Of a stretch of DNA of 64,000 nt, positions 1 to 64,000 are shown piece by piece. Both the position numbers and the translations under genes were made by a program. Origin of the DNA: Cyanobium sp. Morenito 9A2. GTDB lineage: Bacteria > Cyanobacteriota > Cyanobacteriia > PCC-6307 > Cyanobiaceae. How positions within the stretch are numbered: position 1 is the stretch's first letter; every line of letters starts with the position of its first letter. The stretch lies in assembly GCF_024345575.1 (NCBI RefSeq), contig NZ_JAGQBJ010000001.1:310001-374000 (forward strand). The letters run 5' to 3'. The notes under the pieces are model-generated. The model was given only the letters and a program-made list of their open reading frames with translations, was not told where the DNA came from and did no database searches.

Positions 1-2
1 CC

Positions 3-587
3 TGGCGGGCCGGGAGCGCCACCGCCGGCTGGCATGCCCGCCAGGTGAAGCGCAACCGGCAGCTCGATCGCAGCAGTGCCTTGCAACGGTCATTGGCGGA
101 CCAGGTCAGCGCCGCCCTGCTGGCCGATCCGTTGCTGCAGTCGGCGGCCCTGCCGGTGCGGGTCCATGGGCTCCTGTTCAGCCGCAGCGGCCCCGGTGAC
201 GGCTATGGCCGCCACGTCGACAACGCCTTCATGGACGGAGGCCGCTCCGACCTCTCCTTCACGGTGTTTCTCTCGCCGCCCGACCACTACGAGGGCGGTG
301 CGCTGGTGCTGGAGCAGCCCCACGGCGAGGAGGCGTTTCGTTTGCCGGCGGGCCAGGCTTTGGTCTATCCGAGCACGATGCTGCATCGGGTGGAGCCGGT
401 GAGCGCCGGTGAGCGGCTGGTGGCGGTGGGCTGGGTCCAGAGCCGGGTGCGCAGCGCTGAGCAACGGGAACTGCTGTTCGAGCTGGACACCGCCCGCCGG
501 ACCCTATTCGCCCAAGGGGGGAAGGGCGAAGTGTTCGATCTGCTGTGCCGGAGCTACAGCAACCTGCTGCGGATGTGGGGAGAGTGA
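3..587 (+). CDS. PKHD-type Fe(II)/2-oxoglutarate hydroxylase, 5' end outside window
   Basis: This is an iron- and 2-oxoglutarate-dependent dioxygenase of the YbiX/PiuC (PKHD-type) family. The reading frame is open to the first bases of the window and reads ATAGWHARQVKRNRQL there, the usual early motif of the family, so the true start lies upstream; the ATG-like codon at 45 is internal. Iron ligands are visible: the HVD pair in YGRHVDNAF and the distal His in STMLHRVEPV. The 2-oxoglutarate-binding Arg fits GERLVAVGW. Members are linked to iron-related physiology in other bacteria, but the substrate is not known. Sure of the family, not of the role. Confidence 0.9.
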   Translation, partial: WRAGSATAGWHARQVKRNRQLDRSSALQRSLADQVSAALLADPLLQSAALPVRVHGLLFSRSGPGDGYGRHVDNAFMDGGRSDLSFTVFLSPPDHYEGGALVLEQPHGEEAFRLPAGQALVYPSTMLHRVEPVSAGERLVAVGWVQSRVRSAEQRELLFELDTARRTLFAQGGKGEVFDLLCRSYSNLLRMWGE

Positions 588-622
588 GATGGTTGAGGGG
601 CAGGGGCGCGTCCTGGGGCCGC

Positions 623-1348
623 TCAGCCGTAGCGCCGCTGCTCCATGGGCAAATCAAGGCAGTAACCGACGCCGTACATCGTCTTGAGGAAGCTCGGCCG
701 GTGGGGGTTGGGTTCGAGCTTGCCGCGCAGGTGGCGGATCTGGACGCGTAGGCACTCGATCCCGTTCACATCGGCCTCGTAGCCCCAGACCTCGGAGAGG
801 ACCTCCTCCGGGGAGACCGCCTGGCCGTGGCGCTGCAGCAGGCAGTGGAGCACCTCCAGCTCCAGGCGGGTGAGGCGGATCGCCTGCTCGAACCAGATCG
901 CCTCCAGGCGCTCGGGCACCAGGGTGAGCGGGCCATAGGTGAGCACCTCCCCGCGCAGGGAGGTGAGCGCCTCCCCCTGGCTGCGCCTGAGCAGGGCGCG
1001 CAGGCGGGCAATCAGCTCCTCGCTGTCGTGGGGCTTGATCACATAGTCATCGGCGCCGGCATTGAAGCCGCTCACCTTGTCGCTGATGGCCCGCAGGGAG
1101 GTGAGGATCACCAGGGGCACAGCGGTGGTGCGGGGATCCCGTTTCAGGCGCATGCAAAGGGTGAGGCCATCCACCTTGGGCAGTAGCAGATCCAGCAGGA
1201 TCAGGTCAGGAACCAGTTGATGCGCCAAGGCCTGGCCCTGGATGCCATCGAGGGCGAACCGCGTGTCGAATCCAACCCCATTGAGCTCTGCGACCAGTCG
1301 TTCGCAGAAGTCAAGATCGTCGTCGATCAGGAGAAGCGTGGGTTTCAT
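623..1348 (-). CDS. OmpR/PhoB-family response regulator
   Basis: A two-component transcription factor with an N-terminal receiver domain (about residues 1-120: acidic pocket LLIDDD, phospho-acceptor in DLILLDLLLP, Lys in YVIKPHD) and a C-terminal winged-helix domain (about 140-230, ending TMYGVGYCL). I chose the ATG at 1348 because it gives the canonical MKPTLLLIDDD start; 25 further codons are open upstream but look non-coding. No histidine kinase is adjacent, so it is an orphan here. The receiver resembles the NblR/RpaB type of cyanobacterial regulators, but I cannot assign it. It is read alone, with an AT-rich stretch upstream. Confidence 0.9.
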   Translation of the reverse strand: MKPTLLLIDDDLDFCERLVAELNGVGFDTRFALDGIQGQALAHQLVPDLILLDLLLPKVDGLTLCMRLKRDPRTTAVPLVILTSLRAISDKVSGFNAGADDYVIKPHDSEELIARLRALLRRSQGEALTSLRGEVLTYGPLTLVPERLEAIWFEQAIRLTRLELEVLHCLLQRHGQAVSPEEVLSEVWGYEADVNGIECLRVQIRHLRGKLEPNPHRPSFLKTMYGVGYCLDLPMEQRRYG

Positions 1349-1419
1349 TGCAGTCAGGGGATGGGGCGATGGTGGCCCGCTCCCGTCGTCAATGGGTCGC
1401 GTCATGGGTGGTCTAACCC

Positions 1420-1500
1420 TCAACGCCCTGGTAGAGCTTGTTTGGGCTTTTAACTTTCGATTGCTTTAATCATTGACCCCATTCATGATGTTGAAATCGG
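1420..1500 (-). promoter_or_regulatory. AT-rich leader, probable promoter of the response regulator
   Basis: The 199 bases between the response regulator and the cytochrome gene hold no credible gene. Around 1440-1500 the base composition falls well below the surrounding GC level, with runs such as ATTAAAGC and AAAGTTAAAAG on the minus strand. This is the most likely place for the regulator's promoter. No specific operator was recognised. Confidence 0.35.
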
Positions 1501-1547
1501 GATAAACGGCCGCGAAGGCCTCATCAACGTCTGGGGTGGCGGGCCCA

Positions 1548-2084
1548 TCAACGTTCCCGGCGTTTCCCCCACCAGCGGCCCAGTTGGCCAGGCCAGTGCT
1601 GGGGCCGATCCCGCGCTTGGAGATGCAGGCTGAGCATGGAGCCCAGCAGAGCGGGGCCCCCGCGCCTCAGCGAGCCGGCCAGGTGCCCGAGCAGGCTGAG
1701 GCTGATCAGCAGCCAGGCGCACAGGTGCAGGCTGTAGACGCTGTGGTGGAGATCACCGTTGCGCAGCCAGTCCTCCTGCATGAGCTTGCCGCTGCCGATG
1801 GCCAGGGCCAGGGCCGCCAGGGGCAGGACGTTGCTGATCCGGCTCAGCTGGCGCCGCCCCAGGGTGAAGGCGTAGAGGCCGAGGAGCAGGGCCAGGGGCA
1901 ACAGGATCACCCCGGCGGTGCCATGCAGGTCGATCCACTCGCCGGGGAACTGCCCGTTCAGGCGGCCCCAGCGGCCGTCATAGCGGCTGTAGACCAGCAG
2001 GCCGCTGAACCAGGTGGCGGCCACCAGCAGGGCGGTGACGCCATGGAGCAGCCGCAGCAGGGAGGGTTGATAGGGGCGGGCCAT
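1548..2084 (-). CDS. b561-type cytochrome b, membrane protein
   Basis: A 178-residue integral membrane protein with four predicted transmembrane helices (about residues 10-30, 50-70, 80-100 and 118-140) and histidines placed as in di-heme cytochrome b561 proteins: RLLHG near residue 14, WIDLHG near 53 and LHHSVYSLH near 116-121. It probably carries electrons across the plasma or thylakoid membrane; donor and acceptor are unknown. It is the last gene of the minus-strand run that starts at 7771, 24 bases after the CDF transporter gene. The C-terminal 30 residues are basic and Trp-rich and lie outside the b561 core. Confidence 0.8.
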   Translation of the reverse strand: MARPYQPSLLRLLHGVTALLVAATWFSGLLVYSRYDGRWGRLNGQFPGEWIDLHGTAGVILLPLALLLGLYAFTLGRRQLSRISNVLPLAALALAIGSGKLMQEDWLRNGDLHHSVYSLHLCAWLLISLSLLGHLAGSLRRGGPALLGSMLSLHLQARDRPQHWPGQLGRWWGKRRER

Positions 2085-2108
2085 CGGTGCGGGCGGCGGG
2101 AGGGGAGC

Positions 2109-3179
2109 TCAGATCGATGGCGGGGCCGTTGGGGGAGGCTCCAGTTGCAGGGTGCTGTGGGCGATCCCCAGGGTCGCGAGCTGCCCTTTCGCCCTCTGGA
2201 GCAGTTCCAGGTCGTCGCCTGCTCCAGGGGTGCGGATGATGTGGGCGGTGAGGGCATTCTGGGAGGTGCTCATGCCCCAGATGTGCAGATGATGCACCTC
2301 GATCACCCCCGGCAACGCGAGCAGGGCGCTTTCCACCGCCTGGCGATCGATGGCTTGGGGCACCCCGTCGAGGGCCACCGCCAGGGATTCCTTGAGCAGC
2401 GACCATCCGCTCCAGGCCACCGCCAGGCCCACACCGATGGCGGTGATCGCATCGAGCACGTTCCAGCCCGTGAGGCTCACCAGCAGGGCGCTGGCCAGCA
2501 CCGCCGCCGAGACGGCCGCATCGGTGAGCAGGTGCACCACGGCGGCACGGCGGTTGAGGTCGTGCTGGTGGCCATGGCCGAACAGGCGGGCCGAGAGCAG
2601 GTTGACGACGATGCCCGCGGCGGCGGCCCAGGCCACGGGACCGGCCGAGACCTCCACCGGCCGCCCCAGCCGCTGAACCCCCTCGACGATCACCACGGCG
2701 GCGGCCATCAGGATCAGCACCGCATTCATCAGCGAGGCCAACTGGGTGCTGCGCCCGTAGCCAAAGGTGAAGCGCTCGCTGGCGGGGCGGGCGCTCAGCC
2801 GTTCGGCCCCCCAGCCCAGGAGCAACCCAGCCACATCACCAAGGTTATGGACCGCATCGCCGATCAGGGCCAGGGAGCCGAAGCCGATACCGATCGCCAG
2901 TTGCAGGCCCGAGAGGGCGCTGTTGAGGATGACGCTCCAGCGGAAGGCCGCCGCTGAACCCTGGCGGTGGTCATGCGGCCGGGGCGGGGGCTGCCGCTGA
3001 AGCTCTACGGCGGGATGGCCGTGGTCATGGTCATGGCTGTTGCCCGGCCCATGGCTGTTGCCCGGCCCATGGCTGTTGCCCGGCCCATGGCTGTTGGCAG
3101 GCCCATGGCTGTTGCCAGGCCCATGGCTATCGCCAGGGTCGTGGTCGTGGTCGCTGGTGGGGCAGGGGGAGGGGGCCAT
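2109..3179 (-). CDS. cation diffusion facilitator with His-rich N-terminal repeat
   Basis: A CDF-family metal(II)/proton antiporter (ZitB/CzcD-like), 356 residues. Residues 1-70 are a His-rich tail built from a repeated six-residue unit GPGNSH followed by HDHDHGH. Six membrane helices follow. The first metal site is seen as HNLGD in helix 2 and HLLTD in helix 5, the normal HxxxD pattern of Zn/Co-type members. The cytoplasmic metal-binding domain is C-terminal (VHHLHIWGMS). It lies 9 bases after the GDT1-type gene, so both cation exporters are probably made together. The unusual feature is the tandem repeat encoding the tail, which could vary in length between strains. Confidence 0.93.
   Translation of the reverse strand: MAPSPCPTSDHDHDPGDSHGPGNSHGPANSHGPGNSHGPGNSHGPGNSHDHDHGHPAVELQRQPPPRPHDHRQGSAAAFRWSVILNSALSGLQLAIGIGFGSLALIGDAVHNLGDVAGLLLGWGAERLSARPASERFTFGYGRSTQLASLMNAVLILMAAAVVIVEGVQRLGRPVEVSAGPVAWAAAAGIVVNLLSARLFGHGHQHDLNRRAAVVHLLTDAAVSAAVLASALLVSLTGWNVLDAITAIGVGLAVAWSGWSLLKESLAVALDGVPQAIDRQAVESALLALPGVIEVHHLHIWGMSTSQNALTAHIIRTPGAGDDLELLQRAKGQLATLGIAHSTLQLEPPPTAPPSI
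3033..3140. repeat. 18-bp tandem repeat encoding the His-rich tail
   Basis: Read on the plus strand the unit is ATGGCTGTTGCCCGGCCC. Three identical copies (3033-3086) are followed by two with small changes (3087-3122) and a diverged sixth copy (3123-3140). Because the period is 18 bases, copy gain or loss keeps the CDF reading frame and adds or removes one GPGNSH unit. Confidence 0.95.
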
Positions 3180-3188
3180 GGGTGGTCG

Positions 3189-3830
3189 TCAGGGAAGGGC
3201 CTGGCGCAGGGCCACCAGGGCGAAGGCCAGAAACAGGCCACCGCTGAGTCGGAACAGCAGCCGTTCACTCAAGCGCCCGCCGATCCAACGGCCTGCCCCC
3301 ACCGCCAGGGCCGTGACCAGGGCGTGGCCCAGCAGGCTGCCCGCCAGCAGGGCGGCGAAGCCGAAGCCAGGGCCGGTGGCCAGGAAGATGGTGGCGAACT
3401 GGGTGCGATCGCCCAGTTCAGCGATGAACACCAAAGCGAAGGCCTCGCGAATCACGCCCCAGGCCGTGGCCGAGGGGTGGCGGGCTTCGGCCTGCTCCAC
3501 CAGTTCTTCGGCCTCCTCGGCCTCCTCTGCGGCCGCGTTCGCCCCCAGGCCCTGGGCATCGATCAGGAGCTTGAGCCCGAAGGCTCCGAACAGCAGCGCC
3601 GCCAGCCAAGGCACCAGGGCCAGGGGAAGCAGACTGCGCAGGCCATAGCCCAGACCCAGGGAGATCACCGTGACGGCCGCCAGGGCGGCGAAGGCGCCGC
3701 TGAACACCCAGCTGGCCCGGTGGCGGGCCGCCAGCAGCAGGGCGACGAAGAAGGTCTTGTCCCCCAGTTCCGCCAGGGTGATGGCGGTGAAGCTGGAGCC
3801 GAAGGCGGCAAGCGCCGGGTCGGGGGGCAT
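3189..3830 (-). CDS. TMEM165/GDT1 (UPF0016) family Mn2+/Ca2+ exporter
   Basis: A 213-residue membrane protein with the two inverted family signatures E-x-G-D-(K/R)-T: LAELGDKTFF in the first half (about residue 20) and IAELGDRTQF in the second (about 120). Both repeats are in one chain, as in the cyanobacterial manganese exporter Mnx, rather than split into two half-size proteins. An acidic Glu/Ala-rich linker (about residues 92-103) separates them. Mnx-type proteins move Mn2+ out of the cytosol and protect against Mn overload; that role is inferred here. It sits between the flavin monooxygenase (23 bases upstream) and the CDF exporter. Confidence 0.92.
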   Translation of the reverse strand: MPPDPALAAFGSSFTAITLAELGDKTFFVALLLAARHRASWVFSGAFAALAAVTVISLGLGYGLRSLLPLALVPWLAALLFGAFGLKLLIDAQGLGANAAAEEAEEAEELVEQAEARHPSATAWGVIREAFALVFIAELGDRTQFATIFLATGPGFGFAALLAGSLLGHALVTALAVGAGRWIGGRLSERLLFRLSGGLFLAFALVALRQALP

Positions 3831-3853
3831 CGGCAGCGCTCGGGGCCGGGGAT

Positions 3854-5086
3854 TCAGGATCCCACGCCGCTCGGCAGCGGCAGGCCGTCACGGAGCAGAC
3901 GCTGCTGGTGGATCCAGTGGCGTTTCAGCAGCACTCCCGCCACAGGCGCTCCCAGGGCGAGGGCGCAGCGCAGGGCGCCCTGGGAGCGCAGCAGCTCTCC
4001 CCGGGCCGCCTCCTGGGCCTGCAGACCCTGTACGCAACTGATCTCCGGGAACCGGGCCGCCTGGATCCGCTCCAGGGCCCCATCGAGGGTCGCTGGATCC
4101 GGCCCACCGCCTACCCAGAGCGGCGCCAGCAACCGGGCGGCCACCAGGCTGTCCCGCAGGGCCATGTTCAGCCCCTGGGCCCGCACCGGACTCATCGGGT
4201 GGGCCGCATCGCCCAGCAGCAGCAGCCCTCTCCGCTGCCACAGGGGACAGCGGCCCACCTCCACGTTCAGCCTCACCGGGCCCACCAGGGCCCCGGCCTG
4301 CTGGCGCAGGTGTCGGGCCAGGGGTTCGGGGGCCAGCTGGGCAAAGGTTTCGCACCAGTCCTGGGGTCCTCGCTGCTCCGTGGTCGCGGCCGCCTTGCCC
4401 TTGTTCACCACCCAGCCCAGCTGCAGCTCCCCCGCTCTGGTGCCGGCGAACAGGCTGCAGACCTGGCCCCGGGCCACCAGGATGGTGAAGCGGTTCGATC
4501 GCTCGAATTCAGGCGCACTCGGCAGCCGGAACCAGAGCACATCGATCGGTGACCCCAGGGCGTCGAGGGCCAGGCCGGCCCGCTGGCGCACCAGCGAGCG
4601 TCGCCCATCGCTGCCCACCACCAGGGCGGCCTCCAGGCAGCGGCCATCGGCCAGGCGCACGCCGCTGATCCGACCCCCCTGCTCGATCAGATCGGCCACG
4701 GCCGTGCCCGGCAGCCAGGTGAAGCCCGGCAGCGCCCGGGCCCGCTCCACCAGGGCCTCCAGCAGGGGCCCCTGGGCCACCAGGGTGCAGGGGCGGGCCG
4801 AACCGAGCGGTTCATCGGCGCTGAACAGCTCCCGGCCCTCGATCTGGAAACTCCAGCCCTCCAGAGTGCGTTGGGGCAGCTCCGCCAGCAGCGCCTCCAG
4901 CCCCATGGCGGCGAGGGCGTCCAGGCCCGAGGGCATCAGCGCTTCGCCGCGGAACTGACGGCTGAACTCCTTGGCAGCCTCGATCAAGGTGACGGGCACG
5001 CCGGCGCGGGCCAGTTGCAGGGCCAGGCTGGCGCCGGCCGGGCCCGCCCCCACGATCACCACCGGCGCTGATTGAGGGGAGTTCAT
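3854..5086 (-). CDS. FAD-dependent aromatic-ring monooxygenase-like oxidoreductase
   Basis: A 410-residue flavoprotein of the UbiH/p-hydroxybenzoate hydroxylase class. The N-terminal Rossmann motif VIVGAGPAGASLALQ is followed by an acidic residue after the second strand (VTLIEA). The second FAD signature GDAAHPMSPVRAQGLN lies near residue 290. It overlaps the MFS gene by ATGA, so the two are translationally coupled. That suggests a hydroxylase acting on a compound exported by, or related to, the EmrAB-type pump, for example in detoxification; the substrate cannot be told from sequence. The last 60 residues have no recognised motif. Confidence 0.88.
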   Translation of the reverse strand: MNSPQSAPVVIVGAGPAGASLALQLARAGVPVTLIEAAKEFSRQFRGEALMPSGLDALAAMGLEALLAELPQRTLEGWSFQIEGRELFSADEPLGSARPCTLVAQGPLLEALVERARALPGFTWLPGTAVADLIEQGGRISGVRLADGRCLEAALVVGSDGRRSLVRQRAGLALDALGSPIDVLWFRLPSAPEFERSNRFTILVARGQVCSLFAGTRAGELQLGWVVNKGKAAATTEQRGPQDWCETFAQLAPEPLARHLRQQAGALVGPVRLNVEVGRCPLWQRRGLLLLGDAAHPMSPVRAQGLNMALRDSLVAARLLAPLWVGGGPDPATLDGALERIQAARFPEISCVQGLQAQEAARGELLRSQGALRCALALGAPVAGVLLKRHWIHQQRLLRDGLPLPSGVGS

Positions 5087-6660
5087 GGCTGCAGGCGGCG
5101 GGGGGCGCGCAGCAGCAACACCAGCGGGATGGCCGCCAGGAACACCAGCGCCAACAGGTGGAAGACATCGCCGTAGGCCAGCAGGGCCGCCTGGCCGTTG
5201 ATGCTCGTATCCACCAGCTTCAGGGCGCGCCGGGCGGCCAGCTCCGGATCCACACCCTGCTGCTGGAGCAGCAGCTGCAGCTGCTCCAGGCGTTCCCTCA
5301 GCCCGATGTCGAGGGCGCCGGCGGCTTCGGTGAGCCGGGCCCGGTGCTCGGCCTCGTGGTGGCTCAGCTGGGAGGTGAGCAGGGCGATGCCGAAGCTGCC
5401 CCCAAGCTGGCGGGTGAGGTTGTAAAAGCCGCTGCCGGCGTTGATCTCCTCGGGGGGCAGATCCCCCAGGGCCGCCAGGCTCAGGGGCAGGAACATCAGC
5501 ACCGTGCCGATGCCCCGGAAGATCAGCGGCCAGAACAGGCTGTCCTCGCCGGTGCCGGGGTTGATCGAGGCCAGGGCGAACATCACCAGGCTGGTGCAGA
5601 GGCTGCCGGCGGCGATCGCCTTGCGGGGGTCAATCTGTTGCACCTTCTTGCTCAGCACCAGCATCGTGGCGCCGGAAGCCAGGGCGCTGGGGAGCACCAG
5701 CAGGCCCGTCTGGATGGCCGTGAAGCGCAGCACCGACTGGGCGTAGATCGGGATCAGAAAGACGGTGCCGTAGAGCCCCAAGCCGACGATCATTGAAAAC
5801 AGGCTGCCCACCGCCAGGCTGCGGTGACGCAGCACCCGCAGGTCCACCGCCGGCCGCTCCCGGCTCAGCTCCCAGGCGATGAACAGCGGCAGGGCGATCA
5901 CAAAGGTGAGCGTCAGGGCGACGATGCCCCGGTCTTCGAACCAGGCGTATTGCTCCCCCTGCTCCAGCACCACCTGGAGCGAAGCCATCACGCCGGTGAG
6001 CAGGGCGATGCCGATCCAGTCGACGGAGGCCAGGGCCGGGGGCGGTTTGGGTTCATCCGCCGGCAGGGAGCGCAGGGCCATCAGCACCGCCAGGATGCCG
6101 AAGGGCAGGTTGATCAGGAAGATCCAGCGCCAGCCCAGCAGATCGGTGAGGTAACCCCCCAAGGTGGGACCCAGGGCGGGGCCGGTGATGATCCCCAGCC
6201 CGAAGATCGCCTGGGCGAACCCCTGGCGGTCCTTCGGAACCGCCTCAAACAGGATCGCCTGGGCCTTGGCCAGCAGACCGCCCCCCAGCAGCCCCTGGAG
6301 AATCCGTGACGCCACCAGCACCGGCAGGTTGGGGGCCAGGCCGCAGAGCACCGAGGCGGCGGTGAAGCCCGCCAGGGAGAACACGAAGTAGCTGCGCCGG
6401 CCGAAGCCATCGGCGAGGAAGGCGGTGAGGGGGAGGATCACCACGTTGGCGATCGCGTAGCCGGTCACCACCCAGCCCACCTCCGCCAGGGTGGCCCCCA
6501 GGTTGGCCTGGATGCTGGTCAGGGCCACGTTGACGATGCTGGTGTCCAGCACCTCCAGGAACGCCCCGAGCGAGGCGGTGGCGATGATCAGCCAGACCGC
6601 TGGCGTCAGCGGTGTTTTCCCGGGAGCGGCGGCCAGCGTGCTGGCCAGGGAGGAGGCCAT
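5083..6660 (-). CDS. DHA2-family multidrug efflux MFS transporter (EmrB-like)
   Basis: A 525-residue, 14-helix major facilitator of the drug:H+ antiporter 2 family. It shows motif A after helix 2 (LADGFGRR), motif C in helix 5 (GPALGPTLGGYLTD) and the TSIVNVAL motif early in helix 1. It is one base after the EmrA-like adaptor gene, the usual EmrAB arrangement for tripartite export across the Gram-negative envelope. The outer-membrane channel is not in the window. A predicted coiled segment of about 40 residues rich in Leu, Glu and Gln (about residues 440-480) lies in the loop before the last helix, as in other EmrB proteins. Confidence 0.93.
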   Translation of the reverse strand: MASSLASTLAAAPGKTPLTPAVWLIIATASLGAFLEVLDTSIVNVALTSIQANLGATLAEVGWVVTGYAIANVVILPLTAFLADGFGRRSYFVFSLAGFTAASVLCGLAPNLPVLVASRILQGLLGGGLLAKAQAILFEAVPKDRQGFAQAIFGLGIITGPALGPTLGGYLTDLLGWRWIFLINLPFGILAVLMALRSLPADEPKPPPALASVDWIGIALLTGVMASLQVVLEQGEQYAWFEDRGIVALTLTFVIALPLFIAWELSRERPAVDLRVLRHRSLAVGSLFSMIVGLGLYGTVFLIPIYAQSVLRFTAIQTGLLVLPSALASGATMLVLSKKVQQIDPRKAIAAGSLCTSLVMFALASINPGTGEDSLFWPLIFRGIGTVLMFLPLSLAALGDLPPEEINAGSGFYNLTRQLGGSFGIALLTSQLSHHEAEHRARLTEAAGALDIGLRERLEQLQLLLQQQGVDPELAARRALKLVDTSINGQAALLAYGDVFHLLALVFLAAIPLVLLLRAPRRLQP

Positions 6661-6661
6661 C

Positions 6662-7771
6662 TCAGGTGTGCACCTTGGCCGTCACCGAGAGTCCCGGTTT
6701 CAGCCGCGCCCGCCAGCGCTCCAGGGCGGCGGGCTCGAGGTCGATGCGCACGGTCACCCGCTGCACCACCTTGGTGAAGTTGCCGGTGGCGTTGTCGGGG
6801 GGCAGCAGGGCGAAGCGGGCCCCGGAGGCGGGCGAGAGGCTGCTCACCTGCCCTTGGAAGCTGACCCCGGGCAGGGCGTCGACATGGACCTCGGCCCGGT
6901 TATGCGCGCGCATCTGCCCCACCTGGGTCTCCTTGAAGTTGGCCTCCACCCACACGCTGCGCCCCACCAGGCTGAGCAGCCCCTGGCTGGGTTGCACCGA
7001 CTGGCCCGGTTCCACCTCGCGGGCGCCCACCACCGCATCGGCTGGAGCGACCACGGTGGTGTAGCCCAGCTGCAGCCGCGCACTGGCCAGGGCTGAACGG
7101 GCCTGGAGCACTTCGGAGGCAGCGGCCACCGCCTTGCTGCGATCGACGGAGATCTTCGCCTGATCACTCTGGGCGGAAGCGCGGCTGCCGGCGCTGCGAC
7201 TGAGGCGCCCCTGGGCCAGCTGGAACTGGCTGCGGGCCAGCTCCAGTTGCTGCTGGGAGGCGGCCCCGGCGGCGTGGAGCCGCTGGAAGCGCTCCAGATC
7301 GGTGCGCGTGCGCTCCAGTTCGGCCTTCGCCTCCTGCTGGGCGCCGTCCGCCTGCTGGCGGCTGGCGTCGGCCTCACTGCGGTCGGCGCCCACGGTGACC
7401 CGGGCGGCCTCGGCCTTGGCCAGGGCCGCGGCCAGATCGGCCTCCGCCCGGCCCACGGCGGCCCTCTGGTCGGAGTCGTCGAGGCGGAGCAGGACCTGCC
7501 CCTTGCGCACCGGTTGGTTGGCCTCCACCAGCACCTGGGCCACGGTGCCCGGCAGGCGGCTCGACATCCGGTAAAGGTGCGCCTGGATCTGGGCGTCGTC
7601 GGTGCTCTCGATGCCCCAATGGCTGATCACCCAGGCGCCCACCCCGAGCAGGGCCACCGTGCCCACCACCATGCCGAGGCTGCGTTTGCTGGGCATCAAG
7701 CGCGGTGAATCCACCATTCTGATCGCTTGGTTCCGCCGCTGGGAGCGCCCGCTGCCGACCGCCAGCGCCAT
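6662..7771 (-). CDS. HlyD/EmrA-family membrane fusion protein
   Basis: The periplasmic adaptor of the EmrAB-type pump: a short cytoplasmic N-terminus, one membrane anchor (GMVVGTVALLGVGAWVIS), a split biotinyl-lipoyl domain (TDDAQIQAHLYRM, then the C-terminal half near VVAPADAVVG), a long alpha-helical hairpin rich in Ala, Glu and Gln (about residues 110-215) and a beta-barrel end. The ATG at 7771 gives 369 residues; internal ATGs at 7717 and 7696 would shorten only the cytoplasmic tail and are just as possible. It is the first gene of the operon that continues to the monooxygenase, GDT1, CDF and b561 genes. Confidence 0.92.
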   Translation of the reverse strand: MALAVGSGRSQRRNQAIRMVDSPRLMPSKRSLGMVVGTVALLGVGAWVISHWGIESTDDAQIQAHLYRMSSRLPGTVAQVLVEANQPVRKGQVLLRLDDSDQRAAVGRAEADLAAALAKAEAARVTVGADRSEADASRQQADGAQQEAKAELERTRTDLERFQRLHAAGAASQQQLELARSQFQLAQGRLSRSAGSRASAQSDQAKISVDRSKAVAAASEVLQARSALASARLQLGYTTVVAPADAVVGAREVEPGQSVQPSQGLLSLVGRSVWVEANFKETQVGQMRAHNRAEVHVDALPGVSFQGQVSSLSPASGARFALLPPDNATGNFTKVVQRVTVRIDLEPAALERWRARLKPGLSVTAKVHT

Positions 7772-7894
7772 CCAGGCCCCGCCCTCCTCCGCTGGCGGGG
7801 AGCTCAGGGGCCACGGGAGGGGCCGCTGACCGGCCGCTGGCTTCAGCTGAGCGCTGCAGCGCTCAGCCCCCGCAGAGCGGAAGCGTTGGGAAAC

Positions 7895-10117
7895 TCAGTG
7901 CTTGGGGGTGAACAGGAACCCCTGGAAATGGCTGACTCCCACCCCCAGCCAGTGGTTCAGTTGCTCCTCCGTTTCAATCCCTTCCATGATGACGCGGGTG
8001 GCGCTATTGACTTCGAAGCTGAGCAGGAAACTGACCATCGCATTCACCTCATGGTTGGGAACCATGCGGGTGTATTTCATGTCCACCTTGATGAAGTCGG
8101 CATGAAACTCGAACAGATGGGACAGCGAGGCGTAGCCGCTGCCGAAGTCATCGATCGAGACCTTCACGCCGAGGGAGCCCAGCTCAAGCAGAAAGCCCTT
8201 CCAGCGTTCGGGGCCACCGATGATCGCTGTTTCCGTCACCTCCAGGATCAAGTTCTTTCGCGTGTGGGCGGGCACCTCTCTGAGGATCTTCGTGATTTCC
8301 TCCCGATGGCGGCTGCTCTGGACGGTCTGGGCAGAGAGATTGGCACCGAGCCGCAGTTCATGATCGCGATGGTTGCTGAGTAAATGGATCGCTTTGCGCA
8401 GCATCAGCAGATCGATCAGGTGAATGCTGTTGTTGCGCTCCAAGGCAAGAATGAGCTCTTGCACCTGCATCAGGGGTTGCGTATCCTTGGGGAAACGGAA
8501 CAGCATCTCCCGGTAGCAGATGGTGCGATGGCCATCCACGATCCGCACCACGTCTTCCAGATGCGGGCTCACATCTTGGAGCCCTTCAGCGAAGCTTGTG
8601 GCTGTGAAATCACCGCTGATCTTGCGGCGCACCTCTGTGAGGACCCCATCTTCGCTGGAGGGCAGCAGCACGACCGTTTTGTCGCTTTTGCCATAGCGGT
8701 TCAAGATGGACAGATCGGAGATCTGTTTTTCAACAATCGAGGGCTCGAGGGGCGTGAGTGCCGCCCGGATGTCGGCCCGCACGGAGCCGGAGAACTTCTG
8801 ACGGGTGTCGGTGATCGCCGACTCCAGGGCGCGAACGACGTCGGATCCATCGGTGCTGCCACTCAGGGTCAGGAGGGCCAGCGAGTTGTCCGGGGTCCGG
8901 CAGATGCGGGCCTCCGGGAGCAGTTCTCGCAGCCGTTCATGAAGGTCCGCCATCAGGGAGGACTGGGTGCTGATCTGGCTTTCGGTGTCGAGCGAGAAGG
9001 TATGGATCGTCGCCTTGATGTCGCCCACCAATCTCACGGCGCTGCCCTGTTGCCCGAGGGTTCGCTCATCCCGGCGACCAGCCAGATCCAGGAACGCCGG
9101 CAGGCTGAGCAGATCGTTGCCCTGATCGAGGATCCGATAGTTGTGCAGGAGCCGGTGGCTGCGGCGTTGATCCCGTCGATGCTGCAACCGGATGCGTCGG
9201 GCGTTGCTCAGGGAGGCCAGGGTCAGCCCCAGCAGGGCCAGGTTGACCGTGGCCCAGGGCAGCAGGGTCTCGCTGAAGGCCCCGCTGATCACGTCCTTGA
9301 TCACCACGGGTTGCTGCAGCACCCAGAGCTGGCCCGGTTCCTCGGCCGCCAGGAAGTACTCCAGGACGGTCCTGGGATTGTTGCCGATCGGCCGAAGGGT
9401 CTGGGCGGTACCCGATCCGATCCGGGACAGTTTCGGGGCGATCTCTCCCAGGATCGAGGCACCGCCTTCCCTGGACCCATCGGTCTGGGTGGTGCCGTAT
9501 TGAACGATCCAACCGGGGGATGTCTCCTTGGCCTTGGCGGACGCCCCACGGGCAGCCCCGCCGACCACCAGCACGTCCTCCGACCGGCAGAGCAGGCCGT
9601 AGGCATCGCGCACCTGGGGGCGCGTGTTCAGGCTCAGCCAGCGCAGCCGTTCCAGCAGGCAGGCGCGCACCGCCCCTCGGGCGGCGGGGCTGAGCGGGTT
9701 GCTGCTGTCGTTCGCGAGGGAATCGAAAACCACCTGCGCAGACCGATCGACCAGGAGCAGGTTCTGGCCGTCGCGGATGATGGTGGAATTGCGCAGGTCC
9801 TGACCCAGGCCATCGGGGGTTCTGCTGGCCAGAACGTCAAGGGTGGACTGCCGTTGACTCCAGTCCTGGGCGGTCACCATGTGACCGCGCACACGCGTGT
9901 TCAACAGGTTGGCTTCGATCAGGTTCTTGTTGCGAAACTGATCCTGCTGCCGTTGCCACGACAGCACCAGGGAGGCGAGCAGGAGGCCGCCGCTGAGCAG
10001 AAGGGCCAGGTAGATGCCGTCATTGGAAAAGATCCGGCGGCTCTCGCTGAGGTAACGCCACTCCTTGCGGGCCGAACGCAGCAGCCTGCTCAGGCCAGGG
10101 GAACCAATTGACTGCAC
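7895..10117 (-). CDS. membrane-bound GGDEF-like/EAL cyclic-di-GMP phosphodiesterase
   Basis: A signalling protein of about 740 residues. Two membrane helices (about 33-52 and 280-300) flank an extracytoplasmic sensor region without a known name. A cytoplasmic region with GGDEF-like character but no GGDEF motif follows, then a C-terminal EAL domain (about 505-740). EAL residues needed for c-di-GMP hydrolysis are present: Glu of REML, ANLSAQ, EVTET, IDDFGSGYASL, FIKVD, EGIETEEQ and FQGF. The signature reads EML instead of EAL. The frame is open far upstream, into the opposite ATPase gene; I chose the GTG at 10117, just before the first membrane helix, but no good ribosome site marks it. Confidence 0.85.
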   Translation of the reverse strand: MQSIGSPGLSRLLRSARKEWRYLSESRRIFSNDGIYLALLLSGGLLLASLVLSWQRQQDQFRNKNLIEANLLNTRVRGHMVTAQDWSQRQSTLDVLASRTPDGLGQDLRNSTIIRDGQNLLLVDRSAQVVFDSLANDSSNPLSPAARGAVRACLLERLRWLSLNTRPQVRDAYGLLCRSEDVLVVGGAARGASAKAKETSPGWIVQYGTTQTDGSREGGASILGEIAPKLSRIGSGTAQTLRPIGNNPRTVLEYFLAAEEPGQLWVLQQPVVIKDVISGAFSETLLPWATVNLALLGLTLASLSNARRIRLQHRRDQRRSHRLLHNYRILDQGNDLLSLPAFLDLAGRRDERTLGQQGSAVRLVGDIKATIHTFSLDTESQISTQSSLMADLHERLRELLPEARICRTPDNSLALLTLSGSTDGSDVVRALESAITDTRQKFSGSVRADIRAALTPLEPSIVEKQISDLSILNRYGKSDKTVVLLPSSEDGVLTEVRRKISGDFTATSFAEGLQDVSPHLEDVVRIVDGHRTICYREMLFRFPKDTQPLMQVQELILALERNNSIHLIDLLMLRKAIHLLSNHRDHELRLGANLSAQTVQSSRHREEITKILREVPAHTRKNLILEVTETAIIGGPERWKGFLLELGSLGVKVSIDDFGSGYASLSHLFEFHADFIKVDMKYTRMVPNHEVNAMVSFLLSFEVNSATRVIMEGIETEEQLNHWLGVGVSHFQGFLFTPKH

Positions 10118-10339
10118 AAGGAAAGAGGGGGGCCATGCATCGGGCCGCTCGCTTCGCCATAGTCCCAAGCTTTTCAGCGTTGGCAAGGTTGGCCCCCCCC
10201 CAACGTGATGGTTGGGTCCGTGCGCCTGGAGCCCGATTGGCCCGGACCCGGCGGCGCGGATGGACGCTCCCCATCCCATCAGCCACCCCTGGCCAGGACC
10301 AGGATCGCTGCATAGGGTGAGCGGGAGTCGGGCCCCGCG
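10118..10339. promoter_or_regulatory. divergent intergenic region, EAL gene and mgtA
   Basis: These 222 bases separate the two divergent genes and must carry both promoters unless the EAL protein starts further upstream than chosen. No Mg-sensing riboswitch structure could be recognised by eye, and no clear -35/-10 pair stands out in this GC-rich stretch. Confidence 0.3.
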
Positions 10340-12867
<2,528 letters not shown>

Positions 12868-12871
<4 letters not shown>

Positions 12872-14844
12872 GCCCCACGCTGGTCACCTTTGCCGCTGAG
12901 TTTCGTCAGCTCGCCGCCGACTTCCTGCTCCCGAGCCGGCGCCTGCCGTCCTCCCGGCGGCCGCTGCGGTCTTTCGCCGCCTTGCTGCTGCTGGCGGCCA
13001 CCCTGGCCCTGGGGCTGGCGGCCCTGGTGATCGGTGCCTCGGCCCAGCTGCTGGAGGCCGTCCTGGGCCCGGCCCGCCTCGATCTGGCCTTCCCCTACCT
13101 GCGGGGCCCCCTGGGCCTCTATGGCAGTGATCACCACCGCTGGGTCGCCCTGGGGGTCACCGTCGCCGGGGGGGTGGGGGCGTGGCTGGCGGCCCGCTGG
13201 CTCGGCCGCGAGCTGTCCCGACGCTGGCTCGCCCTGGCGGGGCTGCTGCTGGTGCTGGTGGTGGCCACGGCGGTGGATGTGGCCTTCACCGAGGGCAATG
13301 GGGCGGTGATGGAGGCCCTCAACGTGCGCAGCGCCGCGCGCTTCTGGGGCACGGCGGCGGGGCTGAGCGCGATCTATCTGGTCACCCTGCCGGTGCAGTT
13401 CCTCAACAGCTACGGCCAGCAGCGTTTCGCCCTGGCCTGGCGCGACCGCACCACCGCTGTGCTGTCTGAGGCCTACCTGCAGAACCAGAACTACTACCAC
13501 CTGGAGGCGGCGGCCGCCGGCGCTGGAGAGATCGACAACCCTGACCAGCGCCTCGCCGATGACATCCAGCGCTCGGTGGTCAGCTCCACCGATCTGTTCT
13601 TCGGTTTCTGCACCTCGCTGCTTTCGCTCGCGGCCTACGTGCTGGTGCTCTTCCAGATCAGTGGTTGGCTGGTGCTGACGCTGCTGGTGGCGACGGCGAT
13701 GGGCAACGGCCTGATCGTGCCGCTGGTGCGACGGCTGGCCCGGCTGGGGTTCCGCCAGCAATCGCTCGAGGCTGATTTTCGCTTCGCCTTGATGCACCTG
13801 CGCAGCCATGCCGAGAGCATCGCCTTCCTGCGCGGCGAGGCCCGAGAGGCGCGGGGGCTGCGGGGGCGCTTTGCGCGCGTGCTGGTGAATCTCGAGCGGT
13901 TGATCCGCTGGCGGGCGCTGGTGGAGCAGGGCTCGGGGCTCTACGCCTTTTTGATGCAGTTCGTGCCCTATCTGGTGCTCTCGGGCGCCTACTTCGGCGG
14001 CCGCGTCAGCCTCGGGCAGCTCACGGTGGGGAGCATTGCCTTCGGCCAGGTGCAGACGGCGTTGTCGTTTCTGGTGGTGCGCGCCGACGATTTCTCCAGT
14101 CTGTTCGCCAGCCTGGATCGGGTCGGCGAGCTGCGGGGCGGCCTGGGGGCACAGGTGTTGCTGGCGGCCGGCGGCGAATCCGCTGCCGCTGCCGCTTCTC
14201 CTGCCCCTGTGGGCCTTGAGCTGCACCAGCTCAGCGTGGCCGACCCCGGTGGTGGCCCGCCCTTGATCGAGCACCTCGACCTGCGCGTGACCCCGGGGGA
14301 ACGGCTGTTGATCACCGGACCCAGCGGTTGCGGTAAAACCAGTCTGCTCAGGGTGCTCTGCGGTCTGGCCCCAGCTTCCGCTGGTCGCCTGAGATCCCCT
14401 GATCCCGCCCAATGGAGCGTGCTGCCCCAGACCCCTTACATGGCCCTGGGCAGCCTGCGCGAGCAGCTGCTCTATGGCCTGCCGCTGGAGGCACCTCCGC
14501 CGCCAGACGGGGCGTTGCGCTCGGCCCTGGCCGCTGCGGGAGTTGGCGCGCTGAACGAGCGCTATGGGGATCTGGGGGTTGAGGAGGATTGGGCGCGGCT
14601 GTTGTCCGGGGGCGAGCAGCAACGGCTCGGCTTTGCCCGCCTGTTGCTGGCTGGCCGGCCGTTCGTGCTGCTTGACGAGGCCACCAGCGCCCTTGATCTT
14701 GAGGCGGAGCGGCAGCTCTATGGCCTGCTGGAGCGCCAGGGCGTCACCATGATCAGCGTGGGTCACCGCCCCAGCCTGAGGGCCTTCCACCAGCGCCTGC
14801 TGCGCCTCGATGGCCGCGGTGGATGGACGCTGGAGGCGGCTTGA
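12868..14844 (+). CDS. ABC exporter, SbmA/PMP70-like fused permease-ATPase
   Basis: A 658-residue half-transporter. An N-terminal membrane domain of the ABC_membrane_2/SbmA-BacA type (about residues 25-440, including [14 protein letters not shown], the region before the first intracellular loop) is joined to an ATPase domain with Walker [12 protein letters not shown], signature [15 protein letters not shown], Walker [13 protein letters not shown] and a switch His ([12 protein letters not shown]). Cyanobacterial members resemble peroxisomal ABCD proteins and YddA; cargo may be peptides, cobalamin or acyl compounds and is not predictable. It overlaps mgtA by four bases. Transcription probably ends near 14850, before the truncated genes. 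Confidence 0.9.
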
Positions 14845-14863
14845 GCGCGACCAGAGGCGGTGC

Positions 14864-15268
14864 TCAGGCGGACCGTGCTTCGCTCGCCGCCAGGCGGAAG
14901 CGGTCCTGCTCCCGGTTGTAGCGGAACAGGCCGCAGCTGCGGGTCCAGCTGATGACGGTATCGAACACTGCTTCGGCTTCCTGGCCGGTGAACTGTTCAC
15001 TGAGCTGCTCCAGCACGGTGCCACCCTCCACCTCGCCCCGGGGGCTGGCCTCCAGGGCCGCCTGCAGTTGGCGCACCAGGGGAACATGCTTGAGCAGCTG
15101 GCGGCCGGCCACCGTCAGTTGCAGGCGGGCCCCATCGGCGTCCATCAGAGCCAGCAGCTCGCCGGCGTCGATCATCGGCGGCAGATCGTCGAGTTCAAGC
15201 ACCAGCTCCTCCGCCTGTCCCGCCAGGCTGATGGCCCCGGTTTCGGGCACCAGGGCCACCAGGTCGCC
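14864..15268 (-). pseudogene. 3' remnant of an ABC transporter ATPase (AAA-associated C-terminal domain)
   Basis: About 130 codons on the minus strand match the AAA-associated C-terminal domain found after the ATPase domain in nitrate/sulfonate-type ABC transporters: [27 protein letters not shown], then the helical end [18 protein letters not shown]. The whole ATPase part is missing. Upstream of about 15268 the frame stays open but turns into low-complexity sequence antisense to the pgaC remnant. No start codon with a ribosome site is evident. I read it as a gene cut off at its 5' end by a deletion. Confidence 0.55.
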
Positions 15269-15328
15269 CGCCCCGTCAGCGAAGGAGGGGGCAGGGCCAG
15301 CGATGGCGGTCCCGGGGCGCTTGCCGGC

Positions 15329-16311
15329 AGCATCGACGAAACCGCCCGGCAGTTGGAGGCCTGGGCGGCCATCGAGCCGCGGCTGCGGGTGGTGCACCTG
15401 GCGAGCAACCAGGGCAAGGCGATGGCCCTGCGCAGCGGCGCTCTGCTGGCCCGCCATGGGTTGTTGGTCTGTATCGATGGCGATGCGTTGCTGGATCCCG
15501 ACGCGGTGGCCTGGCTGGTGCGGCGGCGGCTGCAGGATCCCCGGCTTGGGGCGGTCACCGGCAACCCTCGGATCCGCAACCGCACCACCCTGTTGGGGCG
15601 CGTGCAGGTGGGGGAGTTTTCCTCGATCATCGGCCTGATCAAACGCGCCCAAGCCAGCCTGGGCGGCCTGTTCACCCTCTCCGGAGTGATCGCTGCCTTC
15701 CGCCGCCAGGCCCTGCACGAGGTCGGCTACTGGAACGTCGACAGGCTCACCGAAGACATCGCGATCACCTGGGCCCCGCAGCGGGGGGGGGGCCCTACGA
15801 ACCCCATGCCCTGGTCTGGATCCTGATGCCGGAGACCTTGTGGGGGCTGTGGAAGCAGCGGCTGCGTTGGGCTGAGGCGGGGGGGGTGCAGGTGCTTCTG
15901 GCCAACATCAATGTGCTTTGGCGGCCCCGCCAGTGGCGCCTGTTGCCATTTCTGATCGAGCCACTGCTCAGCCTGCTCTGGGTCCACGCCATGGTGCTGG
16001 TGCTGGTGCTCTGGGGGATCAGCTTGCTGCTGGCGGGGGTTGGACCGGCCGCGCTTGCCTTTCCGCTGCTGCCCCGTGCCGGCGACGCCTGGCTGGCCCT
16101 GGTGTGTCTCCTGCAATTCAGCTTCAGCCTCTGGCTGGATCGTCCCTGCGACCGGGATCTGGGCCGCACCCTCTACTGGATGATCTGGTACCCGTTGGTG
16201 TTCTGGATCCTCACCTTGACCACCTCGGTGGTGGCCCTGCCGCGGGTGCTGCGGCGGGGGCAGGGTCAGCGGGCCCGCTGGGTGAGTCCCGATCGGGGCC
16301 AACGGGTCTGA
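15329..16311 (+). pseudogene. broken pgaC-like poly-N-acetylglucosamine synthase
   Basis: The sequence from about 15329 matches the middle and end of PgaC, the GT2 enzyme that makes poly-beta-1,6-GlcNAc exopolysaccharide: [50 protein letters not shown], then [18 protein letters not shown] (QxxRW motif) and C-terminal membrane helices. Two lesions are visible. The first 100 or more residues, with the first membrane helices and UDP-binding part, are absent. The frame also changes in a run of G near 15786-15795 (first half ends in frame 2, second half reads in frame 1). It cannot make a normal enzyme as it stands. Confidence 0.85.
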
Positions 16312-16335
16312 GCACTTGCCATTCTCTTTACGAGG

Positions 16336-16773
16336 GTGGCCGACGGTGTGAACAGATACACCTTTGCGTGCCGATCTGTGGTTCAAAGCCTCGCTCCGAT
16401 CATCGATCTGCGGGACGATCAACCGCGTCTTCAGCTGCTGCCGGCGGAACTGGCCACCATGGGGCTCTGGGGCGTCTGGGGTCTTTTGCTGGGAGGTGTC
16501 GGCGTTCCTCTGGCCCTGGTGTCGGTGGCCGCCCTGTGGTGTTTGGGCCTCATTCTGCGCCGCCCCGACGCCCCAATCTCAGCCGCCACCACGCCCCCCC
16601 AGCGGCCCCGCACCGCGCAGGGGGGGCGCCCGGAGCCGTGGCGGCCCGAGCCGCGCGGCCAGGGCTCATCACTTTGGTTTACGGGACGTGGATCTGTTCC
16701 GGGCCCAGCACACCTCCATCTGCACGCTGCACCACGATCGCGGTGGTGCGATTGTGAAGCTCGAAGGCTTTGA
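16336..16773 (+). CDS. possible PgaD-like small membrane protein
   Basis: An open frame starts at GTG 16336, right after the pgaC remnant. Only about the first 75 residues look coding. APIIDLRDDQPRLQ, then a hydrophobic stretch GLWGVWGLLLGGVGVPLALV with a second short one after it, recalls PgaD, the accessory membrane protein of PgaC. From about codon 80 the sequence is Pro/Arg-rich and looks non-coding, so the true protein may be shorter, frameshifted or dead. The assignment rests on position after pgaC and on the hydrophobic pattern only. Confidence 0.3.
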   Translation: MADGVNRYTFACRSVVQSLAPIIDLRDDQPRLQLLPAELATMGLWGVWGLLLGGVGVPLALVSVAALWCLGLILRRPDAPISAATTPPQRPRTAQGGRPEPWRPEPRGQGSSLWFTGRGSVPGPAHLHLHAAPRSRWCDCEARRL

Positions 16774-16819
16774 GCGTCTGGACCTGGGCGCTGCGATGCC
16801 CCTTGGTCACCATGCGCAT
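16679..16819 (-). CDS. possible 46-residue ORF opposite the response-regulator start
   Basis: A short minus-strand frame has GC-rich third positions and a plausible protein sequence (QTLKAFELHNRTTAIVV, ending GPEQIHVP). Its ATG overlaps the start of the plus-strand response regulator. The plus strand of the same stretch also has an open, equally plausible frame, so the coding strand is uncertain. No family was recognised. Confidence 0.2.
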   Translation of the reverse strand: MRMVTKGHRSAQVQTLKAFELHNRTTAIVVQRADGGVLGPEQIHVP

Positions 16820-17492
16820 TCTGTTGGCTGAAGACGATGCCCGCCTGGCGGAGCCCCTGGTCGACTTCCTCGAGCACGATCGCCACACAGTCACCTGGCT
16901 GAGCAACGGCGATCAGGCCCTCGGTGCGTTGCTGAGGGGCGATTACCAGCTGGCGCTGCTGGATTGGATGCTTCCCGGGTGCGATGGGCTGAGCATCGTG
17001 CGCGGGCTCAGAACCCAGGGCCACACCACCTTGGTGATCATGATCACGGCCCGTGATGCCCTTGGCGATGTGGTCGAAGGTTTATCGGGCGGCGCTGACG
17101 ACTATCTGGTCAAGCCGTTTCGCATGGCCGAGCTGGCTGCCCGGATCCGCTCCCTCGAGCGCCGCTCTGATCGGCCCTATCAGCCCGCTCGCCTGCTCTG
17201 GGGGCCCGTGGAACTTGATCCGGCGGCGGCGACGGCCTGGTGCCATGGGCACCCGCTTGGGCTCACCAGTAAGGAATGGCAACTGCTGGAGTGGTTCCTG
17301 CGCCACCCCGCCCGCCTGTTCAACCGCGGCCAACTGCTCGATCAGTTGTGGTCGCTGGAAGGCGATTCCGGCGAAGACACCGTCAAGACCCACCTCAACA
17401 ATCTGCGCCGCAAGCTGCGCGGCGCAGGCTCCCCCGATCCGATCGAAACCGTTCACGGTCTGGGTTACCGCCTGATGCCGCCACCACCGTGA
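16812..17492 (+). CDS. OmpR-family response regulator, RppA-like
   Basis: A 226-residue two-component regulator. The receiver domain (about 1-115) has LLAEDD, phospho-acceptor LALLDWMLPG and Lys in YLVKPF. The winged-helix DNA-binding domain (about 130-222) ends with TVHGLGYRL. The DWMLPGCDGL pattern resembles cyanobacterial RppA/NrsR regulators, which act in redox or nickel responses with a partner kinase. I chose the ATG at 16812 because it starts the canonical MRILLAEDD; the frame is open 14 codons further upstream. It overlaps the kinase gene by four bases (GTGA), so the pair is one transcription unit. Confidence 0.92.
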   Translation: MRILLAEDDARLAEPLVDFLEHDRHTVTWLSNGDQALGALLRGDYQLALLDWMLPGCDGLSIVRGLRTQGHTTLVIMITARDALGDVVEGLSGGADDYLVKPFRMAELAARIRSLERRSDRPYQPARLLWGPVELDPAAATAWCHGHPLGLTSKEWQLLEWFLRHPARLFNRGQLLDQLWSLEGDSGEDTVKTHLNNLRRKLRGAGSPDPIETVHGLGYRLMPPPP

Positions 17493-18748
17493 GCCAACGC
17501 CCGTCCACCGGCCGGCCGGCCCGCACCCTGCGCCGCCAGCAGAGCGAGTTGCTGGCGCTCTACCTCGGCAGCCTCGCGGGGGTGCTGCTTCTGTTCGCCG
17601 CCGTGGTGCGCGAGGGCTTCCAGGTGCGCCAGCTGGCGGATGTGCGTAGCCATCTCAGCTTGATTGCCGAGGACTTTTCCTCGCTGCCCCTGCCGGTGCC
17701 AGGAACGGAGCGGAGCCTGCAGGAGAGCCGCAAGGATTTCGCCACCGCCCGCCAACAGGTGGAGTGGTTCGTCGAGGGACGCCGCGTCCCGGTGGCCCGC
17801 CTGGGCGAGAAGAACGAGCTCGGACCCCTGCCCAGGAAGCTGGAGAGCAACCGTTCCCGCTGGCAGGAGGGCCCGGGTTGGCTCGCCCTGGTGTTTCCCT
17901 CCGATCTCACCCCGGGGGTCTGGATCCGGGTCAGTGAAGACCTCGAACCCCTCGATGGCCGCCTGCGCCAGCTCGATCTCGCCCTGGCGATCGCGATCAC
18001 CGTCGCCCTGGGGCTCAGTGCTGTTGCGGCCCTGCTGCTCACCCGCCGGGCGGTGGCTCCTCTGGAGCGCAGCCTCCAGCGCCTGCGCCAGTTCAGTCTT
18101 GATGCGTCCCATGAGCTGCGGGGCCCCTTGGCGGCCCTGGCCGCCAATGCCGAGATGGGGCTGGTGGCAGCGGCCGAGGCGGGGCCCGGCCAAGCGCGCC
18201 GCTTCGAGGCGATTGCCAGCGCCACGGCCCAGATGGGCCGCCTGGTGGACGACCTGCTGCTGCTGGCCCGCCAGGACGAGGAGCGTCTGGAGGCTCCCCA
18301 GCCGGTGGATCTCTCGGCCGTGCTGCAGCAGCAGATCGCCCTGCACCGCGACGGCCTCGAACTCAGGCATCAGCGGCTCCAGTTGGAGCTCACCCCAGGC
18401 CTGCAGGTGTTGGGTCAGGTGACCCTGCTGCACCGACTCGTGCGCAACCTGCTCGACAACGCCTTGCGCTACACCCCCGATGGGGGCCTGGTGACGGTGC
18501 GCTCCCACCGCCGCGGTGGTTTCGTGAGTGTTTCGGTGCAGGACAGCGGCATTGGGCTCAGTGCCCAGGACCTGCCCCAGGTGTTCGATCGCTTCTGGCG
18601 GGCCCGCAGCGATCGCCCCGACGGTGGCTCCGGTCTGGGGTTGGCGATTGCCTCGCGCATCTGTGCCTCCCATGGGGGACGCATCCAGGTCACCAGTACC
18701 CCTGGGGAGGGGAGTTGCTTCACGGTTGAATTGCCGGCGAGCTCTTAG
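17489..18748 (+). CDS. sensor histidine kinase, RppB-like partner
   Basis: A 419-residue sensor kinase: membrane helix near residues 20-45, a periplasmic part of about 120 residues, a second helix (IAITVALGLSAVAALLL), a HisKA domain with the H-box SLDASHELRGPLAALA, and an ATPase domain with N-box NLLDNALRYTP, G1 DSGIGL and G2 GGSGLGLAIA. It starts at GTG inside the stop of the response-regulator gene. The signal sensed is unknown; the extracytoplasmic part has no recognised domain. Its last 29 bases overlap the end of the convergent MscS gene, so read-through in either direction would give antisense RNA. Confidence 0.93.
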   Translation: MSQRPSTGRPARTLRRQQSELLALYLGSLAGVLLLFAAVVREGFQVRQLADVRSHLSLIAEDFSSLPLPVPGTERSLQESRKDFATARQQVEWFVEGRRVPVARLGEKNELGPLPRKLESNRSRWQEGPGWLALVFPSDLTPGVWIRVSEDLEPLDGRLRQLDLALAIAITVALGLSAVAALLLTRRAVAPLERSLQRLRQFSLDASHELRGPLAALAANAEMGLVAAAEAGPGQARRFEAIASATAQMGRLVDDLLLLARQDEERLEAPQPVDLSAVLQQQIALHRDGLELRHQRLQLELTPGLQVLGQVTLLHRLVRNLLDNALRYTPDGGLVTVRSHRRGGFVSVSVQDSGIGLSAQDLPQVFDRFWRARSDRPDGGSGLGLAIASRICASHGGRIQVTSTPGEGSCFTVELPASS

Positions 18749-20465
18749 CCAGCGGCACCCCAGCCTTCGCCAGGGCATTGAGCAGACGCCGGCGCAGTTC
18801 CCGGCCGCAGAGCCATTGGTCGCCGGTTCGTGTGGTCAACAACACGGACACCTCAACCCCCAGGGGCGTGATCGCTACCACCCCCCGACACCAGGGGGCC
18901 TTGAGTAACTTGCCCGCCCAGTCGGGGGCCTGGGCAAAGTCCGATGCCGCGGCGGCGATCACCGCCAAGGCCCCATCGATGTCGTTTAGTGGTTGAGCGA
19001 GCGCCAGCCGCACGTCCTCGCCGGAGCGAAACTTGGTGTGGTTAATCACCCGATCGCCGCAGCTGTTCTGGATCACCACCACCCGTTGGTCCGTGCAGCG
19101 CAGTTGGGTGCTGAGCACTCCGACGTCCTCGACGTCGCCCTCGAGCCCACCGATCTCGATCCAGTCGCCGATGGCGTAGCGGTCTTCGAGCAGTACCAGC
19201 AAACCGGCGACGAAATCCCGCAGTAGGCCCTGGAACACGATCGCCAGGCCACCCAGCACGGCACCGCCCGCCACCAACACCGAGGTGGAGGCCTCCCGGA
19301 GGCCGGGGATGTCGATCAGGATCAGCACCAGCAGCACGGCGCCGCAGCTCAGGTCGATCAGGCGGTGGGTGACCCGCAACAGGCTGAGGTAGCGCTGGTT
19401 GCGCCGGGCCCGGTGATCTGCCGGCACGCGCAGGTTGTCGGACCACTGCTGCAGCAGGAAGGTGCTCAGCAACCGCAGCACCGCCGCCAGCAGCCCCATC
19501 AGCAGCACCTTCACCAGGGCCGCGAAGGGCTGCATCAGCAGGGAGAGGCCCAGGGGCACCTGACCGGGCACGGCCATCACAGCTAGGCCCACCATCACCA
19601 CAAGCTGGCCCAGCACCAGCACGAACAACAGGCTGCTGAGACCGTGGCTGAGCTGCAGTGTCAGCTCCCGCCGCCGCCGCCGGGGCTGGGCGCCATCGGC
19701 CCCCTGCAGACGAGCGGTGAGACGACGGCTGAGCGACAGCAACCAGACGGTGAACGCGGTGAGCATCCCCAAAAGCACCTCGCCCGTCAGGGTGATCTGC
19801 TCACGCACCTTCAATTCAGCCGGCTTCATCTGGCGGCGGGCATGGCGCAGGCGTCGCTCGAGCAGTTGCCGCCAGTGCTGGGCGAGGGCGTCGGCGCTGA
19901 CGCCGTTCAGCCGGGCGTCCGCTTCGGTGACGCTGAGCAGCAGCAAGGGTTCCGGGTGGTTTGGCAGCTTCGCGCTGATCACATTCAGGCCGTTCTCGTC
20001 ACGGCTGACGATGATCTGCAGATCCTCAGCGTTACCCGACTGTCGCCAGTTGGTTCCCGTACAGGCGCGGTCAGTGCCGTGGAGCACCAGTCCTTCCAGC
20101 AGGCCTTCGGCGATGGCTTCGCTGCTGGTGCAGTCCGTCTGGACGGCATACAGCAGATTCAGGTTGCCCTCGATCACCCGGGCACGCCGGTTGGCATCCG
20201 GACCGGAGCGGCCATCGGTGACCACCGGCGAGGCCACGGTGAGGGCCGGAATGCCCAGGATCCTGACCTTGGCGACGGCGTAGCTGCCGGCCTCGGTCTT
20301 TCTTTCGTCCTGGGTGGAGGCTGGACCCGCGATCGAATCCAGCATTAAGGCGGCCCTGGCTCCGGGTGCCGCCAGGCCCAGGAGCAGCATCAGTGCCACC
20401 AGCGCGGCCGCCAGCCCAAAGCCCATCGGGCCGCTCGGCCGCCCTCGCTGCGGAACGGCTCTCAA
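18720..20465 (-). CDS. MscS-family mechanosensitive channel with long periplasmic domain
   Basis: A 581-residue channel protein. An N-terminal signal peptide (hydrophobic core AALVALMLLLGLAAPG, end ARA) leads to a periplasmic domain of about 190 residues. Several membrane helices follow and then the MscS core: pore-lining helix GGAVLGGLAIVFQGLLRDF, and the beta domain with DRYAIGDWIEIGG and GDVEDVGVLSTQLR. It probably releases solutes on osmotic downshock. It overlaps the small secreted-protein gene upstream by ATGA, so both are co-expressed. An internal ATG at 20426 would remove the basic n-region of the signal peptide, so the longer form is preferred. Confidence 0.9.
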   Translation of the reverse strand: MRAVPQRGRPSGPMGFGLAAALVALMLLLGLAAPGARAALMLDSIAGPASTQDERKTEAGSYAVAKVRILGIPALTVASPVVTDGRSGPDANRRARVIEGNLNLLYAVQTDCTSSEAIAEGLLEGLVLHGTDRACTGTNWRQSGNAEDLQIIVSRDENGLNVISAKLPNHPEPLLLLSVTEADARLNGVSADALAQHWRQLLERRLRHARRQMKPAELKVREQITLTGEVLLGMLTAFTVWLLSLSRRLTARLQGADGAQPRRRRRELTLQLSHGLSSLLFVLVLGQLVVMVGLAVMAVPGQVPLGLSLLMQPFAALVKVLLMGLLAAVLRLLSTFLLQQWSDNLRVPADHRARRNQRYLSLLRVTHRLIDLSCGAVLLVLILIDIPGLREASTSVLVAGGAVLGGLAIVFQGLLRDFVAGLLVLLEDRYAIGDWIEIGGLEGDVEDVGVLSTQLRCTDQRVVVIQNSCGDRVINHTKFRSGEDVRLALAQPLNDIDGALAVIAAAASDFAQAPDWAGKLLKAPWCRGVVAITPLGVEVSVLLTTRTGDQWLCGRELRRRLLNALAKAGVPLAKSSPAIQP

Positions 20466-20848
20466 GGCGCTGGAACGAAGGCGCAGCTGCCTGTGTCCAC
20501 CGAGGGCTCGTTGTTGACCTGTTTCTTGACGGCCAGAGTCTGGCGGTTGAGCCGGAATTCCACCTCCACACTCACATCACGGCTGATGGACCGGGGGTAG
20601 ATGAACACAATCTGATTCGGGGTATAGATCGCATTGAGCGTGAACCTTTGCTTGGTCGTGTTGATGAACTCCACGCTCTTCTTGGCCTCCTGGCTCTTCA
20701 CGAACCAGCTCACGGTCCTGGCTGGATCGATGGCGTTGGAATCGGTGAAGGTGCACTTCAGCCAATTGGAACCGGCCTGGGCAGGGCCCGCCAGCAGGGT
20801 GGACAGACAGGCCAGCAGCAGGCTGCTGGCGCGGGAGGAGAACGACAA
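20462..20848 (-). CDS. small secreted protein of unknown function
   Basis: A 128-residue protein with a clear Sec signal peptide (SSLLLACLSTLLAGPAQA, cleavage after AQA). The mature part of about 105 residues is rich in beta-type sequence, with two cysteines (KCTF and GSCAF) that could form a disulfide, and it ends near GSCAFVPAP. No family was recognised. It is the first gene of a two-gene unit with the MscS-type channel, overlapping it by four bases, so a role in the periplasm near that channel is possible but not shown. Base use matches its neighbours. Confidence 0.75.
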   Translation of the reverse strand: MSFSSRASSLLLACLSTLLAGPAQAGSNWLKCTFTDSNAIDPARTVSWFVKSQEAKKSVEFINTTKQRFTLNAIYTPNQIVFIYPRSISRDVSVEVEFRLNRQTLAVKKQVNNEPSVDTGSCAFVPAP

Positions 20849-20908
20849 CGAGGGTGCGACCTTCAGGAGGATTCAGGTTAGCTGGAGGGTTGCAATCCAC
20901 CAGAGACC

Positions 20909-21022
20909 ATGAGCTTGGACCTGTCGCTCAACACTGCCGTCCAGGACGGTTCCCGATGGGCTGCCGAGCTGCGGTTCGCGCAGACCATCGGAACCAACAA
21001 CGTTGTGATCCCACGCCTCTGA
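20909..21022 (+). CDS. possible 37-residue small protein
   Basis: A short frame with coding-like codon use begins MSLDLSLNTAVQDG and ends TNNVVIPRL. An AGGAGG-like element at about 20866-20873 lies too far upstream to be its ribosome site, and GGAGGG at 20884-20889 lies about 20 bases before the ATG. No family was recognised. It may be a genuine small protein or the remnant of a longer gene in the decayed stretch that follows. Confidence 0.3.
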   Translation: MSLDLSLNTAVQDGSRWAAELRFAQTIGTNNVVIPRL

Positions 21023-21126
21023 TGGGGTCCTGCCGCAGCGCCGTGAGACAGGAGGTGTGCCGGGCTCGTTCTGCCCACGGTCGGTCGCGGGGATCACGCT
21101 GCTTCCATGGCCTTCAGCCCCAGCAG

Positions 21127-22009
21127 ATGACTCCAGACTCCGGGTATGCAAACGAATCATTGACAACCCCTTCACGCTCCCCCGGTGGGTTGCTGGCCCT
21201 TCATTTGGTGGGGCTGGCCCTGATCCACCCAGCCCCGGCGACGCCGCAGAGCTCCAGTTCCCCGCCGCCGGCGCGCTCTGCGATCCCGGTGCCTGGATCT
21301 GTTACAACCAGCGGGGCGTTTCGATCGACCTCCCCCAGACCGACCTGGGTGCCACGGCGGCCAAGAGGCTCATCCTCAGTCTTGGTGGACGCGCGCCCCT
21401 GCATCAGTTCCGACTCAGCAACGAAACCTCTTGCAGCCTTGGCGAACGGCGGTGCTGGAGCCGCCGCCAGCTGGATACGGCGCTCGCCGAGCGGCTGTTC
21501 ATCCCCCCGGCCAACGGCATAATGGCCAACACCAGTGCCGCCCGGGAGGTGGAACGCTGCGGCCTGCGGCAGGTGCGTCGCAACGGCGCCACCCGCTCCG
21601 TGGTCAGCCTCAGCAATGGCACCACCTACAACGTCTTAAACCGCTGCGGCCAGCTCCTCCTGGTCGACAGCAGCGGCACCTGGCCCGTGGCCGTCGTCAG
21701 CCAGGGGTCCACCGGCCTTTTCCGCTGGCGGGGGACGGGCGGCTCAGCGCCACCCGTGAAGCCGACGGCCTGCCCTAAAACGGTAAGAGTGACAGCAATG
21801 GTCAGCCCACCAATGGCCTGAATAACATCATCCCACCCAGCAATGGCCAGTCCAGTTATGGGATTGATTGTGACAGAAAATTCTATAATGGTCGATATGT
21901 TTACGGCCAATGCATGAATGGCCCCTTCAATTCTGATGTCTACGGCAATCATGGTTTTGACCCCGGCACCGCCGGCGTCATCAACCTGATCCAGTCGCTG
22001 TTCCGCTGA
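21127..22009 (+). pseudogene. decayed secreted Cys-rich protein, YcgJ-like
   Basis: Three reading frames must be joined to restore one protein. A signal peptide-like start (GGLLALHLVGLALIHPAPA) is in frame 1 from ATG 21127. A domain resembling the YcgJ family (LCDPGAWICYNQRGVSIDL, FRLSNETSCSLGERRCWS) is in frame 0 from about 21270. A C-terminal part with two cysteines (GIDCDRKF, YVYGQCMNGPF) is in frame 2, ending at TGA 22007-22009. The last part also has an in-frame TAA at 21776-21778. Two frameshifts and one stop make this a pseudogene unless the sequence has errors. The 3' part is less GC-rich than its surroundings. Confidence 0.6.
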
Positions 22010-22114
22010 TGCTGGCCAGGCCGGTGCAGCGCACCGGTCTCGTCTGCCTGCAAGCTGGGCGGTTCACCTATCGAAGACTCTCTGTAAGCTTGCCGCGGTG
22101 CGCTTAGGGAGTCC

Positions 22115-22336
22115 GTGCGACGTCTGCTGATCCTGCCGCTCCTGGCGATCCCCGTGGCCCCCTTGCCGGCCCTCGCCCAGGCCAGTTGTGAGAACACGAA
22201 GGTGTTCAAGGGCGAGGCGCCCTCCGCGATCGTGCAGCAGGCCTTTTCCGAACGCTTCGATCGGCCGATGAAGGCAGTGAGCTGCAACGACGACGGCACC
22301 TGCACGCAGACCTGGGGCAAGAAGTGCCAGAGCTGA
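22115..22336 (+). CDS. small secreted protein, Cys-containing
   Basis: A 73-residue protein starting at GTG with a good ribosome site (GGGAG, 4 bases upstream). The signal peptide covers residues 1-22 (LLILPLLAIPVAPLPALAQA). The mature part of about 50 residues has four cysteines (ASCENTK, SCNDDGTC, KKCQS) that could form two disulfides. No family was recognised. It stands alone downstream of the decayed secreted-protein gene on the same strand, and both are small Cys-containing exported proteins, so it might be a leftover partner; that link is a guess. Confidence 0.7.
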   Translation: MRRLLILPLLAIPVAPLPALAQASCENTKVFKGEAPSAIVQQAFSERFDRPMKAVSCNDDGTCTQTWGKKCQS

Positions 22337-22488
22337 TGGCATGAACGGAGCACCCAAGGTTGGTCTCCTCCCCCCACCCCTTGACTTAAACGGCCGTAAG
22401 GACCTGGGTTCTTGAGGACGGGAACAGCGATTCGTTGCCATGGCGGCTGGCCCACAGCGCCCATGGGACGGGATTGCTCCAGCGCGTC

Positions 22489-25380
22489 ATGGACGGTAGG
22501 CCTTGTCCTGCGGCGCCCCCTTGGAAGGGCGAGGGTGATGAATCCCGGTCCCCTTCCGCTGGAGCGGAACCAACGCACCCATCCAATAGCTTGGCGCCAG
22601 CTGAGACCCATGCGTTGAACGCTGCCGCCCCCGGGAGACCCTGGCATGCTCTGGCACCGGCAGCGTGCCTCCAATCACTTGGGGCCAGCACCGACGGTCT
22701 GAGCACGGCCCAAGGCGCCGAACGCCTGGCCAGGCTGGGGCTCAACCGGCTGGAGTTGAAGGCCGGGCGCAGCAACCTGCGCATCCTCTGGGATCAGTTC
22801 AGCAACGTGATGCTGATCATGCTGCTGGGGGTGGCGGCGGCCTCGGCAGGGGTGGCCTATGCCGCCCAGCGCTTCCCCAAGGATGCGCTCGCCATCGTGC
22901 TGATCGTCGGCCTCAACGCCCTGCTCGGCTACCTGCAGGAAAGCCGCGCCCAGCAGGCACTCCAGGCCCTGCGCGCCATGGCCCAACCCCTGGTGACGGT
23001 GCGCCGTGACGGGATCTGGGAACGGCTCTCCAGCGAGAAGCTGGTGCCGGGCGACCTGATCCGGGTGGAAGCCGGTGATCGGGTGCCCGCCGATGCCCGT
23101 CTGCTGGAGGTGGCTGAACTGGGTCTGCGGGAGGCGGCGCTCACCGGCGAGGCCGAGGCCGTGACCAAGCAGGCCGTTCTGGTGCTTGATCCGGCCACTC
23201 CGGTGCTGGAGCGCAGGAACTGTCTCTTTCAGGGCACTGAGGTGGTGCGTGGCCGCGGCCTGGCGGTGGTCACGGCCACGGGCATGGAGACGGAGCTTGG
23301 CAAGATCGCCCAACTCATCAACACCGCTGGCGGCGAGTCGACGCCTCTCCAGGACCGGCTCGATGGCCTGGCCAACGTGCTGGTGGCCTCAGCCCTGGCC
23401 CTGGTGGCTGCGGTGGTGCTGCTGGGCTGGCTGATGGGTCAGCGGCTGCTGGATCTGCTGGAGGTGGCCCTGTCGATGGCGGTGGCGATCGTGCCCGAGG
23501 GCTTGCCGGCGGTGATCACCGTCACCCTGGCGATCGGCACCCAGCGGATGGTGCAACGGGCCGCCCTGATCCGCCGCCTGCCGGCGGTGGAGGCCCTCGG
23601 CTCAGTCACGGTGATCTGCACCGACAAGACCGGCACCTTGACCCTCAATCGCCAGGTGGTGCAGGAGCTGCGCAGCGGCACTCGCTCCCTGGCCGTCAGT
23701 GGCCACGGCTATGACCCCCGTGGCGGCTTCACATCCACCGCGCTCCCGCCGCCCAACGGCGCCAGGACCGGCGTGGCCCCCGGTGCCAGCGACCTGCTGC
23801 TGCAGGCGGGGGTGCTCTGCAGCGACGCCGAACTGAAGCAGGAGCCCGACGGCCGCTGGGAGATCCTCGGTGATCCGACTGAAGGGGCCTTGGTGGTGGC
23901 CGCCGCCAAGGCTGACCTCGATGGCTTCGCCCTGCGCAGCCATTACAGGCGGGAGGCCGAGATTCCCTTCAGCTCGGAGCGTCAGCTGATGGCCGTCTGG
24001 GTGCAGGACCTCCAGGGCAGCCTGCAGGCCCCCCTCGGGGAATGCGCCGCCGGTTCCTTCACCCTGTTGATCAGCAAAGGGGCTCCCGAGGTCATCCTCC
24101 TCACCTGTGATCGCTGGCTCGATGGCTCCGGCGTGGCGGCCCTCCGTGAGGACCAGCGTCAGTGGTGGCTGGAGCAAGCCCGCAGCCTCGCCGCCTCCGG
24201 CCTGCGGGTGCTCGCCTTTGCCTGCGCTCCCCATCACTCCAGCCCGGAGCAGGCCCTCGACCACCAGGTGCTGCTGGGGCTGATGGCCCAGCTGGATCCC
24301 GCCCGCCCGGAAGTTGCCGTTGCGGTGGCCCGCTGCCGGGAAGCCGGCATCCGGCCGGTGATGATCACCGGCGATCACCCCCTCACGGCCCGCGCCATCG
24401 GCGTCACGATCGGCCTGGTGGACGAGGGTGCCGAGGTGGTGCTCGGAAAGCAGCTGGAGGACGCCGACTCCAGCACCCTCGCCGCGATCGTCGGCCGCTG
24501 CAACGTCTACGCGAGGGTTACCCCCGAACAGAAGCTGCGCATCGTCAAGGCCCTGCAGGGGCTGGGTCAGGTGGTCGCGATGACGGGGGATGGCGTCAAC
24601 GACGCCCCGGCCCTCAAACAGGCCCACATCGGCGTGGCCATGGGCATCACCGGCACGGAGGTGAGCAAGGAGGCCTCCGACATGGTGCTGCTCGACGACA
24701 ACTTCGCCACGATCGTCAACGCGGTGGAGCAGGGCCGGCTGGTGTACGCCAACATCCGCCGCTTCATCAAGTACATCCTCGGCAGCAACGTGGGGGAACT
24801 GATCACGATCGCCTCGGCGCCCCTGTTGGGTCTGGCCGGTGTGCCGATGACGCCGCTGCAGATCCTCTGGATGAATCTGGTCACCGATGGGGTGCCCGCC
24901 CTTGCCCTCGCCCTGGAGCCCGGAGAGGCCGGGCTGATGCAGCGCCCGCCCGCAGAGCCCGGGGAATCGATCTTTGCCCGGGGCGTGGGCCGCTACATCC
25001 TGCGCATCGGTGTGGTGTTCGCTGCGATCACGATCACGATGATGGTCTACGCCTCCAGTGTCGGCGCCCCCTGGAAGACGATGGTCTTCACCATGCTCTG
25101 CCTGGCCCAGATGGGCCATGCCCTGGCGGCGCGCAGCGACCGGCCCCTGGTGCAGGTGGCCCCCCTCTCCAACCCCTGGCTGCTCTGGGCCGTGGTCCTC
25201 ACCACCGTTTTGCAGCTGGCTCTGCTCTACGTTCCCGTGCTGGCACGCTTCTTCGGAACGGTGCCTCTCTCCGCTCCCGATCTGGCCATCTGCGTGGGCT
25301 TCAGTCTCCTGTTCTTCCTTTACCTGGAACTCGAGAAGGTGTGGCGCCTCTGGCGCCGCAGCCTCCGCGCCGATACCTGA
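22489..25380 (+). CDS. P2-type cation-transporting ATPase (PacL/Ca2+-like)
   Basis: A P-type ATPase of about 960 residues with a cation-ATPase N-terminal domain ([16 protein letters not shown]), actuator TGEAEAV, helix-4 motif [10 protein letters not shown] typical of P2A calcium pumps, phosphorylation motif [11 protein letters not shown] (Asp about 379) and hinge [15 protein letters not shown]. The C-terminal six helices include [19 protein letters not shown]. PacL-like pumps export Ca2+, or Mn2+ in some cases; specificity is inferred. The start is uncertain: ATG 22489 is given, but TTG codons at 22591 or 22615 would start nearer the N-terminal domain. A DedA gene follows 43 bases downstream. 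Confidence 0.9.
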
Positions 25381-25423
25381 GGCTTCCTGGCCTGGTTCTC
25401 CCCTCCGCCCTTTAGACCTGGCG

Positions 25424-26089
25424 ATGCCACCACTCGATCTTCAGGGTTTCGTTGCCGCCCTCCCGGATGTGCTCCTCAAGGCGGTGGAGACCAATCCTTT
25501 GCTGGGTTACGGGGTCATCGCGCTGGTGATGTTGCTGGAGAACGTGGTTCCACCGATTCCTTCGGAAGTGGTGATGCCCCTGGCTGGTTTCCTGGTGCAG
25601 CAGGGCAAGCTTGAACTGGTGCCCGTCATGCTCGCCGGACTGCTGGGTACGGTCCTGGGCGCCTGGTTCTGGTACGGCGTGGGCCGCCTCATCAATGAGG
25701 AGCATCTTGAGCACTGGGTGGCGCGCCACGGCCGTTGGCTGGGGGTCCATCCCGAAGCCCTGGCCACCAGCCGCCGCTGGTTCAACCGCCATGGTGTCGC
25801 GGTCGTCTTCTGGGGCCGGGTGGTGCCTGGGGTGCGCACCCTGGTGTCGGTGCCGGCGGGCATGGAGCTGATGCCGCAGCGCACATTCCTGCTCTGGACC
25901 ACGGCGGGAAGCGCTCTCTGGCTCTTGTTCCTGCTGGTGGCGGGCCAGGCTTTGGGGGAGGGTTACAAGCAGATCGCCCTCTGGATCGAGCCGATCGCGC
26001 AGGTGATGATCTGGGTTGTGGTGGCGGCCCTTGGTGTGGTCCTGGCCTGGGTGGCGATCAAGGCCATTCAGCGGCTGCTGCGGGACTGA
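25424..26089 (+). CDS. DedA-family membrane protein
   Basis: A 221-residue integral membrane protein of the DedA/SNARE-associated (VTT) family. It shows the family motif around ENVVPPIPSEVVMPLAGF in the first half and the conserved R-x-x-P-G-x-R pattern (WGRVVPGVRTLVSVPAG) in the second. DedA proteins are thought to be lipid (undecaprenyl phosphate or phospholipid) transporters that need the proton gradient. The start at ATG 25424 follows the ATPase stop by 43 bases, so the two may share a transcript. A second DedA protein is at 55076. The gene ends facing the convergent HdeD-like gene. Confidence 0.92.
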   Translation: MPPLDLQGFVAALPDVLLKAVETNPLLGYGVIALVMLLENVVPPIPSEVVMPLAGFLVQQGKLELVPVMLAGLLGTVLGAWFWYGVGRLINEEHLEHWVARHGRWLGVHPEALATSRRWFNRHGVAVVFWGRVVPGVRTLVSVPAGMELMPQRTFLLWTTAGSALWLLFLLVAGQALGEGYKQIALWIEPIAQVMIWVVVAALGVVLAWVAIKAIQRLLRD

Positions 26090-26128
26090 GGCTCGCCTTC
26101 CGCTCCCAGCGCGGCTCCCCTTCCCCTC

Positions 26129-26638
26129 TCAAGCGGCGGGAGCTTTGGGTGCCGTGATCAGGTTGATTGCTGAGAAGAACAGGGCCACACCGAAGAGGGT
26201 GCCGATGGCCCAGAAGCTGTCGCTCGGCCATTCGGCCACCAGCATTCCTCCCAGGATGGCCGTCACGACGCCATCGACGATCACCAGCCCCCGGGCCTGG
26301 CCGGAACCAGCGGCGGCGCCGGCCAGCTCCATCACCCCTTCGAACACCAGCAGCAGGCCGGCCAGCAGCGTCAGGCTCACTTCACTGTCGACGGGGTAGG
26401 CCAGGATCCAGGCGCCGCCGGCCAGGTAGAAGAGGCCGGAGAGGCCGCGGAAGAGTTTGGCGTTCAGCTCCCCCTCGCCCGTGAGCCGCAGCAACTGGGC
26501 CACCCCGGCGGCGATCGCCACACCGCCGATGGCGATCGTCAACGCCGTTGCCGATACGAACGGCAGCAGGATCGAGAGGGCGGCGGCGATGAACAGCAGC
26601 ACCGCCGTGATCAAGCGCAGGGTGGGATTGGTGATCAT
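26129..26638 (-). CDS. HdeD-family (DUF308) membrane protein
   Basis: A 169-residue protein with six short hydrophobic helices in the repeated pattern of the HdeD/DUF308 family (LITAVLLFIAAALSILLPF, LLAGLLLVFEGVMELAG, TLFGVALFFSAINLI). HdeD protects E. coli at acid pH and high cell density; the role in cyanobacteria is not known. The chosen start, ATG 26638, gives the typical N-terminus MITNPTLRL. The frame is open far upstream but looks non-coding there. It is read alone, convergent with the DedA gene and divergent from the oxidase operon. Confidence 0.88.
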   Translation of the reverse strand: MITNPTLRLITAVLLFIAAALSILLPFVSATALTIAIGGVAIAAGVAQLLRLTGEGELNAKLFRGLSGLFYLAGGAWILAYPVDSEVSLTLLAGLLLVFEGVMELAGAAAGSGQARGLVIVDGVVTAILGGMLVAEWPSDSFWAIGTLFGVALFFSAINLITAPKAPAA

Positions 26639-26768
26639 GCGTTCGGGGGCCGAGTGAGGCAGAGGCAAGTTTAGGAGCCCCAACCGTGAAGGCTTTTGGT
26701 GACATTGGCCGAACCCCCTGCCGTTGGCCGACACACTGGAACCAAGCGCATCCAGATGGAAGCGGTCC

Positions 26769-27266
26769 ATGCTCGAGCTGCTTCCAGCCCTCAACGACCG
26801 CAACCTGCCCTGGCCGGACACTCTGCACCCGATCGTGGTGCACTTCGTGATCGCCTCGGCCCTGCTGGTGGTCGTGTTCGATCTGATTGCCTTGGTCGCC
26901 AGGAAGCCGGCGCTGCTGGAGGTGAGCTTCTGGAACCTGCTGGTGGCCACGGCCACGATTTTTGTGGCGATCATCGTCGGCCAGGTGGAGGCGGGTCTGG
27001 CCAACCCCTACGGAGCCTCGCGCGAACTGCTCAACCAGCACACCACCCTGGGCTGGGCCCTGGCCGGGGTGCTCTCCGTGCTCACGGCCTGGCGCTACGT
27101 GATCCGGCTCCGTGATCCCCAGCAGCTCCCCCTAGCCTTTCTGGGTGCCGGTGCGCTCCTGGGTGCCCTGGTGGTGGTGCAGGTGGTGCTGGGGGACCGG
27201 CTGATCTGGGTCTACGGCCTGCACACGGTGCCGGTGGTCGATGCCCTGCGCCGGGGGCTGGTCTGA
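26769..27266 (+). CDS. DUF2231 membrane protein, first of pair in oxidase operon
   Basis: A 165-residue protein with four transmembrane helices and the DUF2231 features: an early LHPIVVHFVIASALL, where two histidines sit at the start of helix 1, and later NQHTTLGWALAG. Histidines in these places suggest cofactor or heme binding, but this is not shown. I chose ATG 26769 (MLELLPALNDR) over the ATG 45 bases upstream because the upstream codons look non-coding. Its stop overlaps the next DUF2231 gene by one base. Paired DUF2231 genes ahead of ctaC suggest a helper or electron-transfer role for the oxidase. Confidence 0.85.
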   Translation: MLELLPALNDRNLPWPDTLHPIVVHFVIASALLVVVFDLIALVARKPALLEVSFWNLLVATATIFVAIIVGQVEAGLANPYGASRELLNQHTTLGWALAGVLSVLTAWRYVIRLRDPQQLPLAFLGAGALLGALVVVQVVLGDRLIWVYGLHTVPVVDALRRGLV

Positions 27267-27853
27267 TGAATCCCGAGCTGGCCTTCGGCGCCAATGGCTT
27301 GCCCTACGGCCTGCCGATTCACCCCAACCTCGTGCACCTGAGCATCGGTCTGTATGCGGTGGCGATCGGCTTCGACACCATTGGCGCCCTCTACCCGCTT
27401 GAGAAGCGGGTCTTCCGCTTTTTGGCGCTGCCCGTCACCCGTTCCGGTTTCCACGATGTGGGCTGGTACAACCTGCTGGCCAGCGCCCTGCTCAGCTTCC
27501 TCACGGTGGCCAGCGGTTTCTACGAGATGTTGCTGGCCGATCCGCTGGAGGGTGTGCTCAGTGCCTTTGGCCTCGGCAGCCAGGTGACGATGCTCTGGCA
27601 CGGGGTGGGTGGGGTGGCCCTGCTGCTGTTGCTGGTGTTGATGGCGATCTGGCGGGGCTACCAACGCTTTGCCTGGCGCAAGGACATGGGCCGCCAGGTG
27701 CAGTGGAGCTACCTCTTGGCGGGCGTCTCGATCGCCGTCTTGATGGGGGTGCACGGCACCCTTGGGGCCCAGCTGGCCGGGGAGTTTGGCGTGCACATCA
27801 CGGCGGCTCAATTGCTCGCTTCCGGGGCTGATCTGCGGGAGGCGTTGCCATGA
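27266..27853 (+). CDS. DUF2231 membrane protein, second of pair
   Basis: A 195-residue, four-helix DUF2231 protein, distantly related to its upstream neighbour. It shows the same histidine placement (LPIHPNLVHLSIGLYAV at helix 1, TMLWHGVGGVALLLL at helix 3) and an extra conserved YNLLASALLSF. It overlaps ctaC by ATGA, so translation is coupled to the oxidase subunit. A function in assembly of, or electron delivery to, the oxidase is inferred from the operon. No signal peptide is seen; the N-terminus MNPELAFGANG is short and polar. Confidence 0.85.
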   Translation: MNPELAFGANGLPYGLPIHPNLVHLSIGLYAVAIGFDTIGALYPLEKRVFRFLALPVTRSGFHDVGWYNLLASALLSFLTVASGFYEMLLADPLEGVLSAFGLGSQVTMLWHGVGGVALLLLLVLMAIWRGYQRFAWRKDMGRQVQWSYLLAGVSIAVLMGVHGTLGAQLAGEFGVHITAAQLLASGADLREALP

Positions 27854-28773
27854 TCCGCTTCGTACTGCTCAGCGCCTGGATCGGCCTGCTGGTGGTGGCC
27901 AGCCACTGGATGGGGCAGGAGGCCTACCGCTGGTTCCCCGTGCAGGCCTCCAATGCCGCGCCGCTGGTGGATGACCTGTTCAGCCTCGAGACCGCCATTG
28001 GCACGTTTGTGTTTCTGGGGGTGCTTTCGGTGCTGCTCTGGGTGCTGCTGTTCAACCGCGCCGAGAAGTACGACCAGGAGGATGGCCCACCGATGGAGGG
28101 CAACACGCGGCTGGAGATCGTCTGGACGGTGATTCCACTGGTGATCGTCATGGCCATCGCCGTGGTCAGCATCCGCGTGAACCGCGAGCTCGGGGTGCTC
28201 GGCCCCATGGAGCACGTGCACGGAGGCGAGCTGATCGAGGCGATGGACCATGGCCCTGGGGCTTCCGCTGCGGGATCGGGTTCGCTTCAAGTCGATGTGA
28301 TTGCCCGCCAGTGGTCGTGGGAGTTCCGCTACCCCGGCGCCCAGGTTTCGGCCACCGAGTTGCACCTGCCGCTTGATGTTCCGGTCACGTTCAAGCTCAC
28401 CTCCCCGGATGTGCTGCACGGCTTCTACGTGCCCGCCTTCCGGCTCAAGCAAGACGTGGTCCCCGGCCGGGCGATCGATTTTTCGCTGACCCCCACCCGA
28501 AGCGGCCGCTACCGGCTGCGGGATTCCCAGTTCAGCGGCGCCTGGTTCGCCGCCAACCAGGCCGATGTCGTGGTCGAGTCGCCTGAGGCGTTCGGCTCCT
28601 GGCTGGAGGCGGCCAGCCACCAGCCCCTGCAGCCGGGCCTGAGCGTGGCCGCCGACGAGGCCGAACGGCTCGCGCGCCAGCCGGCGGGCGGCATCCGCTG
28701 GGCCACGGTGCCCCCCGCCCCGCCTCCTTTGGTCAACGTGCCTGGCTCCAATTCCCTCCCCCACGACGCCTGA
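27850..28773 (+). CDS. ctaC: terminal oxidase subunit II lacking the CuA site (ARTO type)
   Basis: A 307-residue subunit II of a heme-copper oxidase with two N-terminal membrane helices (about residues 45-70 and 90-110) and a periplasmic cupredoxin domain (about 145-245). The domain is clear (IARQWSWEFRYPG, VLHGFYVPAFRLKQDVVPG), but the CuA loop that normally reads C-A-E-L-C-G-x-x-H is here RDSQFSGAWFAANQ. Both copper-binding cysteines and the later His and Met are missing. This is the known mark of the cyanobacterial alternative respiratory terminal oxidase (ARTO, CtaCII), which probably takes electrons from quinol rather than cytochrome c. Confidence 0.93.
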   Translation: MIRFVLLSAWIGLLVVASHWMGQEAYRWFPVQASNAAPLVDDLFSLETAIGTFVFLGVLSVLLWVLLFNRAEKYDQEDGPPMEGNTRLEIVWTVIPLVIVMAIAVVSIRVNRELGVLGPMEHVHGGELIEAMDHGPGASAAGSGSLQVDVIARQWSWEFRYPGAQVSATELHLPLDVPVTFKLTSPDVLHGFYVPAFRLKQDVVPGRAIDFSLTPTRSGRYRLRDSQFSGAWFAANQADVVVESPEAFGSWLEAASHQPLQPGLSVAADEAERLARQPAGGIRWATVPPAPPPLVNVPGSNSLPHDA

Positions 28774-28776
28774 GCG

Positions 28777-30468
28777 ATGACCGTTCTCACCCCCACCAGC
28801 CCCAGCCCTTCTCCACCGAAGTCATCGCCGCCTACCTGGTTGCGGTATTTCAGCTTCTGCACCGATGCCAAGGTGATCGGCATCCAGTACGTGGTGCTGT
28901 CGTTTGTCTTTTTCTTGATCGGTGGCTTTCTGGCGATGGTGATGCGGGGGGAACTGCTCACCCCGGCGGCTGATCTGGTGGATCGCACGGTCTACAACGG
29001 GCTGTACACCATGCACGGCACGATCATGTTGTTCCTGTTCACCTTTCCGGTGCTGAACGGGTTCAACAACCTGCTGATCCCGGTGATGATCGGCGCCCCG
29101 GATATGGCCTTCCCGCGCCTCAATGCGCTGGCATTCTGGATGTTTCCTGTCTTCGGTCTGGTGCTGATCGCCAGTTTCTTTGTTCCCGGCGGACCGGCCT
29201 CGGCGGGGTGGTGGTCGTACCCGCCCATCAGCGTCCAGAACCCCTTGGGCCATCTGATCAACGGTGAATCCCTCTGGATCCTTGCTGTGGCCCTCTCGGG
29301 CATTTCTTCGATCCTGGGTGCGCTCAATTTCGTGACCACGATCCTGCGCATGCGGGCCCCGGGGATGGGCCTGTTCCGCATGCCGATCTTCTGCTGGACG
29401 GCCTTGGCGGCCCAGACGATCCAGCTGATCGGCCTTCCGGCGCTCACGGGCGGCGCCGTGATGCTGCTGCTCGATCTCACCGTGGGCACCACGTTCTACG
29501 ACCCGACCGGCGGTGGTGATCCGGTGCTCTATCAGCACTTCTTCTGGTTCTATTCGCACCCGGCGGTGTACGTGATCATCCTGCCCGTGTTCGGCATCTT
29601 CTCGGAGCTGTTTCCCGTCTATGCCCGAAAGCCGCTGTTCGGCTATCCCTTTGTGGCGATCGCCTCGTTCGTGATCGTGGGCCTGGGGCTGATCGTGTGG
29701 GTGCACCACATGTTTCCCAGTGGCGTGAGCCAGTGGATGCGCGATCTGTTCATGGTCACCACGATGCTGATCGCCGTGCCCACCGGCGTGAAGGTGTTCG
29801 CCTGGCTGGGCACCCTCTGGGGGGGAAAGCTGAAGCTCACCACTCCCATGCTGTTTGCCCTCGGCGGTCTGATCAACTTCGTGTTCGCGGGCATCACCGG
29901 CATCATGCTGGCTACGGTCCCGATTGACATCCACGTCAACAACACCTACTTCGTGGTGGGCCATTTCCACTACGTGATCTATGGCGCCGCCGTGATGGGA
30001 ATCTTCGCGGCCATCTACCACTGGTTCCCCAAGTTCACCGGCCGCATGCCCTACGAGGGTCTCGGCAAGCTCCACTGCCTGCTCACGTTTGTGGGAGCCA
30101 ATCTCAACTTCCTGCCCATGCACCCCCTCGGGCTGATGGGCATGCCGAGGCGGGTGTCCTCCTACGACCCGGAGTTCGCGTTCTGGAACGTGCTCGCCAG
30201 CCTCGGAGCCTTTCTGCTGGGGGTCTCGATCATCCCCTTCCTGCTCAACATGGTCAGTTCGGTCGTGCGTGGCGAGCCGGCGGGCGCGAATCCCTGGCGG
30301 GCGATCGGCCTGGAGTGGCTGTTGCCCTCGCCGCCACCGATCGAGAATTTCGAAGACCACGTGCCCACGGTGATCAGCGCGCCCTACGGCTATGGCACGG
30401 GCAAGCCCCTGGTGGAGCACCAGGGGGAGATTGAGCTTGCCCTGGCGCTTCTTGAGGGAAGGGCATGA
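28777..30468 (+). CDS. ctaD: heme-copper oxidase subunit I, A2 type
   Basis: A 563-residue, 12-helix catalytic subunit that reduces O2 at a heme/CuB centre. Visible features: low-spin heme His in TMHGTIMLF, the CuB His and cross-linked Tyr in FYSHPAVYVIILP, the CuB pair in WVHHMF, and heme His residues in VGHFHYVIYG. The sequence YSHPAVY in place of HPEVY marks the A2 subtype, where Tyr-Ser replaces the Glu of the D-channel. It lies three bases after ctaC and overlaps ctaE by ATGA. In ARTO-type complexes this subunit pumps or consumes protons at the cytoplasmic membrane. Confidence 0.96.
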   Translation: MTVLTPTSPSPSPPKSSPPTWLRYFSFCTDAKVIGIQYVVLSFVFFLIGGFLAMVMRGELLTPAADLVDRTVYNGLYTMHGTIMLFLFTFPVLNGFNNLLIPVMIGAPDMAFPRLNALAFWMFPVFGLVLIASFFVPGGPASAGWWSYPPISVQNPLGHLINGESLWILAVALSGISSILGALNFVTTILRMRAPGMGLFRMPIFCWTALAAQTIQLIGLPALTGGAVMLLLDLTVGTTFYDPTGGGDPVLYQHFFWFYSHPAVYVIILPVFGIFSELFPVYARKPLFGYPFVAIASFVIVGLGLIVWVHHMFPSGVSQWMRDLFMVTTMLIAVPTGVKVFAWLGTLWGGKLKLTTPMLFALGGLINFVFAGITGIMLATVPIDIHVNNTYFVVGHFHYVIYGAAVMGIFAAIYHWFPKFTGRMPYEGLGKLHCLLTFVGANLNFLPMHPLGLMGMPRRVSSYDPEFAFWNVLASLGAFLLGVSIIPFLLNMVSSVVRGEPAGANPWRAIGLEWLLPSPPPIENFEDHVPTVISAPYGYGTGKPLVEHQGEIELALALLEGRA

Positions 30469-31076
30469 GCACCTCAAGCCCCCTCGACCCCTCGGCCGCG
30501 CCCGATCCGGCCGCCCACGGCGAGCACGGGGGGCATCCCAATTTCACGCTCACGGGTTTCGTGATCTTTCTGCTTTCAGAGAGCGTGATCTTTCTGGCGT
30601 TCTTCAGTGGCTACACCGCCCTGAAGCTCAGCGCCACCGCTTGGTTGCCCTCCGGTGTGGAGGGCCTGGAGTGGCAGACCCCTCTGATCAATTCGGTGGT
30701 CCTGGTGTCGAGTTCCGGCACAATCGCTCTGGCCGAGTGGTTCAAGCACCGCGGCTCCCTCTGGGGCTTCCGCGCCTTCTGGCTGCTCACCATGGCCATG
30801 GGGGCCTACTTCCTGCTTGGCCAGGCGCAGGAATGGCGTTCCCTCAGCTTCGGTTTCACCGATGGCACCTTTGGCGGCACCTTCTATCTGCTCACCGGGT
30901 TCCACGGCCTGCATGTGGCCACCGGCATCCTGTTGATGGCGCTGATGCTGCTCAAGTCGTTTCTCCCGGGCAACTACGACGGCGGCGAGCAGGGGGTGGT
31001 GGCCACGTCCCTGTTCTGGCATTTCGTCGATGTGATCTGGATCCTGCTGTTTCTGCTGCTTTACGTGTGGCGTTAG
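30465..31076 (+). CDS. ctaE: heme-copper oxidase subunit III
   Basis: A 203-residue, five-helix subunit III (short form without the first two helices of mitochondrial COX3). Typical sequences: LLSESVIFLAFFSGY, GTFYLLTGFHGLHVATGILLM and SLFWHFVDVIWILLFLLLYVWR. The N-terminal 30 residues carry an acidic, His-containing stretch (AHGEHGGHP). It supports the stability and proton uptake of subunit I. It ends the oxidase genes; the GMC oxidoreductase starts 10 bases downstream and is probably read with them. Confidence 0.95.
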   Translation: MSTSSPLDPSAAPDPAAHGEHGGHPNFTLTGFVIFLLSESVIFLAFFSGYTALKLSATAWLPSGVEGLEWQTPLINSVVLVSSSGTIALAEWFKHRGSLWGFRAFWLLTMAMGAYFLLGQAQEWRSLSFGFTDGTFGGTFYLLTGFHGLHVATGILLMALMLLKSFLPGNYDGGEQGVVATSLFWHFVDVIWILLFLLLYVWR

Positions 31077-31086
31077 GAGTCCTGCC

Positions 31087-32601
31087 GTGATCATCGACGA
31101 CCACACCTATGACCTGATCGTGATCGGCACCGGTGCCGGGGGCGGCACCCTGGCCGGCGCTCTTGCCGAGTGCGGCAAGAGCGTGTTGGTGCTGGAGCGG
31201 GGTGGGGCCATGGATCTCAGCGATCAGAACGTGGCGGATGTGGAGCTGGTTCGCAACAGCCGCTACCACCCCGGCGAGCAGTGGTTCGGCACCGACGGCG
31301 ATCCGTTCCCACCCCAGATGATCTATGCCCTGGGGGGCAACAGCAAGATCTGGGGCGGGGTCCTTGAGCGTCTGCGCGAGCAGGACTTCGCCCCCCAAAG
31401 GCACCTCGATGGCTCCAGCCCCGGTTGGGAGCTGAGCTACGCCGATCTCGCCCCCCACTACGACCGGGCCGAGCGCTTGTACCACGTGCACGGTCGCCGC
31501 AGCGTCGACCCCACCGAGCCACCGCGCACGGGTGACTACCTGCATCCCCCCCGGAGCATCGAGCCGGTCCTGGAGAGCCTGCGCGCCGACCTGGCCCGCC
31601 AGGGTGTCACCGCCTACGACCTGCCGATCAGCTGGTCCGCGTCGCCGCTGGATCCGAGCGGCGATGCCGAGCGTTTCGGGGTGGATGTGGCGGAGCTATC
31701 CGCCCAGGTGACGTTGCGCACGGGTGCCCGGGTGATACGTCTGCACGTCAACCCCAGTGGCCGCGAGGTGAAGGGGGTGCAGGCGGAGATCGATGGTCAG
31801 AACTGGCTGTTCACCGGCCACGTGGTGGTGCTGGCTGCCGGCGCCGTCAACAGCGCCGCCCTGCTGCTGCGCTCCTGCAATGACCAGCATCCCGAGGGCC
31901 TCGCCAACGGCTCGGGCCAGGTGGGCCGCAATCTGATGAAGCCCCAGCTCTCCTCCATCCTGCAGCTGGCCGCCCATCCCGATTCAGGGCGTTACGGCCC
32001 TGGTCTGGGGATCAACGACTACTACTGGGGCGACAAGAACGTGTCGGTGCCGCTGGGGCAGATCCGCAACGGTGGTGGTGTGCTTCAGGACCCCCTGTTC
32101 GCCGAATCGCCCCCCCTGCTGTCCCTGGTCACTCGGCTGTTGCCCAACAGCCTGCTGGAGCAGTTGGCCGTGCGCACGGTCAGCTGGTGGGCGAGCAGCG
32201 GCGTTCGGCCTGATCCCGCCAACCGCGTCAGCCTGCGCGGCGAAGGACTGCAGATCACCTACACCCCCAACAACCGTGAGGCCCACGACCGCCTCGTCTA
32301 CCGCTGGCTCTCCACGATCAAGGCGCTTGAAGCCGACCCCGCCACCACGGTGGTGCGCGCTTTCCCCCTCCATCCCCGTGGCGAGTCGCCCCTGGCGGTC
32401 CTGGGGTTCGCCTGCGGCACTGTCCGCATGGGCAGCGATCCTACCCGATCCGTGGTGGACCTCCAGGGGAGGAGCCATCAGCTCGTCAACCTCTACGTGG
32501 CTGACGCCAGCGTCTTTCCGACCTGCCCTGCCGTGGGCCCGGCGCTCACGGTCATTGCCCTGGCCCTGCGGCTGGCGGAACATCTCAAGCGAGTGCTATA
32601 G
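31087..32601 (+). CDS. GMC-family FAD oxidoreductase
   Basis: A 504-residue glucose-methanol-choline oxidoreductase. N-terminal FAD motif VIGTGAGGGTLAGALAE and acidic VLERGG. A substrate region follows, then the C-terminal GMC signature CGTVRMGSDP, VADASVFPTCPAVGP and LTVIALALRLAEHL. No signal peptide or membrane helix is seen. It starts at GTG 10 bases after ctaE, in an operon-like position. That suggests it could feed electrons from an alcohol or sugar into the quinone pool used by the oxidase, but the partner and substrate are unproved. No typical transcription terminator was seen after it. Confidence 0.88.
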   Translation: MIIDDHTYDLIVIGTGAGGGTLAGALAECGKSVLVLERGGAMDLSDQNVADVELVRNSRYHPGEQWFGTDGDPFPPQMIYALGGNSKIWGGVLERLREQDFAPQRHLDGSSPGWELSYADLAPHYDRAERLYHVHGRRSVDPTEPPRTGDYLHPPRSIEPVLESLRADLARQGVTAYDLPISWSASPLDPSGDAERFGVDVAELSAQVTLRTGARVIRLHVNPSGREVKGVQAEIDGQNWLFTGHVVVLAAGAVNSAALLLRSCNDQHPEGLANGSGQVGRNLMKPQLSSILQLAAHPDSGRYGPGLGINDYYWGDKNVSVPLGQIRNGGGVLQDPLFAESPPLLSLVTRLLPNSLLEQLAVRTVSWWASSGVRPDPANRVSLRGEGLQITYTPNNREAHDRLVYRWLSTIKALEADPATTVVRAFPLHPRGESPLAVLGFACGTVRMGSDPTRSVVDLQGRSHQLVNLYVADASVFPTCPAVGPALTVIALALRLAEHLKRVL

Positions 32602-33014
32602 AGCCCCTGATCGTGCCGTTCCTGGGGGCGCTCAGGCAGGCCCGACAGCCGCCGGCGGTTGAAGCGTTGCTCCAGCAGGCAGGCATGGTTCAGGGGGCGA
32701 CGAAGGCCAGGGCGAAGGCCACGGCCCGAGGCAGCAGCGCCTGGCGCTTCGTTGCCCCGGGACTGCTAGGTCCACTGGCAGGTGTCCCCTCCAGGGGCGG
32801 ATACCGAGCACCCTCTGGCCCCACTGGAGAGCGTCGATGCAGGGCAGCGGCCCATCGTGGCTGGTGGGGCCGGAGAGCCCACCCCGATCGGGACGTTGTC
32901 GCCCCGGCCGATCAACAGCGACCAGCCCCGCCAACCCAGGGCGCCGGCGGTGGCGATCGCAGGATCGATGGCACGAACAGGGAAGCGCCCTGACAGGCGA
33001 ACCGCGCCCTGCCC
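32602..33014. other. stretch without a supportable gene
   Basis: This stretch is GC-rich and has frames open on both strands, but none shows a family motif, start site or steady codon use. It follows the oxidase/GMC operon and precedes two decayed minus-strand genes, so it probably belongs to the same eroded block. Confidence 0.4.
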
Positions 33015-33324
33015 TCAGCGCGGCTCCAGGTGGGTGTCGGACTGGCGCCCTTTCGATGCGAACCCGCCCCGCCTCAGGTTGAGGATCGCGCGGACGAACG
33101 AGCGGAAAGAGAGCGCAGGGAGGGTAAGAGCAGCCCCCAAGGGGCCGAAGCCGCCCATGGGCCGCATCGGCTCGGTGAGCTGCAGGGCGAAGGCCCCCAT
33201 TAGCAAGGCACCAGGCCGCCCGGAACAGGGCCGAGATCCAGAGCACCACCGCCAGCCTTCGCGGCCAGGACACCTGACCGGCGGTGGCGCCAATGGTTCT
33301 CTCGAATCCGTGGATCAGCTCCAT
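33015..33324 (-). pseudogene. small membrane protein, frameshifted
   Basis: A plausible start (ATG 33324, MELIHGFERTIGATAG) leads into a hydrophobic helix (RRLAVVLWISALF) in one frame. The natural continuation, with a second helix (GALLMGAFALQLTEP) and a basic tail (FRSFVRAILNLRRGG), is in another frame ending at 33015. The change falls near 33220. Joined, they would give a protein of about 100 residues with two helices. No family was recognised. Either the gene is dead or there is a sequence error. Confidence 0.3.
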
Positions 33325-33800
33325 CGGCCCCTCCCTGGGTCCATGCGGTCGTCGAGCCACTGCCAGCCGATGGGGGCGTCCGTCGGCTGGTCCGCCCCCC
33401 AGCAGATGTGGGCCATGAACCTGCCGGTGGCCCCACGGCCTGCCCACGCCCCGTGACCGTCGCCGGCCCCATCGCTGCCACGCCCCAGCTTCACGCCCAA
33501 GCGCCCGGGCGGGTTGAACCGGATCGAGAGGCGCCCCTGGGCCCGTTCCGCTGCCCCGCCGCCACCAGTGGCCGCCGCGGCTCCTGCCCTGGCTCGCCGT
33601 CGGCATCGAGAAGCACCAGGCTGGCGCCGGAGGCCTGCCCAAGGCGGTGGGCAGGGCCCATTCTTTTCCGCTCCAGAGGCTTGAGCAGGTGGGGCAGGGT
33701 TCCCGCTCCGTCGCAGGCGGGATTCAGCAGCGTCATCCGTGGGGCTCCGGGCACGAATCCCTCCGGCAGGATGGGCCATCAGGACCCAACCGATCAGCCA
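33325..33800 (-). pseudogene. unrecognised decayed gene
   Basis: Fragments that read like protein lie in different minus-strand frames: MTLLNPACDGAGTLPHLLKP and SGASLVLLDADGEPG in one, and LSIRFNPPGRLGVKLGRG followed by GRFMAHICWGADQPTDAP and IGWQWLDDR in another. The last two are internally consistent and unlike random GC-rich sequence. I could not name the family. The order suggests one gene of about 150 codons broken by at least one frameshift near 33560. Confidence 0.25.
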
Positions 33801-33882
33801 GCCCATCAGGAGGGAGATCCCGATCGGATCGCTATCCCCACGGTGCCCGCCGGCGGCGCCTTTTCATCCTTTGCCGATCAGG

Positions 33883-34863
33883 CTAGGCAGGGTTGGAGGG
33901 GATTCCGTCCTTTTGCTGGATCAGCCAGAGCTCGTCACCCTCGACCCAGAGCAGCAGCCGGCTGGTGCCGTAGCTGATGGAGAGGCCATGGGGCTGGCTG
34001 AGCCCCAGACGGCGCACCAGGGCCAGGGGCAGGCTGCGCAGTTCCACTCCCTCGGGCAGATCCCCCAGGGCCGCAGGCCGTGGGGTCAGGGGCCGCCCCT
34101 TCTGCCACAGCGCCAGGAAGGGCTTTTCCCCCCCGGCGATCAACCGGAGATGACGACGGGCGATGGCGGCGGCGGCAGGGGTGGGGCTGCCCTTGTCACC
34201 GGATGTCTCCGCGGCCGCCCCATCGGCTGCTCCGCCGGGGGTGGGATCGAGGGCCGCCACGAGCCTGAAGGCCACGAGAGGGTCATCGGGCAGCCCTGCC
34301 AGCGAGGAGCGCTCGGCCGGCACCAATTCGGCCAGGCGCAGGGGCGGTGGCGCCGTGGGGACAGGGGGTCGGTTCGCCGCTCTCTGGGCAGCGCCGCGGC
34401 CGCTGCCAGCGGGTTTGGCGCCTCGCAGGGCCAAGACCGCTCCGCCGAAGGCCAGATCCGGGGGCGGGGGCGGCAGGGTGCTGTCCAGGGGCAGGGGGAC
34501 CATGCTGAGGTTGGCGCGTCCCAGGCCCGTCAGTGGACCCATCTGTTGGCCCGCCAGCTGGCTGGCGCGGCGGCTGAAGCGCAGCAATTCAGGTGTGTCA
34601 TCCCCACTGCTGAGCAGCGCCGGTGCCGGGCGGCGGGCGTCCAGGAGGCTCGCTCCCGCCAGCCACAGGGCATGCAGCGCCACTGCGATCCCCAGGGGCA
34701 AGACCATGGAACGCCAGCGCCGCGGCCAGCCGGCTGCCAGTGCGGCTGGGAGCCGAGTTGACACGGGCCGCCAGCGAGAACGCTGTCCAGGGAGGAGCCG
34801 TGGCGCCAGGCGCTCAAGGCTGGGCCGGAGGTGCGGGAAGTTGAACTTCGAAAGGAAGGACAC
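33883..34863 (-). CDS. TonB-like protein of the ExbB/ExbD operon
   Basis: A 326-residue protein with one membrane helix (about residues 53-75, MVLPLGIAVALHALWLAGASL), a long Pro- and Ala-rich middle (including TLPPPPPDL and PTAPPPLRL) and a C-terminal folded part (about 240-326). This is the build of TonB, which passes the energy of the ExbB/ExbD motor to outer-membrane transporters. The TonB C-terminal consensus itself is not recognisable, so it is named by build and by operon. The ATG at 34863 makes a 50-base overlap with the second ExbD gene; ATG 34707, just before the helix, is the alternative start. Confidence 0.6.
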   Translation of the reverse strand: MSFLSKFNFPHLRPSLERLAPRLLPGQRSRWRPVSTRLPAALAAGWPRRWRSMVLPLGIAVALHALWLAGASLLDARRPAPALLSSGDDTPELLRFSRRASQLAGQQMGPLTGLGRANLSMVPLPLDSTLPPPPPDLAFGGAVLALRGAKPAGSGRGAAQRAANRPPVPTAPPPLRLAELVPAERSSLAGLPDDPLVAFRLVAALDPTPGGAADGAAAETSGDKGSPTPAAAAIARRHLRLIAGGEKPFLALWQKGRPLTPRPAALGDLPEGVELRSLPLALVRRLGLSQPHGLSISYGTSRLLLWVEGDELWLIQQKDGIPSNPA

Positions 34864-35179
34864 CGAGTTCGAGCAGGGGAAGAACGGTCTGCACCACCCC
34901 CCAGGGGGCGGCCGGGTCGGGGATCAGGCGAATCCGGGCCTGGGGATTGAGTTGACCGGACTCCCGCAGCACCTGGGGCAACTGCTCCGGGGTGATCGGA
35001 CGGTTCCACAGGCGCAGGCCGCCATCGGCGGCCAGGTGCAGGGCCACCACGCCCTGGTGGGCGGGCCGTTGGGCCAGCCGCTGGGGCACCACCAGCAGGG
35101 CCACCGCCAGCAGGGCGAGGGCCGTGGAGAGGGCCCCATAGGCAAGGCCATCGAGGCTGGCGGCGCTGCAGCGGGTCAT
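34814..35179 (-). CDS. ExbD/TolR-like protein, second copy
   Basis: A 121-residue protein with one N-terminal membrane helix (about residues 12-31, ALSTALALLAVALLVVPQR) and a periplasmic domain of the ExbD/TolR type (GVVALHLAADGGLRLWN, ITPEQLPQVLRES, LLELGVLPFEV). The helix lacks the buried Asp that is needed for proton coupling in standard ExbD and TolR; the only nearby Asp is at position 10, before the helix. It overlaps the first ExbD gene by ATGA and the TonB-like gene by 50 bases. It may be a structural rather than a proton-coupled copy. Confidence 0.75.
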   Translation of the reverse strand: MTRCSAASLDGLAYGALSTALALLAVALLVVPQRLAQRPAHQGVVALHLAADGGLRLWNRPITPEQLPQVLRESGQLNPQARIRLIPDPAAPWGVVQTVLPLLELGVLPFEVQLPAPPAQP

Positions 35180-35529
35180 CGCGGACCCTGGGCGAGTTCC
35201 AGGAGCACCGGCTGACGGCTCTGCTGGCGCAGCCAGGCCAGGGAGCGACTCACCTCGCCTGTGGCCAAGGCCGAGGAGACCAGCAGGCGGACGCTGCCCT
35301 CCGGCGGCGCGCTCTTCAACTGGGCCGCCAGGGCGACGGCACCGATGGGGGAGCCGTTAAGGAACCAGCTGCCGCCCCCAGCGCGCACCACCACCCAGGG
35401 GGCACGGCTCTCCTGGGGCGGCGCGAGGGTCACACGGGGGTCCTTCAGGCGCAGCAGCTCCGGCACGGTGGCCACCGCCGTCAACAGGACCACCGTGAGA
35501 GCGGTGAGGGCGAACAGAGGCGTGGTCAT
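35176..35529 (-). CDS. ExbD/TolR-like protein, first copy
   Basis: A 117-residue protein: N-terminal membrane helix (LFALTALTVVLLTAVA) then a periplasmic domain (WVVVRAGGGSWFLNGSPIG, VRLLVSSALATGEV) as in ExbD/TolR. Standard ExbD has PLxD at the start of the helix; here the corresponding place reads PLFAL, so the coupling Asp is absent. It overlaps ExbB by ATGA upstream and the second ExbD-like gene downstream. Two ExbD-like proteins after one ExbB is common in bacteria, but loss of the Asp in both is not. Confidence 0.78.
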   Translation of the reverse strand: MTTPLFALTALTVVLLTAVATVPELLRLKDPRVTLAPPQESRAPWVVVRAGGGSWFLNGSPIGAVALAAQLKSAPPEGSVRLLVSSALATGEVSRSLAWLRQQSRQPVLLELAQGPR

Positions 35530-36065
35530 GGCTGACGCTCCAGGGCGAGGCGGAGGCCCGCCGTCTCCAGCTGCTGGCGTTGGCGTTCCAGCAGCCCCCG
35601 GTTGGTGCGCAGCACCACCGTGGCGATGAGAGCCACCACCAGCCCGAGCAAGGTGCTCACCAGCACCTGGGAGTAGCTGGTCAAGCTGGCGCCGCCGCTG
35701 GGCAGCACCAGCTGGGGGCCCAGCTCCGTCAGGGCCCGGATCAGCCCGGCGACGGTGCCGATGAGGCCCAGCAGGGGGCCGACCACGGCGGCGGCCTCCA
35801 GCACCGCCTCGCCACTGGTTCCCTGGCGTTCCAGTTGGCGCAGCAAAAGCTCCTGGCGCAGCTGCCCGTGCCCCTGGCCCGCGCTGCCCTGGAGCGCCTC
35901 CGCCAGTTGCCGCTCGACCCTGGCGGGACCGAGCCCCTGGCCGCGCCAGTAGCGGGCCCGATCGACGCCGATCGCCACCACCACGATTGAGAGCAGCAGC
36001 AGCGGCAGCACCGCCGGTCCGCCGTTCTGCAGTGCGGAGAGGCCCATCGCTTGCGACTCCGTCAT
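35526..36065 (-). CDS. ExbB/TolQ/MotA-type proton channel
   Basis: A 179-residue three-helix protein. Helix 1 is near residues 16-34 (VLPLLLLSIVVVAIG), a cytoplasmic helical segment follows, and helices 2 and 3 carry the family motif: AAAVVGPLLGLIGTVAGLI and LVSTLLGLVVALIATVVL, with Thr residues lining the proton path (GTVAG). It is the first gene of the ExbB-ExbD-ExbD-TonB-like unit, which probably energises uptake of iron complexes or cobalamin through the outer membrane. The receptor is not in the window. It is divergent from cysK. Confidence 0.9.
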   Translation of the reverse strand: MTESQAMGLSALQNGGPAVLPLLLLSIVVVAIGVDRARYWRGQGLGPARVERQLAEALQGSAGQGHGQLRQELLLRQLERQGTSGEAVLEAAAVVGPLLGLIGTVAGLIRALTELGPQLVLPSGGASLTSYSQVLVSTLLGLVVALIATVVLRTNRGLLERQRQQLETAGLRLALERQP

Positions 36066-36190
36066 GGTACCGAATCGGGGGAATTTACGGCGCAGCCAGC
36101 TCCCTGTGCGGTGTCTGCGGGACTTGACAGCCGGCCTTGGCCCGGACCGGAGGACTCCCTTAGGGTGCGCTCACCTACGACCACCCTTGG
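36066..36190. promoter_or_regulatory. divergent promoter region, ExbB operon and cysK
   Basis: These 125 bases separate the start of the ExbB operon (minus) and cysK (plus) and should hold both promoters. On the plus strand TTGACA lies at 36124-36129 and TAGGGT at 36160-36165, about 30 bases apart; this is too wide for a standard pair, so no exact promoter is claimed. Confidence 0.35.
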
Positions 36191-37171
36191 ATGGGCGCCA
36201 TTTTCGCCGACAACAGCCTGAGCATTGGCCACACCCCCCTGGTGCAGCTGAATCGGGTGGTTGGTGACACCACGGCGCGGGTGCTGGCGAAGATCGAGGG
36301 CCGTAACCCCGCCTACTCGGTCAAGTGCCGGATCGGTGCCGCGATGATCGCCCAGGCCGAAAAAGATGGTCTGCTGGGGCCTGGCAAGGAGCTGATCGAG
36401 CCCACCAGTGGCAACACCGGCATCGCCCTGGCCTTCGTCGCCGCCTCCCGTGGCATCAGGCTCACCCTGACGATGCCGGAGACGATGAGCCTGGAGCGGC
36501 GCAAGCTGCTCACGGCCTATGGCGCCCACCTGGAGCTCACCGAAGGCCGCCTCGGCATGAGTGGTGCCGTCGGCCGGGCCCAGGCGATCGCCGCCTCCGA
36601 TCCCGAGCGCTACGTGCTGCTGCAGCAGTTCGCCAATCCCGCCAACCCCCAGGTGCACCACGACACCACCGGCCCGGAGATCTGGGAGCAGACCGATGGA
36701 GATGTCGACGTGTTCGTATCGGGGGTGGGCACCGGCGGCACCATCACCGGCGTCAGCCGCTACATCAAGCACACCCTGGGCAAGCCCCTCGTGTCGGTGG
36801 CCGTCGAGCCGATCAACAGCCCGGTGATCAGCCAGACCAAGGCGGGCGAGACGGTCAAGCCCGGACCCCACAAGATTCAGGGCATCGGTGCGGGGTTCGT
36901 GCCCGCCAACCTCGATCTCGATCTGGTGGATCGGGTCGAGCAGGTGAGCGATGAGGAAGCCGTGGCCATGGCCCGGCGCCTCGCCCGCGAGGAGGGCATC
37001 CTGGCCGGCATCTCCTGCGGGGCGGCCACGGTGGCGGCCGTGCGCCTGGCCCACGAACCCGCCCATGCCGGCCAGACGATCGTTGTGGTGCTGCCTGACT
37101 CCGGCGAGCGCTATCTCAGCTCGGTGTTGTTCGAAGGGGTCTTCAACGAGAAGGGCCTGGCGCCGGTCTGA
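36191..37171 (+). CDS. cysK: cysteine synthase A (O-acetylserine sulfhydrylase)
   Basis: A 326-residue PLP enzyme that makes cysteine from O-acetylserine and sulfide. The cofactor Lys is Lys45 in [13 protein letters not shown]. The substrate loop [14 protein letters not shown] and the PLP phosphate-binding loop [14 protein letters not shown] are intact. The standard family motif NPAYSVK is present, and length is normal for CysK. The start ATG 36191 gives the typical [18 protein letters not shown]. The next gene (CAAD protein) begins six bases after the stop, so a three-gene unit with the pterin dehydratase homologue is likely. No sign of transfer or damage. Confidence 0.96.
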
Positions 37172-37176
37172 AGCCT

Positions 37177-37659
37177 GTGGTGCTGCCCTTTTCCGATCCT
37201 TCCCCCGACGGCGGGGAGCCTGGCGATGCGCCGGCTCCGAAGCGCTTGATCCTCTCGATTCCCGTGGCGGAGGAGGGTCCCCTGGTGCCCGTCGCGGTGC
37301 CTCCGGAGCTTCCCTCCGCGCTCCCATCGGCGGGGCCGGCCCCAGCCCCATCGGTGCGGCTGCCCTACCCGGTGGTGCGGGAACTGCTGCGTCAGATCAG
37401 CGCGCTCCAGCTGGCGTCCCTGCGGGATCTCCTGCCGGTGCTGCAGGTGCTGGCGTTGGCGGTGGTGGCGGTGCTGGTGCTGCGGATCACCGGGGCCACC
37501 CTTTCGGCCATCGATGAGATCCCTCTGTTGGGCGGCCTGCTGGAGCTGGTGGGGGTGGTCAGCGTGCTGGGATTCGTGGCGCGCCAGGCTCTGCGTCAAC
37601 GCAACCGGGCTGAATTGATGGTGCGCATCCGCAAGTTGCGCCGGGAGCTGCTCGGTTGA
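37177..37659 (+). CDS. CAAD/CURT1-like membrane protein
   Basis: A 160-residue protein with a disordered Pro-rich N-terminus (residues 1-60) and a C-terminal CAAD domain. It has an amphipathic helix (LQLASLRDLLPVLQVL), a membrane helix, the conserved ITGATLSAIDEIPLLGGLLELVG and a basic end (RIRKLRRELLG). CAAD domains anchor some cyanobacterial aminoacyl-tRNA synthetases to thylakoids, and the related CURT1 proteins bend thylakoid membranes. As a free-standing protein this one could have the CURT1-like role. It starts at GTG six bases after cysK; the stop overlaps the next gene (TTGA). Confidence 0.82.
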   Translation: MVLPFSDPSPDGGEPGDAPAPKRLILSIPVAEEGPLVPVAVPPELPSALPSAGPAPAPSVRLPYPVVRELLRQISALQLASLRDLLPVLQVLALAVVAVLVLRITGATLSAIDEIPLLGGLLELVGVVSVLGFVARQALRQRNRAELMVRIRKLRRELLG

Positions 37660-38207
37660 GCCGCTGCCTTCCGCCTGGAGGCAGGGCCGGTCCCGTGGGG
37701 CGGACCCTTGCGCTTCTTGGCGCTGTTGCACTGGTGCTCCCTTCGACCAACCCAGCCCACTGCGCCCCTGTGGAATCAGGCCGTTCAGGGGGGGCCATGG
37801 GGCCCTGCAGCGGCGCCAAGCTCGCTTCGTTTCCCGGGCTGCCCCAGTGGCGGCTGCTCAAGGGGAAACTGCACCGGGAGCTGCGCTTCGGTTCGTTCGT
37901 CGAGGCGTTCGGCTTCATGGCCCAGGTGGCCCTGATCGCCGAGGGGCTGGGGCACCATCCCGAATGGAGCAACGCCTACGACCGGGTGGTGATCGATCTG
38001 GTCACCCACGACGCCCGGCCTGATCCAGCCACCGGGCGTCAAGGAGCGATTACGGACCAGGATCTCGAGCTGGCCCGCCGCATCGAGGCGCTGCTCGCCG
38101 CGGGGGGTCCCCAGGCCCGTCGATTCAGCTCAGCAGGGCCTCCGCCAGCTGGGCCCCGTCCAGCTGGGCACCCCCTAACGGGCTGTCGCGCAGATCGCAA
38201 CCCCTGA
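37656..38207 (+). CDS. pterin-4a-carbinolamine dehydratase homologue, possibly exported
   Basis: A protein of the PCD/DCoH family. The core (about residues 58-150) carries WRLLKGKLHRELRF, FMAQVALIAEGLGHHPEWSN and VVIDLVTHDA, with the His-His-Pro-Glu-Trp active-site motif intact. PCD recycles 4a-hydroxy-tetrahydropterin. The TTG start at 37656, which overlaps the CAAD gene, adds a hydrophobic N-terminus (TLALLGAVALVLPS) that looks like a signal peptide ending near AHCA. An ATG at 37797 would give a normal cytosolic enzyme of about 136 residues. The 3' end overlaps the convergent pentapeptide gene by 83 bases. Confidence 0.8.
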   Translation: MSRCLPPGGRAGPVGRTLALLGAVALVLPSTNPAHCAPVESGRSGGAMGPCSGAKLASFPGLPQWRLLKGKLHRELRFGSFVEAFGFMAQVALIAEGLGHHPEWSNAYDRVVIDLVTHDARPDPATGRQGAITDQDLELARRIEALLAAGGPQARRFSSAGPPPAGPRPAGHPLTGCRADRNP

Positions 38208-38760
38208 GGTCGGCTTCGCGCAGGTCAGCTTCTCGCAGGTTCGTGCCATAGAGGCAGGCCCCCTGGAAGTTGGCCCCCCGCAGTTGGGCTCCGCTCAGGC
38301 TGGCGAAACTGAGATCGGCGCCCCGGAAATCCGCCCCCCCCAGGTCGGTGAGCTGATCGAGGCCGGAGCGGAAGTCGGCTTCCATCAGGCGGCTGTCACG
38401 CCAACGGCTCCCGGCGGCCACCACCCCCCGCAGGCAGCAACGGTGCAGCAGGGCCCGCTCGAAGTCAGCCCCCTGCAGGCGCGAGCCGGAAAGGTCGGCC
38501 TCGTGCCACTGGGAATCCGCCGCCCGCAGATTCGAGAGGTCGGCGCCCCAGATCAGGGCCTGTTGGAAGCGGGCGCCGCTGACGTTCGCGCCGCTGAGAT
38601 TGGCGTGGCCGAAGCGGGATTCCTGGAAACAGCCACCACTGAGGTCGCAGTGGGAGAGATCCAGCTCGCCGCCATCGACGTCGCTCAGCCTCAGGCCGGG
38701 GAAGGACCGTTGCCCGGCCGCCAGGGCCTCGCGCAGCGTATCGACGGTGGAGGGTTTCAT
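38125..38760 (-). CDS. pentapeptide-repeat protein
   Basis: A 211-residue protein made of about 30 tandem five-residue units of the type A(D/N)LxG, from about residue 30 to the end: ANLSGANVSG, ADLSNLRAADSQ, ADFRGADLSFASLSGAQL and so on. Such repeats fold into a right-handed square beta-helix. Pentapeptide proteins are very common in cyanobacteria and mostly have no assigned role. It follows the ArsR gene without a gap (the ArsR stop ends where this ATG begins), so it is the second gene of that unit and may be controlled by it. Confidence 0.93.
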   Translation of the reverse strand: MKPSTVDTLREALAAGQRSFPGLRLSDVDGGELDLSHCDLSGGCFQESRFGHANLSGANVSGARFQQALIWGADLSNLRAADSQWHEADLSGSRLQGADFERALLHRCCLRGVVAAGSRWRDSRLMEADFRSGLDQLTDLGGADFRGADLSFASLSGAQLRGANFQGACLYGTNLREADLREADLRGCDLRDSPLGGAQLDGAQLAEALLS

Positions 38761-39066
38761 CTAGATCGAGGCCGCCAGGGCATTGATCTTTTGGCGGCGG
38801 GAGGCCAGTAGCAGTTTTTCGCCCTGCTGCATCAGTTTGTACACACCTTTGTCGATCACCTCGTAGAACACCAGGCTGCCCTCGGGGCGGCGGCGCACCA
38901 CCCCTGCGATGGTGAGAAGCTTCAGGTGTTTGGAGACCAGCGCCTGGCTGAGGCCGGTGCGCTCCACCACGGCCGTGACATTGAGGGCGCCGCCGCGCAG
39001 GGTGTCCAGCACCGCCAATCGGTTCGGTTCGGAGAACACCTTGAAGTAGTCGGCGAGGGCCTCCAT
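38761..39066 (-). CDS. ArsR-family transcriptional regulator
   Basis: A 101-residue winged-helix protein: ALADYFKVFSEPNRLAVLDT, recognition region RTGLSQALVSKHLKLLTIAG, then the wing RRRPEGSLVFYEV. It has no cysteine and none of the ELCVC-type metal sites, so it does not sense metals in the usual ArsR way; the signal is unknown. It lies 200 bases from the divergent hemerythrin-acsF-desaturase genes, and an identical-type element lies before the heme oxygenase gene. I infer that it controls this tetrapyrrole set. It also heads the transcript for the pentapeptide protein. Confidence 0.92.
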   Translation of the reverse strand: MEALADYFKVFSEPNRLAVLDTLRGGALNVTAVVERTGLSQALVSKHLKLLTIAGVVRRRPEGSLVFYEVIDKGVYKLMQQGEKLLLASRRQKINALAASI

Positions 39067-39244
39067 GGGGCAGGTCGAAGCGGGGGGGAAGGGCGTGGGC
39101 GCCGCCCGACCGGCAAGACGTCCTCTGCATCGTGAATCTAAGCCGAGCGTGCCCGCATTGACCTGGGGCTGTTGCGGATCTGCTTTATCACGTTGGTGGC
39201 ATGGGACTGGGGTCTGCCCAGGCGGCTTCGGCCTGTATTATCAT

Positions 39245-39265
39245 GATGTCGTTATGTCGTTGATC
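39245..39265 (+). promoter_or_regulatory. shared 21-bp element, copy 1 (hemerythrin-acsF)
   Basis: The element is GAT, two variable bases, then CGTTATRTCRTTGATC. Copy 1 ends one base before the hemerythrin ATG at 39267. It matches copy 2 (43775-43795) at 17 of 21 positions by direct comparison. Its centre TTATGT could serve as a -10 box, which would put the RNA start almost on the ATG. It is a candidate operator or core promoter for the divergent ArsR protein or another oxygen-responsive factor. Confidence 0.6.
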
Positions 39266-39266
39266 G

Positions 39267-39725
39267 ATGGCCACTGCGCTGTTGACGCCCCGGGTGCTGG
39301 ATCGTCCGCTGCAGTCCTTCTGCTGGCCCCGGCACTGGTCCGAGCGCCGCCCCCTCCTGGAGCGCCAGCATGATCGCCTCGAAGCCCAGCTCGCGGGAAT
39401 GATCGAGCGGCATGGCGACGGCCGCGTTGAGCTCGAACCCGACGAGGCCCAGAGGGAATGGAGGGACGGCGCGCGGCTGCTGCGGCAGCTGAGGCTGCAC
39501 CTGAGGCTTGAGGAGCGTTGGCTGGCCGAGGCCCGGGTCCTTTGCGGCGGTCACCGCGTCAGTCACCGCCAGGCGGCCGAGAGGGCGATCACGGGCTTTC
39601 GCGAGGGCGGTCACAGGCGCCTGGCGCGGCTGCAGTGGCTGTTGGAGATCCAGGTGTGGTTCGACCACCACCGCCTGGGGGCCGATGCTATCGCCTACGC
39701 CCGCGCCCAGGGCACCAGCGGTTGA
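39267..39725 (+). CDS. bacteriohemerythrin-type O2-binding protein
   Basis: A 152-residue single-domain protein with all seven di-iron ligands of hemerythrin at the classical spacing: His35 (LLERQHDRL), His78 and Glu82 (LRLHLRLEERW), His96 and His100 (GGHRVSHRQ), His135 and Asp140 (WFDHHRLGADAI). It should bind O2 reversibly at a non-heme di-iron centre. It is the first gene ahead of acsF, whose reaction needs O2, so delivery, buffering or sensing of O2 for that step is a likely job. An in-frame stop at 39261-39263 fixes the start at 39267 or later, with no ribosome site, so the RNA may be leaderless. Confidence 0.88.
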   Translation: MATALLTPRVLDRPLQSFCWPRHWSERRPLLERQHDRLEAQLAGMIERHGDGRVELEPDEAQREWRDGARLLRQLRLHLRLEERWLAEARVLCGGHRVSHRQAAERAITGFREGGHRRLARLQWLLEIQVWFDHHRLGADAIAYARAQGTSG

Positions 39726-39780
39726 CGCGCCAGCGAACCGCCAGCCAGCCCCTGCTTCAACCACCCCATTTCCCTGTGCC

Positions 39781-40800
39781 ATGGCCACCTCCGCTCCCCA
39801 CTTGCGCGAAGACCTGCTCACCCCGCGTTTTTACACCACCGAAATCGAGAAGGCGGCCCGCACCGACGTGGAGTCCCAGCGGTCGGCCTTCGAGGCGATG
39901 CTCGCCGAGATGGAGGCCGACTACAACCGCGACCACTTCGATCGTCGGGTGCCCCTTGATCGCCTGCGCGATCTTTCTCCCGAGGAGAAGGAGGCCTACG
40001 AGAGCTACCTGGTGCGCTCCTGTGTGTCGGAGTTTTCAGGCTTTCTGCTGTTCAAGGAGCTCTCCAGGCGGCTCTTTCAGGTGGGCCGCACGGAGCTGGG
40101 CCGCCTGTTCCAGCTGATGGCCCGCGACGAGGCCCGCCACGCCGGCTTCCTCAACCGCGCTCTGGTGGCCGAGGGCATCCAGCTGGATCTGCCCAGCCTC
40201 AGCACCCGCCGGCCGATCACCTGGTTCCCGCTCAACTGGGTGCTGTATTCCGTCTTCCTCTCCGAGAAGATCGGCTATTGGCGCTACATCCTGATCGATC
40301 GCCACCTCAGGGCCCACCCCGATCACCACATCGCCCCCCTGTTTGATTTCTTCGAGCCCTGGTGCCAGGACGAAAACCGCCATGGCGACATCTTCAACCT
40401 GCTGATCCGCTGCTGGCCCAACCTGCGCCAGGGCTTCAGGGGCAAGTTGCTCAGCCGCTTCTTTCTGTGGTCGGTGTTTCTCACCCACAGCCTCACCGTG
40501 GCCGAGCGGCACGATTTCTATGAACTGCTGGGCATGGAGGCCAGCCGCTTCGACGCCGAGGTGATGCGGCAGACCAACCGCACAGCCCGCCGGGCCTTCC
40601 CCTGGGTGTTCAACCTCGATTCAACCGACTACTTCCGCCTCCGTGACCAGATCGTGGCGTCATTTCTTGAGATCAAGGCGGCCAGGCAGCAGCCGCCAAG
40701 CCTGCTGAAGCCCCTGCAGCAGCTGGGCCGCAGGGTGCGCTTTGCTGGTCTGCTTGCCCGGCAGTTTGCCCAGCCGATGGTGATCGCGGAGGCCGCATGA
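39781..40800 (+). CDS. acsF: Mg-protoporphyrin IX monomethyl ester (oxidative) cyclase
   Basis: A 339-residue di-iron enzyme that closes the fifth ring of chlorophyll using O2. Carboxylate/His ligands are seen in LMARDEARHAGFLN and WCQDENRHGDIFN. The family start (EDLLTPRFYTTEIEKAA) and the MEADYNRDHF block are intact. The start is ATG 39781, 55 bases after the hemerythrin stop. The length is slightly below that of the main aerobic form, and the neighbours suggest the micro-oxic isoform (ChlA-II/AcsF2). The main copy, if any, is elsewhere. It overlaps the desaturase gene by ATGA. Confidence 0.95.
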   Translation: MATSAPHLREDLLTPRFYTTEIEKAARTDVESQRSAFEAMLAEMEADYNRDHFDRRVPLDRLRDLSPEEKEAYESYLVRSCVSEFSGFLLFKELSRRLFQVGRTELGRLFQLMARDEARHAGFLNRALVAEGIQLDLPSLSTRRPITWFPLNWVLYSVFLSEKIGYWRYILIDRHLRAHPDHHIAPLFDFFEPWCQDENRHGDIFNLLIRCWPNLRQGFRGKLLSRFFLWSVFLTHSLTVAERHDFYELLGMEASRFDAEVMRQTNRTARRAFPWVFNLDSTDYFRLRDQIVASFLEIKAARQQPPSLLKPLQQLGRRVRFAGLLARQFAQPMVIAEAA

Positions 40801-41686
40801 GTGCCGGCTTTGCGCCCATGAGGATTCAACCGCTGGTGCCTGCGGGTCTGCGCACCAGCTGGGCCACGGTGGGTTTCATGGTGGTGCTTCATCTGCTGAC
40901 CCTGGTGGCGCTGTTGCCCCGTTTCTGGAGCCCGCTGGCACTGGTTGTGTGGCTGGTGCTCGATTGGCTCACCGCCTGCATCGGGGTGACCCTCGGTCAC
41001 CACCGCATGCTGGCCCACCGTTCCTTTCGGGTCACGCCGTGGTTGGAGGCACTGATCGTCGCCTGCGGCACCTTGCGTTGCCAGCACGGTCCGATGGCAG
41101 GGGCGGGCCTGCACCGCCACCACCAGCTCCACTCCGACGATCCGGTCGACCACCACAACAATCATCTGGGCCTCTGCTGGAGCCATTTCGGCTGGATGCT
41201 CAAGGAGGTCCCGGCCAAGACCCATGTGGCGCGGCTCATCCCCGATCACCACGCAACCGCGACGACCTCTGGCTTGATCGCCATTTCCTGCTGCTTCAGA
41301 TTCCCTTAGTCGTCTTTCTGTGGTGGCTGGGGTCAGTCACGGGCGCCGGTGGTCTTGCCCTGGTGCTCTGGGGCTTTCCCCTGCGACTGGTGATCGCCTA
41401 CCCCTTCACCTGGAGGGTGAATTCGGCCACCCACCGCTGGGGCTGCATCGGCTACCCGAGCGGTGACCACTCGCGCAACACCTGGTTGGTGGCCCTGGTC
41501 ACCTTTGGCGAGGGTTGGCATAACAACCACCACGCCTTTTCCAGCAGCGTCCGCATGGGATTCCGTTGGTGGGAGCTTGATCCCCCCTGGTGGCCCATCG
41601 TTGCCCTGCGCCGGCGAGGCCTGGTGCGCCATGTCCGTCTGGCCCCTGTTCTTCAGCCGCCGCGTCTTCGGCATCGCTCGTCATGA
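40797..41686 (+). pseudogene. acyl-lipid/acyl-CoA desaturase (DesC/DesF-like), frameshifted
   Basis: The first half (frame 0, to TAG 41307-41309) has the first His box GHHRMLAHRSF. The second half, in frame 2 from about 41250, has LWLDRHFLLLQIPLVVFLWW, the third His box HNNHHAF and the end RLRHRSS, stopping at 41686. A single-base change near 41247-41256 separates them. The second His box also deviates: LHRHHQLHSD has Gln where HRxHH needs His, and the preceding Glu-Trp is Ala-Gly. Frameshift plus altered box suggest loss of function; a sequence error alone would not explain both. The gene overlaps acsF and the glycosyltransferase gene by ATGA. Confidence 0.8.
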
Positions 41687-42453
41687 CGGAATCCCATGGG
41701 GCTCCCCAGAGAGCCGAGATCCCCCGCGTTTTCATTGGCTATGACCCTCGAGAACGGGTGGCGGTGAACGTCCTTGCCGACTCGATTCAGGTGACGTCAT
41801 CGGTGCCGGTGTTGATCAGCCAGGTGCGCCACGAGCAACTCCTTGGGGTGTATCACCGCTCTCACGATGCGAAGCAAAGTACGGCTTTCTCGTTCAGTCG
41901 CTTCCTGGTGCCCTGGCTGAGTGGTTTCTGGGGTTGGGCGCTGTTCATGGATGCGGACATGCTCTGCCTCGGTGATATGGCTGAACTGTGGGCCCTGCGA
42001 GACGAACGTTTCGCGGTTCAGGTGGTGAAGCATCGGCATGACTGCGAGGAGGGCACCAAGTTTCAGGGCATGCCCCAGACCCCCTACGCGCGCAAGAATT
42101 GGTCGTCGGTGATGTTGTTCAACTGCTCCCGCTGCACCGCCCTCACTCCTGACTACGTCAATACCGCAACGGGGCTGGAGCTCCACCAGTTTCGCTGGCT
42201 GGCCGATGAAGCCATCGGCGAGCTGCCGCCCGAGTGGAACGTGCTCGTCGGGGTTCAGCCCGTGCCGCGCGAGCCGAAGGTGCTCCACTACACCCTCGGC
42301 GGTCCCTGGTTCGACGATTGCCTGGGCATGGCCGAATCCGGCCGTTGGCATGAGGCCCGCTCGGCGATGAACCATCCCATCGCCACCGCGCCCCTGCGGC
42401 TGAACCAGCCGCCCCTGGAGTGCCTGGCAGTCGGCCGCTCCTCTGCCCCCTGA
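41683..42453 (+). CDS. glycosyltransferase (GT-A fold, DxD motif)
   Basis: A 256-residue protein resembling family 8-like nucleotide-sugar transferases: start IPRVFIGYDPRERVAV, metal motif FMDADMLCLGD (Asp90/Asp92), and later VMLFNCSRC, PPEWNVLVG and LHYTLGGPWFDD. No membrane helix is seen. It overlaps the desaturase frame by ATGA, so it was part of the acsF transcript. A role in that context is not obvious; it may act on cell-surface glycans. I chose ATG 41683 because upstream codons belong to the desaturase tail in another frame. Confidence 0.8.
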   Translation: MTESHGAPQRAEIPRVFIGYDPRERVAVNVLADSIQVTSSVPVLISQVRHEQLLGVYHRSHDAKQSTAFSFSRFLVPWLSGFWGWALFMDADMLCLGDMAELWALRDERFAVQVVKHRHDCEEGTKFQGMPQTPYARKNWSSVMLFNCSRCTALTPDYVNTATGLELHQFRWLADEAIGELPPEWNVLVGVQPVPREPKVLHYTLGGPWFDDCLGMAESGRWHEARSAMNHPIATAPLRLNQPPLECLAVGRSSAP

Positions 42454-42459
42454 GGCGAT

Positions 42460-43288
42460 GGAGGACCGCGTTGTCCAGGTGCTTTTTCTCTGGCGACCGC
42501 AGGTCGATCGCACCAGCAACTTGGGCGTTTCTTCTGCTTGCGGCCGTGTTGATGTCGGCAACGCTCCCAAGTGGCTCGCTTTCGCCCGTATCAACGCTCC
42601 GATGATCGTGGCCGCGGTCCTGACCTGCCGTCGCTTCAGGCGCTGGCCAGCGCCATCCGGGCCGACGGTCCCCGGCTGGAGCGGTTGGCAGCCATGGGGC
42701 TCGACCGCTCCAGCCACGTCCTGGGCTGCGACCCCCATCGGGGCCTCAAGCCAGATGGGGGCAATCGCCTGAGCGTTGTTTGAGCCCCTGCGCGCGCTGG
42801 TCCAATGCGTCCACCAGCGGGCCGGTCGGCTGGGCTTGGGGGAGATCCCGGGCCAGGTCGTCGGAGGCTTCGCCGTGGTGGCTGACGGCCACCACCTGCC
42901 CCTGGCCGAGCCCCTGGCGCGTCGATCAGCGCCGCCCTGAGGACCGATGGGGCCGTGCACCTCGACGAGGGCGAGGTCCGGCGACGGTCCCGCTTCGCCT
43001 CGTTTGCAGGATCCACCTCCGCGTGCCGTCCTCAGGCGCTGCCGATCGTGATCGGGATCCTCGCCCCCTGCGCAGGGATCTGCTCACCCCGGACAAAGAT
43101 CCGCTGGCCGCCACGGCGGACATCGGTGCCCCCTTCTGGAGGCCATCGAGCGCATGGGAAGGAACCGCGCTCAGCAGCGTCAACGGGTGGCCCAGCCCGA
43201 CACAGCCCTAGCCCTGGGCTCGGCCCGGTTGTACCGAGCCCGGTCCGACGCCCAGCCGCCCCTGGAATTGTCGGTTGAAGCGGCCTGA
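42460..43288 (+). pseudogene. unrecognised decayed gene between the two halves of the tetrapyrrole locus
   Basis: Coding-like fragments lie in successive plus-strand frames: a membrane-helix segment PATWAFLLLAAVLMSA (frame 0), ALASAIRADGPRLERLAAMG followed by GCDPHRGLKPDGGNRL (frame 1, stop at 42783), LRALVQCVHQRAGRLGLG and FAVVADGHHLPLAEPL (frame 2), and a final LLEAIERMGRNRAQQRQ to LELSVEAA ending at TGA 43286-43288 (frame 2). Together they suggest one gene of about 270 codons with an N-terminal membrane anchor, now broken several times. The family was not recognised. Confidence 0.4.
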
Positions 43289-43346
43289 TCTCCGGGGTCT
43301 TGGTGCCAGGGCGCTGCTCGATCTGACCTGGGTTGATCCCCCTTGA

Positions 43347-43754
43347 TCAGGCGCTGGTCCTGAGCTCCAGGGGGATGTGCGGAGCGGCTGGCGGCAGCTG
43401 GGAGGCCCAACGCTTCAGCCGCTCGGGAAGGGCGATCACCGTGCGTTGGGTTCCACCAAAACGCATGTGCAGCCAGGTGATCACCCCGGCATCGCTCGAG
43501 GCGACGCCCTCCAGTTGCCCGTCTGCGCTGCCGAGGCCAAGCTCGGCGATGGCGCTGGGGGTGAGGTACCAGAGGTCCCCGTGCCTGGGGCGGTCGCGGC
43601 GTTCCTTGAACAGTTCCAGCAGCTGGCCATCGCCGCTCAGCTGGCCCTGGGGTGCGAGCAGCAACGGGAGCTCCAGGAGGCTGTCCGTGGAGGGCGAGAA
43701 CGGGAGGGCAACCATGGGAGATGGGCGGATGACGAAGTTGCAACGAAGCGGCAA
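43347..43754 (-). CDS. conserved-looking hypothetical protein
   Basis: A 135-residue soluble protein without membrane helix or signal peptide. Notable stretches: LLLAPQGQLSGDGQLLELF, GDLWYLTPSAIAELG, GVITWLHMRFGGTQRTVIAL and the end PHIPLELRTSA. No family was recognised. It is divergent from the heme oxygenase gene, so the shared element at 43775-43795 lies between the two starts and could act on both. An internal ATG at 43715 would remove 13 residues. Codon use is like its neighbours. Confidence 0.6.
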   Translation of the reverse strand: MPLRCNFVIRPSPMVALPFSPSTDSLLELPLLLAPQGQLSGDGQLLELFKERRDRPRHGDLWYLTPSAIAELGLGSADGQLEGVASSDAGVITWLHMRFGGTQRTVIALPERLKRWASQLPPAAPHIPLELRTSA

Positions 43755-43774
43755 CGCCGCAACAGCATCACAAC

Positions 43775-43795
43775 GATAGCGTTATATCATTGATC
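43775..43795 (+). promoter_or_regulatory. shared 21-bp element, copy 2 (heme oxygenase-hemN)
   Basis: GAT, two variable bases, then CGTTATATCATTGATC; 17 of 21 positions equal copy 1 at 39245-39265. The centre is GATA-N6-TATC, a short inverted repeat, and TTATAT inside it could be a -10 box about 55 bases upstream of the heme oxygenase ATG. The surrounding bases are unusually AT-rich for this genome. Confidence 0.6.
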
Positions 43796-43841
43796 AAGCA
43801 GGGCCCTCCGTGGCCCTGCTCCACCATGGGCACGGTTCACC

Positions 43842-44543
43842 ATGACAGCCACCATCCCCGAAGCGATCTCCAGTCATGCCCACGGCGCCGATGCTGTGCT
43901 CCGCAAGGGGTTCGGCCCCCGGGTGCGCAAGCTCCACGCCCGCATCGGCGCCGCCCATCGCCAGGTGGAGAGCATGGCTTTCTCGAGGGCCCTGCTGGAC
44001 GGCCAAGTGGAGCCGCTGCAGCTGGCGGCCCTGATCCGCACCCTGGCCCCCGCCTATGCGCTGATTGAGGAGCGGGGCCCCGATCTGGCCTCTGCCTTGG
44101 GCGCCACCGATCTGCCTTGGAAGGCCCTGCGCCGAGGCGCCGCCCTGGAGGCTGATCAGAAGGCGCTGGCTGCGCTACCCGCCACCCCCGCGTCGGCGGC
44201 GGCCCGCGGCTGGCTGGAGCAGCTTGCCACCCTGGCCCAGGGGGCCCCCCACCGCTTTCTGGCCCATGTGTACGTGCGCTACGGCGGAGATCTCGCCGGT
44301 GGGCAGCAGTTGGCGGAGCAGGCCAACGCCATCCTGGCGGCCCACGGCCTGAACCCCCTGCAGTTCTGGCACTTCGAGCAGCCCGTGGCCGCGCTCAAAG
44401 TGGCCTTTCACGACGCCTTCGAGCAGTTGGAGCTCAGTGGGGCCGAAGAGGCCGAACTGCTGGACGAGGCCGAGGCCGCCTTCCTCGCCACCCAGGCCCT
44501 GCTGGCGGAGCTCGCCGAGCTGTCCCTGGCGCCCACCGGCTGA
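43842..44543 (+). CDS. heme oxygenase (biliverdin-forming)
   Basis: A 233-residue heme oxygenase that opens heme to biliverdin IX-alpha, the precursor of phycobilins. The proximal heme ligand is the His in RIGAAHRQVESMAF. The distal helix is VRYGGDLAGGQQLAEQ, and FWHFEQP follows. Residues 1-22 before the core are variable. The adjacent hemN and the shared element with acsF suggest the low-oxygen isoform (HO2). The start is ATG 43842, about 46 bases after the shared element, with no clear ribosome site. It probably forms one transcript with hemN, 58 bases downstream. Confidence 0.94.
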   Translation: MTATIPEAISSHAHGADAVLRKGFGPRVRKLHARIGAAHRQVESMAFSRALLDGQVEPLQLAALIRTLAPAYALIEERGPDLASALGATDLPWKALRRGAALEADQKALAALPATPASAAARGWLEQLATLAQGAPHRFLAHVYVRYGGDLAGGQQLAEQANAILAAHGLNPLQFWHFEQPVAALKVAFHDAFEQLELSGAEEAELLDEAEAAFLATQALLAELAELSLAPTG

Positions 44544-44601
44544 GCAGCCCCGCATCGCCCGGTTCCACCCCTCCGCCTCCGCCAGATCCGTCCAGTCCCC
44601 C

Positions 44602-46017
44602 ATGTCCACCACCCTCGACGCCACGCCAGCCACCCGCCCGCCCGCCTGTTCCCGGGCGGTCCCATCCCTGCCACCGCCGACCACACCCCTTGAGCTTCTG
44701 CTCAAATACGACCGGCCCGTGCCCCGTTACACCAGCTACCCCACGGCGGCGGCGTTTACCACCACCGTGGGCGCCGCTGATCTCGGTGCCCAGCTGGCAC
44801 AGCCCAGCAGCGCACCGCTTTCGCTCTACGTGCATGTGCCCTTCTGCCGCCATGCCTGCTGGTACTGCGGCTGCAACCGGATCACCACCCAGCTGGGATC
44901 GAAGGTGGTGGGCCCCTACCTGGCGGCCCTGGCCAGGGAGCTGGAGCTGATCGCCGCGGCCATGCCCCAGTGCCGGCGACTGGCCCAGCTCCATTGGGGC
45001 GGTGGCACCCCCAACTACCTCAACGCTGACGAGCAGACGATCCTCTGGGGTCTGATCGCCCAGCACTTCGATCTGGATGACGATCTGGAGGCCTCGATCG
45101 AAGTCAACCCGGAGTTCCTCAGCGAAGCCTCCGCCCTGCATCTGCGCGCGCTGGGCTTCAACCGCCTCAGCTTCGGCATCCAGGACGCCGATCCCGAGGT
45201 GCAGCGGGCGGTGAACCGGGTGGTGGCAGTGGAGCAGTTGCGGCGCTCGATGCAGTGGCTGCGGCAGGCAGGGTTCGAGAGCGTGAACGTGGATCTGATC
45301 TGCGGTCTGCCGCTCCAGACGTCCGGGCGCTTTCGCTCCACGTTGGAGTTGGTGGAGGAGTTGCGCCCCGATCGCCTCTCACTCTTCTCCTTCGCCTACC
45401 TGCCCCAGCAGTTGCCCCTCCAGCGCAAGATCGCCGCCGAGGATCTGCCCAGCCAGTGGGAACGCCTGGCGATGCTCGATGACGCCAACCGGGGTCTCAC
45501 GGCCAATGGCTATGACGCCATCGGCATGGACCACTACGCCCTCGCCACTGACAGCCTGGCGGTGGCGGCCCGGGAGCGGCGGCTGCACCGCAACTTCCAG
45601 GGCTACACCACCGGTGGCGAGCTTGATCTGCTGGGCGTCGGCCCGACGGCGATCAGCCAGTTCCCCCAGCTGTTCAGCCAGAACCAGCGGGACCTCAAGG
45701 CCTACTACCGGGACCTCGAGCAAGGCCGGCTGCCGGTGGAGCGCGGCCTGGTGGTGAACGATTCGGCGGTGCTGGAGCGCCGCGCCCTGATCAAGGAGGT
45801 GATGTGCCATTTCCAGGTGGCGATGGATCTGAAGCGGTTCGCCCTCGAATGGAGTGACCTCCAGGCTTTCGAAGCCGACGGACTGGTCCGGCTGGAGCGT
45901 CAGGCCGACCGGGGCCTGGTGGAGGTCACCACCCAGGGCCGCTGGCTGATCCGCACCATCGCGGCGGTTTTCGACCCCGGCCAGCGGCGGCAGGCCAGCG
46001 GATCCCGTCTGGTCTGA
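44602..46017 (+). CDS. hemN: oxygen-independent coproporphyrinogen III oxidase
   Basis: A 471-residue radical-SAM enzyme that converts coproporphyrinogen III to protoporphyrinogen IX without O2. The 4Fe-4S motif CxxxCxxC lies within CRHACWYCGCN, with the extra Cys of true HemN. Other motifs: LHWGGGTPNYL, IEVNPEF, RLSFGIQD, DLICGLPLQT and the C-terminal GMDHYAL and LLGVGPTAIS. Length and N-terminal extension fit true HemN (not HemW). It lies after heme oxygenase, in keeping with use when oxygen is low. The start is ATG 44602; a hairpin follows the stop. Confidence 0.95.
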   Translation: MSTTLDATPATRPPACSRAVPSLPPPTTPLELLLKYDRPVPRYTSYPTAAAFTTTVGAADLGAQLAQPSSAPLSLYVHVPFCRHACWYCGCNRITTQLGSKVVGPYLAALARELELIAAAMPQCRRLAQLHWGGGTPNYLNADEQTILWGLIAQHFDLDDDLEASIEVNPEFLSEASALHLRALGFNRLSFGIQDADPEVQRAVNRVVAVEQLRRSMQWLRQAGFESVNVDLICGLPLQTSGRFRSTLELVEELRPDRLSLFSFAYLPQQLPLQRKIAAEDLPSQWERLAMLDDANRGLTANGYDAIGMDHYALATDSLAVAARERRLHRNFQGYTTGGELDLLGVGPTAISQFPQLFSQNQRDLKAYYRDLEQGRLPVERGLVVNDSAVLERRALIKEVMCHFQVAMDLKRFALEWSDLQAFEADGLVRLERQADRGLVEVTTQGRWLIRTIAAVFDPGQRRQASGSRLV

Positions 46018-46024
46018 GCCGGTC

Positions 46025-46050
46025 CGGGCCGACCGGCCTGCACCGGCCCG
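46025..46050 (+). terminator. hairpin after hemN
   Basis: Arms CGGGCCG (46025-46031) and CGGCCCG (46044-46050) pair perfectly over seven bases with a 12-base loop, eight bases after the hemN stop. No T-run follows beyond TTG, so termination strength is uncertain. Confidence 0.45.
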
Positions 46051-46116
46051 TTGATGTGACCGCGACACCGTTGGCGTTGACGTGCGAGCCAGGCACCGGG
46101 CGCTCATCTCCATGGA

Positions 46117-46725
46117 ATGGGCCAAACCCCTGGCGACCCCGCCAGCGCCCAGGCGTTGGACACGACCCCAGTCCCCCGGGCGATCGTCACGGGCCGCTAC
46201 GCCACCGTCGGACCTGGCGCCAGCTGGCCTCGGGACCTGAGTTGGGAGGCCCGCACGTTCCCATGGGAGGGCCCTGTCGACCAGGGAGAGGGCTCCTCCG
46301 GTGAGGCCGGCAGCGGCTAAGACGTCGGTGCCATCCGCCCCGAGCTCACCGACGGCCCCAGCCGCAGCAGCGTCAAGCGCATCCCAGTGGATGGCTTGGG
46401 CCGCGCCGACAGCTCGGGCATCGTCAACAGGAATGACGTGCTCGCCAGCGCCCTCTGGGCCTTCAGCGCAACAGTCGGTGGACCCCCTCCAACAGCGGCG
46501 GCGGCATCGGCGACACCAACCTGATGCTCCCCAGCCTCAACGCCTCCCTGGCCGGCAGCGGCAGTGACAACCAGGACCTGTTCGGGGCTCAGGCCAACTG
46601 GGCGCCAAGCTCGCCGCCCGCCGCCGCTTCGATGGTGCACCCGAATCCCCGGGCCGTTCAGCCCGAGTCCGATCCCGCCCCCTCCGTGGCTCGCGCATCC
46701 CAGCCCATCAGAGGCCCCTGGTGAA
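46117..46725 (+). pseudogene. decayed gene of unknown family
   Basis: A coding-like frame runs from about 46117 (VPRAIVTGRYATVGPG, SWEARTFPWEGPVDQG), is cut by TAA at 46318-46320, continues in the same frame (DVGAIRPELTDGPSR, KRIPVDGLGRADSSG, RNDVLASALWAFS), then moves to another frame near 46470 (SNSGGGIGDTNLMLPSL, AGSGSDNQDLFGAQANW). The Gly/Ser/Asn-rich part resembles surface or secreted proteins, but no family could be named. A stop plus a frameshift argue for a dead gene. The rest of 46051-46844 holds nothing else I can support. Confidence 0.35.
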
Positions 46726-46844
46726 CCGTGCCCCAGGTCCAGACGGGCCAATGCCATGGTCTGGAGTAATGCGGGGCACCGCTCCTTGTCTGATGGGCGC
46801 TGAACGCAGCTGGGCGGAGAGGCAGCCCCTGGCCTGCGAACGCT

Positions 46845-48722
46845 TCAGAGGTAGAACCCCACCGTGGTCACCACCCGGGTGCCTTGGCGGCGCAGGGCGC
46901 TGCGCAGGGCGATCGTCGATTGGTTGTGCAGGAGGTTCTCCCAGCGGTGGCGGGTGACGAACACGGGCAGCACCACCGTGCAGAACTTGTCGCGGTCCTT
47001 GCGGTGGTCGGTTTCGAACTGGTGCACGAAATCCAGTACCGGAGCCTGGAGCGACCGGAAAGGCGACTCCAGCACCACGAGCGGCACCTGGGGCAACTGG
47101 CGCTTCCATTGCTCGCGGAAGGCGTCCGCTTTGCCCAGCCCCAGGTCCACGTGCACGGCCACCAATTCACCGGCAATGCTGCGGGCGTAGCGGATCGCTT
47201 CGAAACTGCCGCGGTGAAGCTGGCCCACCAGCACCACCACCGGAGCCCCGCCGGCCGCTGGCGGCTCGGGGAGGTTGAGCTGCACATCGGCCGCCAGCCG
47301 CAGACGCTTGGCCACTTGGCGGTAGTGGGCCTTGATGGTCAGGAATACCCCCACCACAAGGGGCACGGCCAGCACCACCAGCCAGGCGCCTTGGGTGAAT
47401 TTGCTGAACAGCAACACCGCCGACACCACTGCGGTGACCAGGCTGCCGAACCCGTTGATGAGAGCCTTGCCCAGCCAGCCCTGGCCTTTCTCCCTCCACC
47501 AGTGCACCACCATGCCGGCCTGGGAGAGGGTGAAGCTGGTGAACACCCCCACGGCATAGAGGGGGATCAACCGGCTGACGCTGCCGCCGAAGATCACCAC
47601 CAGCAACCCCGCCAGGGCGCTGAGCATCAAGATGCCATTGCTGAACACCAGCCGGTCCCCCAGGGAGGCCAGCTGACGGGGCATGTAGCCGTCCTGGGCC
47701 AGGAAGGCCGAAAGGCGCGGGAAATCGGCGTAGGCCGTGTTGGCTGCCAGCAGCAGGATCAGCAGGGTGGACAGCTGCAGCACCAACAGCAGGGGGCCGT
47801 TGCCGAACACCGCCTGGCCGATCTGGTAGAGCAGCGTCGGGCCGTTCTCCCGGTAGACCACCCCCAGCTGCTGGGCGAGCACGCTGATCCCTGTGAACAT
47901 CGTGGCCAGCAGCACCACCATCACCGTGAGCACCCGGCGGGCGTTGCGCCATTCCACCGGTTTGAACGCCATCACGCTGTCGCTGATCGCCTCGATCCCC
48001 GTGAGGGCGGCGCAGCCGGAGCTGAAGGCCCGCATCACCAGCACGCTGCCCAGGGCGGTCACCTCCTGGCCGTGGGCCTCTATCAGCTGCTTGGCCTGGT
48101 CCGCCACCGGCAGGGGAGTCAGCTCCCCGAGGGACAGCTTCACCAGTCCCCCCACGATCAGCACGAAGATCGCGGTGATGAACAGGTAGGTGGGCAGACT
48201 GAGCAGCTGGGCGCTGGAGCGCAGGCCCCGCAGGTTGGCCACCATCAGCAGCACCACCCCCAGCAGGCACAGGGGCACCCGTTCAGGTTCCAGCACGGGC
48301 AGGTAGGAGGTGAGGGCGGAGATGCCCGCCGCCACGCTCACCGCCACCGTGAGCACGTAGTCGATCGACAGTGAGGCGCCGGCGACCAGACCGGGCATCA
48401 CCCCCAGGTTTTCGTGGGACACCCGGTAGGAACCACCGCCGTGGGGATAGGCCTTGATGGTCTGGCGGTAGCTGATCGCCACCACCAGCATCAGCAGCAC
48501 GATCAGGCCGGTCACCGGCAGCGTGAGGCCCAGTCCCACCGCGCCAGCCATGCCCAGCACCAGCACGATTTCCTGGGTGGCATAGGCCACCGAGGAGAGG
48601 GCATCGGAGCTCAGGATCGCCAGGGCCTCGGCGTTGGTGAGGCGCTCCTCGGCGTGGGCGCTGGTCGGCAGCGGATCCCCCACCATCTTGCGCTTCACCC
48701 TCTCGAACAGCGACTGCGGCAT
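46845..48722 (-). CDS. APC-superfamily K+ transporter, KimA/YdaO-like
   Basis: A 625-residue protein: twelve transmembrane helices of the amino acid-polyamine-organocation fold (about residues 35-465) and a C-terminal cytoplasmic domain of about 150 residues with a nucleotide-binding-like fold (APVVVLVGQLHRGSFEAIRY). Helix 1 carries AILSSDALSSVAYATQE and an early loop has AYPHGGGSYRVSHENLG, both typical of the KimA/YdaO group of proton-coupled high-affinity K+ importers that c-di-AMP inhibits. In older annotation such proteins are called amino acid permeases. It stands alone on the minus strand, 53 bases from the divergent ATPase gene. Confidence 0.88.
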   Translation of the reverse strand: MPQSLFERVKRKMVGDPLPTSAHAEERLTNAEALAILSSDALSSVAYATQEIVLVLGMAGAVGLGLTLPVTGLIVLLMLVVAISYRQTIKAYPHGGGSYRVSHENLGVMPGLVAGASLSIDYVLTVAVSVAAGISALTSYLPVLEPERVPLCLLGVVLLMVANLRGLRSSAQLLSLPTYLFITAIFVLIVGGLVKLSLGELTPLPVADQAKQLIEAHGQEVTALGSVLVMRAFSSGCAALTGIEAISDSVMAFKPVEWRNARRVLTVMVVLLATMFTGISVLAQQLGVVYRENGPTLLYQIGQAVFGNGPLLLVLQLSTLLILLLAANTAYADFPRLSAFLAQDGYMPRQLASLGDRLVFSNGILMLSALAGLLVVIFGGSVSRLIPLYAVGVFTSFTLSQAGMVVHWWREKGQGWLGKALINGFGSLVTAVVSAVLLFSKFTQGAWLVVLAVPLVVGVFLTIKAHYRQVAKRLRLAADVQLNLPEPPAAGGAPVVVLVGQLHRGSFEAIRYARSIAGELVAVHVDLGLGKADAFREQWKRQLPQVPLVVLESPFRSLQAPVLDFVHQFETDHRKDRDKFCTVVLPVFVTRHRWENLLHNQSTIALRSALRRQGTRVVTTVGFYL

Positions 48723-48775
48723 GCAGGTACGGGGAGACCGCAGGGGACAGGGCCTTCAACGCTACCCCTGGCATC

Positions 48776-51261
<2,486 letters not shown>

Positions 51262-51271
<10 letters not shown>

Positions 51272-51759
51272 GCGAGGCTCCCAGCGCTGAATGGATCCGA
51301 GACGCCCTGGGGCTACATCCCAGCTTGACCTGTGGCTTCATGGCCGAAACCTACGGCCAGGGTCCGCCAGCTCCCCCTGCGTCCCGAGGCGCCGTCTTCA
51401 CCTTCTTGATCACCCCGGAGACCCCTGGACATCTGCACCGGATCCCTTCGGATCAGATGTATCACCATTATCTCGGGGACCCGCTCGAGGTCCTCCTGCT
51501 CCATTCGGATGGGCGGGGCGAGCTGTCCGTCGTTGGTGCGGATCTGGCCGCAGGCCAACGACCCCAGCTGCTGATACCGGGCGGCACCTTCCATGCCGGA
51601 CGGGTGCGGGACGGGGGCCGCTACGCCCTGATGGGGACGAGCGTCTGGAACCGCGTCGAGGCCTCCGGCGTGGTACTTGGCGATCTCGACCAATTGACCC
51701 AGAGCCATCCGACGATGGCTTCTCTGCTGGCCCTGTTCGCCGCATCTGCGCAGCTTTGA
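51262..51759 (+). CDS. DUF985 cupin protein, copy 1
   Basis: A 165-residue protein with a single cupin fold of the DUF985 family: RGAVFTFLITPETPGHLHRI, QMYHHYLGDPLEVLLLH and LLIPGGTFHAGRV. Family members have a conserved His/Glu-type pocket and are thought to act as sugar or small-molecule enzymes; function is not known. GTG 51262 gives an overlap with the ATPase gene, so the two are probably co-expressed. A second, diverged DUF985 protein is at 56735-57205 on the other strand. Confidence 0.82.
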
Positions 51760-51799
51760 TCCTCTCTGGACGCCGTGCATCCAGGCCCGATGACGGCGT

Positions 51800-52249
51800 T
51801 CACGGCCGCCACCAGAGCCAGGCCTCCCGGTTGATCAGCAGGCCGATCACCACCATGACGCCCATGAGCACGATCTGATCGGCGCGGGCATCGGGGATCA
51901 GAACATCCGCCACCAGATGGCCGAGGTTGGTGAGGCTGTAGAGCAGGCTCAGGCCGAAGTGCAGGGCGCGCCAGCGCCGCCACCCCTTCTGGCCCGGGGG
52001 GCTGCTGGCGCCGTAGGCGATCAGCACCAGCGCCGCCAGGGGCATCAGCATGTAGGCCAGCATCGCCGCGAACAGCGTCGGCAGGTTGGCGCTGGCCACG
52101 TGGGATTCGATCTCCACGGACTGGCCGTGGAACAGGGGCATCAGGCCCAGATCGGTGTGGAACAGCAGGGCCAGGAACCAGCTGATCCAGAGGCTGCGCA
52201 GGCGCAGGGCATGGTCGATGCCCGTCTCGGGCCAGGGCGGGCGGGCCAC
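51800..52249 (-). CDS. four-helix membrane protein of unknown function
   Basis: A 149-residue protein with four predicted transmembrane helices (LWISWFLALLFHTDLGLMPL, LFAAMLAYMLMPLAALVLIA, LHFGLSLLYSLTNLGHLVA and VLMGVMVVIGLLINR). Histidines occur in helices 1 and 3 (LLFHTDLG, NLGHLV), which could bind a metal or heme, but no family was recognised. It begins three bases after the stop of the sigma-factor gene, so it is the second gene of that transcript. Confidence 0.65.
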   Translation of the reverse strand: MARPPWPETGIDHALRLRSLWISWFLALLFHTDLGLMPLFHGQSVEIESHVASANLPTLFAAMLAYMLMPLAALVLIAYGASSPPGQKGWRRWRALHFGLSLLYSLTNLGHLVADVLIPDARADQIVLMGVMVVIGLLINREAWLWWRP

Positions 52250-52252
52250 CGC

Positions 52253-53092
52253 TCAGGCCGGATGCAGGACGGGCGTCAGCTGTAGGCGCAGCTTGCCCAG
52301 GGCGTGGCGTTCAATGCGCTGCACCTGATCTTTGGTGTAGCCGGTCAGCTGGGCCACCTTGGCGAACGACTGAGGCTGTTCGTGGCCGTAGCGGAGTTCG
52401 AGCACCGTGACCTCGCGCTCCTCCAGCTGGCGCAGGTGATCGAGCATCCAGCGGTAGTCGTCATGGGGCTCCAGCTGGCGGGGATCGGGCACGAGATCCA
52501 GCAGGGTCATCTCGCCGTCTCCGCCGGTCTGTTGGTCCAGCGAGACGGTGCGGCTGCGGCGGCTGGCGTGGAGCGCGAACTGCAGCCGGGCTTCGGTTTC
52601 CCCGAGGCGCTTCGCCAGTTCGCTGGAGCTGATTGTGCGGTCGGAGCCCGCCAGCATCGATTCGGCCCGGCTGGCGAGGTCAATCACGTTGACCGGGAGT
52701 CGGATGGTGGTTCCCTGTTCCTGCAGGTAGCGGCTCACCGCCTGGCGGATCCACCAGTAGGCGTAGGTGGAGAACTTGTAGCCGCGGCAGGGGTCGAACT
52801 TTTCAACCGCCCGCAACAGGCCGATGTTGCCGGCCTGCACCAGATCCATCGGCTCCTGGTGCAGGTGGGCCATGCGGCGTTGGTGGCGCTTGACCACGGC
52901 CACCACCAGCCGCAGGTTGGCGGTCACCATCCGGGCCATGGCCCGGCGTCCACGACGTTCCAGATCGCGGCAGTCGTCACTGGCCTGCTGCCAGCGCTGC
53001 ACGATGGCTCCAAGATGCAGTTCTTCGGCCGGGGTGAGGAGGGGGATGCGGCCGATGGTGTGGAGATAATCGCCGAACGTATCTGAAGACAT
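52253..53092 (-). CDS. sigma-70 family factor, group 2/3 type
   Basis: A 279-residue RNA polymerase sigma factor without region 1.1. Region 1.2 is IPLLTPAEELHLGA. Region 2 is NLRLVVAVVKRH, DLVQAGNIGLLRAVEKFDP and RGYKFSTYAYWWIRQAVSR, with the -10 recognition part intact. Region 3 is present, and region 4 is a helix-turn-helix (VLELRYG, SFAKVAQLTGYTKDQVQRIE). ATG 53092 is chosen because it precedes region 1.2 directly; 35 upstream codons are open but AT-rich. It shares the region 1.2 core with the sigma factor at 60662. It probably serves a stress or circadian regulon, as other cyanobacterial group 2 factors do. Confidence 0.92.
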   Translation of the reverse strand: MSSDTFGDYLHTIGRIPLLTPAEELHLGAIVQRWQQASDDCRDLERRGRRAMARMVTANLRLVVAVVKRHQRRMAHLHQEPMDLVQAGNIGLLRAVEKFDPCRGYKFSTYAYWWIRQAVSRYLQEQGTTIRLPVNVIDLASRAESMLAGSDRTISSSELAKRLGETEARLQFALHASRRSRTVSLDQQTGGDGEMTLLDLVPDPRQLEPHDDYRWMLDHLRQLEEREVTVLELRYGHEQPQSFAKVAQLTGYTKDQVQRIERHALGKLRLQLTPVLHPA

Positions 53093-53800
53093 AGGCACCT
53101 GCTTCGATCTTTTGATTATCAGATCAAGGTGGTCGACCTTGGTGATAGTTGAGCCAACGGAGTCAATACGCAGCGTTCGTGATGCTTCGAGCCTCACAAA
53201 AGTTTATTTTCGCTGCTTAAGAATGTTTTAAGAGTTGATTGAATCGCGTTGGGGAGTCCCGGGAGAGTCTCAGGGCAGGCATGGCTGAGTGAGGCAAGGC
53301 CTTTCAGGCCAGGGCTTTTAAGAGGAGCATGGCTGTGTCGGTTCGGTCGCATTCGGCGGATTGATTCCGATTTGCACGCTCACCTGTGCCCGGGGCGAAC
53401 AAGGGGCAGCTGGTACGGAGAGAGACCGCGTTACTGGGTCATTTCACCGCTCAACGGAGTTCCATGGGGAGAGGGAGGCGAGCGCAGGCCTGGGACGGCA
53501 CCTCCCTTGCCCAGGGGTGGTGCCCCTTTTGACCTTCCGCGGGGGAAGCTTCGGAACATCTTGCAAAACGTTCTCAATGGCAAGAGTTGATTGGTGTTGG
53601 CAAGGATGGGCACCAGCGAGCCTTTTGCATTCTTGAGCCACCCTTTCTGAGGAAGGCTTTGGAGGCTTTGTGATGACCACCAACGTCCCCCTCTCCGGGG
53701 TGGTGATCTCCGCTGCGGTTGGCTCTGGGCGTTGATGGATCCCTTGAAGCGGCCCCAGGGCGGCGCTGACTAGAACGGTGCCCAGCTTGCGGAGGCCCCC
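53093..53800. other. 708-base gene-free stretch before the GST and sigma genes
   Basis: No credible gene was found. The part nearest the sigma gene (53100-53245) is AT-rich with AAAAGTTTATTTT and TTTTAAGAG runs and is probably the sigma promoter. An inverted repeat TTGAT-N6-ATCAA lies at 53112-53127, 20 bases before the sigma ATG, where it would sit in the mRNA leader or near the promoter. At 53671-53707 a second hairpin can form (outer arms GATGACCA and TGGTGATC, one mismatch; inner CCCC/GGGG). A small RNA here is possible but not supported. Confidence 0.35.
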
Positions 53801-55066
53801 ATGGCTGCTCCAGAAACCCACACCCTTGAAAGCCAGGTTCCCCAGGCCGGAGCGCCGGACGCCCGAGCGCCCCTGAGCTGGGAGCAGTTGGCGGCCCTGG
53901 CGCCAGCGGAGCCCGAACGGGTCCACGGGCCCACCTCCTCCCAGGCCCTCCTCCGCCTGTTTGGCGCCACCGAGGCCGAGGTGCGCGTCACCCTCTACCG
54001 CGATAACCACGCCTGGTGCCCCTATTGCCAGAAGGTCTGGCTGTGGCTGGAGGAGAAGCGCATCCCCTACCGGGTGCGGAAGGTGTCGATGCGTTGCTAC
54101 GGCGAAAAGGAGCGCTGGTACAGCGAACGGGTGCCTTCGGGCCTGCTCCCCGCCCTGGAGCTCGATGGTCGCTTGCTCACCGAAAGCGACGCCATCCTGC
54201 AGGCGCTTGAAACCAGCTTTGGCCCCCTCGCTGAGGCGCTGGAATCAGCTGGGGTCAAGGAGGTGCGGCGGCTGGAGCGGCGTTTTTTTCGTGCCTGGTG
54301 CCATTGGCTCTGTACCCCCCACGCCAGCGGGGCTGACGAGACGTTGGCGACGGAGCAGTTCGAGCGGATGGCCCGGGCGGTGAGCGAGGCGCTGCAGGCC
54401 ACCCCAGGCCCCTTCTTTCGGCCTCAGTTTTCGGCGGCTGATGTGATCTTTACCCCGTTCCTGGAACGCGCCAGCGCCAGCCTCTATGCCTACAAGGGCT
54501 ACGACCTGCGCGAGGACCACCCCGCCATCAACCTCTGGTTCACCGCCATGGAACAGCGCCCCACCTATCTGGGCACCCAGAGCGATTTCCTCACCCATGT
54601 CCACGACCTGCCCCCCCAGATGGGCGGTTGCCATCCAAGCAACGACGCCAGCCAGCGGGCCGCCTGGCAGCAGGTGGCCCTGGGGTTTGCTCCCAACGAG
54701 ACCAGCCAGGCGGAGCCAGCCGAGGCGGCCCTTGAGGCCCTGGCCCGGGTGATCAAGCACCGTCGCGCGATCGTGGCGGTGAACCCCTGGGGTGGCGCCG
54801 GTTTCGATCAGGCCCTGCGCTGCGCACTCAGCAACCTGCTCGCGCCGGCGGAGCCCTGCGTGCCCCCGGAGGGCTCCGCCGCCGGGCTGCGCCACCTGCG
54901 CACGCGCCTCAGCGTGCCCCGGGACATGGGCCTGCACGCGGCCAGGCGACTGCGCCGGGTGCTGGAGATCACCGCCGCCCTCGATGGCCACCAACAGGCT
55001 GACCCCATCCCCACCCGGCACCGCCTTGACCAGGACCTCAGGCCCTTCCAGTCCATGGACAGCTGA
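53801..55066 (+). CDS. glutathione S-transferase family protein with C-terminal extension
   Basis: A 421-residue protein. The thioredoxin-like GST N-domain (about residues 65-150) has the redox motif WCPYCQKVWLW and the GSH-binding stretch VPSGLLPALELDG...LTESDAI. The helical C-domain (about 165-280) includes FSAADVIFTPFLERASASLY and YPAIN-like HPAINLWF. A further part of about 130 residues (about 290-421) is unusual for GSTs and is seen in cyanobacterial and plant homologues. It may act in peroxide or quinone detoxification. The start ATG 53801 follows an 80-residue Ala/Pro-rich lead. A DedA gene begins nine bases downstream. Confidence 0.88.
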   Translation: MAAPETHTLESQVPQAGAPDARAPLSWEQLAALAPAEPERVHGPTSSQALLRLFGATEAEVRVTLYRDNHAWCPYCQKVWLWLEEKRIPYRVRKVSMRCYGEKERWYSERVPSGLLPALELDGRLLTESDAILQALETSFGPLAEALESAGVKEVRRLERRFFRAWCHWLCTPHASGADETLATEQFERMARAVSEALQATPGPFFRPQFSAADVIFTPFLERASASLYAYKGYDLREDHPAINLWFTAMEQRPTYLGTQSDFLTHVHDLPPQMGGCHPSNDASQRAAWQQVALGFAPNETSQAEPAEAALEALARVIKHRRAIVAVNPWGGAGFDQALRCALSNLLAPAEPCVPPEGSAAGLRHLRTRLSVPRDMGLHAARRLRRVLEITAALDGHQQADPIPTRHRLDQDLRPFQSMDS

Positions 55067-55075
55067 AGTCCCATC

Positions 55076-55714
55076 ATGGTGCCCATGGACGTGAGCACTG
55101 ATCAGCTCCAGGAGTTGCTGAGCCGCTGGGGCTACGTGGTTGTGTTCAGCGCCATGCTTCTCGAGAACGCTGGAGTGCCGCTGCCCGGCGAAACGGTCAC
55201 CCTGCTCGGGGGCTATGCGGCCGGCAGTGGTCAGCTGAATGTGTTGGGGGTGATGGGATCGGCCACCGCCGGGGCCGTGCTCGGCGACAACCTCGGCTAC
55301 TGGGTCGGCCGCCGCGCCGGCTGGGGCTTGATCCTGAAGGTGGGAACCTTTCTGCGCCAGAGCCCGGAGCAGATGGAGCAGCGGCGCCTGAGCTTCCTGC
55401 GCCACGCGGGAAAGTCGGTGTTCCTGGGCCGATTTGTGGCCGTGCTGCGGGTGGTGGCCGGTCCGATGGCCGGAGCGGTGGGCATGCCCTACCGGCGCTT
55501 CGTGCTGTGCAACTTCGCAGGTGCCCTGCTCTGGGCTTCCACCATGGTCAGCCTGGCCTGGCTGGGGGGGCGCTGGATCCCGATCGAGCGCATGGTGACC
55601 GGGGTGGTGGAGTTTGGCCTCGGCGCGCTTGTGATCCTGGTGGTCGTCACCTTGTTGCCCAAGCTGATCGCGCGTTTTCAGTCCGGTCTGCTCGATGACG
55701 AGGACGAGGGCTGA
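55076..55714 (+). CDS. DedA-family membrane protein, second copy
   Basis: A 212-residue DedA/VTT-domain protein: ENAGVPLPGETVTLLGGYAA in the first half, GDNLGYWVGRRAGWG, then the conserved FVAVLRVVAGPMAGAVGMP with the Arg that is needed for function in E. coli DedA proteins. It is closer to the YqjA/DedA type with short loops than the copy at 25424. Likely role: lipid or undecaprenyl-phosphate movement and membrane homeostasis. It follows the GST gene by nine bases. Start ATG 55076; ATG 55085 is as good. Confidence 0.92.
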   Translation: MVPMDVSTDQLQELLSRWGYVVVFSAMLLENAGVPLPGETVTLLGGYAAGSGQLNVLGVMGSATAGAVLGDNLGYWVGRRAGWGLILKVGTFLRQSPEQMEQRRLSFLRHAGKSVFLGRFVAVLRVVAGPMAGAVGMPYRRFVLCNFAGALLWASTMVSLAWLGGRWIPIERMVTGVVEFGLGALVILVVVTLLPKLIARFQSGLLDDEDEG

Positions 55715-55757
55715 GCGGGGCCCGGTTGAGCGGAACAATCCCTTTTCCCGATGGCCC

Positions 55758-55973
55758 TCAGCCGGCGGCCTGCAGGGCGATTTTCTTGCTGAGCAGATAC
55801 TCCACCAGTTCCTCCTGCAGCACCAGCAGCTCATGGGTGCAGCCGCGGAAGGCGGCCCGGTGACGGATGTCGTCATGGCGGGTTTTGAGATCCCGCAGCA
55901 TCAGATCGATGGCATCGAGCTCCGGGGAGCACCCCCGGGCGGAATCGGTGCGGGTCACAGCTGGCCGGATCAC
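55758..55973 (-). CDS. small helical protein of unknown function
   Basis: A 71-residue protein starting at GTG. It looks mostly alpha-helical and charged (LDAIDLMLRDLKTRHDDIRH, LLVLQEELVEYLLSKKIAL), with two cysteines (GCSPE and GCTHE). No family was recognised; such short helical proteins are common and poorly described in picocyanobacteria. It is convergent with the DedA gene and divergent from the DUF2808 gene. Confidence 0.5.
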   Translation of the reverse strand: MIRPAVTRTDSARGCSPELDAIDLMLRDLKTRHDDIRHRAAFRGCTHELLVLQEELVEYLLSKKIALQAAG

Positions 55974-56040
55974 GGAAAAATGATTTTAGCCGGGGCGTTC
56001 GGAAGGGGTCCCTAGGGTTGAACCCGCTGCCGCCGGGGCG

Positions 56041-56700
56041 ATGGATCAGCAAGACGGTCAGCGACCCAGCGAAAGGCCTGCGCCCCCAGCCGTCCAGACC
56101 GACGGCGTTCGCAGGGGCCGCGGCGGAGCTGGGGCCCTGCATGCGCTCTTGCCCGGTGCCCTGGCCCTGGCGATTCCCCTCGGGCTGGGGAGCGCACCGT
56201 TGCTGCTGCCGGCCCCGCTGGCCCAGGCCTTGGAGCTGCGCGGCCAGACCTACTTCGTGTCGCCCCCCTGGAAGGTGACCCTGCGCAACTACTACTGGTA
56301 CGTGAACCAGAGCGGAGGTGAGTACTACATCACCATCGAGCTGCCCGACAAGGCTGCCGCCTCCCTGGGGGCCATGCGGCTGCAGCAGACCCGTGGGATC
56401 GATCGCACCTTCCGCTTCGATACGGGGGCCAGCCGTGCCTTCCTTGGTCTGCCCCGGCGCGAGGGCGCCCAGGTGCCCGTGGTGGTGCGATTCGATAACG
56501 ACAGGCGCCTGTTCCACATCGATTTTCCTCAACCCGTCCCGCCCGGCTCCACCCTCACCGTGGCGTTGCGGCCCCACCGCAACCCCTCCCAGGCCGACTC
56601 CTACATGTTCCAGGTGACGGCCTTCCCGGCCGGACCCAATCCCGTGGCCAGCCCCGTGGGCTTCGTGACCTTGTCGATCCTTCAGGCCGTGAGTTTCTGA
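56041..56700 (+). CDS. DUF2808 exported protein
   Basis: A 219-residue protein of the cyanobacterial DUF2808 family. After a polar N-terminus of about 32 residues comes a hydrophobic signal segment (LLPGALALAIPLGLGSAPLL, end AQALELR), then the DUF2808 domain: YFVSPPWKVTLRNYYWYV, YYITIELPDKAAASLG, RRLFHIDFPQPVPPGSTLTV and SYMFQVTAFP. The mature part should be periplasmic. Function is unknown. ATG 56041 gives an unusually long n-region; a later start is possible, but no better ATG or GTG with a ribosome site was found. Confidence 0.85.
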   Translation: MDQQDGQRPSERPAPPAVQTDGVRRGRGGAGALHALLPGALALAIPLGLGSAPLLLPAPLAQALELRGQTYFVSPPWKVTLRNYYWYVNQSGGEYYITIELPDKAAASLGAMRLQQTRGIDRTFRFDTGASRAFLGLPRREGAQVPVVVRFDNDRRLFHIDFPQPVPPGSTLTVALRPHRNPSQADSYMFQVTAFPAGPNPVASPVGFVTLSILQAVSF

Positions 56701-56734
56701 TCGCAGGGCATGGTCGAGCCCACCACCGCCTTCG

Positions 56735-57205
56735 CTAGAGAAGTTCCTGAAGCGCCCCGGCCGGATGGCACTTGGTGGGCTGGTCGCTCAGCAATTCGAA
56801 ATCGCTGAACTCGAAACCCGGTGCCACGCAGCAGTTGACCAGGCTCCAGGGACCGCCGCTGCGGGCCGCCTGCCACCAGCCCGGGGGGATGCGCTGCAGC
56901 GGCCGTTGCTCGGGGCGTTGCGGATCAAGGGGGCCGAGCCAGAGACGCTGCGGTTGTGGGCCTTCCGGCGCCAGACGCCAAAGCTCCAGGGGGCTGCCGC
57001 CGGCGTGGTGCCAGGTTTCCTCCGCCTGGTGCAGCCGATGCCAGCGGCTGCAGGCTCCCGCCGGCAGCAGGTAGTCGATCAGGGTGAGGGCGGCGCGCTC
57101 GGCCCCATCGGCGCGCCGCACCCGTAGCTCGGAGCGGTGGATCTCCCGGTAGAAGCCCCCCTCCGGATGGGGCGCCAGGGCCAGCTTGTGGATCAGTTCC
57201 TTCAT
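56735..57205 (-). CDS. DUF985 cupin protein, copy 2
   Basis: A 156-residue DUF985 cupin: KLALAPHPEGGFYREIHRS, TLIDYLLPAGACSRWHRLHQ, ETWHHAGGSPLELW, IPPGWWQAARS and CCVAPGFEFSDFEL. The motif PHPEGGFYREI is the classical signature of the family, so this is the standard form, while copy 1 at 51262 is more divergent. It overlaps the permease gene by ATGA and is the last gene of the methyltransferase-permease-cupin unit. The biochemical role is unknown. Confidence 0.9.
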   Translation of the reverse strand: MKELIHKLALAPHPEGGFYREIHRSELRVRRADGAERAALTLIDYLLPAGACSRWHRLHQAEETWHHAGGSPLELWRLAPEGPQPQRLWLGPLDPQRPEQRPLQRIPPGWWQAARSGGPWSLVNCCVAPGFEFSDFELLSDQPTKCHPAGALQELL

Positions 57206-58788
57206 GGGTTGGGCGGCGAGCGGCGGACCAGCCCAGCGGCGGCGGCGAACACCAGGGCCATCACCAAGTAGCCCAGGGCCCAGGGGCCCCCGGTGCCCCA
57301 ACCCAGATCCAGCACGGTGTCGGCGGGGGTGAAGCGCCAGGCGTGGATCAACCCCAGCCAGGAGGCGGCTGCGGCCAAGGCGGCGCAGAGAGCGGCGGCG
57401 GCGAAGCGGCGCTCGATCACGTAGACGAGCATTGCCGCCAGCAGCATCGCCGCCACGATCTGCCCCTGCTCGAGGGCGAAGGCGCCGGCGGCCCAGACAT
57501 CTGCCTGGCGCAGGGGCTCCAGCAGTGCCGGCCCGAAGGGATGATCCGGGCCGCCGGCCCCGCCGGCCCGGAGGCCGGCCTTGAGCAGCAAGGCCCCCCA
57601 GCCCGCCAGGCCCGGCAGGAGCCCCAGCACCACCGCCGGCGCGTGGGCGGATGGGGTGGCCTGGAAACTCTGGGCGGTGATCACCAGAGCGATGTAGAGC
57701 ACGATCGCCATGCCGGCTTCGATCGGCACCAGCTGCCCCACCAGGCCGAACACCCCCAGCAGACAACCCAGACCGATCAGCACGCCGTTGAGCCAGGAGT
57801 AGCCGATCCGCGCCCCCATCGCCTTCCAGCCTGGATGGCCGATGTAGATGGTGGTGGGAAAGCAGGAGCCCAGGGCCGCGGCCACCAGGGTGCCGATGCC
57901 GTTGATCAGCAGGGAGCTTTTGAGCGGGTAGCGATCCCCGGCCGCCTCGGCGCTCTCCAGGTTCTGCAGGGAACCAAGTACATTGAACAGTCCCATGGGC
58001 ACGATCACGCCGAGCCAGGGAATCAGCTGGTCGCGGCCGGCCCAGAGGGCCCCCAGCTGCAGGGGCGGCAGGTGCAGGCCCACCTGGGCGGCATTGGCCT
58101 GCCAGCTGGCGGGATCGATGCGCAGCAGGCCGGTGGGGATCGCCAGGGCGATGCCCAGCAGCACTGCCACCAGCCCGCCGGGCAGCGGCAGCTTCACCTG
58201 GCCGTAGTAAGTGACAAGGATCACTGCCAGCACCGCCAGACCCACCACCGGGTTGGCGTAGGTGCGCAGCAGGAAGCCCAGGGCGATGTAGCCCAGGGCG
58301 ATGCCCGCCAGGGTGGAGAGCAGCGCCGCCCGGGGCAGCCAGCGGCGCAGGGCGCCCAGGCAGAAGGCGCCGCCGGCCTCGATCAACCCCGAGCCCAGGC
58401 AGGCCACCAGCCCTGCCCGCCAGGAGAGCTGCACCGCCTGCTCCGCCGGCAGCCCCTGGCCCAGGGCCGCCAGCTTCACCGGCAGCATCACCAGGAACAC
58501 GTAGGCGAACAGGCTGACGGTGTTGATGCCGTAGGGCAGGGCGGTGCGGTCGTCGCGCTGTTCTCTCTGGGCCAGCCGGTAGGCCTGCCAGGCGTAGGCG
58601 CCGTTGCCCACCAGCAGACTGAGGCCCGTGGCGGGCAGGATCGTGCCGAAGATCAGGCCGTCGGGGTAGCCGAGCACGCCCCGGCAGAGGGCCACGATCA
58701 GCAGGATCTGGATCAGGTTGTCGAGCCCCAGGCCCAGCAGCCCGTCCAGGTCGCCCGGCACCAGCCAGCGGGGTGTGCGCTCAGCCAT
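57202..58788 (-). CDS. NCS2/SulP-like membrane permease
   Basis: A 528-residue protein with 12-14 hydrophobic helices and the two inverted halves of the nucleobase-ascorbate/SulP fold: GLGLDNLIQILLIVALCRG at the start, LPYGINTVSLFAYVFLVMLP, LGSLQNLESAEAAGDRYPLK and LGSCFPTTIYIGHPGWKAMG. The last two resemble AzgA-type purine permeases. Substrate is unproved. I chose ATG 58788 (MAERTPRWLVPGDL), which overlaps the methyltransferase stop by eight bases; the longer open frame antisense to that gene is not coding. The stop overlaps the cupin start. Confidence 0.8.
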   Translation of the reverse strand: MAERTPRWLVPGDLDGLLGLGLDNLIQILLIVALCRGVLGYPDGLIFGTILPATGLSLLVGNGAYAWQAYRLAQREQRDDRTALPYGINTVSLFAYVFLVMLPVKLAALGQGLPAEQAVQLSWRAGLVACLGSGLIEAGGAFCLGALRRWLPRAALLSTLAGIALGYIALGFLLRTYANPVVGLAVLAVILVTYYGQVKLPLPGGLVAVLLGIALAIPTGLLRIDPASWQANAAQVGLHLPPLQLGALWAGRDQLIPWLGVIVPMGLFNVLGSLQNLESAEAAGDRYPLKSSLLINGIGTLVAAALGSCFPTTIYIGHPGWKAMGARIGYSWLNGVLIGLGCLLGVFGLVGQLVPIEAGMAIVLYIALVITAQSFQATPSAHAPAVVLGLLPGLAGWGALLLKAGLRAGGAGGPDHPFGPALLEPLRQADVWAAGAFALEQGQIVAAMLLAAMLVYVIERRFAAAALCAALAAAASWLGLIHAWRFTPADTVLDLGWGTGGPWALGYLVMALVFAAAAGLVRRSPPNP

Positions 58789-59563
58789 CGAGCTCCTGCA
58801 ATGCGGCGCCTGGATCGCCATGGCCCGCGGGCCAGAGCAGCAGCAGCGCTTCCGCCTGATGGGAGCCTCGCCAGATCCAACGGTGGGTCCAGCCCTCCCG
58901 GCGGGCCCGTTCCACGAAATCATCGCCTTCGGCCGGCAGGTCGCTGCTGGTGAGGTGCTCCACCACCTGCAGGCGCTGGTCCGCGCTCAGGACCTGCCAG
59001 CCGGTCTGAACCCGCTCGGTGTAGCGCTCCAGGTAGGAGGGCAGGGATTCGCCGCCTTGGCGGAAGACATCGGCGATCAGCAGCACCCCGTTGGTGTTGA
59101 GGCGTTGGGCCAGGGCGGCGAGCACCCGCTGCTTGTCGTCATCGAGCAGGTGGTGCAGCGCGTAGCTGCAGCTGATCAGATCGAAACCGCCCCCAGCATC
59201 CGGCTGCTGGGCCCAGGTCAGCAGGTCCTGGTGGGTCCAGCGGCAGGGGTAGGGCACCGGTCCTGGCGCGGCGGCGGCGAGGTTTTGGGCCGCCAGGGGC
59301 AGGACGGCGGCTGCGGCGTCCACCGCCTCGAATCGCCCCAGGGGCAGGCTGCGCAGCAACGGCGCCAACAGGGCCAGATCGCCGCAGCCCAGGTCGGCGG
59401 CGGCGGCTCCGGGTCGCACCAGCGCCCCCAGCACGGCGCCGAGGGTGGAGGTGAGCGACCGGTGCTCCATCAGATCGTGGTCGACCACGGCTCTGTAAGT
59501 GCGCCAGCTGCGCTCGAACAGCTCCAGGCTGCCGTCCTGCGCGTTGTGGTGGGTCATGGCCAT
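58781..59563 (-). CDS. SAM-dependent class I methyltransferase
   Basis: A 260-residue Rossmann-fold methyltransferase: motif I AAADLGCGDLALLAPLL, motif II acidic residue in FEAVDAAAAVLPLA, motif IV FDLISCSYALHHLLDDD, and VLLIADVFRQGG. The substrate is unknown. It is the first gene of a minus-strand unit with the permease and the DUF985 cupin, all with overlapping ends. That could be one pathway for a small molecule taken up by the permease. The start is ATG 59563; ATG 59557 is nearly equivalent. Confidence 0.88.
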   Translation of the reverse strand: MAMTHHNAQDGSLELFERSWRTYRAVVDHDLMEHRSLTSTLGAVLGALVRPGAAAADLGCGDLALLAPLLRSLPLGRFEAVDAAAAVLPLAAQNLAAAAPGPVPYPCRWTHQDLLTWAQQPDAGGGFDLISCSYALHHLLDDDKQRVLAALAQRLNTNGVLLIADVFRQGGESLPSYLERYTERVQTGWQVLSADQRLQVVEHLTSSDLPAEGDDFVERARREGWTHRWIWRGSHQAEALLLLWPAGHGDPGAALQELDG

Positions 59564-59632
59564 GGGTACCCCGGCTGATTGTGTTCAGTCCGGGGCCTGC
59601 GCGCCAGGATGGGGCTTCCCGGATTGGTCGCC

Positions 59633-59911
59633 ATGGAAGCGCGTTGGCAGGGGGCGGTGATCGCCGCCAGTGAGGACATCGAGACCGTCGAGCGCAATGC
59701 CTATTTCCCCGCGGACGCCTTGCGGATGGAGCATTTTCGCGTCTCTGACCACCGCACTACCTGCCCCTGGAAAGGCGTCGCCCACTACTACGACGTCCTG
59801 GTGAACGGCGAGGTCAACGCCAATGCCGCCTGGTTCTACCCCGAACCCCACCAGGCCGCCGCTGCGATCCGTGGGCGCGTGGCGTTCTGGAAGGGGGTCC
59901 AGGTCAGCTGA
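59633..59911 (+). CDS. DUF427 domain protein
   Basis: A 92-residue protein covering one DUF427 domain: GAVIAASEDIETVERNAYF, RMEHFRVSDHRTTCPWKGVAHYY and NANAAWFYPEP. The TTCPWKG motif is the family hallmark. DUF427 proteins are small beta-barrel-like proteins of unknown function that are widespread in bacteria and fungi. ATG 59633 is chosen because it begins the domain. It stands alone and ends at the start of a strong hairpin that also serves the opposite Nif11 gene. Confidence 0.9.
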   Translation: MEARWQGAVIAASEDIETVERNAYFPADALRMEHFRVSDHRTTCPWKGVAHYYDVLVNGEVNANAAWFYPEPHQAAAAIRGRVAFWKGVQVS

Positions 59912-59943
59912 TTCCAGGGGTCGCCCATGGGGCCCCTGGAATC
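59910..59943. terminator. bidirectional terminator between DUF427 and Nif11 genes
   Basis: Arms GATTCCAGGGG (59910-59920) and CCCCTGGAATC (59933-59943) are perfect complements over 11 bases with a 12-base loop. It sits exactly between two convergent stops, so it can end both transcripts. No T-run follows on either strand. Confidence 0.75.
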
Positions 59944-59953
59944 AGGCCTTGGC

Positions 59954-60118
59954 TCAGCCGCGCTGATGGCGCGCCAGGGTGGCCTCCGTGAACGGATGGC
60001 CCAAGGCCTTGGCGATCGCCACGATCGCTGCGGAGTCCTTGGCGTCGTGCACCTGTTGCTGGAGTCCGGGATCGAGATCGACCTTGGCGAAGAAGGCTCC
60101 GAGCTGGGCTTTGGACAT
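59954..60118 (-). CDS. Nif11-like peptide, leader-type domain only
   Basis: A 54-residue protein that matches the Nif11 family: start MSKAQLGAFFAKVDLDPGLQ, then SAAIVAIAKALGHPFTEATL. In Prochlorococcus and Synechococcus the same domain is the leader of prochlorosin-type lanthipeptide precursors and other ribosomal peptides. Here the protein ends at HQRG soon after the domain, with no Cys-containing core and no GG-type cleavage site, so it cannot by itself be a peptide precursor. No modifying enzyme is nearby. It may be a free-standing regulatory domain or a leader that lost its core. Confidence 0.85.
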   Translation of the reverse strand: MSKAQLGAFFAKVDLDPGLQQQVHDAKDSAAIVAIAKALGHPFTEATLARHQRG

Positions 60119-60147
60119 GGGTCGATGCTGCTGGGGCCATCCCAGTG

Positions 60148-60459
60148 CTAATCGATCCCTGGCGACCGCGCCGGCGGCGGGAGGATTTCCACCACCGCGT
60201 CGGCATTGAGGGTGCGGATCGCCCCCGTGTCCACGCAGGCCACCTGGAAGAAGGCGTTGGCGTCGCAGCGGCCCCCCCCCTCCCGGTGGATCACCCGGCC
60301 GATCCACCAGGGGCCGCTGGGGGGGGCGACCACCACCGTGTCACCCAGGTGAACCTCGAGGAAGCGCTGGGGCTGGGCCTGGCGCAGGGGCTCGGCGGCC
60401 CGGCTCGAGCTGTTGGGCTGGAGGACCCAGGGGTCGAGCTCATGGGGACTGGGGGTCAT
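60148..60459 (-). CDS. DUF3104 protein
   Basis: A 103-residue protein with the small cyanobacterial DUF3104 domain (about residues 35-92): HLGDTVVVAPPSGPWWIGRV, CDANAFFQVACVDTGAIRTL and NADAVVEIL. The beta-rich fold with the Trp-Trp pair recalls SH3-like modules. Function is unknown; the family is almost confined to picocyanobacteria, which supports the proposed origin of this window. It is 29 bases upstream of the Nif11 gene on the same strand, so they may share a transcript. A 202-base gene-free gap lies between it and the sigma gene. Confidence 0.8.
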   Translation of the reverse strand: MTPSPHELDPWVLQPNSSSRAAEPLRQAQPQRFLEVHLGDTVVVAPPSGPWWIGRVIHREGGGRCDANAFFQVACVDTGAIRTLNADAVVEILPPPARSPGID

Positions 60460-60661
60460 GGGGCGCCCGGCGACGGGCCAGCGGTGGGGCGATCAGTATG
60501 AATGTACTGATCGGGAGGGTGGGTCCGTTGCGATTCCGCAGACAGTTGGATTGGGCGTTGTCTGGTCAGGGATTCCGTGCATCATGGCCAGCACCGGGGT
60601 TTCGGCCCGCGGCAAGTTGTCACCGGTCCTCGGCCGGTCTTGATGAGGTCTGACCCTGCAC
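60460..60661. promoter_or_regulatory. divergent region, DUF3104 and sigma-factor genes
   Basis: These 202 bases should hold the promoters for the DUF3104-Nif11 pair and for the plus-strand sigma factor. No reliable -35/-10 pair stands out on either strand. Confidence 0.3.
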
Positions 60662-61450
60662 GTGACGCATCCCGACACCGTGGGCTTCTGGTTGCAGCAG
60701 GCGGTCCGCATCCCCCTGCTCACCCCCGCCGAGGAACTGCACCTGGGGGCGATGGTGCGGCAATGGCAAGACTGGGAGGGTGGACCCGAGCAGGCCGAGG
60801 CCCAGGTGGCGCGCCGCGGCAAGCGCGCCAAGGAGCGCATGGTGGCGGCCAACCTCCGTCTGGTGGTGAGCGTGAGCAAGCGCTACCTGCGCCGCGCCAA
60901 TGCCCGAGGCCTGCCCCACGAGGATTTGCTCCAAGAGGGAACGCTGGGCCTCAACCGCGGTTGCGAAAAGTTTGATCCAGCCCGCGGCTACAAGCTCAGC
61001 ACCTACCTGGTGCCCTGGATTCAGCAGGCCATGGGCCGGCTGCTTGACCACGAGGGGGGCGCCGTGCGCCTGCCGGGCCAGGTTGGTTCAGCCCTGGCCC
61101 AGGTGAGCGCCGGCTGGGTGCGCTTCGATGAGCTGGCGCCGAGCATGCAGGCGCGGGTGACGGCGGCCGCGGCCGTGCGCTTCCAGGCCCGCCTCGACGG
61201 CCGCATCGGCGACGGCGAGACCACCCTGGGCGAGTTGGTGGCCGCCCCCAGCAACGATCCCCTCGATCGCCTTGACCACGAGTTGATCCTGCAGCAGATG
61301 GCGGCCCATGCCCCCCAGGAGCTGGCGCTGCTCCGGGAGCTGCAGGAGCGCACCCCTGCCCAGCTGGCCTCCGACCTGGGCATCAGCCGCCAGGCGGTGA
61401 ATGTGCGGGTGCACAAGGCGCGCAAGCGCCTTGCCGAACTGGGGCGCTGA
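60662..61450 (+). CDS. sigma-70 family factor, divergent type
   Basis: A 262-residue sigma factor related to the one at 52253; both share IPLLTPAEELHLGA in region 1.2. Region 2 reads NLRLVVSVSKRYLRR, DLLQEGTLGLNRGCEKFDP and GYKLSTYLVPWIQQAMGR. The usual TYAYWWIRQAI is replaced by TYLVPWIQQAM, so -10 recognition may differ. Region 3 is short and unusual. Region 4 is compact (LLRELQERTPAQLASDLG, SRQAVNVRVHKARKRL), without the full -35 helix of group 1 factors. The start is GTG 60662. A strong hairpin follows the stop. Confidence 0.9.
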   Translation: MTHPDTVGFWLQQAVRIPLLTPAEELHLGAMVRQWQDWEGGPEQAEAQVARRGKRAKERMVAANLRLVVSVSKRYLRRANARGLPHEDLLQEGTLGLNRGCEKFDPARGYKLSTYLVPWIQQAMGRLLDHEGGAVRLPGQVGSALAQVSAGWVRFDELAPSMQARVTAAAAVRFQARLDGRIGDGETTLGELVAAPSNDPLDRLDHELILQQMAAHAPQELALLRELQERTPAQLASDLGISRQAVNVRVHKARKRLAELGR

Positions 61451-61465
61451 GGGCGGGCGCCCACA

Positions 61466-61499
61466 GAAACGCCCCCGACCATCAGGCCAGGGGCGTTTC
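61466..61499 (+). terminator. rho-independent-type hairpin after the sigma gene
   Basis: Arms GAAACGCCCC (61466-61475) and GGGGCGTTTC (61490-61499) pair perfectly over 10 bases with a 14-base loop, 15 bases after the sigma stop. A long T-run is absent, as is common in cyanobacteria. Confidence 0.8.
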
Positions 61500-61721
61500 C
61501 GGAGCGCCGGGGGGTCGGCTTTGCTCAGGGTCCGACGGGGTGGAGCGGACGTCGGTTGAACCGTTCTACCCATGGCCAGAGGGGCCCTTCCCACAGATCC
61601 AAGATTCGCAACATGCTCGTGGGGATCGACGGTGACAGCGGCCCCGCCGATTGGGCGATCCGCGATTGATCGGCCGGGGATTCATCCGGGAGTGATCCCA
61701 TGGACAGGCGGTCAGCCAGCC

Positions 61722-61859
61722 ATGGATTCCACACTCCAGTGGTGGGTGGCCCCCCATCCTCCAAGGCTGGCCCGGGGCCTGCAGGTCTTCGCGGAGCTGC
61801 GGTGCGCGCCCCTGCGGGTGGTGCGGCCGTGCCTGGTGCCTGTCCCCGGTTGTGCCTGA
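61722..61859 (+). CDS. possible 45-residue ORF before the DUF924 gene
   Basis: A short frame (start MDSTLQWWVAPHPPRL, end CLVPVPGCA) has coding-like third positions and overlaps the DUF924 start by eight bases. No family was recognised and no ribosome site is clear. The rest of 61500-61721 shows no gene. It could be a small leader peptide or chance. Confidence 0.25.
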   Translation: MDSTLQWWVAPHPPRLARGLQVFAELRCAPLRVVRPCLVPVPGCA

Positions 61860-62433
61860 CCCCCGGCTGTCGACCGAGGCCCCTGGGGGCCCTGGGGCGG
61901 AGGAGGTCCTGCGCTTCTGGTTCAAGGAACTCACGCCCGCCCAGTGGTTTCGTCGTTCAACCGGGTTGGATCGAACCATTCGCGATCGCTTTGAGGCCCT
62001 CAGCGAGAGGGCCCTGGCCGGTGCGCTGGCCCCCTGGGGGGAGCGCACCGAATTGGCCCTGGCCCTGGTGCTGGTGCTCGATCAGTTTCCGCGTCAGATC
62101 TGGCGCGACCAGGCCAGGGCCTTCGCCGGTGACCCTCTGGCCCTGGCCCTGAGTGAAGCCGCCGTGGCGGCAGGCTGGATCGCGGCCGAGCCGGAGCTGG
62201 ATCGCCGCCGCTTCTGGCTGATGCCGCTGATGCACAGCGAGCACCTGGAGGTGCAGGAGCGGGCGTGCGCCCTGTTTGCCGAGCACGTGGAGGCGGAAAG
62301 CACAGCCTTTGCCGAGCGTCACCGCGCCGTGATCCGCCGCTTCGGCCGCTTCCCCCACCGCAATCGGGCCCTGGGCCGCGTGTCCACCCCCGAGGAAGTG
62401 GCCTTTCTGCTGGAGCCCGGATCCCGCTTCTGA
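61852..62433 (+). CDS. DUF924 family protein
   Basis: A 193-residue all-helical protein of the DUF924 (TPR-like) family: EVLRFWFKELTPAQWFR, ALVLVLDQFPRQIWRDQ, FWLMPLMHSEHLEVQER, and FGRFPHRNRALGRVSTPEE. The blocks LDQFPR and FPHRN are the family signature. Members occur in bacteria and eukaryotes; function is not known. The start is GTG 61852; the first 17 residues are variable. It is 80 bases upstream of glycogen phosphorylase on the same strand, with a weak hairpin between them. Confidence 0.9.
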   Translation: MPDPRLSTEAPGGPGAEEVLRFWFKELTPAQWFRRSTGLDRTIRDRFEALSERALAGALAPWGERTELALALVLVLDQFPRQIWRDQARAFAGDPLALALSEAAVAAGWIAAEPELDRRRFWLMPLMHSEHLEVQERACALFAEHVEAESTAFAERHRAVIRRFGRFPHRNRALGRVSTPEEVAFLLEPGSRF

Positions 62434-62471
62434 AGCCATAGCGAATCGGTCACGCTTGCTACCACGCCAGC

Positions 62472-62496
62472 CCACATGTCCGGCCATGACAGGTGG
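62472..62496 (+). terminator. weak hairpin between DUF924 and glgP
   Basis: Arms CCACATGTC (62472-62480) and GACAGGTGG (62488-62496) pair with one mismatch over nine bases. It lies 39 bases after the DUF924 stop and 17 bases before the glgP start. It may end the DUF924 transcript or structure the glgP leader. Confidence 0.35.
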
Positions 62497-62513
62497 AAGC
62501 TTGTTCCGCCTCC

Positions 62514-64000
62514 ATGGCCCCCACCCGCACCATTTCCGCCGAAGGGCACGACCTGGCCCGGGCGATGCGGCGCCATCTCTTCTACAGCCAGGCCAAGTCG
62601 CCATCGCTGGCCAGCCACCACGACCACTACTGCGCCCTGGCGCTGGCCGTGCGCGACCAATTGCTGCAGAGCTGGGTGGACACCGCCGAGGCCTACACGT
62701 CCCGGGGCGTGCGCACGGTGGCCTATCTCTCGGCTGAATACCTGCTGGGCCCCCATCTGGAGAACAATCTGGTGAACCTGGGCCTGCGGGAGGCGGCCCA
62801 GGAGGCCTGCCAGGAGCTGGGTCTCGATTACGCCTCGCTGTTGGCGGAGGAGCCCGAGCCGGGCCTGGGCAACGGTGGTCTGGGGCGGCTGGCGGCCTGC
62901 TACCAGGAGTCGATGGCCAGCCTGGAGCTGCCGGCCATCGGCTACGGCATCCGCTACGAATTCGGCATCTTCCGCCAGCAGATCGTGGGCGGGGCCCAGG
63001 TGGAGAGCACCGACCCCTGGCTGCAGGGCGGTAACCCCTGGGAGGTGATCCGACCGGAGTGGAGCTTCCCGGTGACCATCGGCGGTCAGGTGGTGCAGGG
63101 GGTGGCCTACGACACGCCGATCCTGGGCTACGGCGTGCACACCGCCAACACCCTGCGGCTGTGGTCGGCCCAGGCCCCTGAATCCTTCGATTTCGCCTCT
63201 TTCAACGCCGGCGATTACACCCGCGCCGTGCTCCAGAAGATCGAATCGGAGACCCTTTCCAAGGTGCTCTACCCCAATGATGAGCTGGAGCAGGGCAAGC
63301 GGCTGCGGCTCAGCCAACAGATCTTCTTCGTGTCCTGTTCCCTGCAGGACATGTTCCGGATCCTCAAGGGCCAGGGGCTGGCTGTCACCGACTTCCACCA
63401 CAAGTTCGCCGTTCAGCTCAACGACACCCACCCGGCGATCGCCGTGGCCGAGCTGATGCGGCTGCTGATCGACGAGCACGGCATCGACTGGGACACCGCC
63501 TGGTCGATCACAACCGCCAGCATCAATTACACGAACCACACCCTGTTGCCCGAGGCGCTCGAGACCTGGGGCGTCGAGCTGTTCGCCTGGCTGTTGCCGC
63601 GCCAGCTGGAGATCATCTATGAAATCAATGCCCGCTTCCTGCGGCTGGTGCGCCTCCGCTATCCCGGCGATTCCGAACGGCTCTCCCGCCTTTCCCTGAT
63701 CTCCGATGGCTCCGAGCGGCGGGTGCGCATGGCCAACCTGGCCGTGGTGGGGAGCCAGAAAGTCAACGGGGTGGCGGAGCTTCACAGCGCGCTGGTGCGC
63801 AGCGAGCTGTTCCCCGATTTTGCCGATCTGTGGCCCGATCGCTTCATCAACGTCACCAACGGGGTCACCCCCCGGCGCTGGATGGCGGTGGCCAACCCCG
63901 CCCTGGCGACCCTGCTGGATGAATCGATCGGCAGCGCCTGGCGCCGCGATCTGGAAGAACTCCATAAGCTCGAGCCACTCGTGGGCGACGGTGGCTTCCT
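62514..64000 (+). CDS. glgP: glycogen/alpha-glucan phosphorylase, 3' end outside window
   Basis: The first 495 residues of a phosphorylase that releases glucose-1-phosphate from glycogen. Family blocks: VAYLSAEYLLGPHLENNLVN, PGLGNGGLGRLAACYQESMA, GIRYEFGIFRQ, the glucan-site region with VQLNDTHPAIAVAELMRLL, TNHTLLPEALETW, and INVTNGVTPRRWM. The PLP Lys lies further downstream, outside the window. The start is ATG 62514 (MAPTRTISAEGHD). The gene is open to the last base, so about 40 percent is missing. Glycogen is the main carbon store in cyanobacteria, used at night or under low light. Confidence 0.96.
   Translation, partial: MAPTRTISAEGHDLARAMRRHLFYSQAKSPSLASHHDHYCALALAVRDQLLQSWVDTAEAYTSRGVRTVAYLSAEYLLGPHLENNLVNLGLREAAQEACQELGLDYASLLAEEPEPGLGNGGLGRLAACYQESMASLELPAIGYGIRYEFGIFRQQIVGGAQVESTDPWLQGGNPWEVIRPEWSFPVTIGGQVVQGVAYDTPILGYGVHTANTLRLWSAQAPESFDFASFNAGDYTRAVLQKIESETLSKVLYPNDELEQGKRLRLSQQIFFVSCSLQDMFRILKGQGLAVTDFHHKFAVQLNDTHPAIAVAELMRLLIDEHGIDWDTAWSITTASINYTNHTLLPEALETWGVELFAWLLPRQLEIIYEINARFLRLVRLRYPGDSERLSRLSLISDGSERRVRMANLAVVGSQKVNGVAELHSALVRSELFPDFADLWPDRFINVTNGVTPRRWMAVANPALATLLDESIGSAWRRDLEELHKLEPLVGDGGF

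What the first reader, a model, noticed from the sequence alone, without database searches (positions are those of the whole stretch)
26769..32601. ARTO-type quinol oxidase operon with two DUF2231 proteins and a GMC oxidoreductase
CtaC has no CuA ligands (RDSQFSGAWFAANQ in place of the Cys-rich loop) and CtaD has the A2-type YSHPAVY. Two DUF2231 proteins with helix-edge histidines come before, with overlapping ends. A GMC flavoprotein follows at 10 bases. The flanking genes may form an electron entry route into the oxidase that is not part of the textbook ARTO.
Basis: partly seen in the sequence, partly recalled or inferred. Interest (0 to 1): 0.55.

Follow-up and report, generated by a model that had tools for sequence, protein, structure and literature searches.

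The report
ARTO oxidase with obligate DUF2231 pair
A cyanobacterial respiratory oxidase that lacks both known electron entry sites always travels with the same two uncharacterised membrane proteins, which may be its missing electron entry point.

Summary
In detail: DUF2231a, DUF2231b, CtaC without CuA, CtaD, CtaE and a GMC flavoprotein lie head to tail at 26769-32601, with overlaps of 1 and 4 bases and a 10-base gap before GMC. The two DUF2231 proteins are not incidental. In 292 cyanobacterial genomes, all 70 with ARTO have the DUFb-type protein and only 2 others do. The pair lies directly upstream in 75 of 79 ARTO loci; in three of the four exceptions it sits elsewhere in the genome. ARTO CtaD also lacks all four bo3 quinol-site residues in every row checked (72 of 72), so subunits I and II hold neither textbook entry site. 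In the two genomes with the pair but no ARTO, it sits between CcoN/CcoO-like oxidase genes and NDH-2. Each protein has four invariant histidines on the predicted periplasmic side. Best reading: the pair is a dedicated subunit module that supplies electron (quinol) entry. The main rival is an ARTO-specific copper or assembly factor. GMC recurs (30 of 71 loci) but has lost the usual catalytic His and Asn, so the alcohol/sugar route is weak. The Anabaena operon with two extra membrane proteins is already published; their role is not in the papers I searched.

The parts
26769..27266 (+). DUF2231a: 4-TM membrane protein, invariant His at residues 20, 25, 91, 152
   Evidence: PF09990 112 bits; 75-row alignment; AF2 model mean pLDDT 79.7, four long helices; positive loops on the side opposite the His in 75 of 75 rows
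27266..27853 (+). DUF2231b: 4-TM membrane protein, invariant His at residues 19, 24, 112, 177, and His163 in 96%
   Evidence: PF09990 121 bits; AF2 model mean pLDDT 71.5
27850..28773 (+). CtaC (ARTO subunit II) without CuA ligands
   Evidence: COX2_TM and COX2 domains; Cys to Asp/Ser in 80 of 80 rows
28777..30468 (+). CtaD (ARTO subunit I), A2-type; haem and CuB ligands kept, bo3 quinol-site residues absent
   Evidence: COX1 512 bits
30465..31076 (+). CtaE (subunit III)
   Evidence: COX3 107 bits
31087..32601 (+). GMC-family flavoprotein with degenerate catalytic His/Asn positions
   Evidence: GMC_oxred_C 64 bits and GMC_oxred_N 27 bits; nearest solved relatives FAD glucose and fructose dehydrogenases

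Best explanation
The block encodes a five-protein oxidase, ARTO subunits I-III plus a dedicated pair of DUF2231 membrane proteins, with a GMC flavoprotein added in many lineages. Shown here: the pair and ARTO are inherited together, also where the operon is broken up, with one pair per oxidase copy in most multi-copy genomes. Inferred: the pair are stoichiometric subunits that hold the electron entry site missing from subunits I and II. They would oxidise plastoquinol near the periplasmic face and pass electrons, probably through haem b held by the invariant histidines, to the low-spin haem of CtaD. NDH-2 is the likely upstream reductant of the quinone pool. GMC is accessory; its role and substrate are open.
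For: Presence: DUFb in 70 of 70 ARTO genomes, 2 DUFb-only, 220 neither, of 292 (not corrected for phylogeny). Order: pair upstream of CtaC in 75 of 79 loci; in G076, G080 and G093 the pair is kept at another locus. Copies: seven genomes with two complete loci carry a pair with each; distance correlations DUFa-CtaD 0.92, DUFb-CtaD 0.82, CtaC-CtaD 0.94. Need for an entry site: no CuA (80 of 80 rows) and no R71/D75/H98/Q101 of E. coli CyoB (0 of 72 rows at each position). Portability: in G111 and G036, without ARTO, the order is CcoN-like, CcoO-like, DUFa, DUFb, NDH-2, with the four His kept. NDH-2 lies in 15 of 79 ARTO loci, on the same strand in 8, and beside the split pair in L231 and L232. 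A DUF2231-Rieske fusion exists. Invariant His on one, predicted periplasmic, side. PMC6616624 says it is unclear whether these oxidases contain more subunits (passage).
Against: No cofactor or complex was shown. The AF2 models are moderate and the fold searches gave no match with E <= 0.001; four-helix bundles match many unrelated proteins. In proteobacterial plasmids single-type DUF2231 lies beside oxidases most of which keep the CuA Cys pair (4 of 5 checked) and beside CopD and CtaG-type assembly genes, which favours an assembly role. Gloeothece carries a pair with no oxidase gene within 7 kb. Single-type cyanobacterial DUF2231 genes lie away from oxidases in the seven loci listed. Quinol could bind subunit I elsewhere. 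All His lie on one side, so no transmembrane two-haem path is evident.
Confidence: 0.48

Rival explanations
1. DUF2231a/b are an ARTO-specific assembly or copper-handling factor: the periplasmic-side His cluster binds copper and helps insert CuB, and the pair is needed for biogenesis, not for turnover.
For: Proteobacterial DUF2231 genes sit beside CopD and CtaG-type genes and oxidases. Both oxidase kinds linked to the pair in cyanobacteria belong to the haem-copper superfamily and so should have CuB. A copper-binding four-helix protein gene lies near the Gloeothece pair, and a BlaI/MecI/CopY-type regulator lies near the Trichormus operon.
Against: One pair per oxidase copy suits a subunit better than a catalyst acting in trans. 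The genome's own Cox1, also with CuB, lies at a locus without the pair (L229), and genomes with a Cox1-type CtaC only have no pair. Repeated NDH-2 neighbours and a Rieske fusion point to electron transfer.
Confidence: 0.28
2. ARTO takes quinol at an unrecognised site on subunits I/II, and DUF2231a/b serve another linked task, such as Fe(III) reduction in the plasma membrane, with ARTO as partner or electron sink.
For: A Synechocystis mutant lacking ctaD2/ctaE2 is reported to be impaired in iron reduction and uptake (PMC10119275, passage). The Trichormus operon lies near a TonB-dependent receptor and an MFS transporter.
Against: In G111 and G036 the pair keeps company with a cbb3-like oxidase, not ARTO, so an iron task tied to ARTO alone does not explain it. 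No recurring iron-transport gene was looked for systematically.
Confidence: 0.14
3. The GMC flavoprotein is the main electron entry: it oxidises an alcohol or sugar and feeds ARTO directly or through DUF2231.
For: Same strand within 1 kb in 30 of 71 loci over 11 of 13 families; exact co-occurrence in 36 genomes of one family; nearest solved relatives are glucose and fructose dehydrogenases; in Sulfitobacter an oxidase with DUF2231 lies beside a GMC dehydrogenase set.
Against: Catalytic His position holds His in 6 of 32 rows and catalytic Asn in 1 of 32, while the paralogue on contig C20 keeps both; absent in 34 of 35 f7 loci.
Confidence: 0.07
4. The genes stay together only by shared history, with no functional link.
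For: Operons are often inherited as blocks.
Against: The pair persists when unlinked and joins another oxidase family when ARTO is absent.
Confidence: 0.03

Closest known systems
Anabaena PCC 7120 alr2729-alr2730-coxB3A3C3 (Qox, type-1 ARTO) operon
   Same: Two membrane-protein genes before the three ARTO genes, reported as one operon and co-regulated (PMC6616624, PMC3898017, PMC7065334; passages).
   Different: The role of the two genes is not stated in those passages; the window block also carries GMC. I did not fetch the 7120 sequences; the DUF2231 identity is shown in the relative Trichormus variabilis ATCC 29413.
E. coli cytochrome bo3 (CyoABCD)
   Same: Haem-copper oxidase with CuA-less subunit II.
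   Different: All four quinol-site residues R71, D75, H98, Q101 are absent from ARTO CtaD.
SoxABCD-type archaeal quinol oxidases (recalled, not fetched)
   Same: CuA-less oxidase whose quinol electrons are thought to enter through an extra b-type cytochrome subunit.
   Different: SoxC is a cytochrome b homologue (recalled); DUF2231 proteins are small 4-TM proteins of another Pfam family.
cbb3-like oxidase of Synechococcus elongatus PCC 7942 (PMC13208690, passages)
   Same: The cyanobacterial cbb3-like genes in G036 and G111 lie with a DUF2231 pair.
   Different: C-family oxidase; the paper calls its function in cyanobacteria unclear. That G036 is S. elongatus is my guess.
FAD-dependent glucose and fructose dehydrogenases (GMC family)
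   Same: Best solved relatives of the GMC protein.
   Different: Catalytic residues not conserved; no small or cytochrome c subunit gene seen beside it in the window.

Membership tests
ARTO (type-1, CuA-less A-family oxidase) | Haem and CuB histidines and active-site Tyr in subunit I | tested here: met
   H106, H284, Y288, H333, H334, H419, H421 (CyoB numbering) conserved in 72 of 72 rows
ARTO (type-1, CuA-less A-family oxidase) | No CuA ligands in subunit II | tested here: met
   Cys to Asp/Ser in 80 of 80 rows
ARTO (type-1, CuA-less A-family oxidase) | Quinol oxidation and oxygen reduction | not testable with these tools
   No biochemistry possible
bo3-type quinol oxidase | QH quinol-site residues R71, D75, H98, Q101 in subunit I | tested here: not met
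   None of the four in any of 72 rows
DUF2231 (PF09990) | Pfam match above the curated cut-off | tested here: met
   112 and 121 bits against 26.4
b-type cytochrome (b561-like or similar) | Bis-His haem b binding | not testable with these tools
   Invariant His present; no cofactor assay
b-type cytochrome (b561-like or similar) | Shared fold with a known b-type cytochrome | tested here: inconclusive
   Only weak, tied four-helix matches
GMC oxidoreductase | FAD-binding and GMC C-terminal domains | tested here: met
   GMC_oxred_C 64.3 and GMC_oxred_N 27.2 bits, both above cut-off
GMC oxidoreductase | Catalytic His and His/Asn pair | tested here: not met
   His at 441 in 6 of 32, Asn at 484 in 1 of 32; neither in the window protein. 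The position of the pair was read from fructose and glucose dehydrogenase alignments and recalled GMC motifs
CtaG/Cox11-type oxidase assembly factor | Sequence membership | tested here: not met
   No such Pfam match at E <= 0.1 for DUFa or DUFb; a similar role is not excluded

The most novel reading that the evidence does not exclude
A DUF2231 pair is a portable electron-entry module: a small haem- or metal-binding quinol dehydrogenase unit that can be joined to haem-copper oxidases of different families (A-type ARTO and a cbb3-like C-type), and so makes quinol oxidases out of enzymes that have no donor site of their own. ARTO would then be a five-subunit enzyme.
Probability: 0.38. Interest if true: 0.85.

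Novelty: new variant of a known kind. Interest (0 to 1): 0.62.

Why it matters
ARTO is described as a three-subunit plastoquinol oxidase, yet a review calls it unclear whether it has more subunits (PMC6616624), and this work finds neither known donor site in subunits I and II. Naming two obligate partner proteins turns a long-standing question (how electrons reach ARTO, and how ARTO affects iron reduction) into a simple genetic and biochemical test, and gives a first functional hypothesis for DUF2231, a family that appears almost nowhere in the papers searched.

Tried and rejected
Structure: AF2 models of DUFa and DUFb from 36 and 41 sequences. Foldseek gave no match with E <= 0.001. VIA-align rows were led by cytochrome oxidase subunit III and designed four-helix bundles at Z about 11-14, within the range the tool warns is common for helical bundles, so I draw no homology from them. 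A profile search of solved structures with DUFb found nothing better than E 0.34.

'DUF2231 marks CuA-less oxidases in general': rejected, since 4 of 5 proteobacterial oxidase subunits II beside DUF2231 keep the C-x3-C pair (the fifth, Paracoccus alcaliphilus, lacks it).

'Cyanobacterial single DUF2231 genes are also oxidase partners': not supported in the seven loci listed, nor by blast with the six window proteins in the single-type loci.

Promoter/terminator scan of 26500-33000: no sigma-70-like site; terminator-like sites 7 against 4.5 expected; uninformative.

GMC plus oxidase in cyanobacteria: no paper held all three terms.

Counts and dropped rows: the 200-bit line for 'ARTO-like' CtaC was my choice at the gap between 202 and 181 bits. 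Two sub-threshold ARTO-like places (G101:C94, G060:C15 near 259 kb) were not counted; both have the pair upstream. The strict script count gave 74 rather than 75 of 79 because one stop-to-stop CtaC frame (L072) starts before DUFb. The 80 genome-contig loci were found with DUFb, so DUFb there is by construction. The 15 named single-type DUF2231 plasmid loci opened were picked by me, partly for their annotation, so their mix is not a frequency.
Full report
What is there. The window is from a cyanobacterium of the Synechococcus/Cyanobium kind (nearest named loci; the genome itself is unnamed). At 26769-32601, + strand, six genes lie head to tail: DUF2231a, DUF2231b, CtaC, CtaD, CtaE, GMC. Overlaps of 1 base (DUFa/DUFb), 4 bases (DUFb/CtaC) and 4 bases (CtaD/CtaE), and gaps of 3 bases (CtaC/CtaD) and 10 bases (CtaE/GMC), suit one transcript; transcription itself was not tested.

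Oxidase core. The haem and CuB histidines and the active-site Tyr are kept in all 72 CtaD rows, which are 71 loci plus the window again, and Ala stands at the E286 position in all of them. Both CuA cysteines are replaced, by Asp and Ser, in all 80 CtaC rows (79 loci plus the window). When ARTO CtaD is aligned with E. coli CyoB, the four residues of its quinol site (R71, D75, H98, Q101; their role is recalled) are absent from every row: Val/Ile/Phe/Leu, Phe/Leu/Met, Val/Leu/Phe and Gly/Ala/Ser/Val stand there. So the electron entry points known for A-type oxidases, CuA and the bo3 quinol site, are both missing. This is an argument from absence; an unrecognised quinol site stays possible.

The pair is obligate. 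A CtaC search of 292 cyanobacterial genomes gave 79 ARTO-like matches (over 200 bits) in 70 genomes. In 75 of these 79 loci DUFa and DUFb lie directly upstream in the same order and strand. Three of the four exceptions (G076, G080, G093) keep the pair elsewhere in the genome; the fourth (L135) is an extra oxidase copy in G060. A DUFb profile search of the same 292 genomes found 72, namely all 70 ARTO genomes plus G036 and G111; 220 have neither (Fisher p 6.7e-66, not corrected for kinship). In the window's own family, 14 of 36 sampled genomes have ARTO, DUFb and full-length GMC, and the other 22 have none of the three. In 80 further named loci found with DUFb, DUFa is present in all, and the six-gene block in 74; the other 6 run off contig ends.

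Copies and co-variation. Seven genomes have two complete ARTO loci, each with its own pair, and the copies have diverged together; distance correlations are 0.92 (DUFa-CtaD), 0.82 (DUFb-CtaD; 0 of 999 permutations reach it) and 0.94 (CtaC-CtaD). This fits subunits better than a factor acting in trans, though shared descent of an operon gives part of it.

The two exceptions are the most telling. G111 and G036 have the pair but no ARTO. There the order is CcoN-like, CcoO-like, DUFa, DUFb (with a C-terminal extension), NDH-2. Pfam gives COX1, FixO, DUF2231 and Pyr_redox_2 (the NDH-2 name is mine, from family and length). NCBIfam matches to ccoN (263 and 204 bits, cut-off 583) and ccoO (94 and 79 bits, cut-off 201) are below the curated cut-offs, so cbb3-like is the safe word. 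The four His of each protein are kept. NDH-2 is also found within 15 of the 79 ARTO loci, on the same strand in 8, and next to the unlinked pair in L231 and L232. A quinone-reducing enzyme beside the pair suits quinol as donor.

Anatomy of the pair. AF2 gives four long helices for each. Invariant His lie at the starts of helices 1 and 3 and after helix 4, all on one side; Lys and Arg are more frequent on the other side in 75 of 75 rows for each protein, so by the positive-inside rule the His face the periplasm or lumen. That is the side on which bo3 oxidases handle quinol and to which the low-spin haem lies nearer (recalled). Whether the His bind haem b, another metal or quinol is open.

DUF2231 elsewhere. 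Among 15 named plasmid loci with single-type DUF2231 that I opened (not a random sample), 8 have oxidase genes beside it, usually with CopD and CtaG-type genes; 3 have a glucose/sorbosone dehydrogenase directly after it, and Sulfitobacter has a GMC dehydrogenase set nearby. In Kitasatospora DUF2231 is fused to a Rieske domain. These point to respiration, but CopD and CtaG also favour copper handling, and most of those oxidases keep CuA. In Gloeothece a pair has no oxidase gene within 7 kb.

GMC. It recurs on the same strand within 1 kb of CtaE in 30 of 71 loci, in 11 of 13 families, but in 1 of 35 loci of f7. In Trichormus variabilis plasmid A the six-gene block is followed by a cytochrome bd subunit I gene. 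The nearest solved proteins are FAD glucose and fructose dehydrogenases, but the catalytic His/Asn positions are not conserved, whereas the paralogue on contig C20 keeps both. An ordinary alcohol or sugar dehydrogenase is therefore unlikely; a changed chemistry or a structural role is possible.

Literature. The Anabaena operon alr2729-alr2730-coxB3-coxA3-coxC3 is in print, bound by NtcA and co-regulated (PMC6616624, PMC3898017, PMC7065334, passages; sigma-factor data in PMC4390870, passages). [quoted passage not shown] ARTO is linked to iron reduction (PMC10119275, passage). In the library searched, DUF2231 or PF09990 occurs in two papers and COG4244 in none (listings only), and none joins GMC oxidoreductase, terminal oxidase and cyanobacteria. 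Subscription papers are mostly outside this library, so novelty claims are limited to it.

Verdict. That the pair is a dedicated ARTO partner is well supported (my estimate 0.9). That it is the electron entry module is the best single reading (0.48), ahead of an assembly or copper role (0.28).

Noticed in passing
L249:1008-6132 (+) and L250:5081-10157 (-): Atypical cyanobacterial cbb3-like oxidase (CcoN-like, CcoO-like with a FixS-like C-terminal segment) in one block with a DUF2231 pair and NDH-2; DUFb carries a C-terminal extension of about 100 residues.
   Followed up: partly
L222 (Trichormus variabilis ATCC 29413 plasmid A): ARTO six-gene block between a BlaI/CopY-type regulator with M56 peptidase plus MFS and TonB receptor genes on one side and a cytochrome bd subunit I gene on the other.
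   Followed up: partly
L144:12897-16564 and other genome-contig loci: Downstream of GMC many relatives carry a long protein that I take for a GH63-type glucosidase (homologue in 48 of 80 loci; family name recalled) and a second GMC gene; the window shows neither here, and a similar GMC lies on contig C20 of its genome.
   Followed up: partly
L223 (Gloeothece verrucosa PCC 7822 plasmid): DUF2231 pair without oxidase genes, after SDR and VOC genes and near a copper-binding four-helix protein and a Rieske protein; SDR and VOC relatives also lie near ARTO in other genomes.
   Followed up: partly
L251, L253, L254, L256, L273, L274, L275: Proteobacterial plasmids: DUF2231 divergent from a coxB-ctaD unit and next to or overlapping a CopD gene, often with a CtaG-type gene: a recurring oxidase island.
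   Followed up: partly
L270:2800-3720: DUF2231 fused to a Rieske domain in Kitasatospora.
   Followed up: partly
window 22435-26086: P-type cation ATPase and a DedA/UptA-like gene upstream; not conserved next to ARTO (1 of 79 loci, the window itself).
   Followed up: no
window 26132-26638 (-): HdeD-like DUF308 gene divergent from the operon; a relative lies near ARTO in 28 of 80 Synechococcaceae loci.
   Followed up: no
L102 (G167:C7): Third ARTO copy in one genome whose CtaD matches only as a short fragment, so probably broken.
   Followed up: no

Follow-up and report, generated by a model that had tools for sequence, protein, structure and literature searches.

The hr locus

The window, a 64,000-nt stretch of the Cyanobium sp. 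Morenito 9A2 genome, carries a gene cluster in which a short reading frame, here called hr, is followed directly by the weaker-matching of the genome's two acsF genes (acsF2). The cluster contains the following features:

38761..39066, − strand: ArsR/SmtB-type regulator without cysteine, divergent from hr (NF033788, 71.9 bits, cut-off 55)
39239..39256, + strand: operator/promoter-like element TATCATGATGTCGTTATG, just before hr; sole match in the window
39267..39725, + strand: hr, predicted diverged hemerythrin of 152 aa (ORF, ligands, predicted fold, structural matches)
39781..40800, + strand: acsF2, second, ChlAII-side oxygen-dependent Mg-protoporphyrin IX monomethyl ester cyclase (TIGR02029, 353.7 bits; NF010172, 435 bits; both above cut-off)
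40797..41686, + strand: desC/desF-like fatty acid desaturase, frameshifted, in two overlapping frames (by sequence resemblance and the DesF precedent, PMC4500134)
41590..42453, + strand: conserved ORF, glycosyltransferase-like by eye, conserved from near residue 38; no NCBIfam match
43347..43754, − strand: small ORF between acsF2 and the heme oxygenase gene, conserved in relatives; no Pfam or NCBIfam match
43769..43785, + strand: second operator-like element CACAACGATAGCGTTAT, before the heme oxygenase gene and related to TATCATGATGTCGTTATG
43842..44543, + strand: heme oxygenase (ho; PF01126, 83.2 bits, cut-off 23)
44602..46017, + strand: hemN, oxygen-independent coproporphyrinogen III oxidase (TIGR00538, 467.6 bits, cut-off 325)

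The hr reading frame starts with ATG and stops with TGA. In 251 genomes from the GTDB family of the window, a protein search yielded 29 true homologues, including the window's own, with identities of 39–54% to the window protein; a weak match in L032 proved to be unrelated. The original prediction assigned seven iron ligands to hr, and all seven are present where it placed them (H35, H78, E82, H96, H100, H135 and D140, in the order H, HxxxE, HxxxH, HxxxxD). H78 is kept in 28 of the 29 homologues, with Gln in the remaining one, and the other six ligands are kept in every homologue. Further residues are invariant across the family (W24, R80, R84, W85, C93, A141, Y144 and A147). Between close pairs, dN/dS is about 0.15–0.65, and nonsynonymous divergence is below synonymous divergence in all those listed, a pattern pointing to a fast-evolving gene under constraint. 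The homologues, the invariant ligands and dN/dS below 1 rule out a chance ORF at 39267–39725.

The surroundings of the iron site are remodelled. Nearly all members have WFxxHR in place of the WLxxHI of McHr and DcrH-Hr, so that Phe132 and Arg136 (28/29) stand where the usual Leu and Ile flank the iron site. Only L031 departs clearly from this pattern, with Leu and Thr at these positions. Because of the Phe-for-Leu and Arg-for-Ile replacements beside the iron site, reversible O2 carriage by hr is not to be assumed.

Family assignment and predicted fold

Curated sequence models do not recognize the window protein. It has no match to Pfam Hemerythrin (PF01814) or to the bacteriohemerythrin model NF033749, and its match to TIGR02481 (E = 0.05, 13.7 bits) falls below the cut-off of 51.75, where such PF01814 and TIGR02481 cut-offs are a convention of the model libraries rather than a biochemical feature. 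A PF01814 search of the window's own genome found nothing. Other members come closer: at E < 0.1, 26 of the 29 match PF01814 (best 1.7e-5) and 18 match TIGR02481 (best 2e-7), while three match NF033749 (best E = 0.019). As the family lies below all curated cut-offs, its genes are probably annotated as hypothetical, and the identity of hr needs independent support.

We obtained such support from structure prediction. An AlphaFold (AF2) model built from the 29-row alignment has a mean pLDDT of 90.1 and forms a confident, hemerythrin-like, up-and-down four-helix bundle (helices 24–51, 58–88, 94–114 and 118–137). When structures were realigned to this model with VIA-align, the top seven were all hemerythrins (Z 13.7–14.7, 114–118 residues, 2.0–2.2 Å), including the best match, DcrH-Hr 2awc (Z 14.7, 2.2 Å, 118 residues, 17% identity), and Methylococcus bacteriohemerythrin 4xpx (Z 13.9, 2.1 Å, 114 residues); myohemerythrin 2mhr scored Z 11.6. 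Unrelated helical bundles follow the hemerythrins from Z 12.5, so the fold alone would be marginal evidence. In the aligned ranges, H35 of hr coincides with the His, and H135/D140 with the His/Asp, of 2awc and 4xpx.

Other searches returned little. Foldseek of the model against the PDB gave no significant match, the family profile retrieved nothing related among PDB sequences, and hhalign of the family against one classical cyanobacterial hemerythrin produced a weak alignment. The assignment therefore rests on the VIA-align ranking, the ligands and the weak HMM matches of family members. Together, the predicted fold and the seven ligands in matching order make a strong case that hr is a hemerythrin, and the conserved residues mark it as a new picocyanobacterial subfamily with invariant positions of its own. 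Of the earlier label 'bacteriohemerythrin', the hemerythrin part is upheld by ligands, fold and structural match; the curated bacteriohemerythrin models do not call the protein.

Distribution of hr and its link to acsF2

We found that all copies of hr occupy the same genomic position. A C-terminal part of hr at a contig edge (G220) brings the total to 30 genomes, and in all 30 the gene lies directly 5′ of a second, low-oxygen-type acsF; a place directly upstream of acsF had originally been noted for the window. Of the 28 cases in which the spacing could be measured, 16 show the stop codon of hr overlapping the acsF2 start, by 1 nt or 4 nt; in the window, acsF2 starts at 39781, 55 nt after the hr stop codon. 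Distances between hr proteins and between AcsF2 proteins are correlated (r = 0.76).

Counting as acsF2-positive those genomes with a copy at least 69% identical to that of the window, fragments included, we obtained 66 genomes, 36 of which have no hr in the acsF2 cluster. Among the approximately 185 genomes of the GTDB family without acsF2, none has an intact hr. A naive hypergeometric calculation, which ignores shared ancestry, gives P ~9e-21 for the co-occurrence of hr with acsF2. On the acsF2 tree, the distribution of hr is patchy, requiring about nine changes at minimum, and rows without hr are nested inside clades that have it (L058, L059 and L061; L044). L044 keeps an apparent relic of hr, seemingly an internally deleted copy. 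The hypergeometric probability and the several presence changes on the tree reject a random placement of hr relative to acsF; in relatives of the window, its placement is far from random. In G030 (L093:1501-1600), a 29-residue relic of hr with the H35-region sequence QWPRTWAKQQVLLEVHHDRLEATLS lies away from acsF, and the sole acsF match in that genome is a 64%-identical copy.

Searches reaching beyond this family gave no member outside it. Across 386 genomes of the phylum, the hr profile detected two intact members, that of the window genome and one more, and both belong to this GTDB family. We also considered a mobile or viral origin and rejected it, as searches of viral contigs, phages and plasmids returned no match. 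A general cyanobacterial pairing of hemerythrin with acsF was likewise rejected: by eye, among the PF01814 and acsF matches listed for the 386 genomes, none lay closer together than about 9 kb, so that no other cyanobacterium had, among these listed matches, a hemerythrin gene a few kb from acsF.

The genomic link between hr and acsF is stronger and more specific than the original prediction could know. These distributions suggest that hr was probably ancestral in the acsF2 cluster and was repeatedly lost, no intact copy having been found elsewhere. Because it is repeatedly lost, hr is an accessory gene; because about half of the acsF2 clusters are without it, AcsF2 cannot require it.

The acsF2 cluster and its putative regulation

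The second acsF belongs to a low-oxygen cluster type. In our tree, the genome's other acsF copy falls inside an 11-row ChlAI clade (100/100) and acsF2 falls outside. AcsF2 is 45–55% identical to ChlAII-side copies, several of which adjoin HO-hemN, and 41–44% identical to the ChlAI clade. It retains both ExxH motifs (DEARH and DENRH). These comparisons place acsF2 with ChlAII rather than ChlAI, on a long branch and short of strict orthology. In most relatives, heme oxygenase and hemN genes accompany acsF2, as they do the ChlAII-side copies of other families.

Several neighbouring features deserve mention in their own right. A homologous desaturase stretch lies downstream of acsF2 in relatives; in the window it is frameshifted near 41240–41290, where frame 1 ends ...ARLIPDHHAT and frame 3 goes on ...DDLWLDRHFLLLQIPLVV, the split gene being either a pseudogene or a sequencing error. 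Homologues of the ORF at 43347–43754 lie beside acsF where the sole strong acsF match is a 61–66%-identical copy, and in L072, L074, L089 and L090 they do so with no heme oxygenase match nearby. In L064 (G003, 2500–5582), arsR lies upstream of a tandem acsF pair whose identities to acsF2 of the window are 64% and 76%. This arrangement may represent a step between the acsF2 cluster and those genomes in which the 61–66%-identical copy is the sole strong acsF match.

The divergent arsR gene is kept in clusters with and without hr, its protein being 67–88% identical in most relatives and without cysteine in 24 of them. The element TATCATGATGTCGTTATG occurs once in the window at up to three mismatches (0.01 expected by chance), and elements of its type lie between arsR and acsF2 or hr in most relatives; clusters without hr retain both arsR and the TATCAYGATGTCGTTAT element. 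The elements at 39239–39256 and 43769–43785 are related imperfect palindromes and likely operator sites for the divergent ArsR-type protein. The presence of two related elements suggests that a single regulator acts on hr-acsF2 and ho-hemN as separate transcripts. Only about 11 nt separate a -10-like GTTATG hexamer from the hr start codon that follows it (39251–39267), with similar spacing in several relatives, and the hr mRNA may be nearly leaderless.

The heme oxygenase gene had been placed in one operon with hr and acsF. It belongs to the same cluster; however, it lies 3 kb downstream, behind the opposite-strand ORF at 43347–43754, and has its own operator-like site. Since this separate element suggests a separate ho-hemN transcript, the same-operon claim is doubtful and probably wrong.

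A possible role in O2 supply to AcsF2

O2 is a substrate of AcsF, heme oxygenase and the desaturase. O2-using enzymes made in microoxia are useful only if O2 arrives, and hr, standing first on the acsF2 transcript, is in a good position to bind it and increase what is available locally. By analogy with methanotroph bacteriohemerythrin, we propose as the best explanation, at slightly less than even probability, that hr encodes an accessory diiron hemerythrin of the low-oxygen acsF2 operon that would deliver or buffer O2 for AcsF2. In microoxia, the divergently encoded ArsR-type protein, as putative regulator in this lineage, would turn on hr-acsF2 and, separately, ho-hemN. The hemerythrin would be produced beside AcsF2, in many relatives through translational coupling, and would load iron and bind O2 at its diiron site, most likely buffering this O2 or passing it to AcsF2 and possibly also handing it to heme oxygenase and the desaturase. 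Oxygen-dependent formation of the chlorophyll E-ring could thereby continue when O2 is scarce.

Several points weigh against such delivery. With hr missing from 36 of 66 acsF2 clusters after several losses, AcsF2 works without it; the Phe132/Arg136 pair (28/29) could alter or abolish reversible O2 binding; and a 17-kDa carrier adds O2 capacity only when abundant. Both the changed pocket and the recurrent losses speak against hr being a simple, essential carrier. The nearest precedent is also contested: the bacteriohemerythrin of Methylococcus feeds O2 to pMMO membrane fractions in vitro, but bhr knockouts in Methylotuvimicrobium buryatense 5GB1C and Methylomonas LW13 had no significant liquid-culture phenotype (PMC12607906), so the best-studied delivery model is itself disputed.

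We weighed three other functions against O2 delivery. It is unlikely, in our estimate, that hr is a sensor of O2 (or of NO or redox state) or a co-regulator that signals to the ArsR-type regulator or to AcsF2 activity. Sensing roles have been described for hemerythrin domains (DcrH; PMC4919030), hr has as its neighbour a regulator that, without cysteine in 24 relatives, shows no obvious redox switch, and Arg136 together with the extra invariant residues W24, R80, R84, W85, C93 and Y144 suggests a specialized surface. Yet clusters from which hr has disappeared still carry both arsR and the operator-like element, showing that regulation can do without it, and hr is a single domain with no fused signalling partner that adjoins acsF2, often overlapping it, and not arsR.

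The ligand set of the hemerythrin-fold protein YtfE differs from the 5-His/Glu/Asp set of O2 carriers, and hr has the latter. This counts against hr acting as an iron reserve, or as a diiron donor in the metallation or repair of AcsF2, when iron or O2 is poor, as does the retention of AcsF2 in the half of lineages without hr. The idea, which we rate a little below that of a sensor, does gain from AcsF2 being a diiron protein that keeps both ExxH motifs and needs two irons, from translational coupling that fits a maturation partner, and from the proposal of YtfE as an iron donor (PMC9052748). We give the lowest probability to a scavenger or peroxidase that removes O2 or peroxide and in this way shields oxygen-labile HemN or limits the harm done by free porphyrins. 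The cluster does encode HemN, which is a radical-SAM enzyme, and a polar Arg136 at the Ile position could favour peroxide chemistry. However, hr pairs with acsF2 and not with hemN, whose place is on the side of heme oxygenase, with a separate upstream site; no partner reductase is seen, and a scavenger would take O2 away from the very enzymes of its cluster that use it.

Returning to O2 supply, a bolder version would be that picocyanobacteria evolved a dedicated O2-handling subunit, with a remodelled Phe/Arg pocket, that supplies or tunes the low-oxygen AcsF by direct contact; we regard this version as doubtful. If it were true, hr would be, to our knowledge, the first O2 carrier serving tetrapyrrole synthesis. 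The pairing had been put forward as one not known to be described, and our literature search (hemerythrin with acsF, cyanobacteria, Cyanobium and cyclase substrate; few subscription journals covered) found no paper on it. Physiology has yet to explain how phototrophs continue oxygen-dependent chlorophyll synthesis once O2 is exhausted, and a gene found intact only next to the gene of a low-oxygen cyclase offers a concrete candidate for a partner that delivers or senses O2. A functional role for hr in low-oxygen chlorophyll synthesis is plausible, and would extend the disputed idea of an O2 carrier feeding an oxygenase from methanotrophs to photosynthesis. Natural clusters with and without hr provide matched comparisons.

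Comparison with known systems

The closest structural match to hr is DcrH-Hr of Desulfovibrio vulgaris (2awc/2avk), which shares its ligand spacing in the C-terminal helix. DcrH-Hr is found within a chemotaxis receptor, as one of its domains, and signalling has been proposed as its role, whereas hr stands alone. Other cyanobacterial hemerythrins (PMC4919030; PF01814 matches) belong to the same superfamily, although most are not of the classical type and, among the matches listed, none lies beside acsF.

Bacteriohemerythrin 4xpx of Methylococcus capsulatus (Bath) resembles hr in its four-helix bundle, ligand order and single-domain architecture. Each of the two proteins is associated, when O2 is short, with a pathway built on an O2-dependent metal oxygenase, the genomic partner of hr being acsF2 and not pMMO. 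Their sequences are only about 10% identical. The motif WLVNHI of 4xpx and 2avk stands at the position of WFxxHR in hr; Leu114 of 4xpx corresponds to Phe132 (28/29), and the Ile after the last His to Arg136. Leu114 regulates a water tunnel in the Methylococcus protein, according to the title of Chen et al. 2015 (cited in PMC12607906).

In Synechocystis 6803 and Synechococcus 7002, a chlAII-ho2-hemN set, which includes desF in 7002, is induced at low O2 by ChlR, and Synechocystis chlAII mutants accumulate the cyclase substrate in microoxia (PMC4500134). The window cluster is similarly composed of a second acsF, heme oxygenase, hemN, a desaturase and a divergent small regulator gene. Its regulator is of the ArsR type and not ChlR, while occupying the place where ChlR sits in 7002. 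Unlike the chlAII set of 6803 and 7002, half of the acsF2 clusters carry hr.
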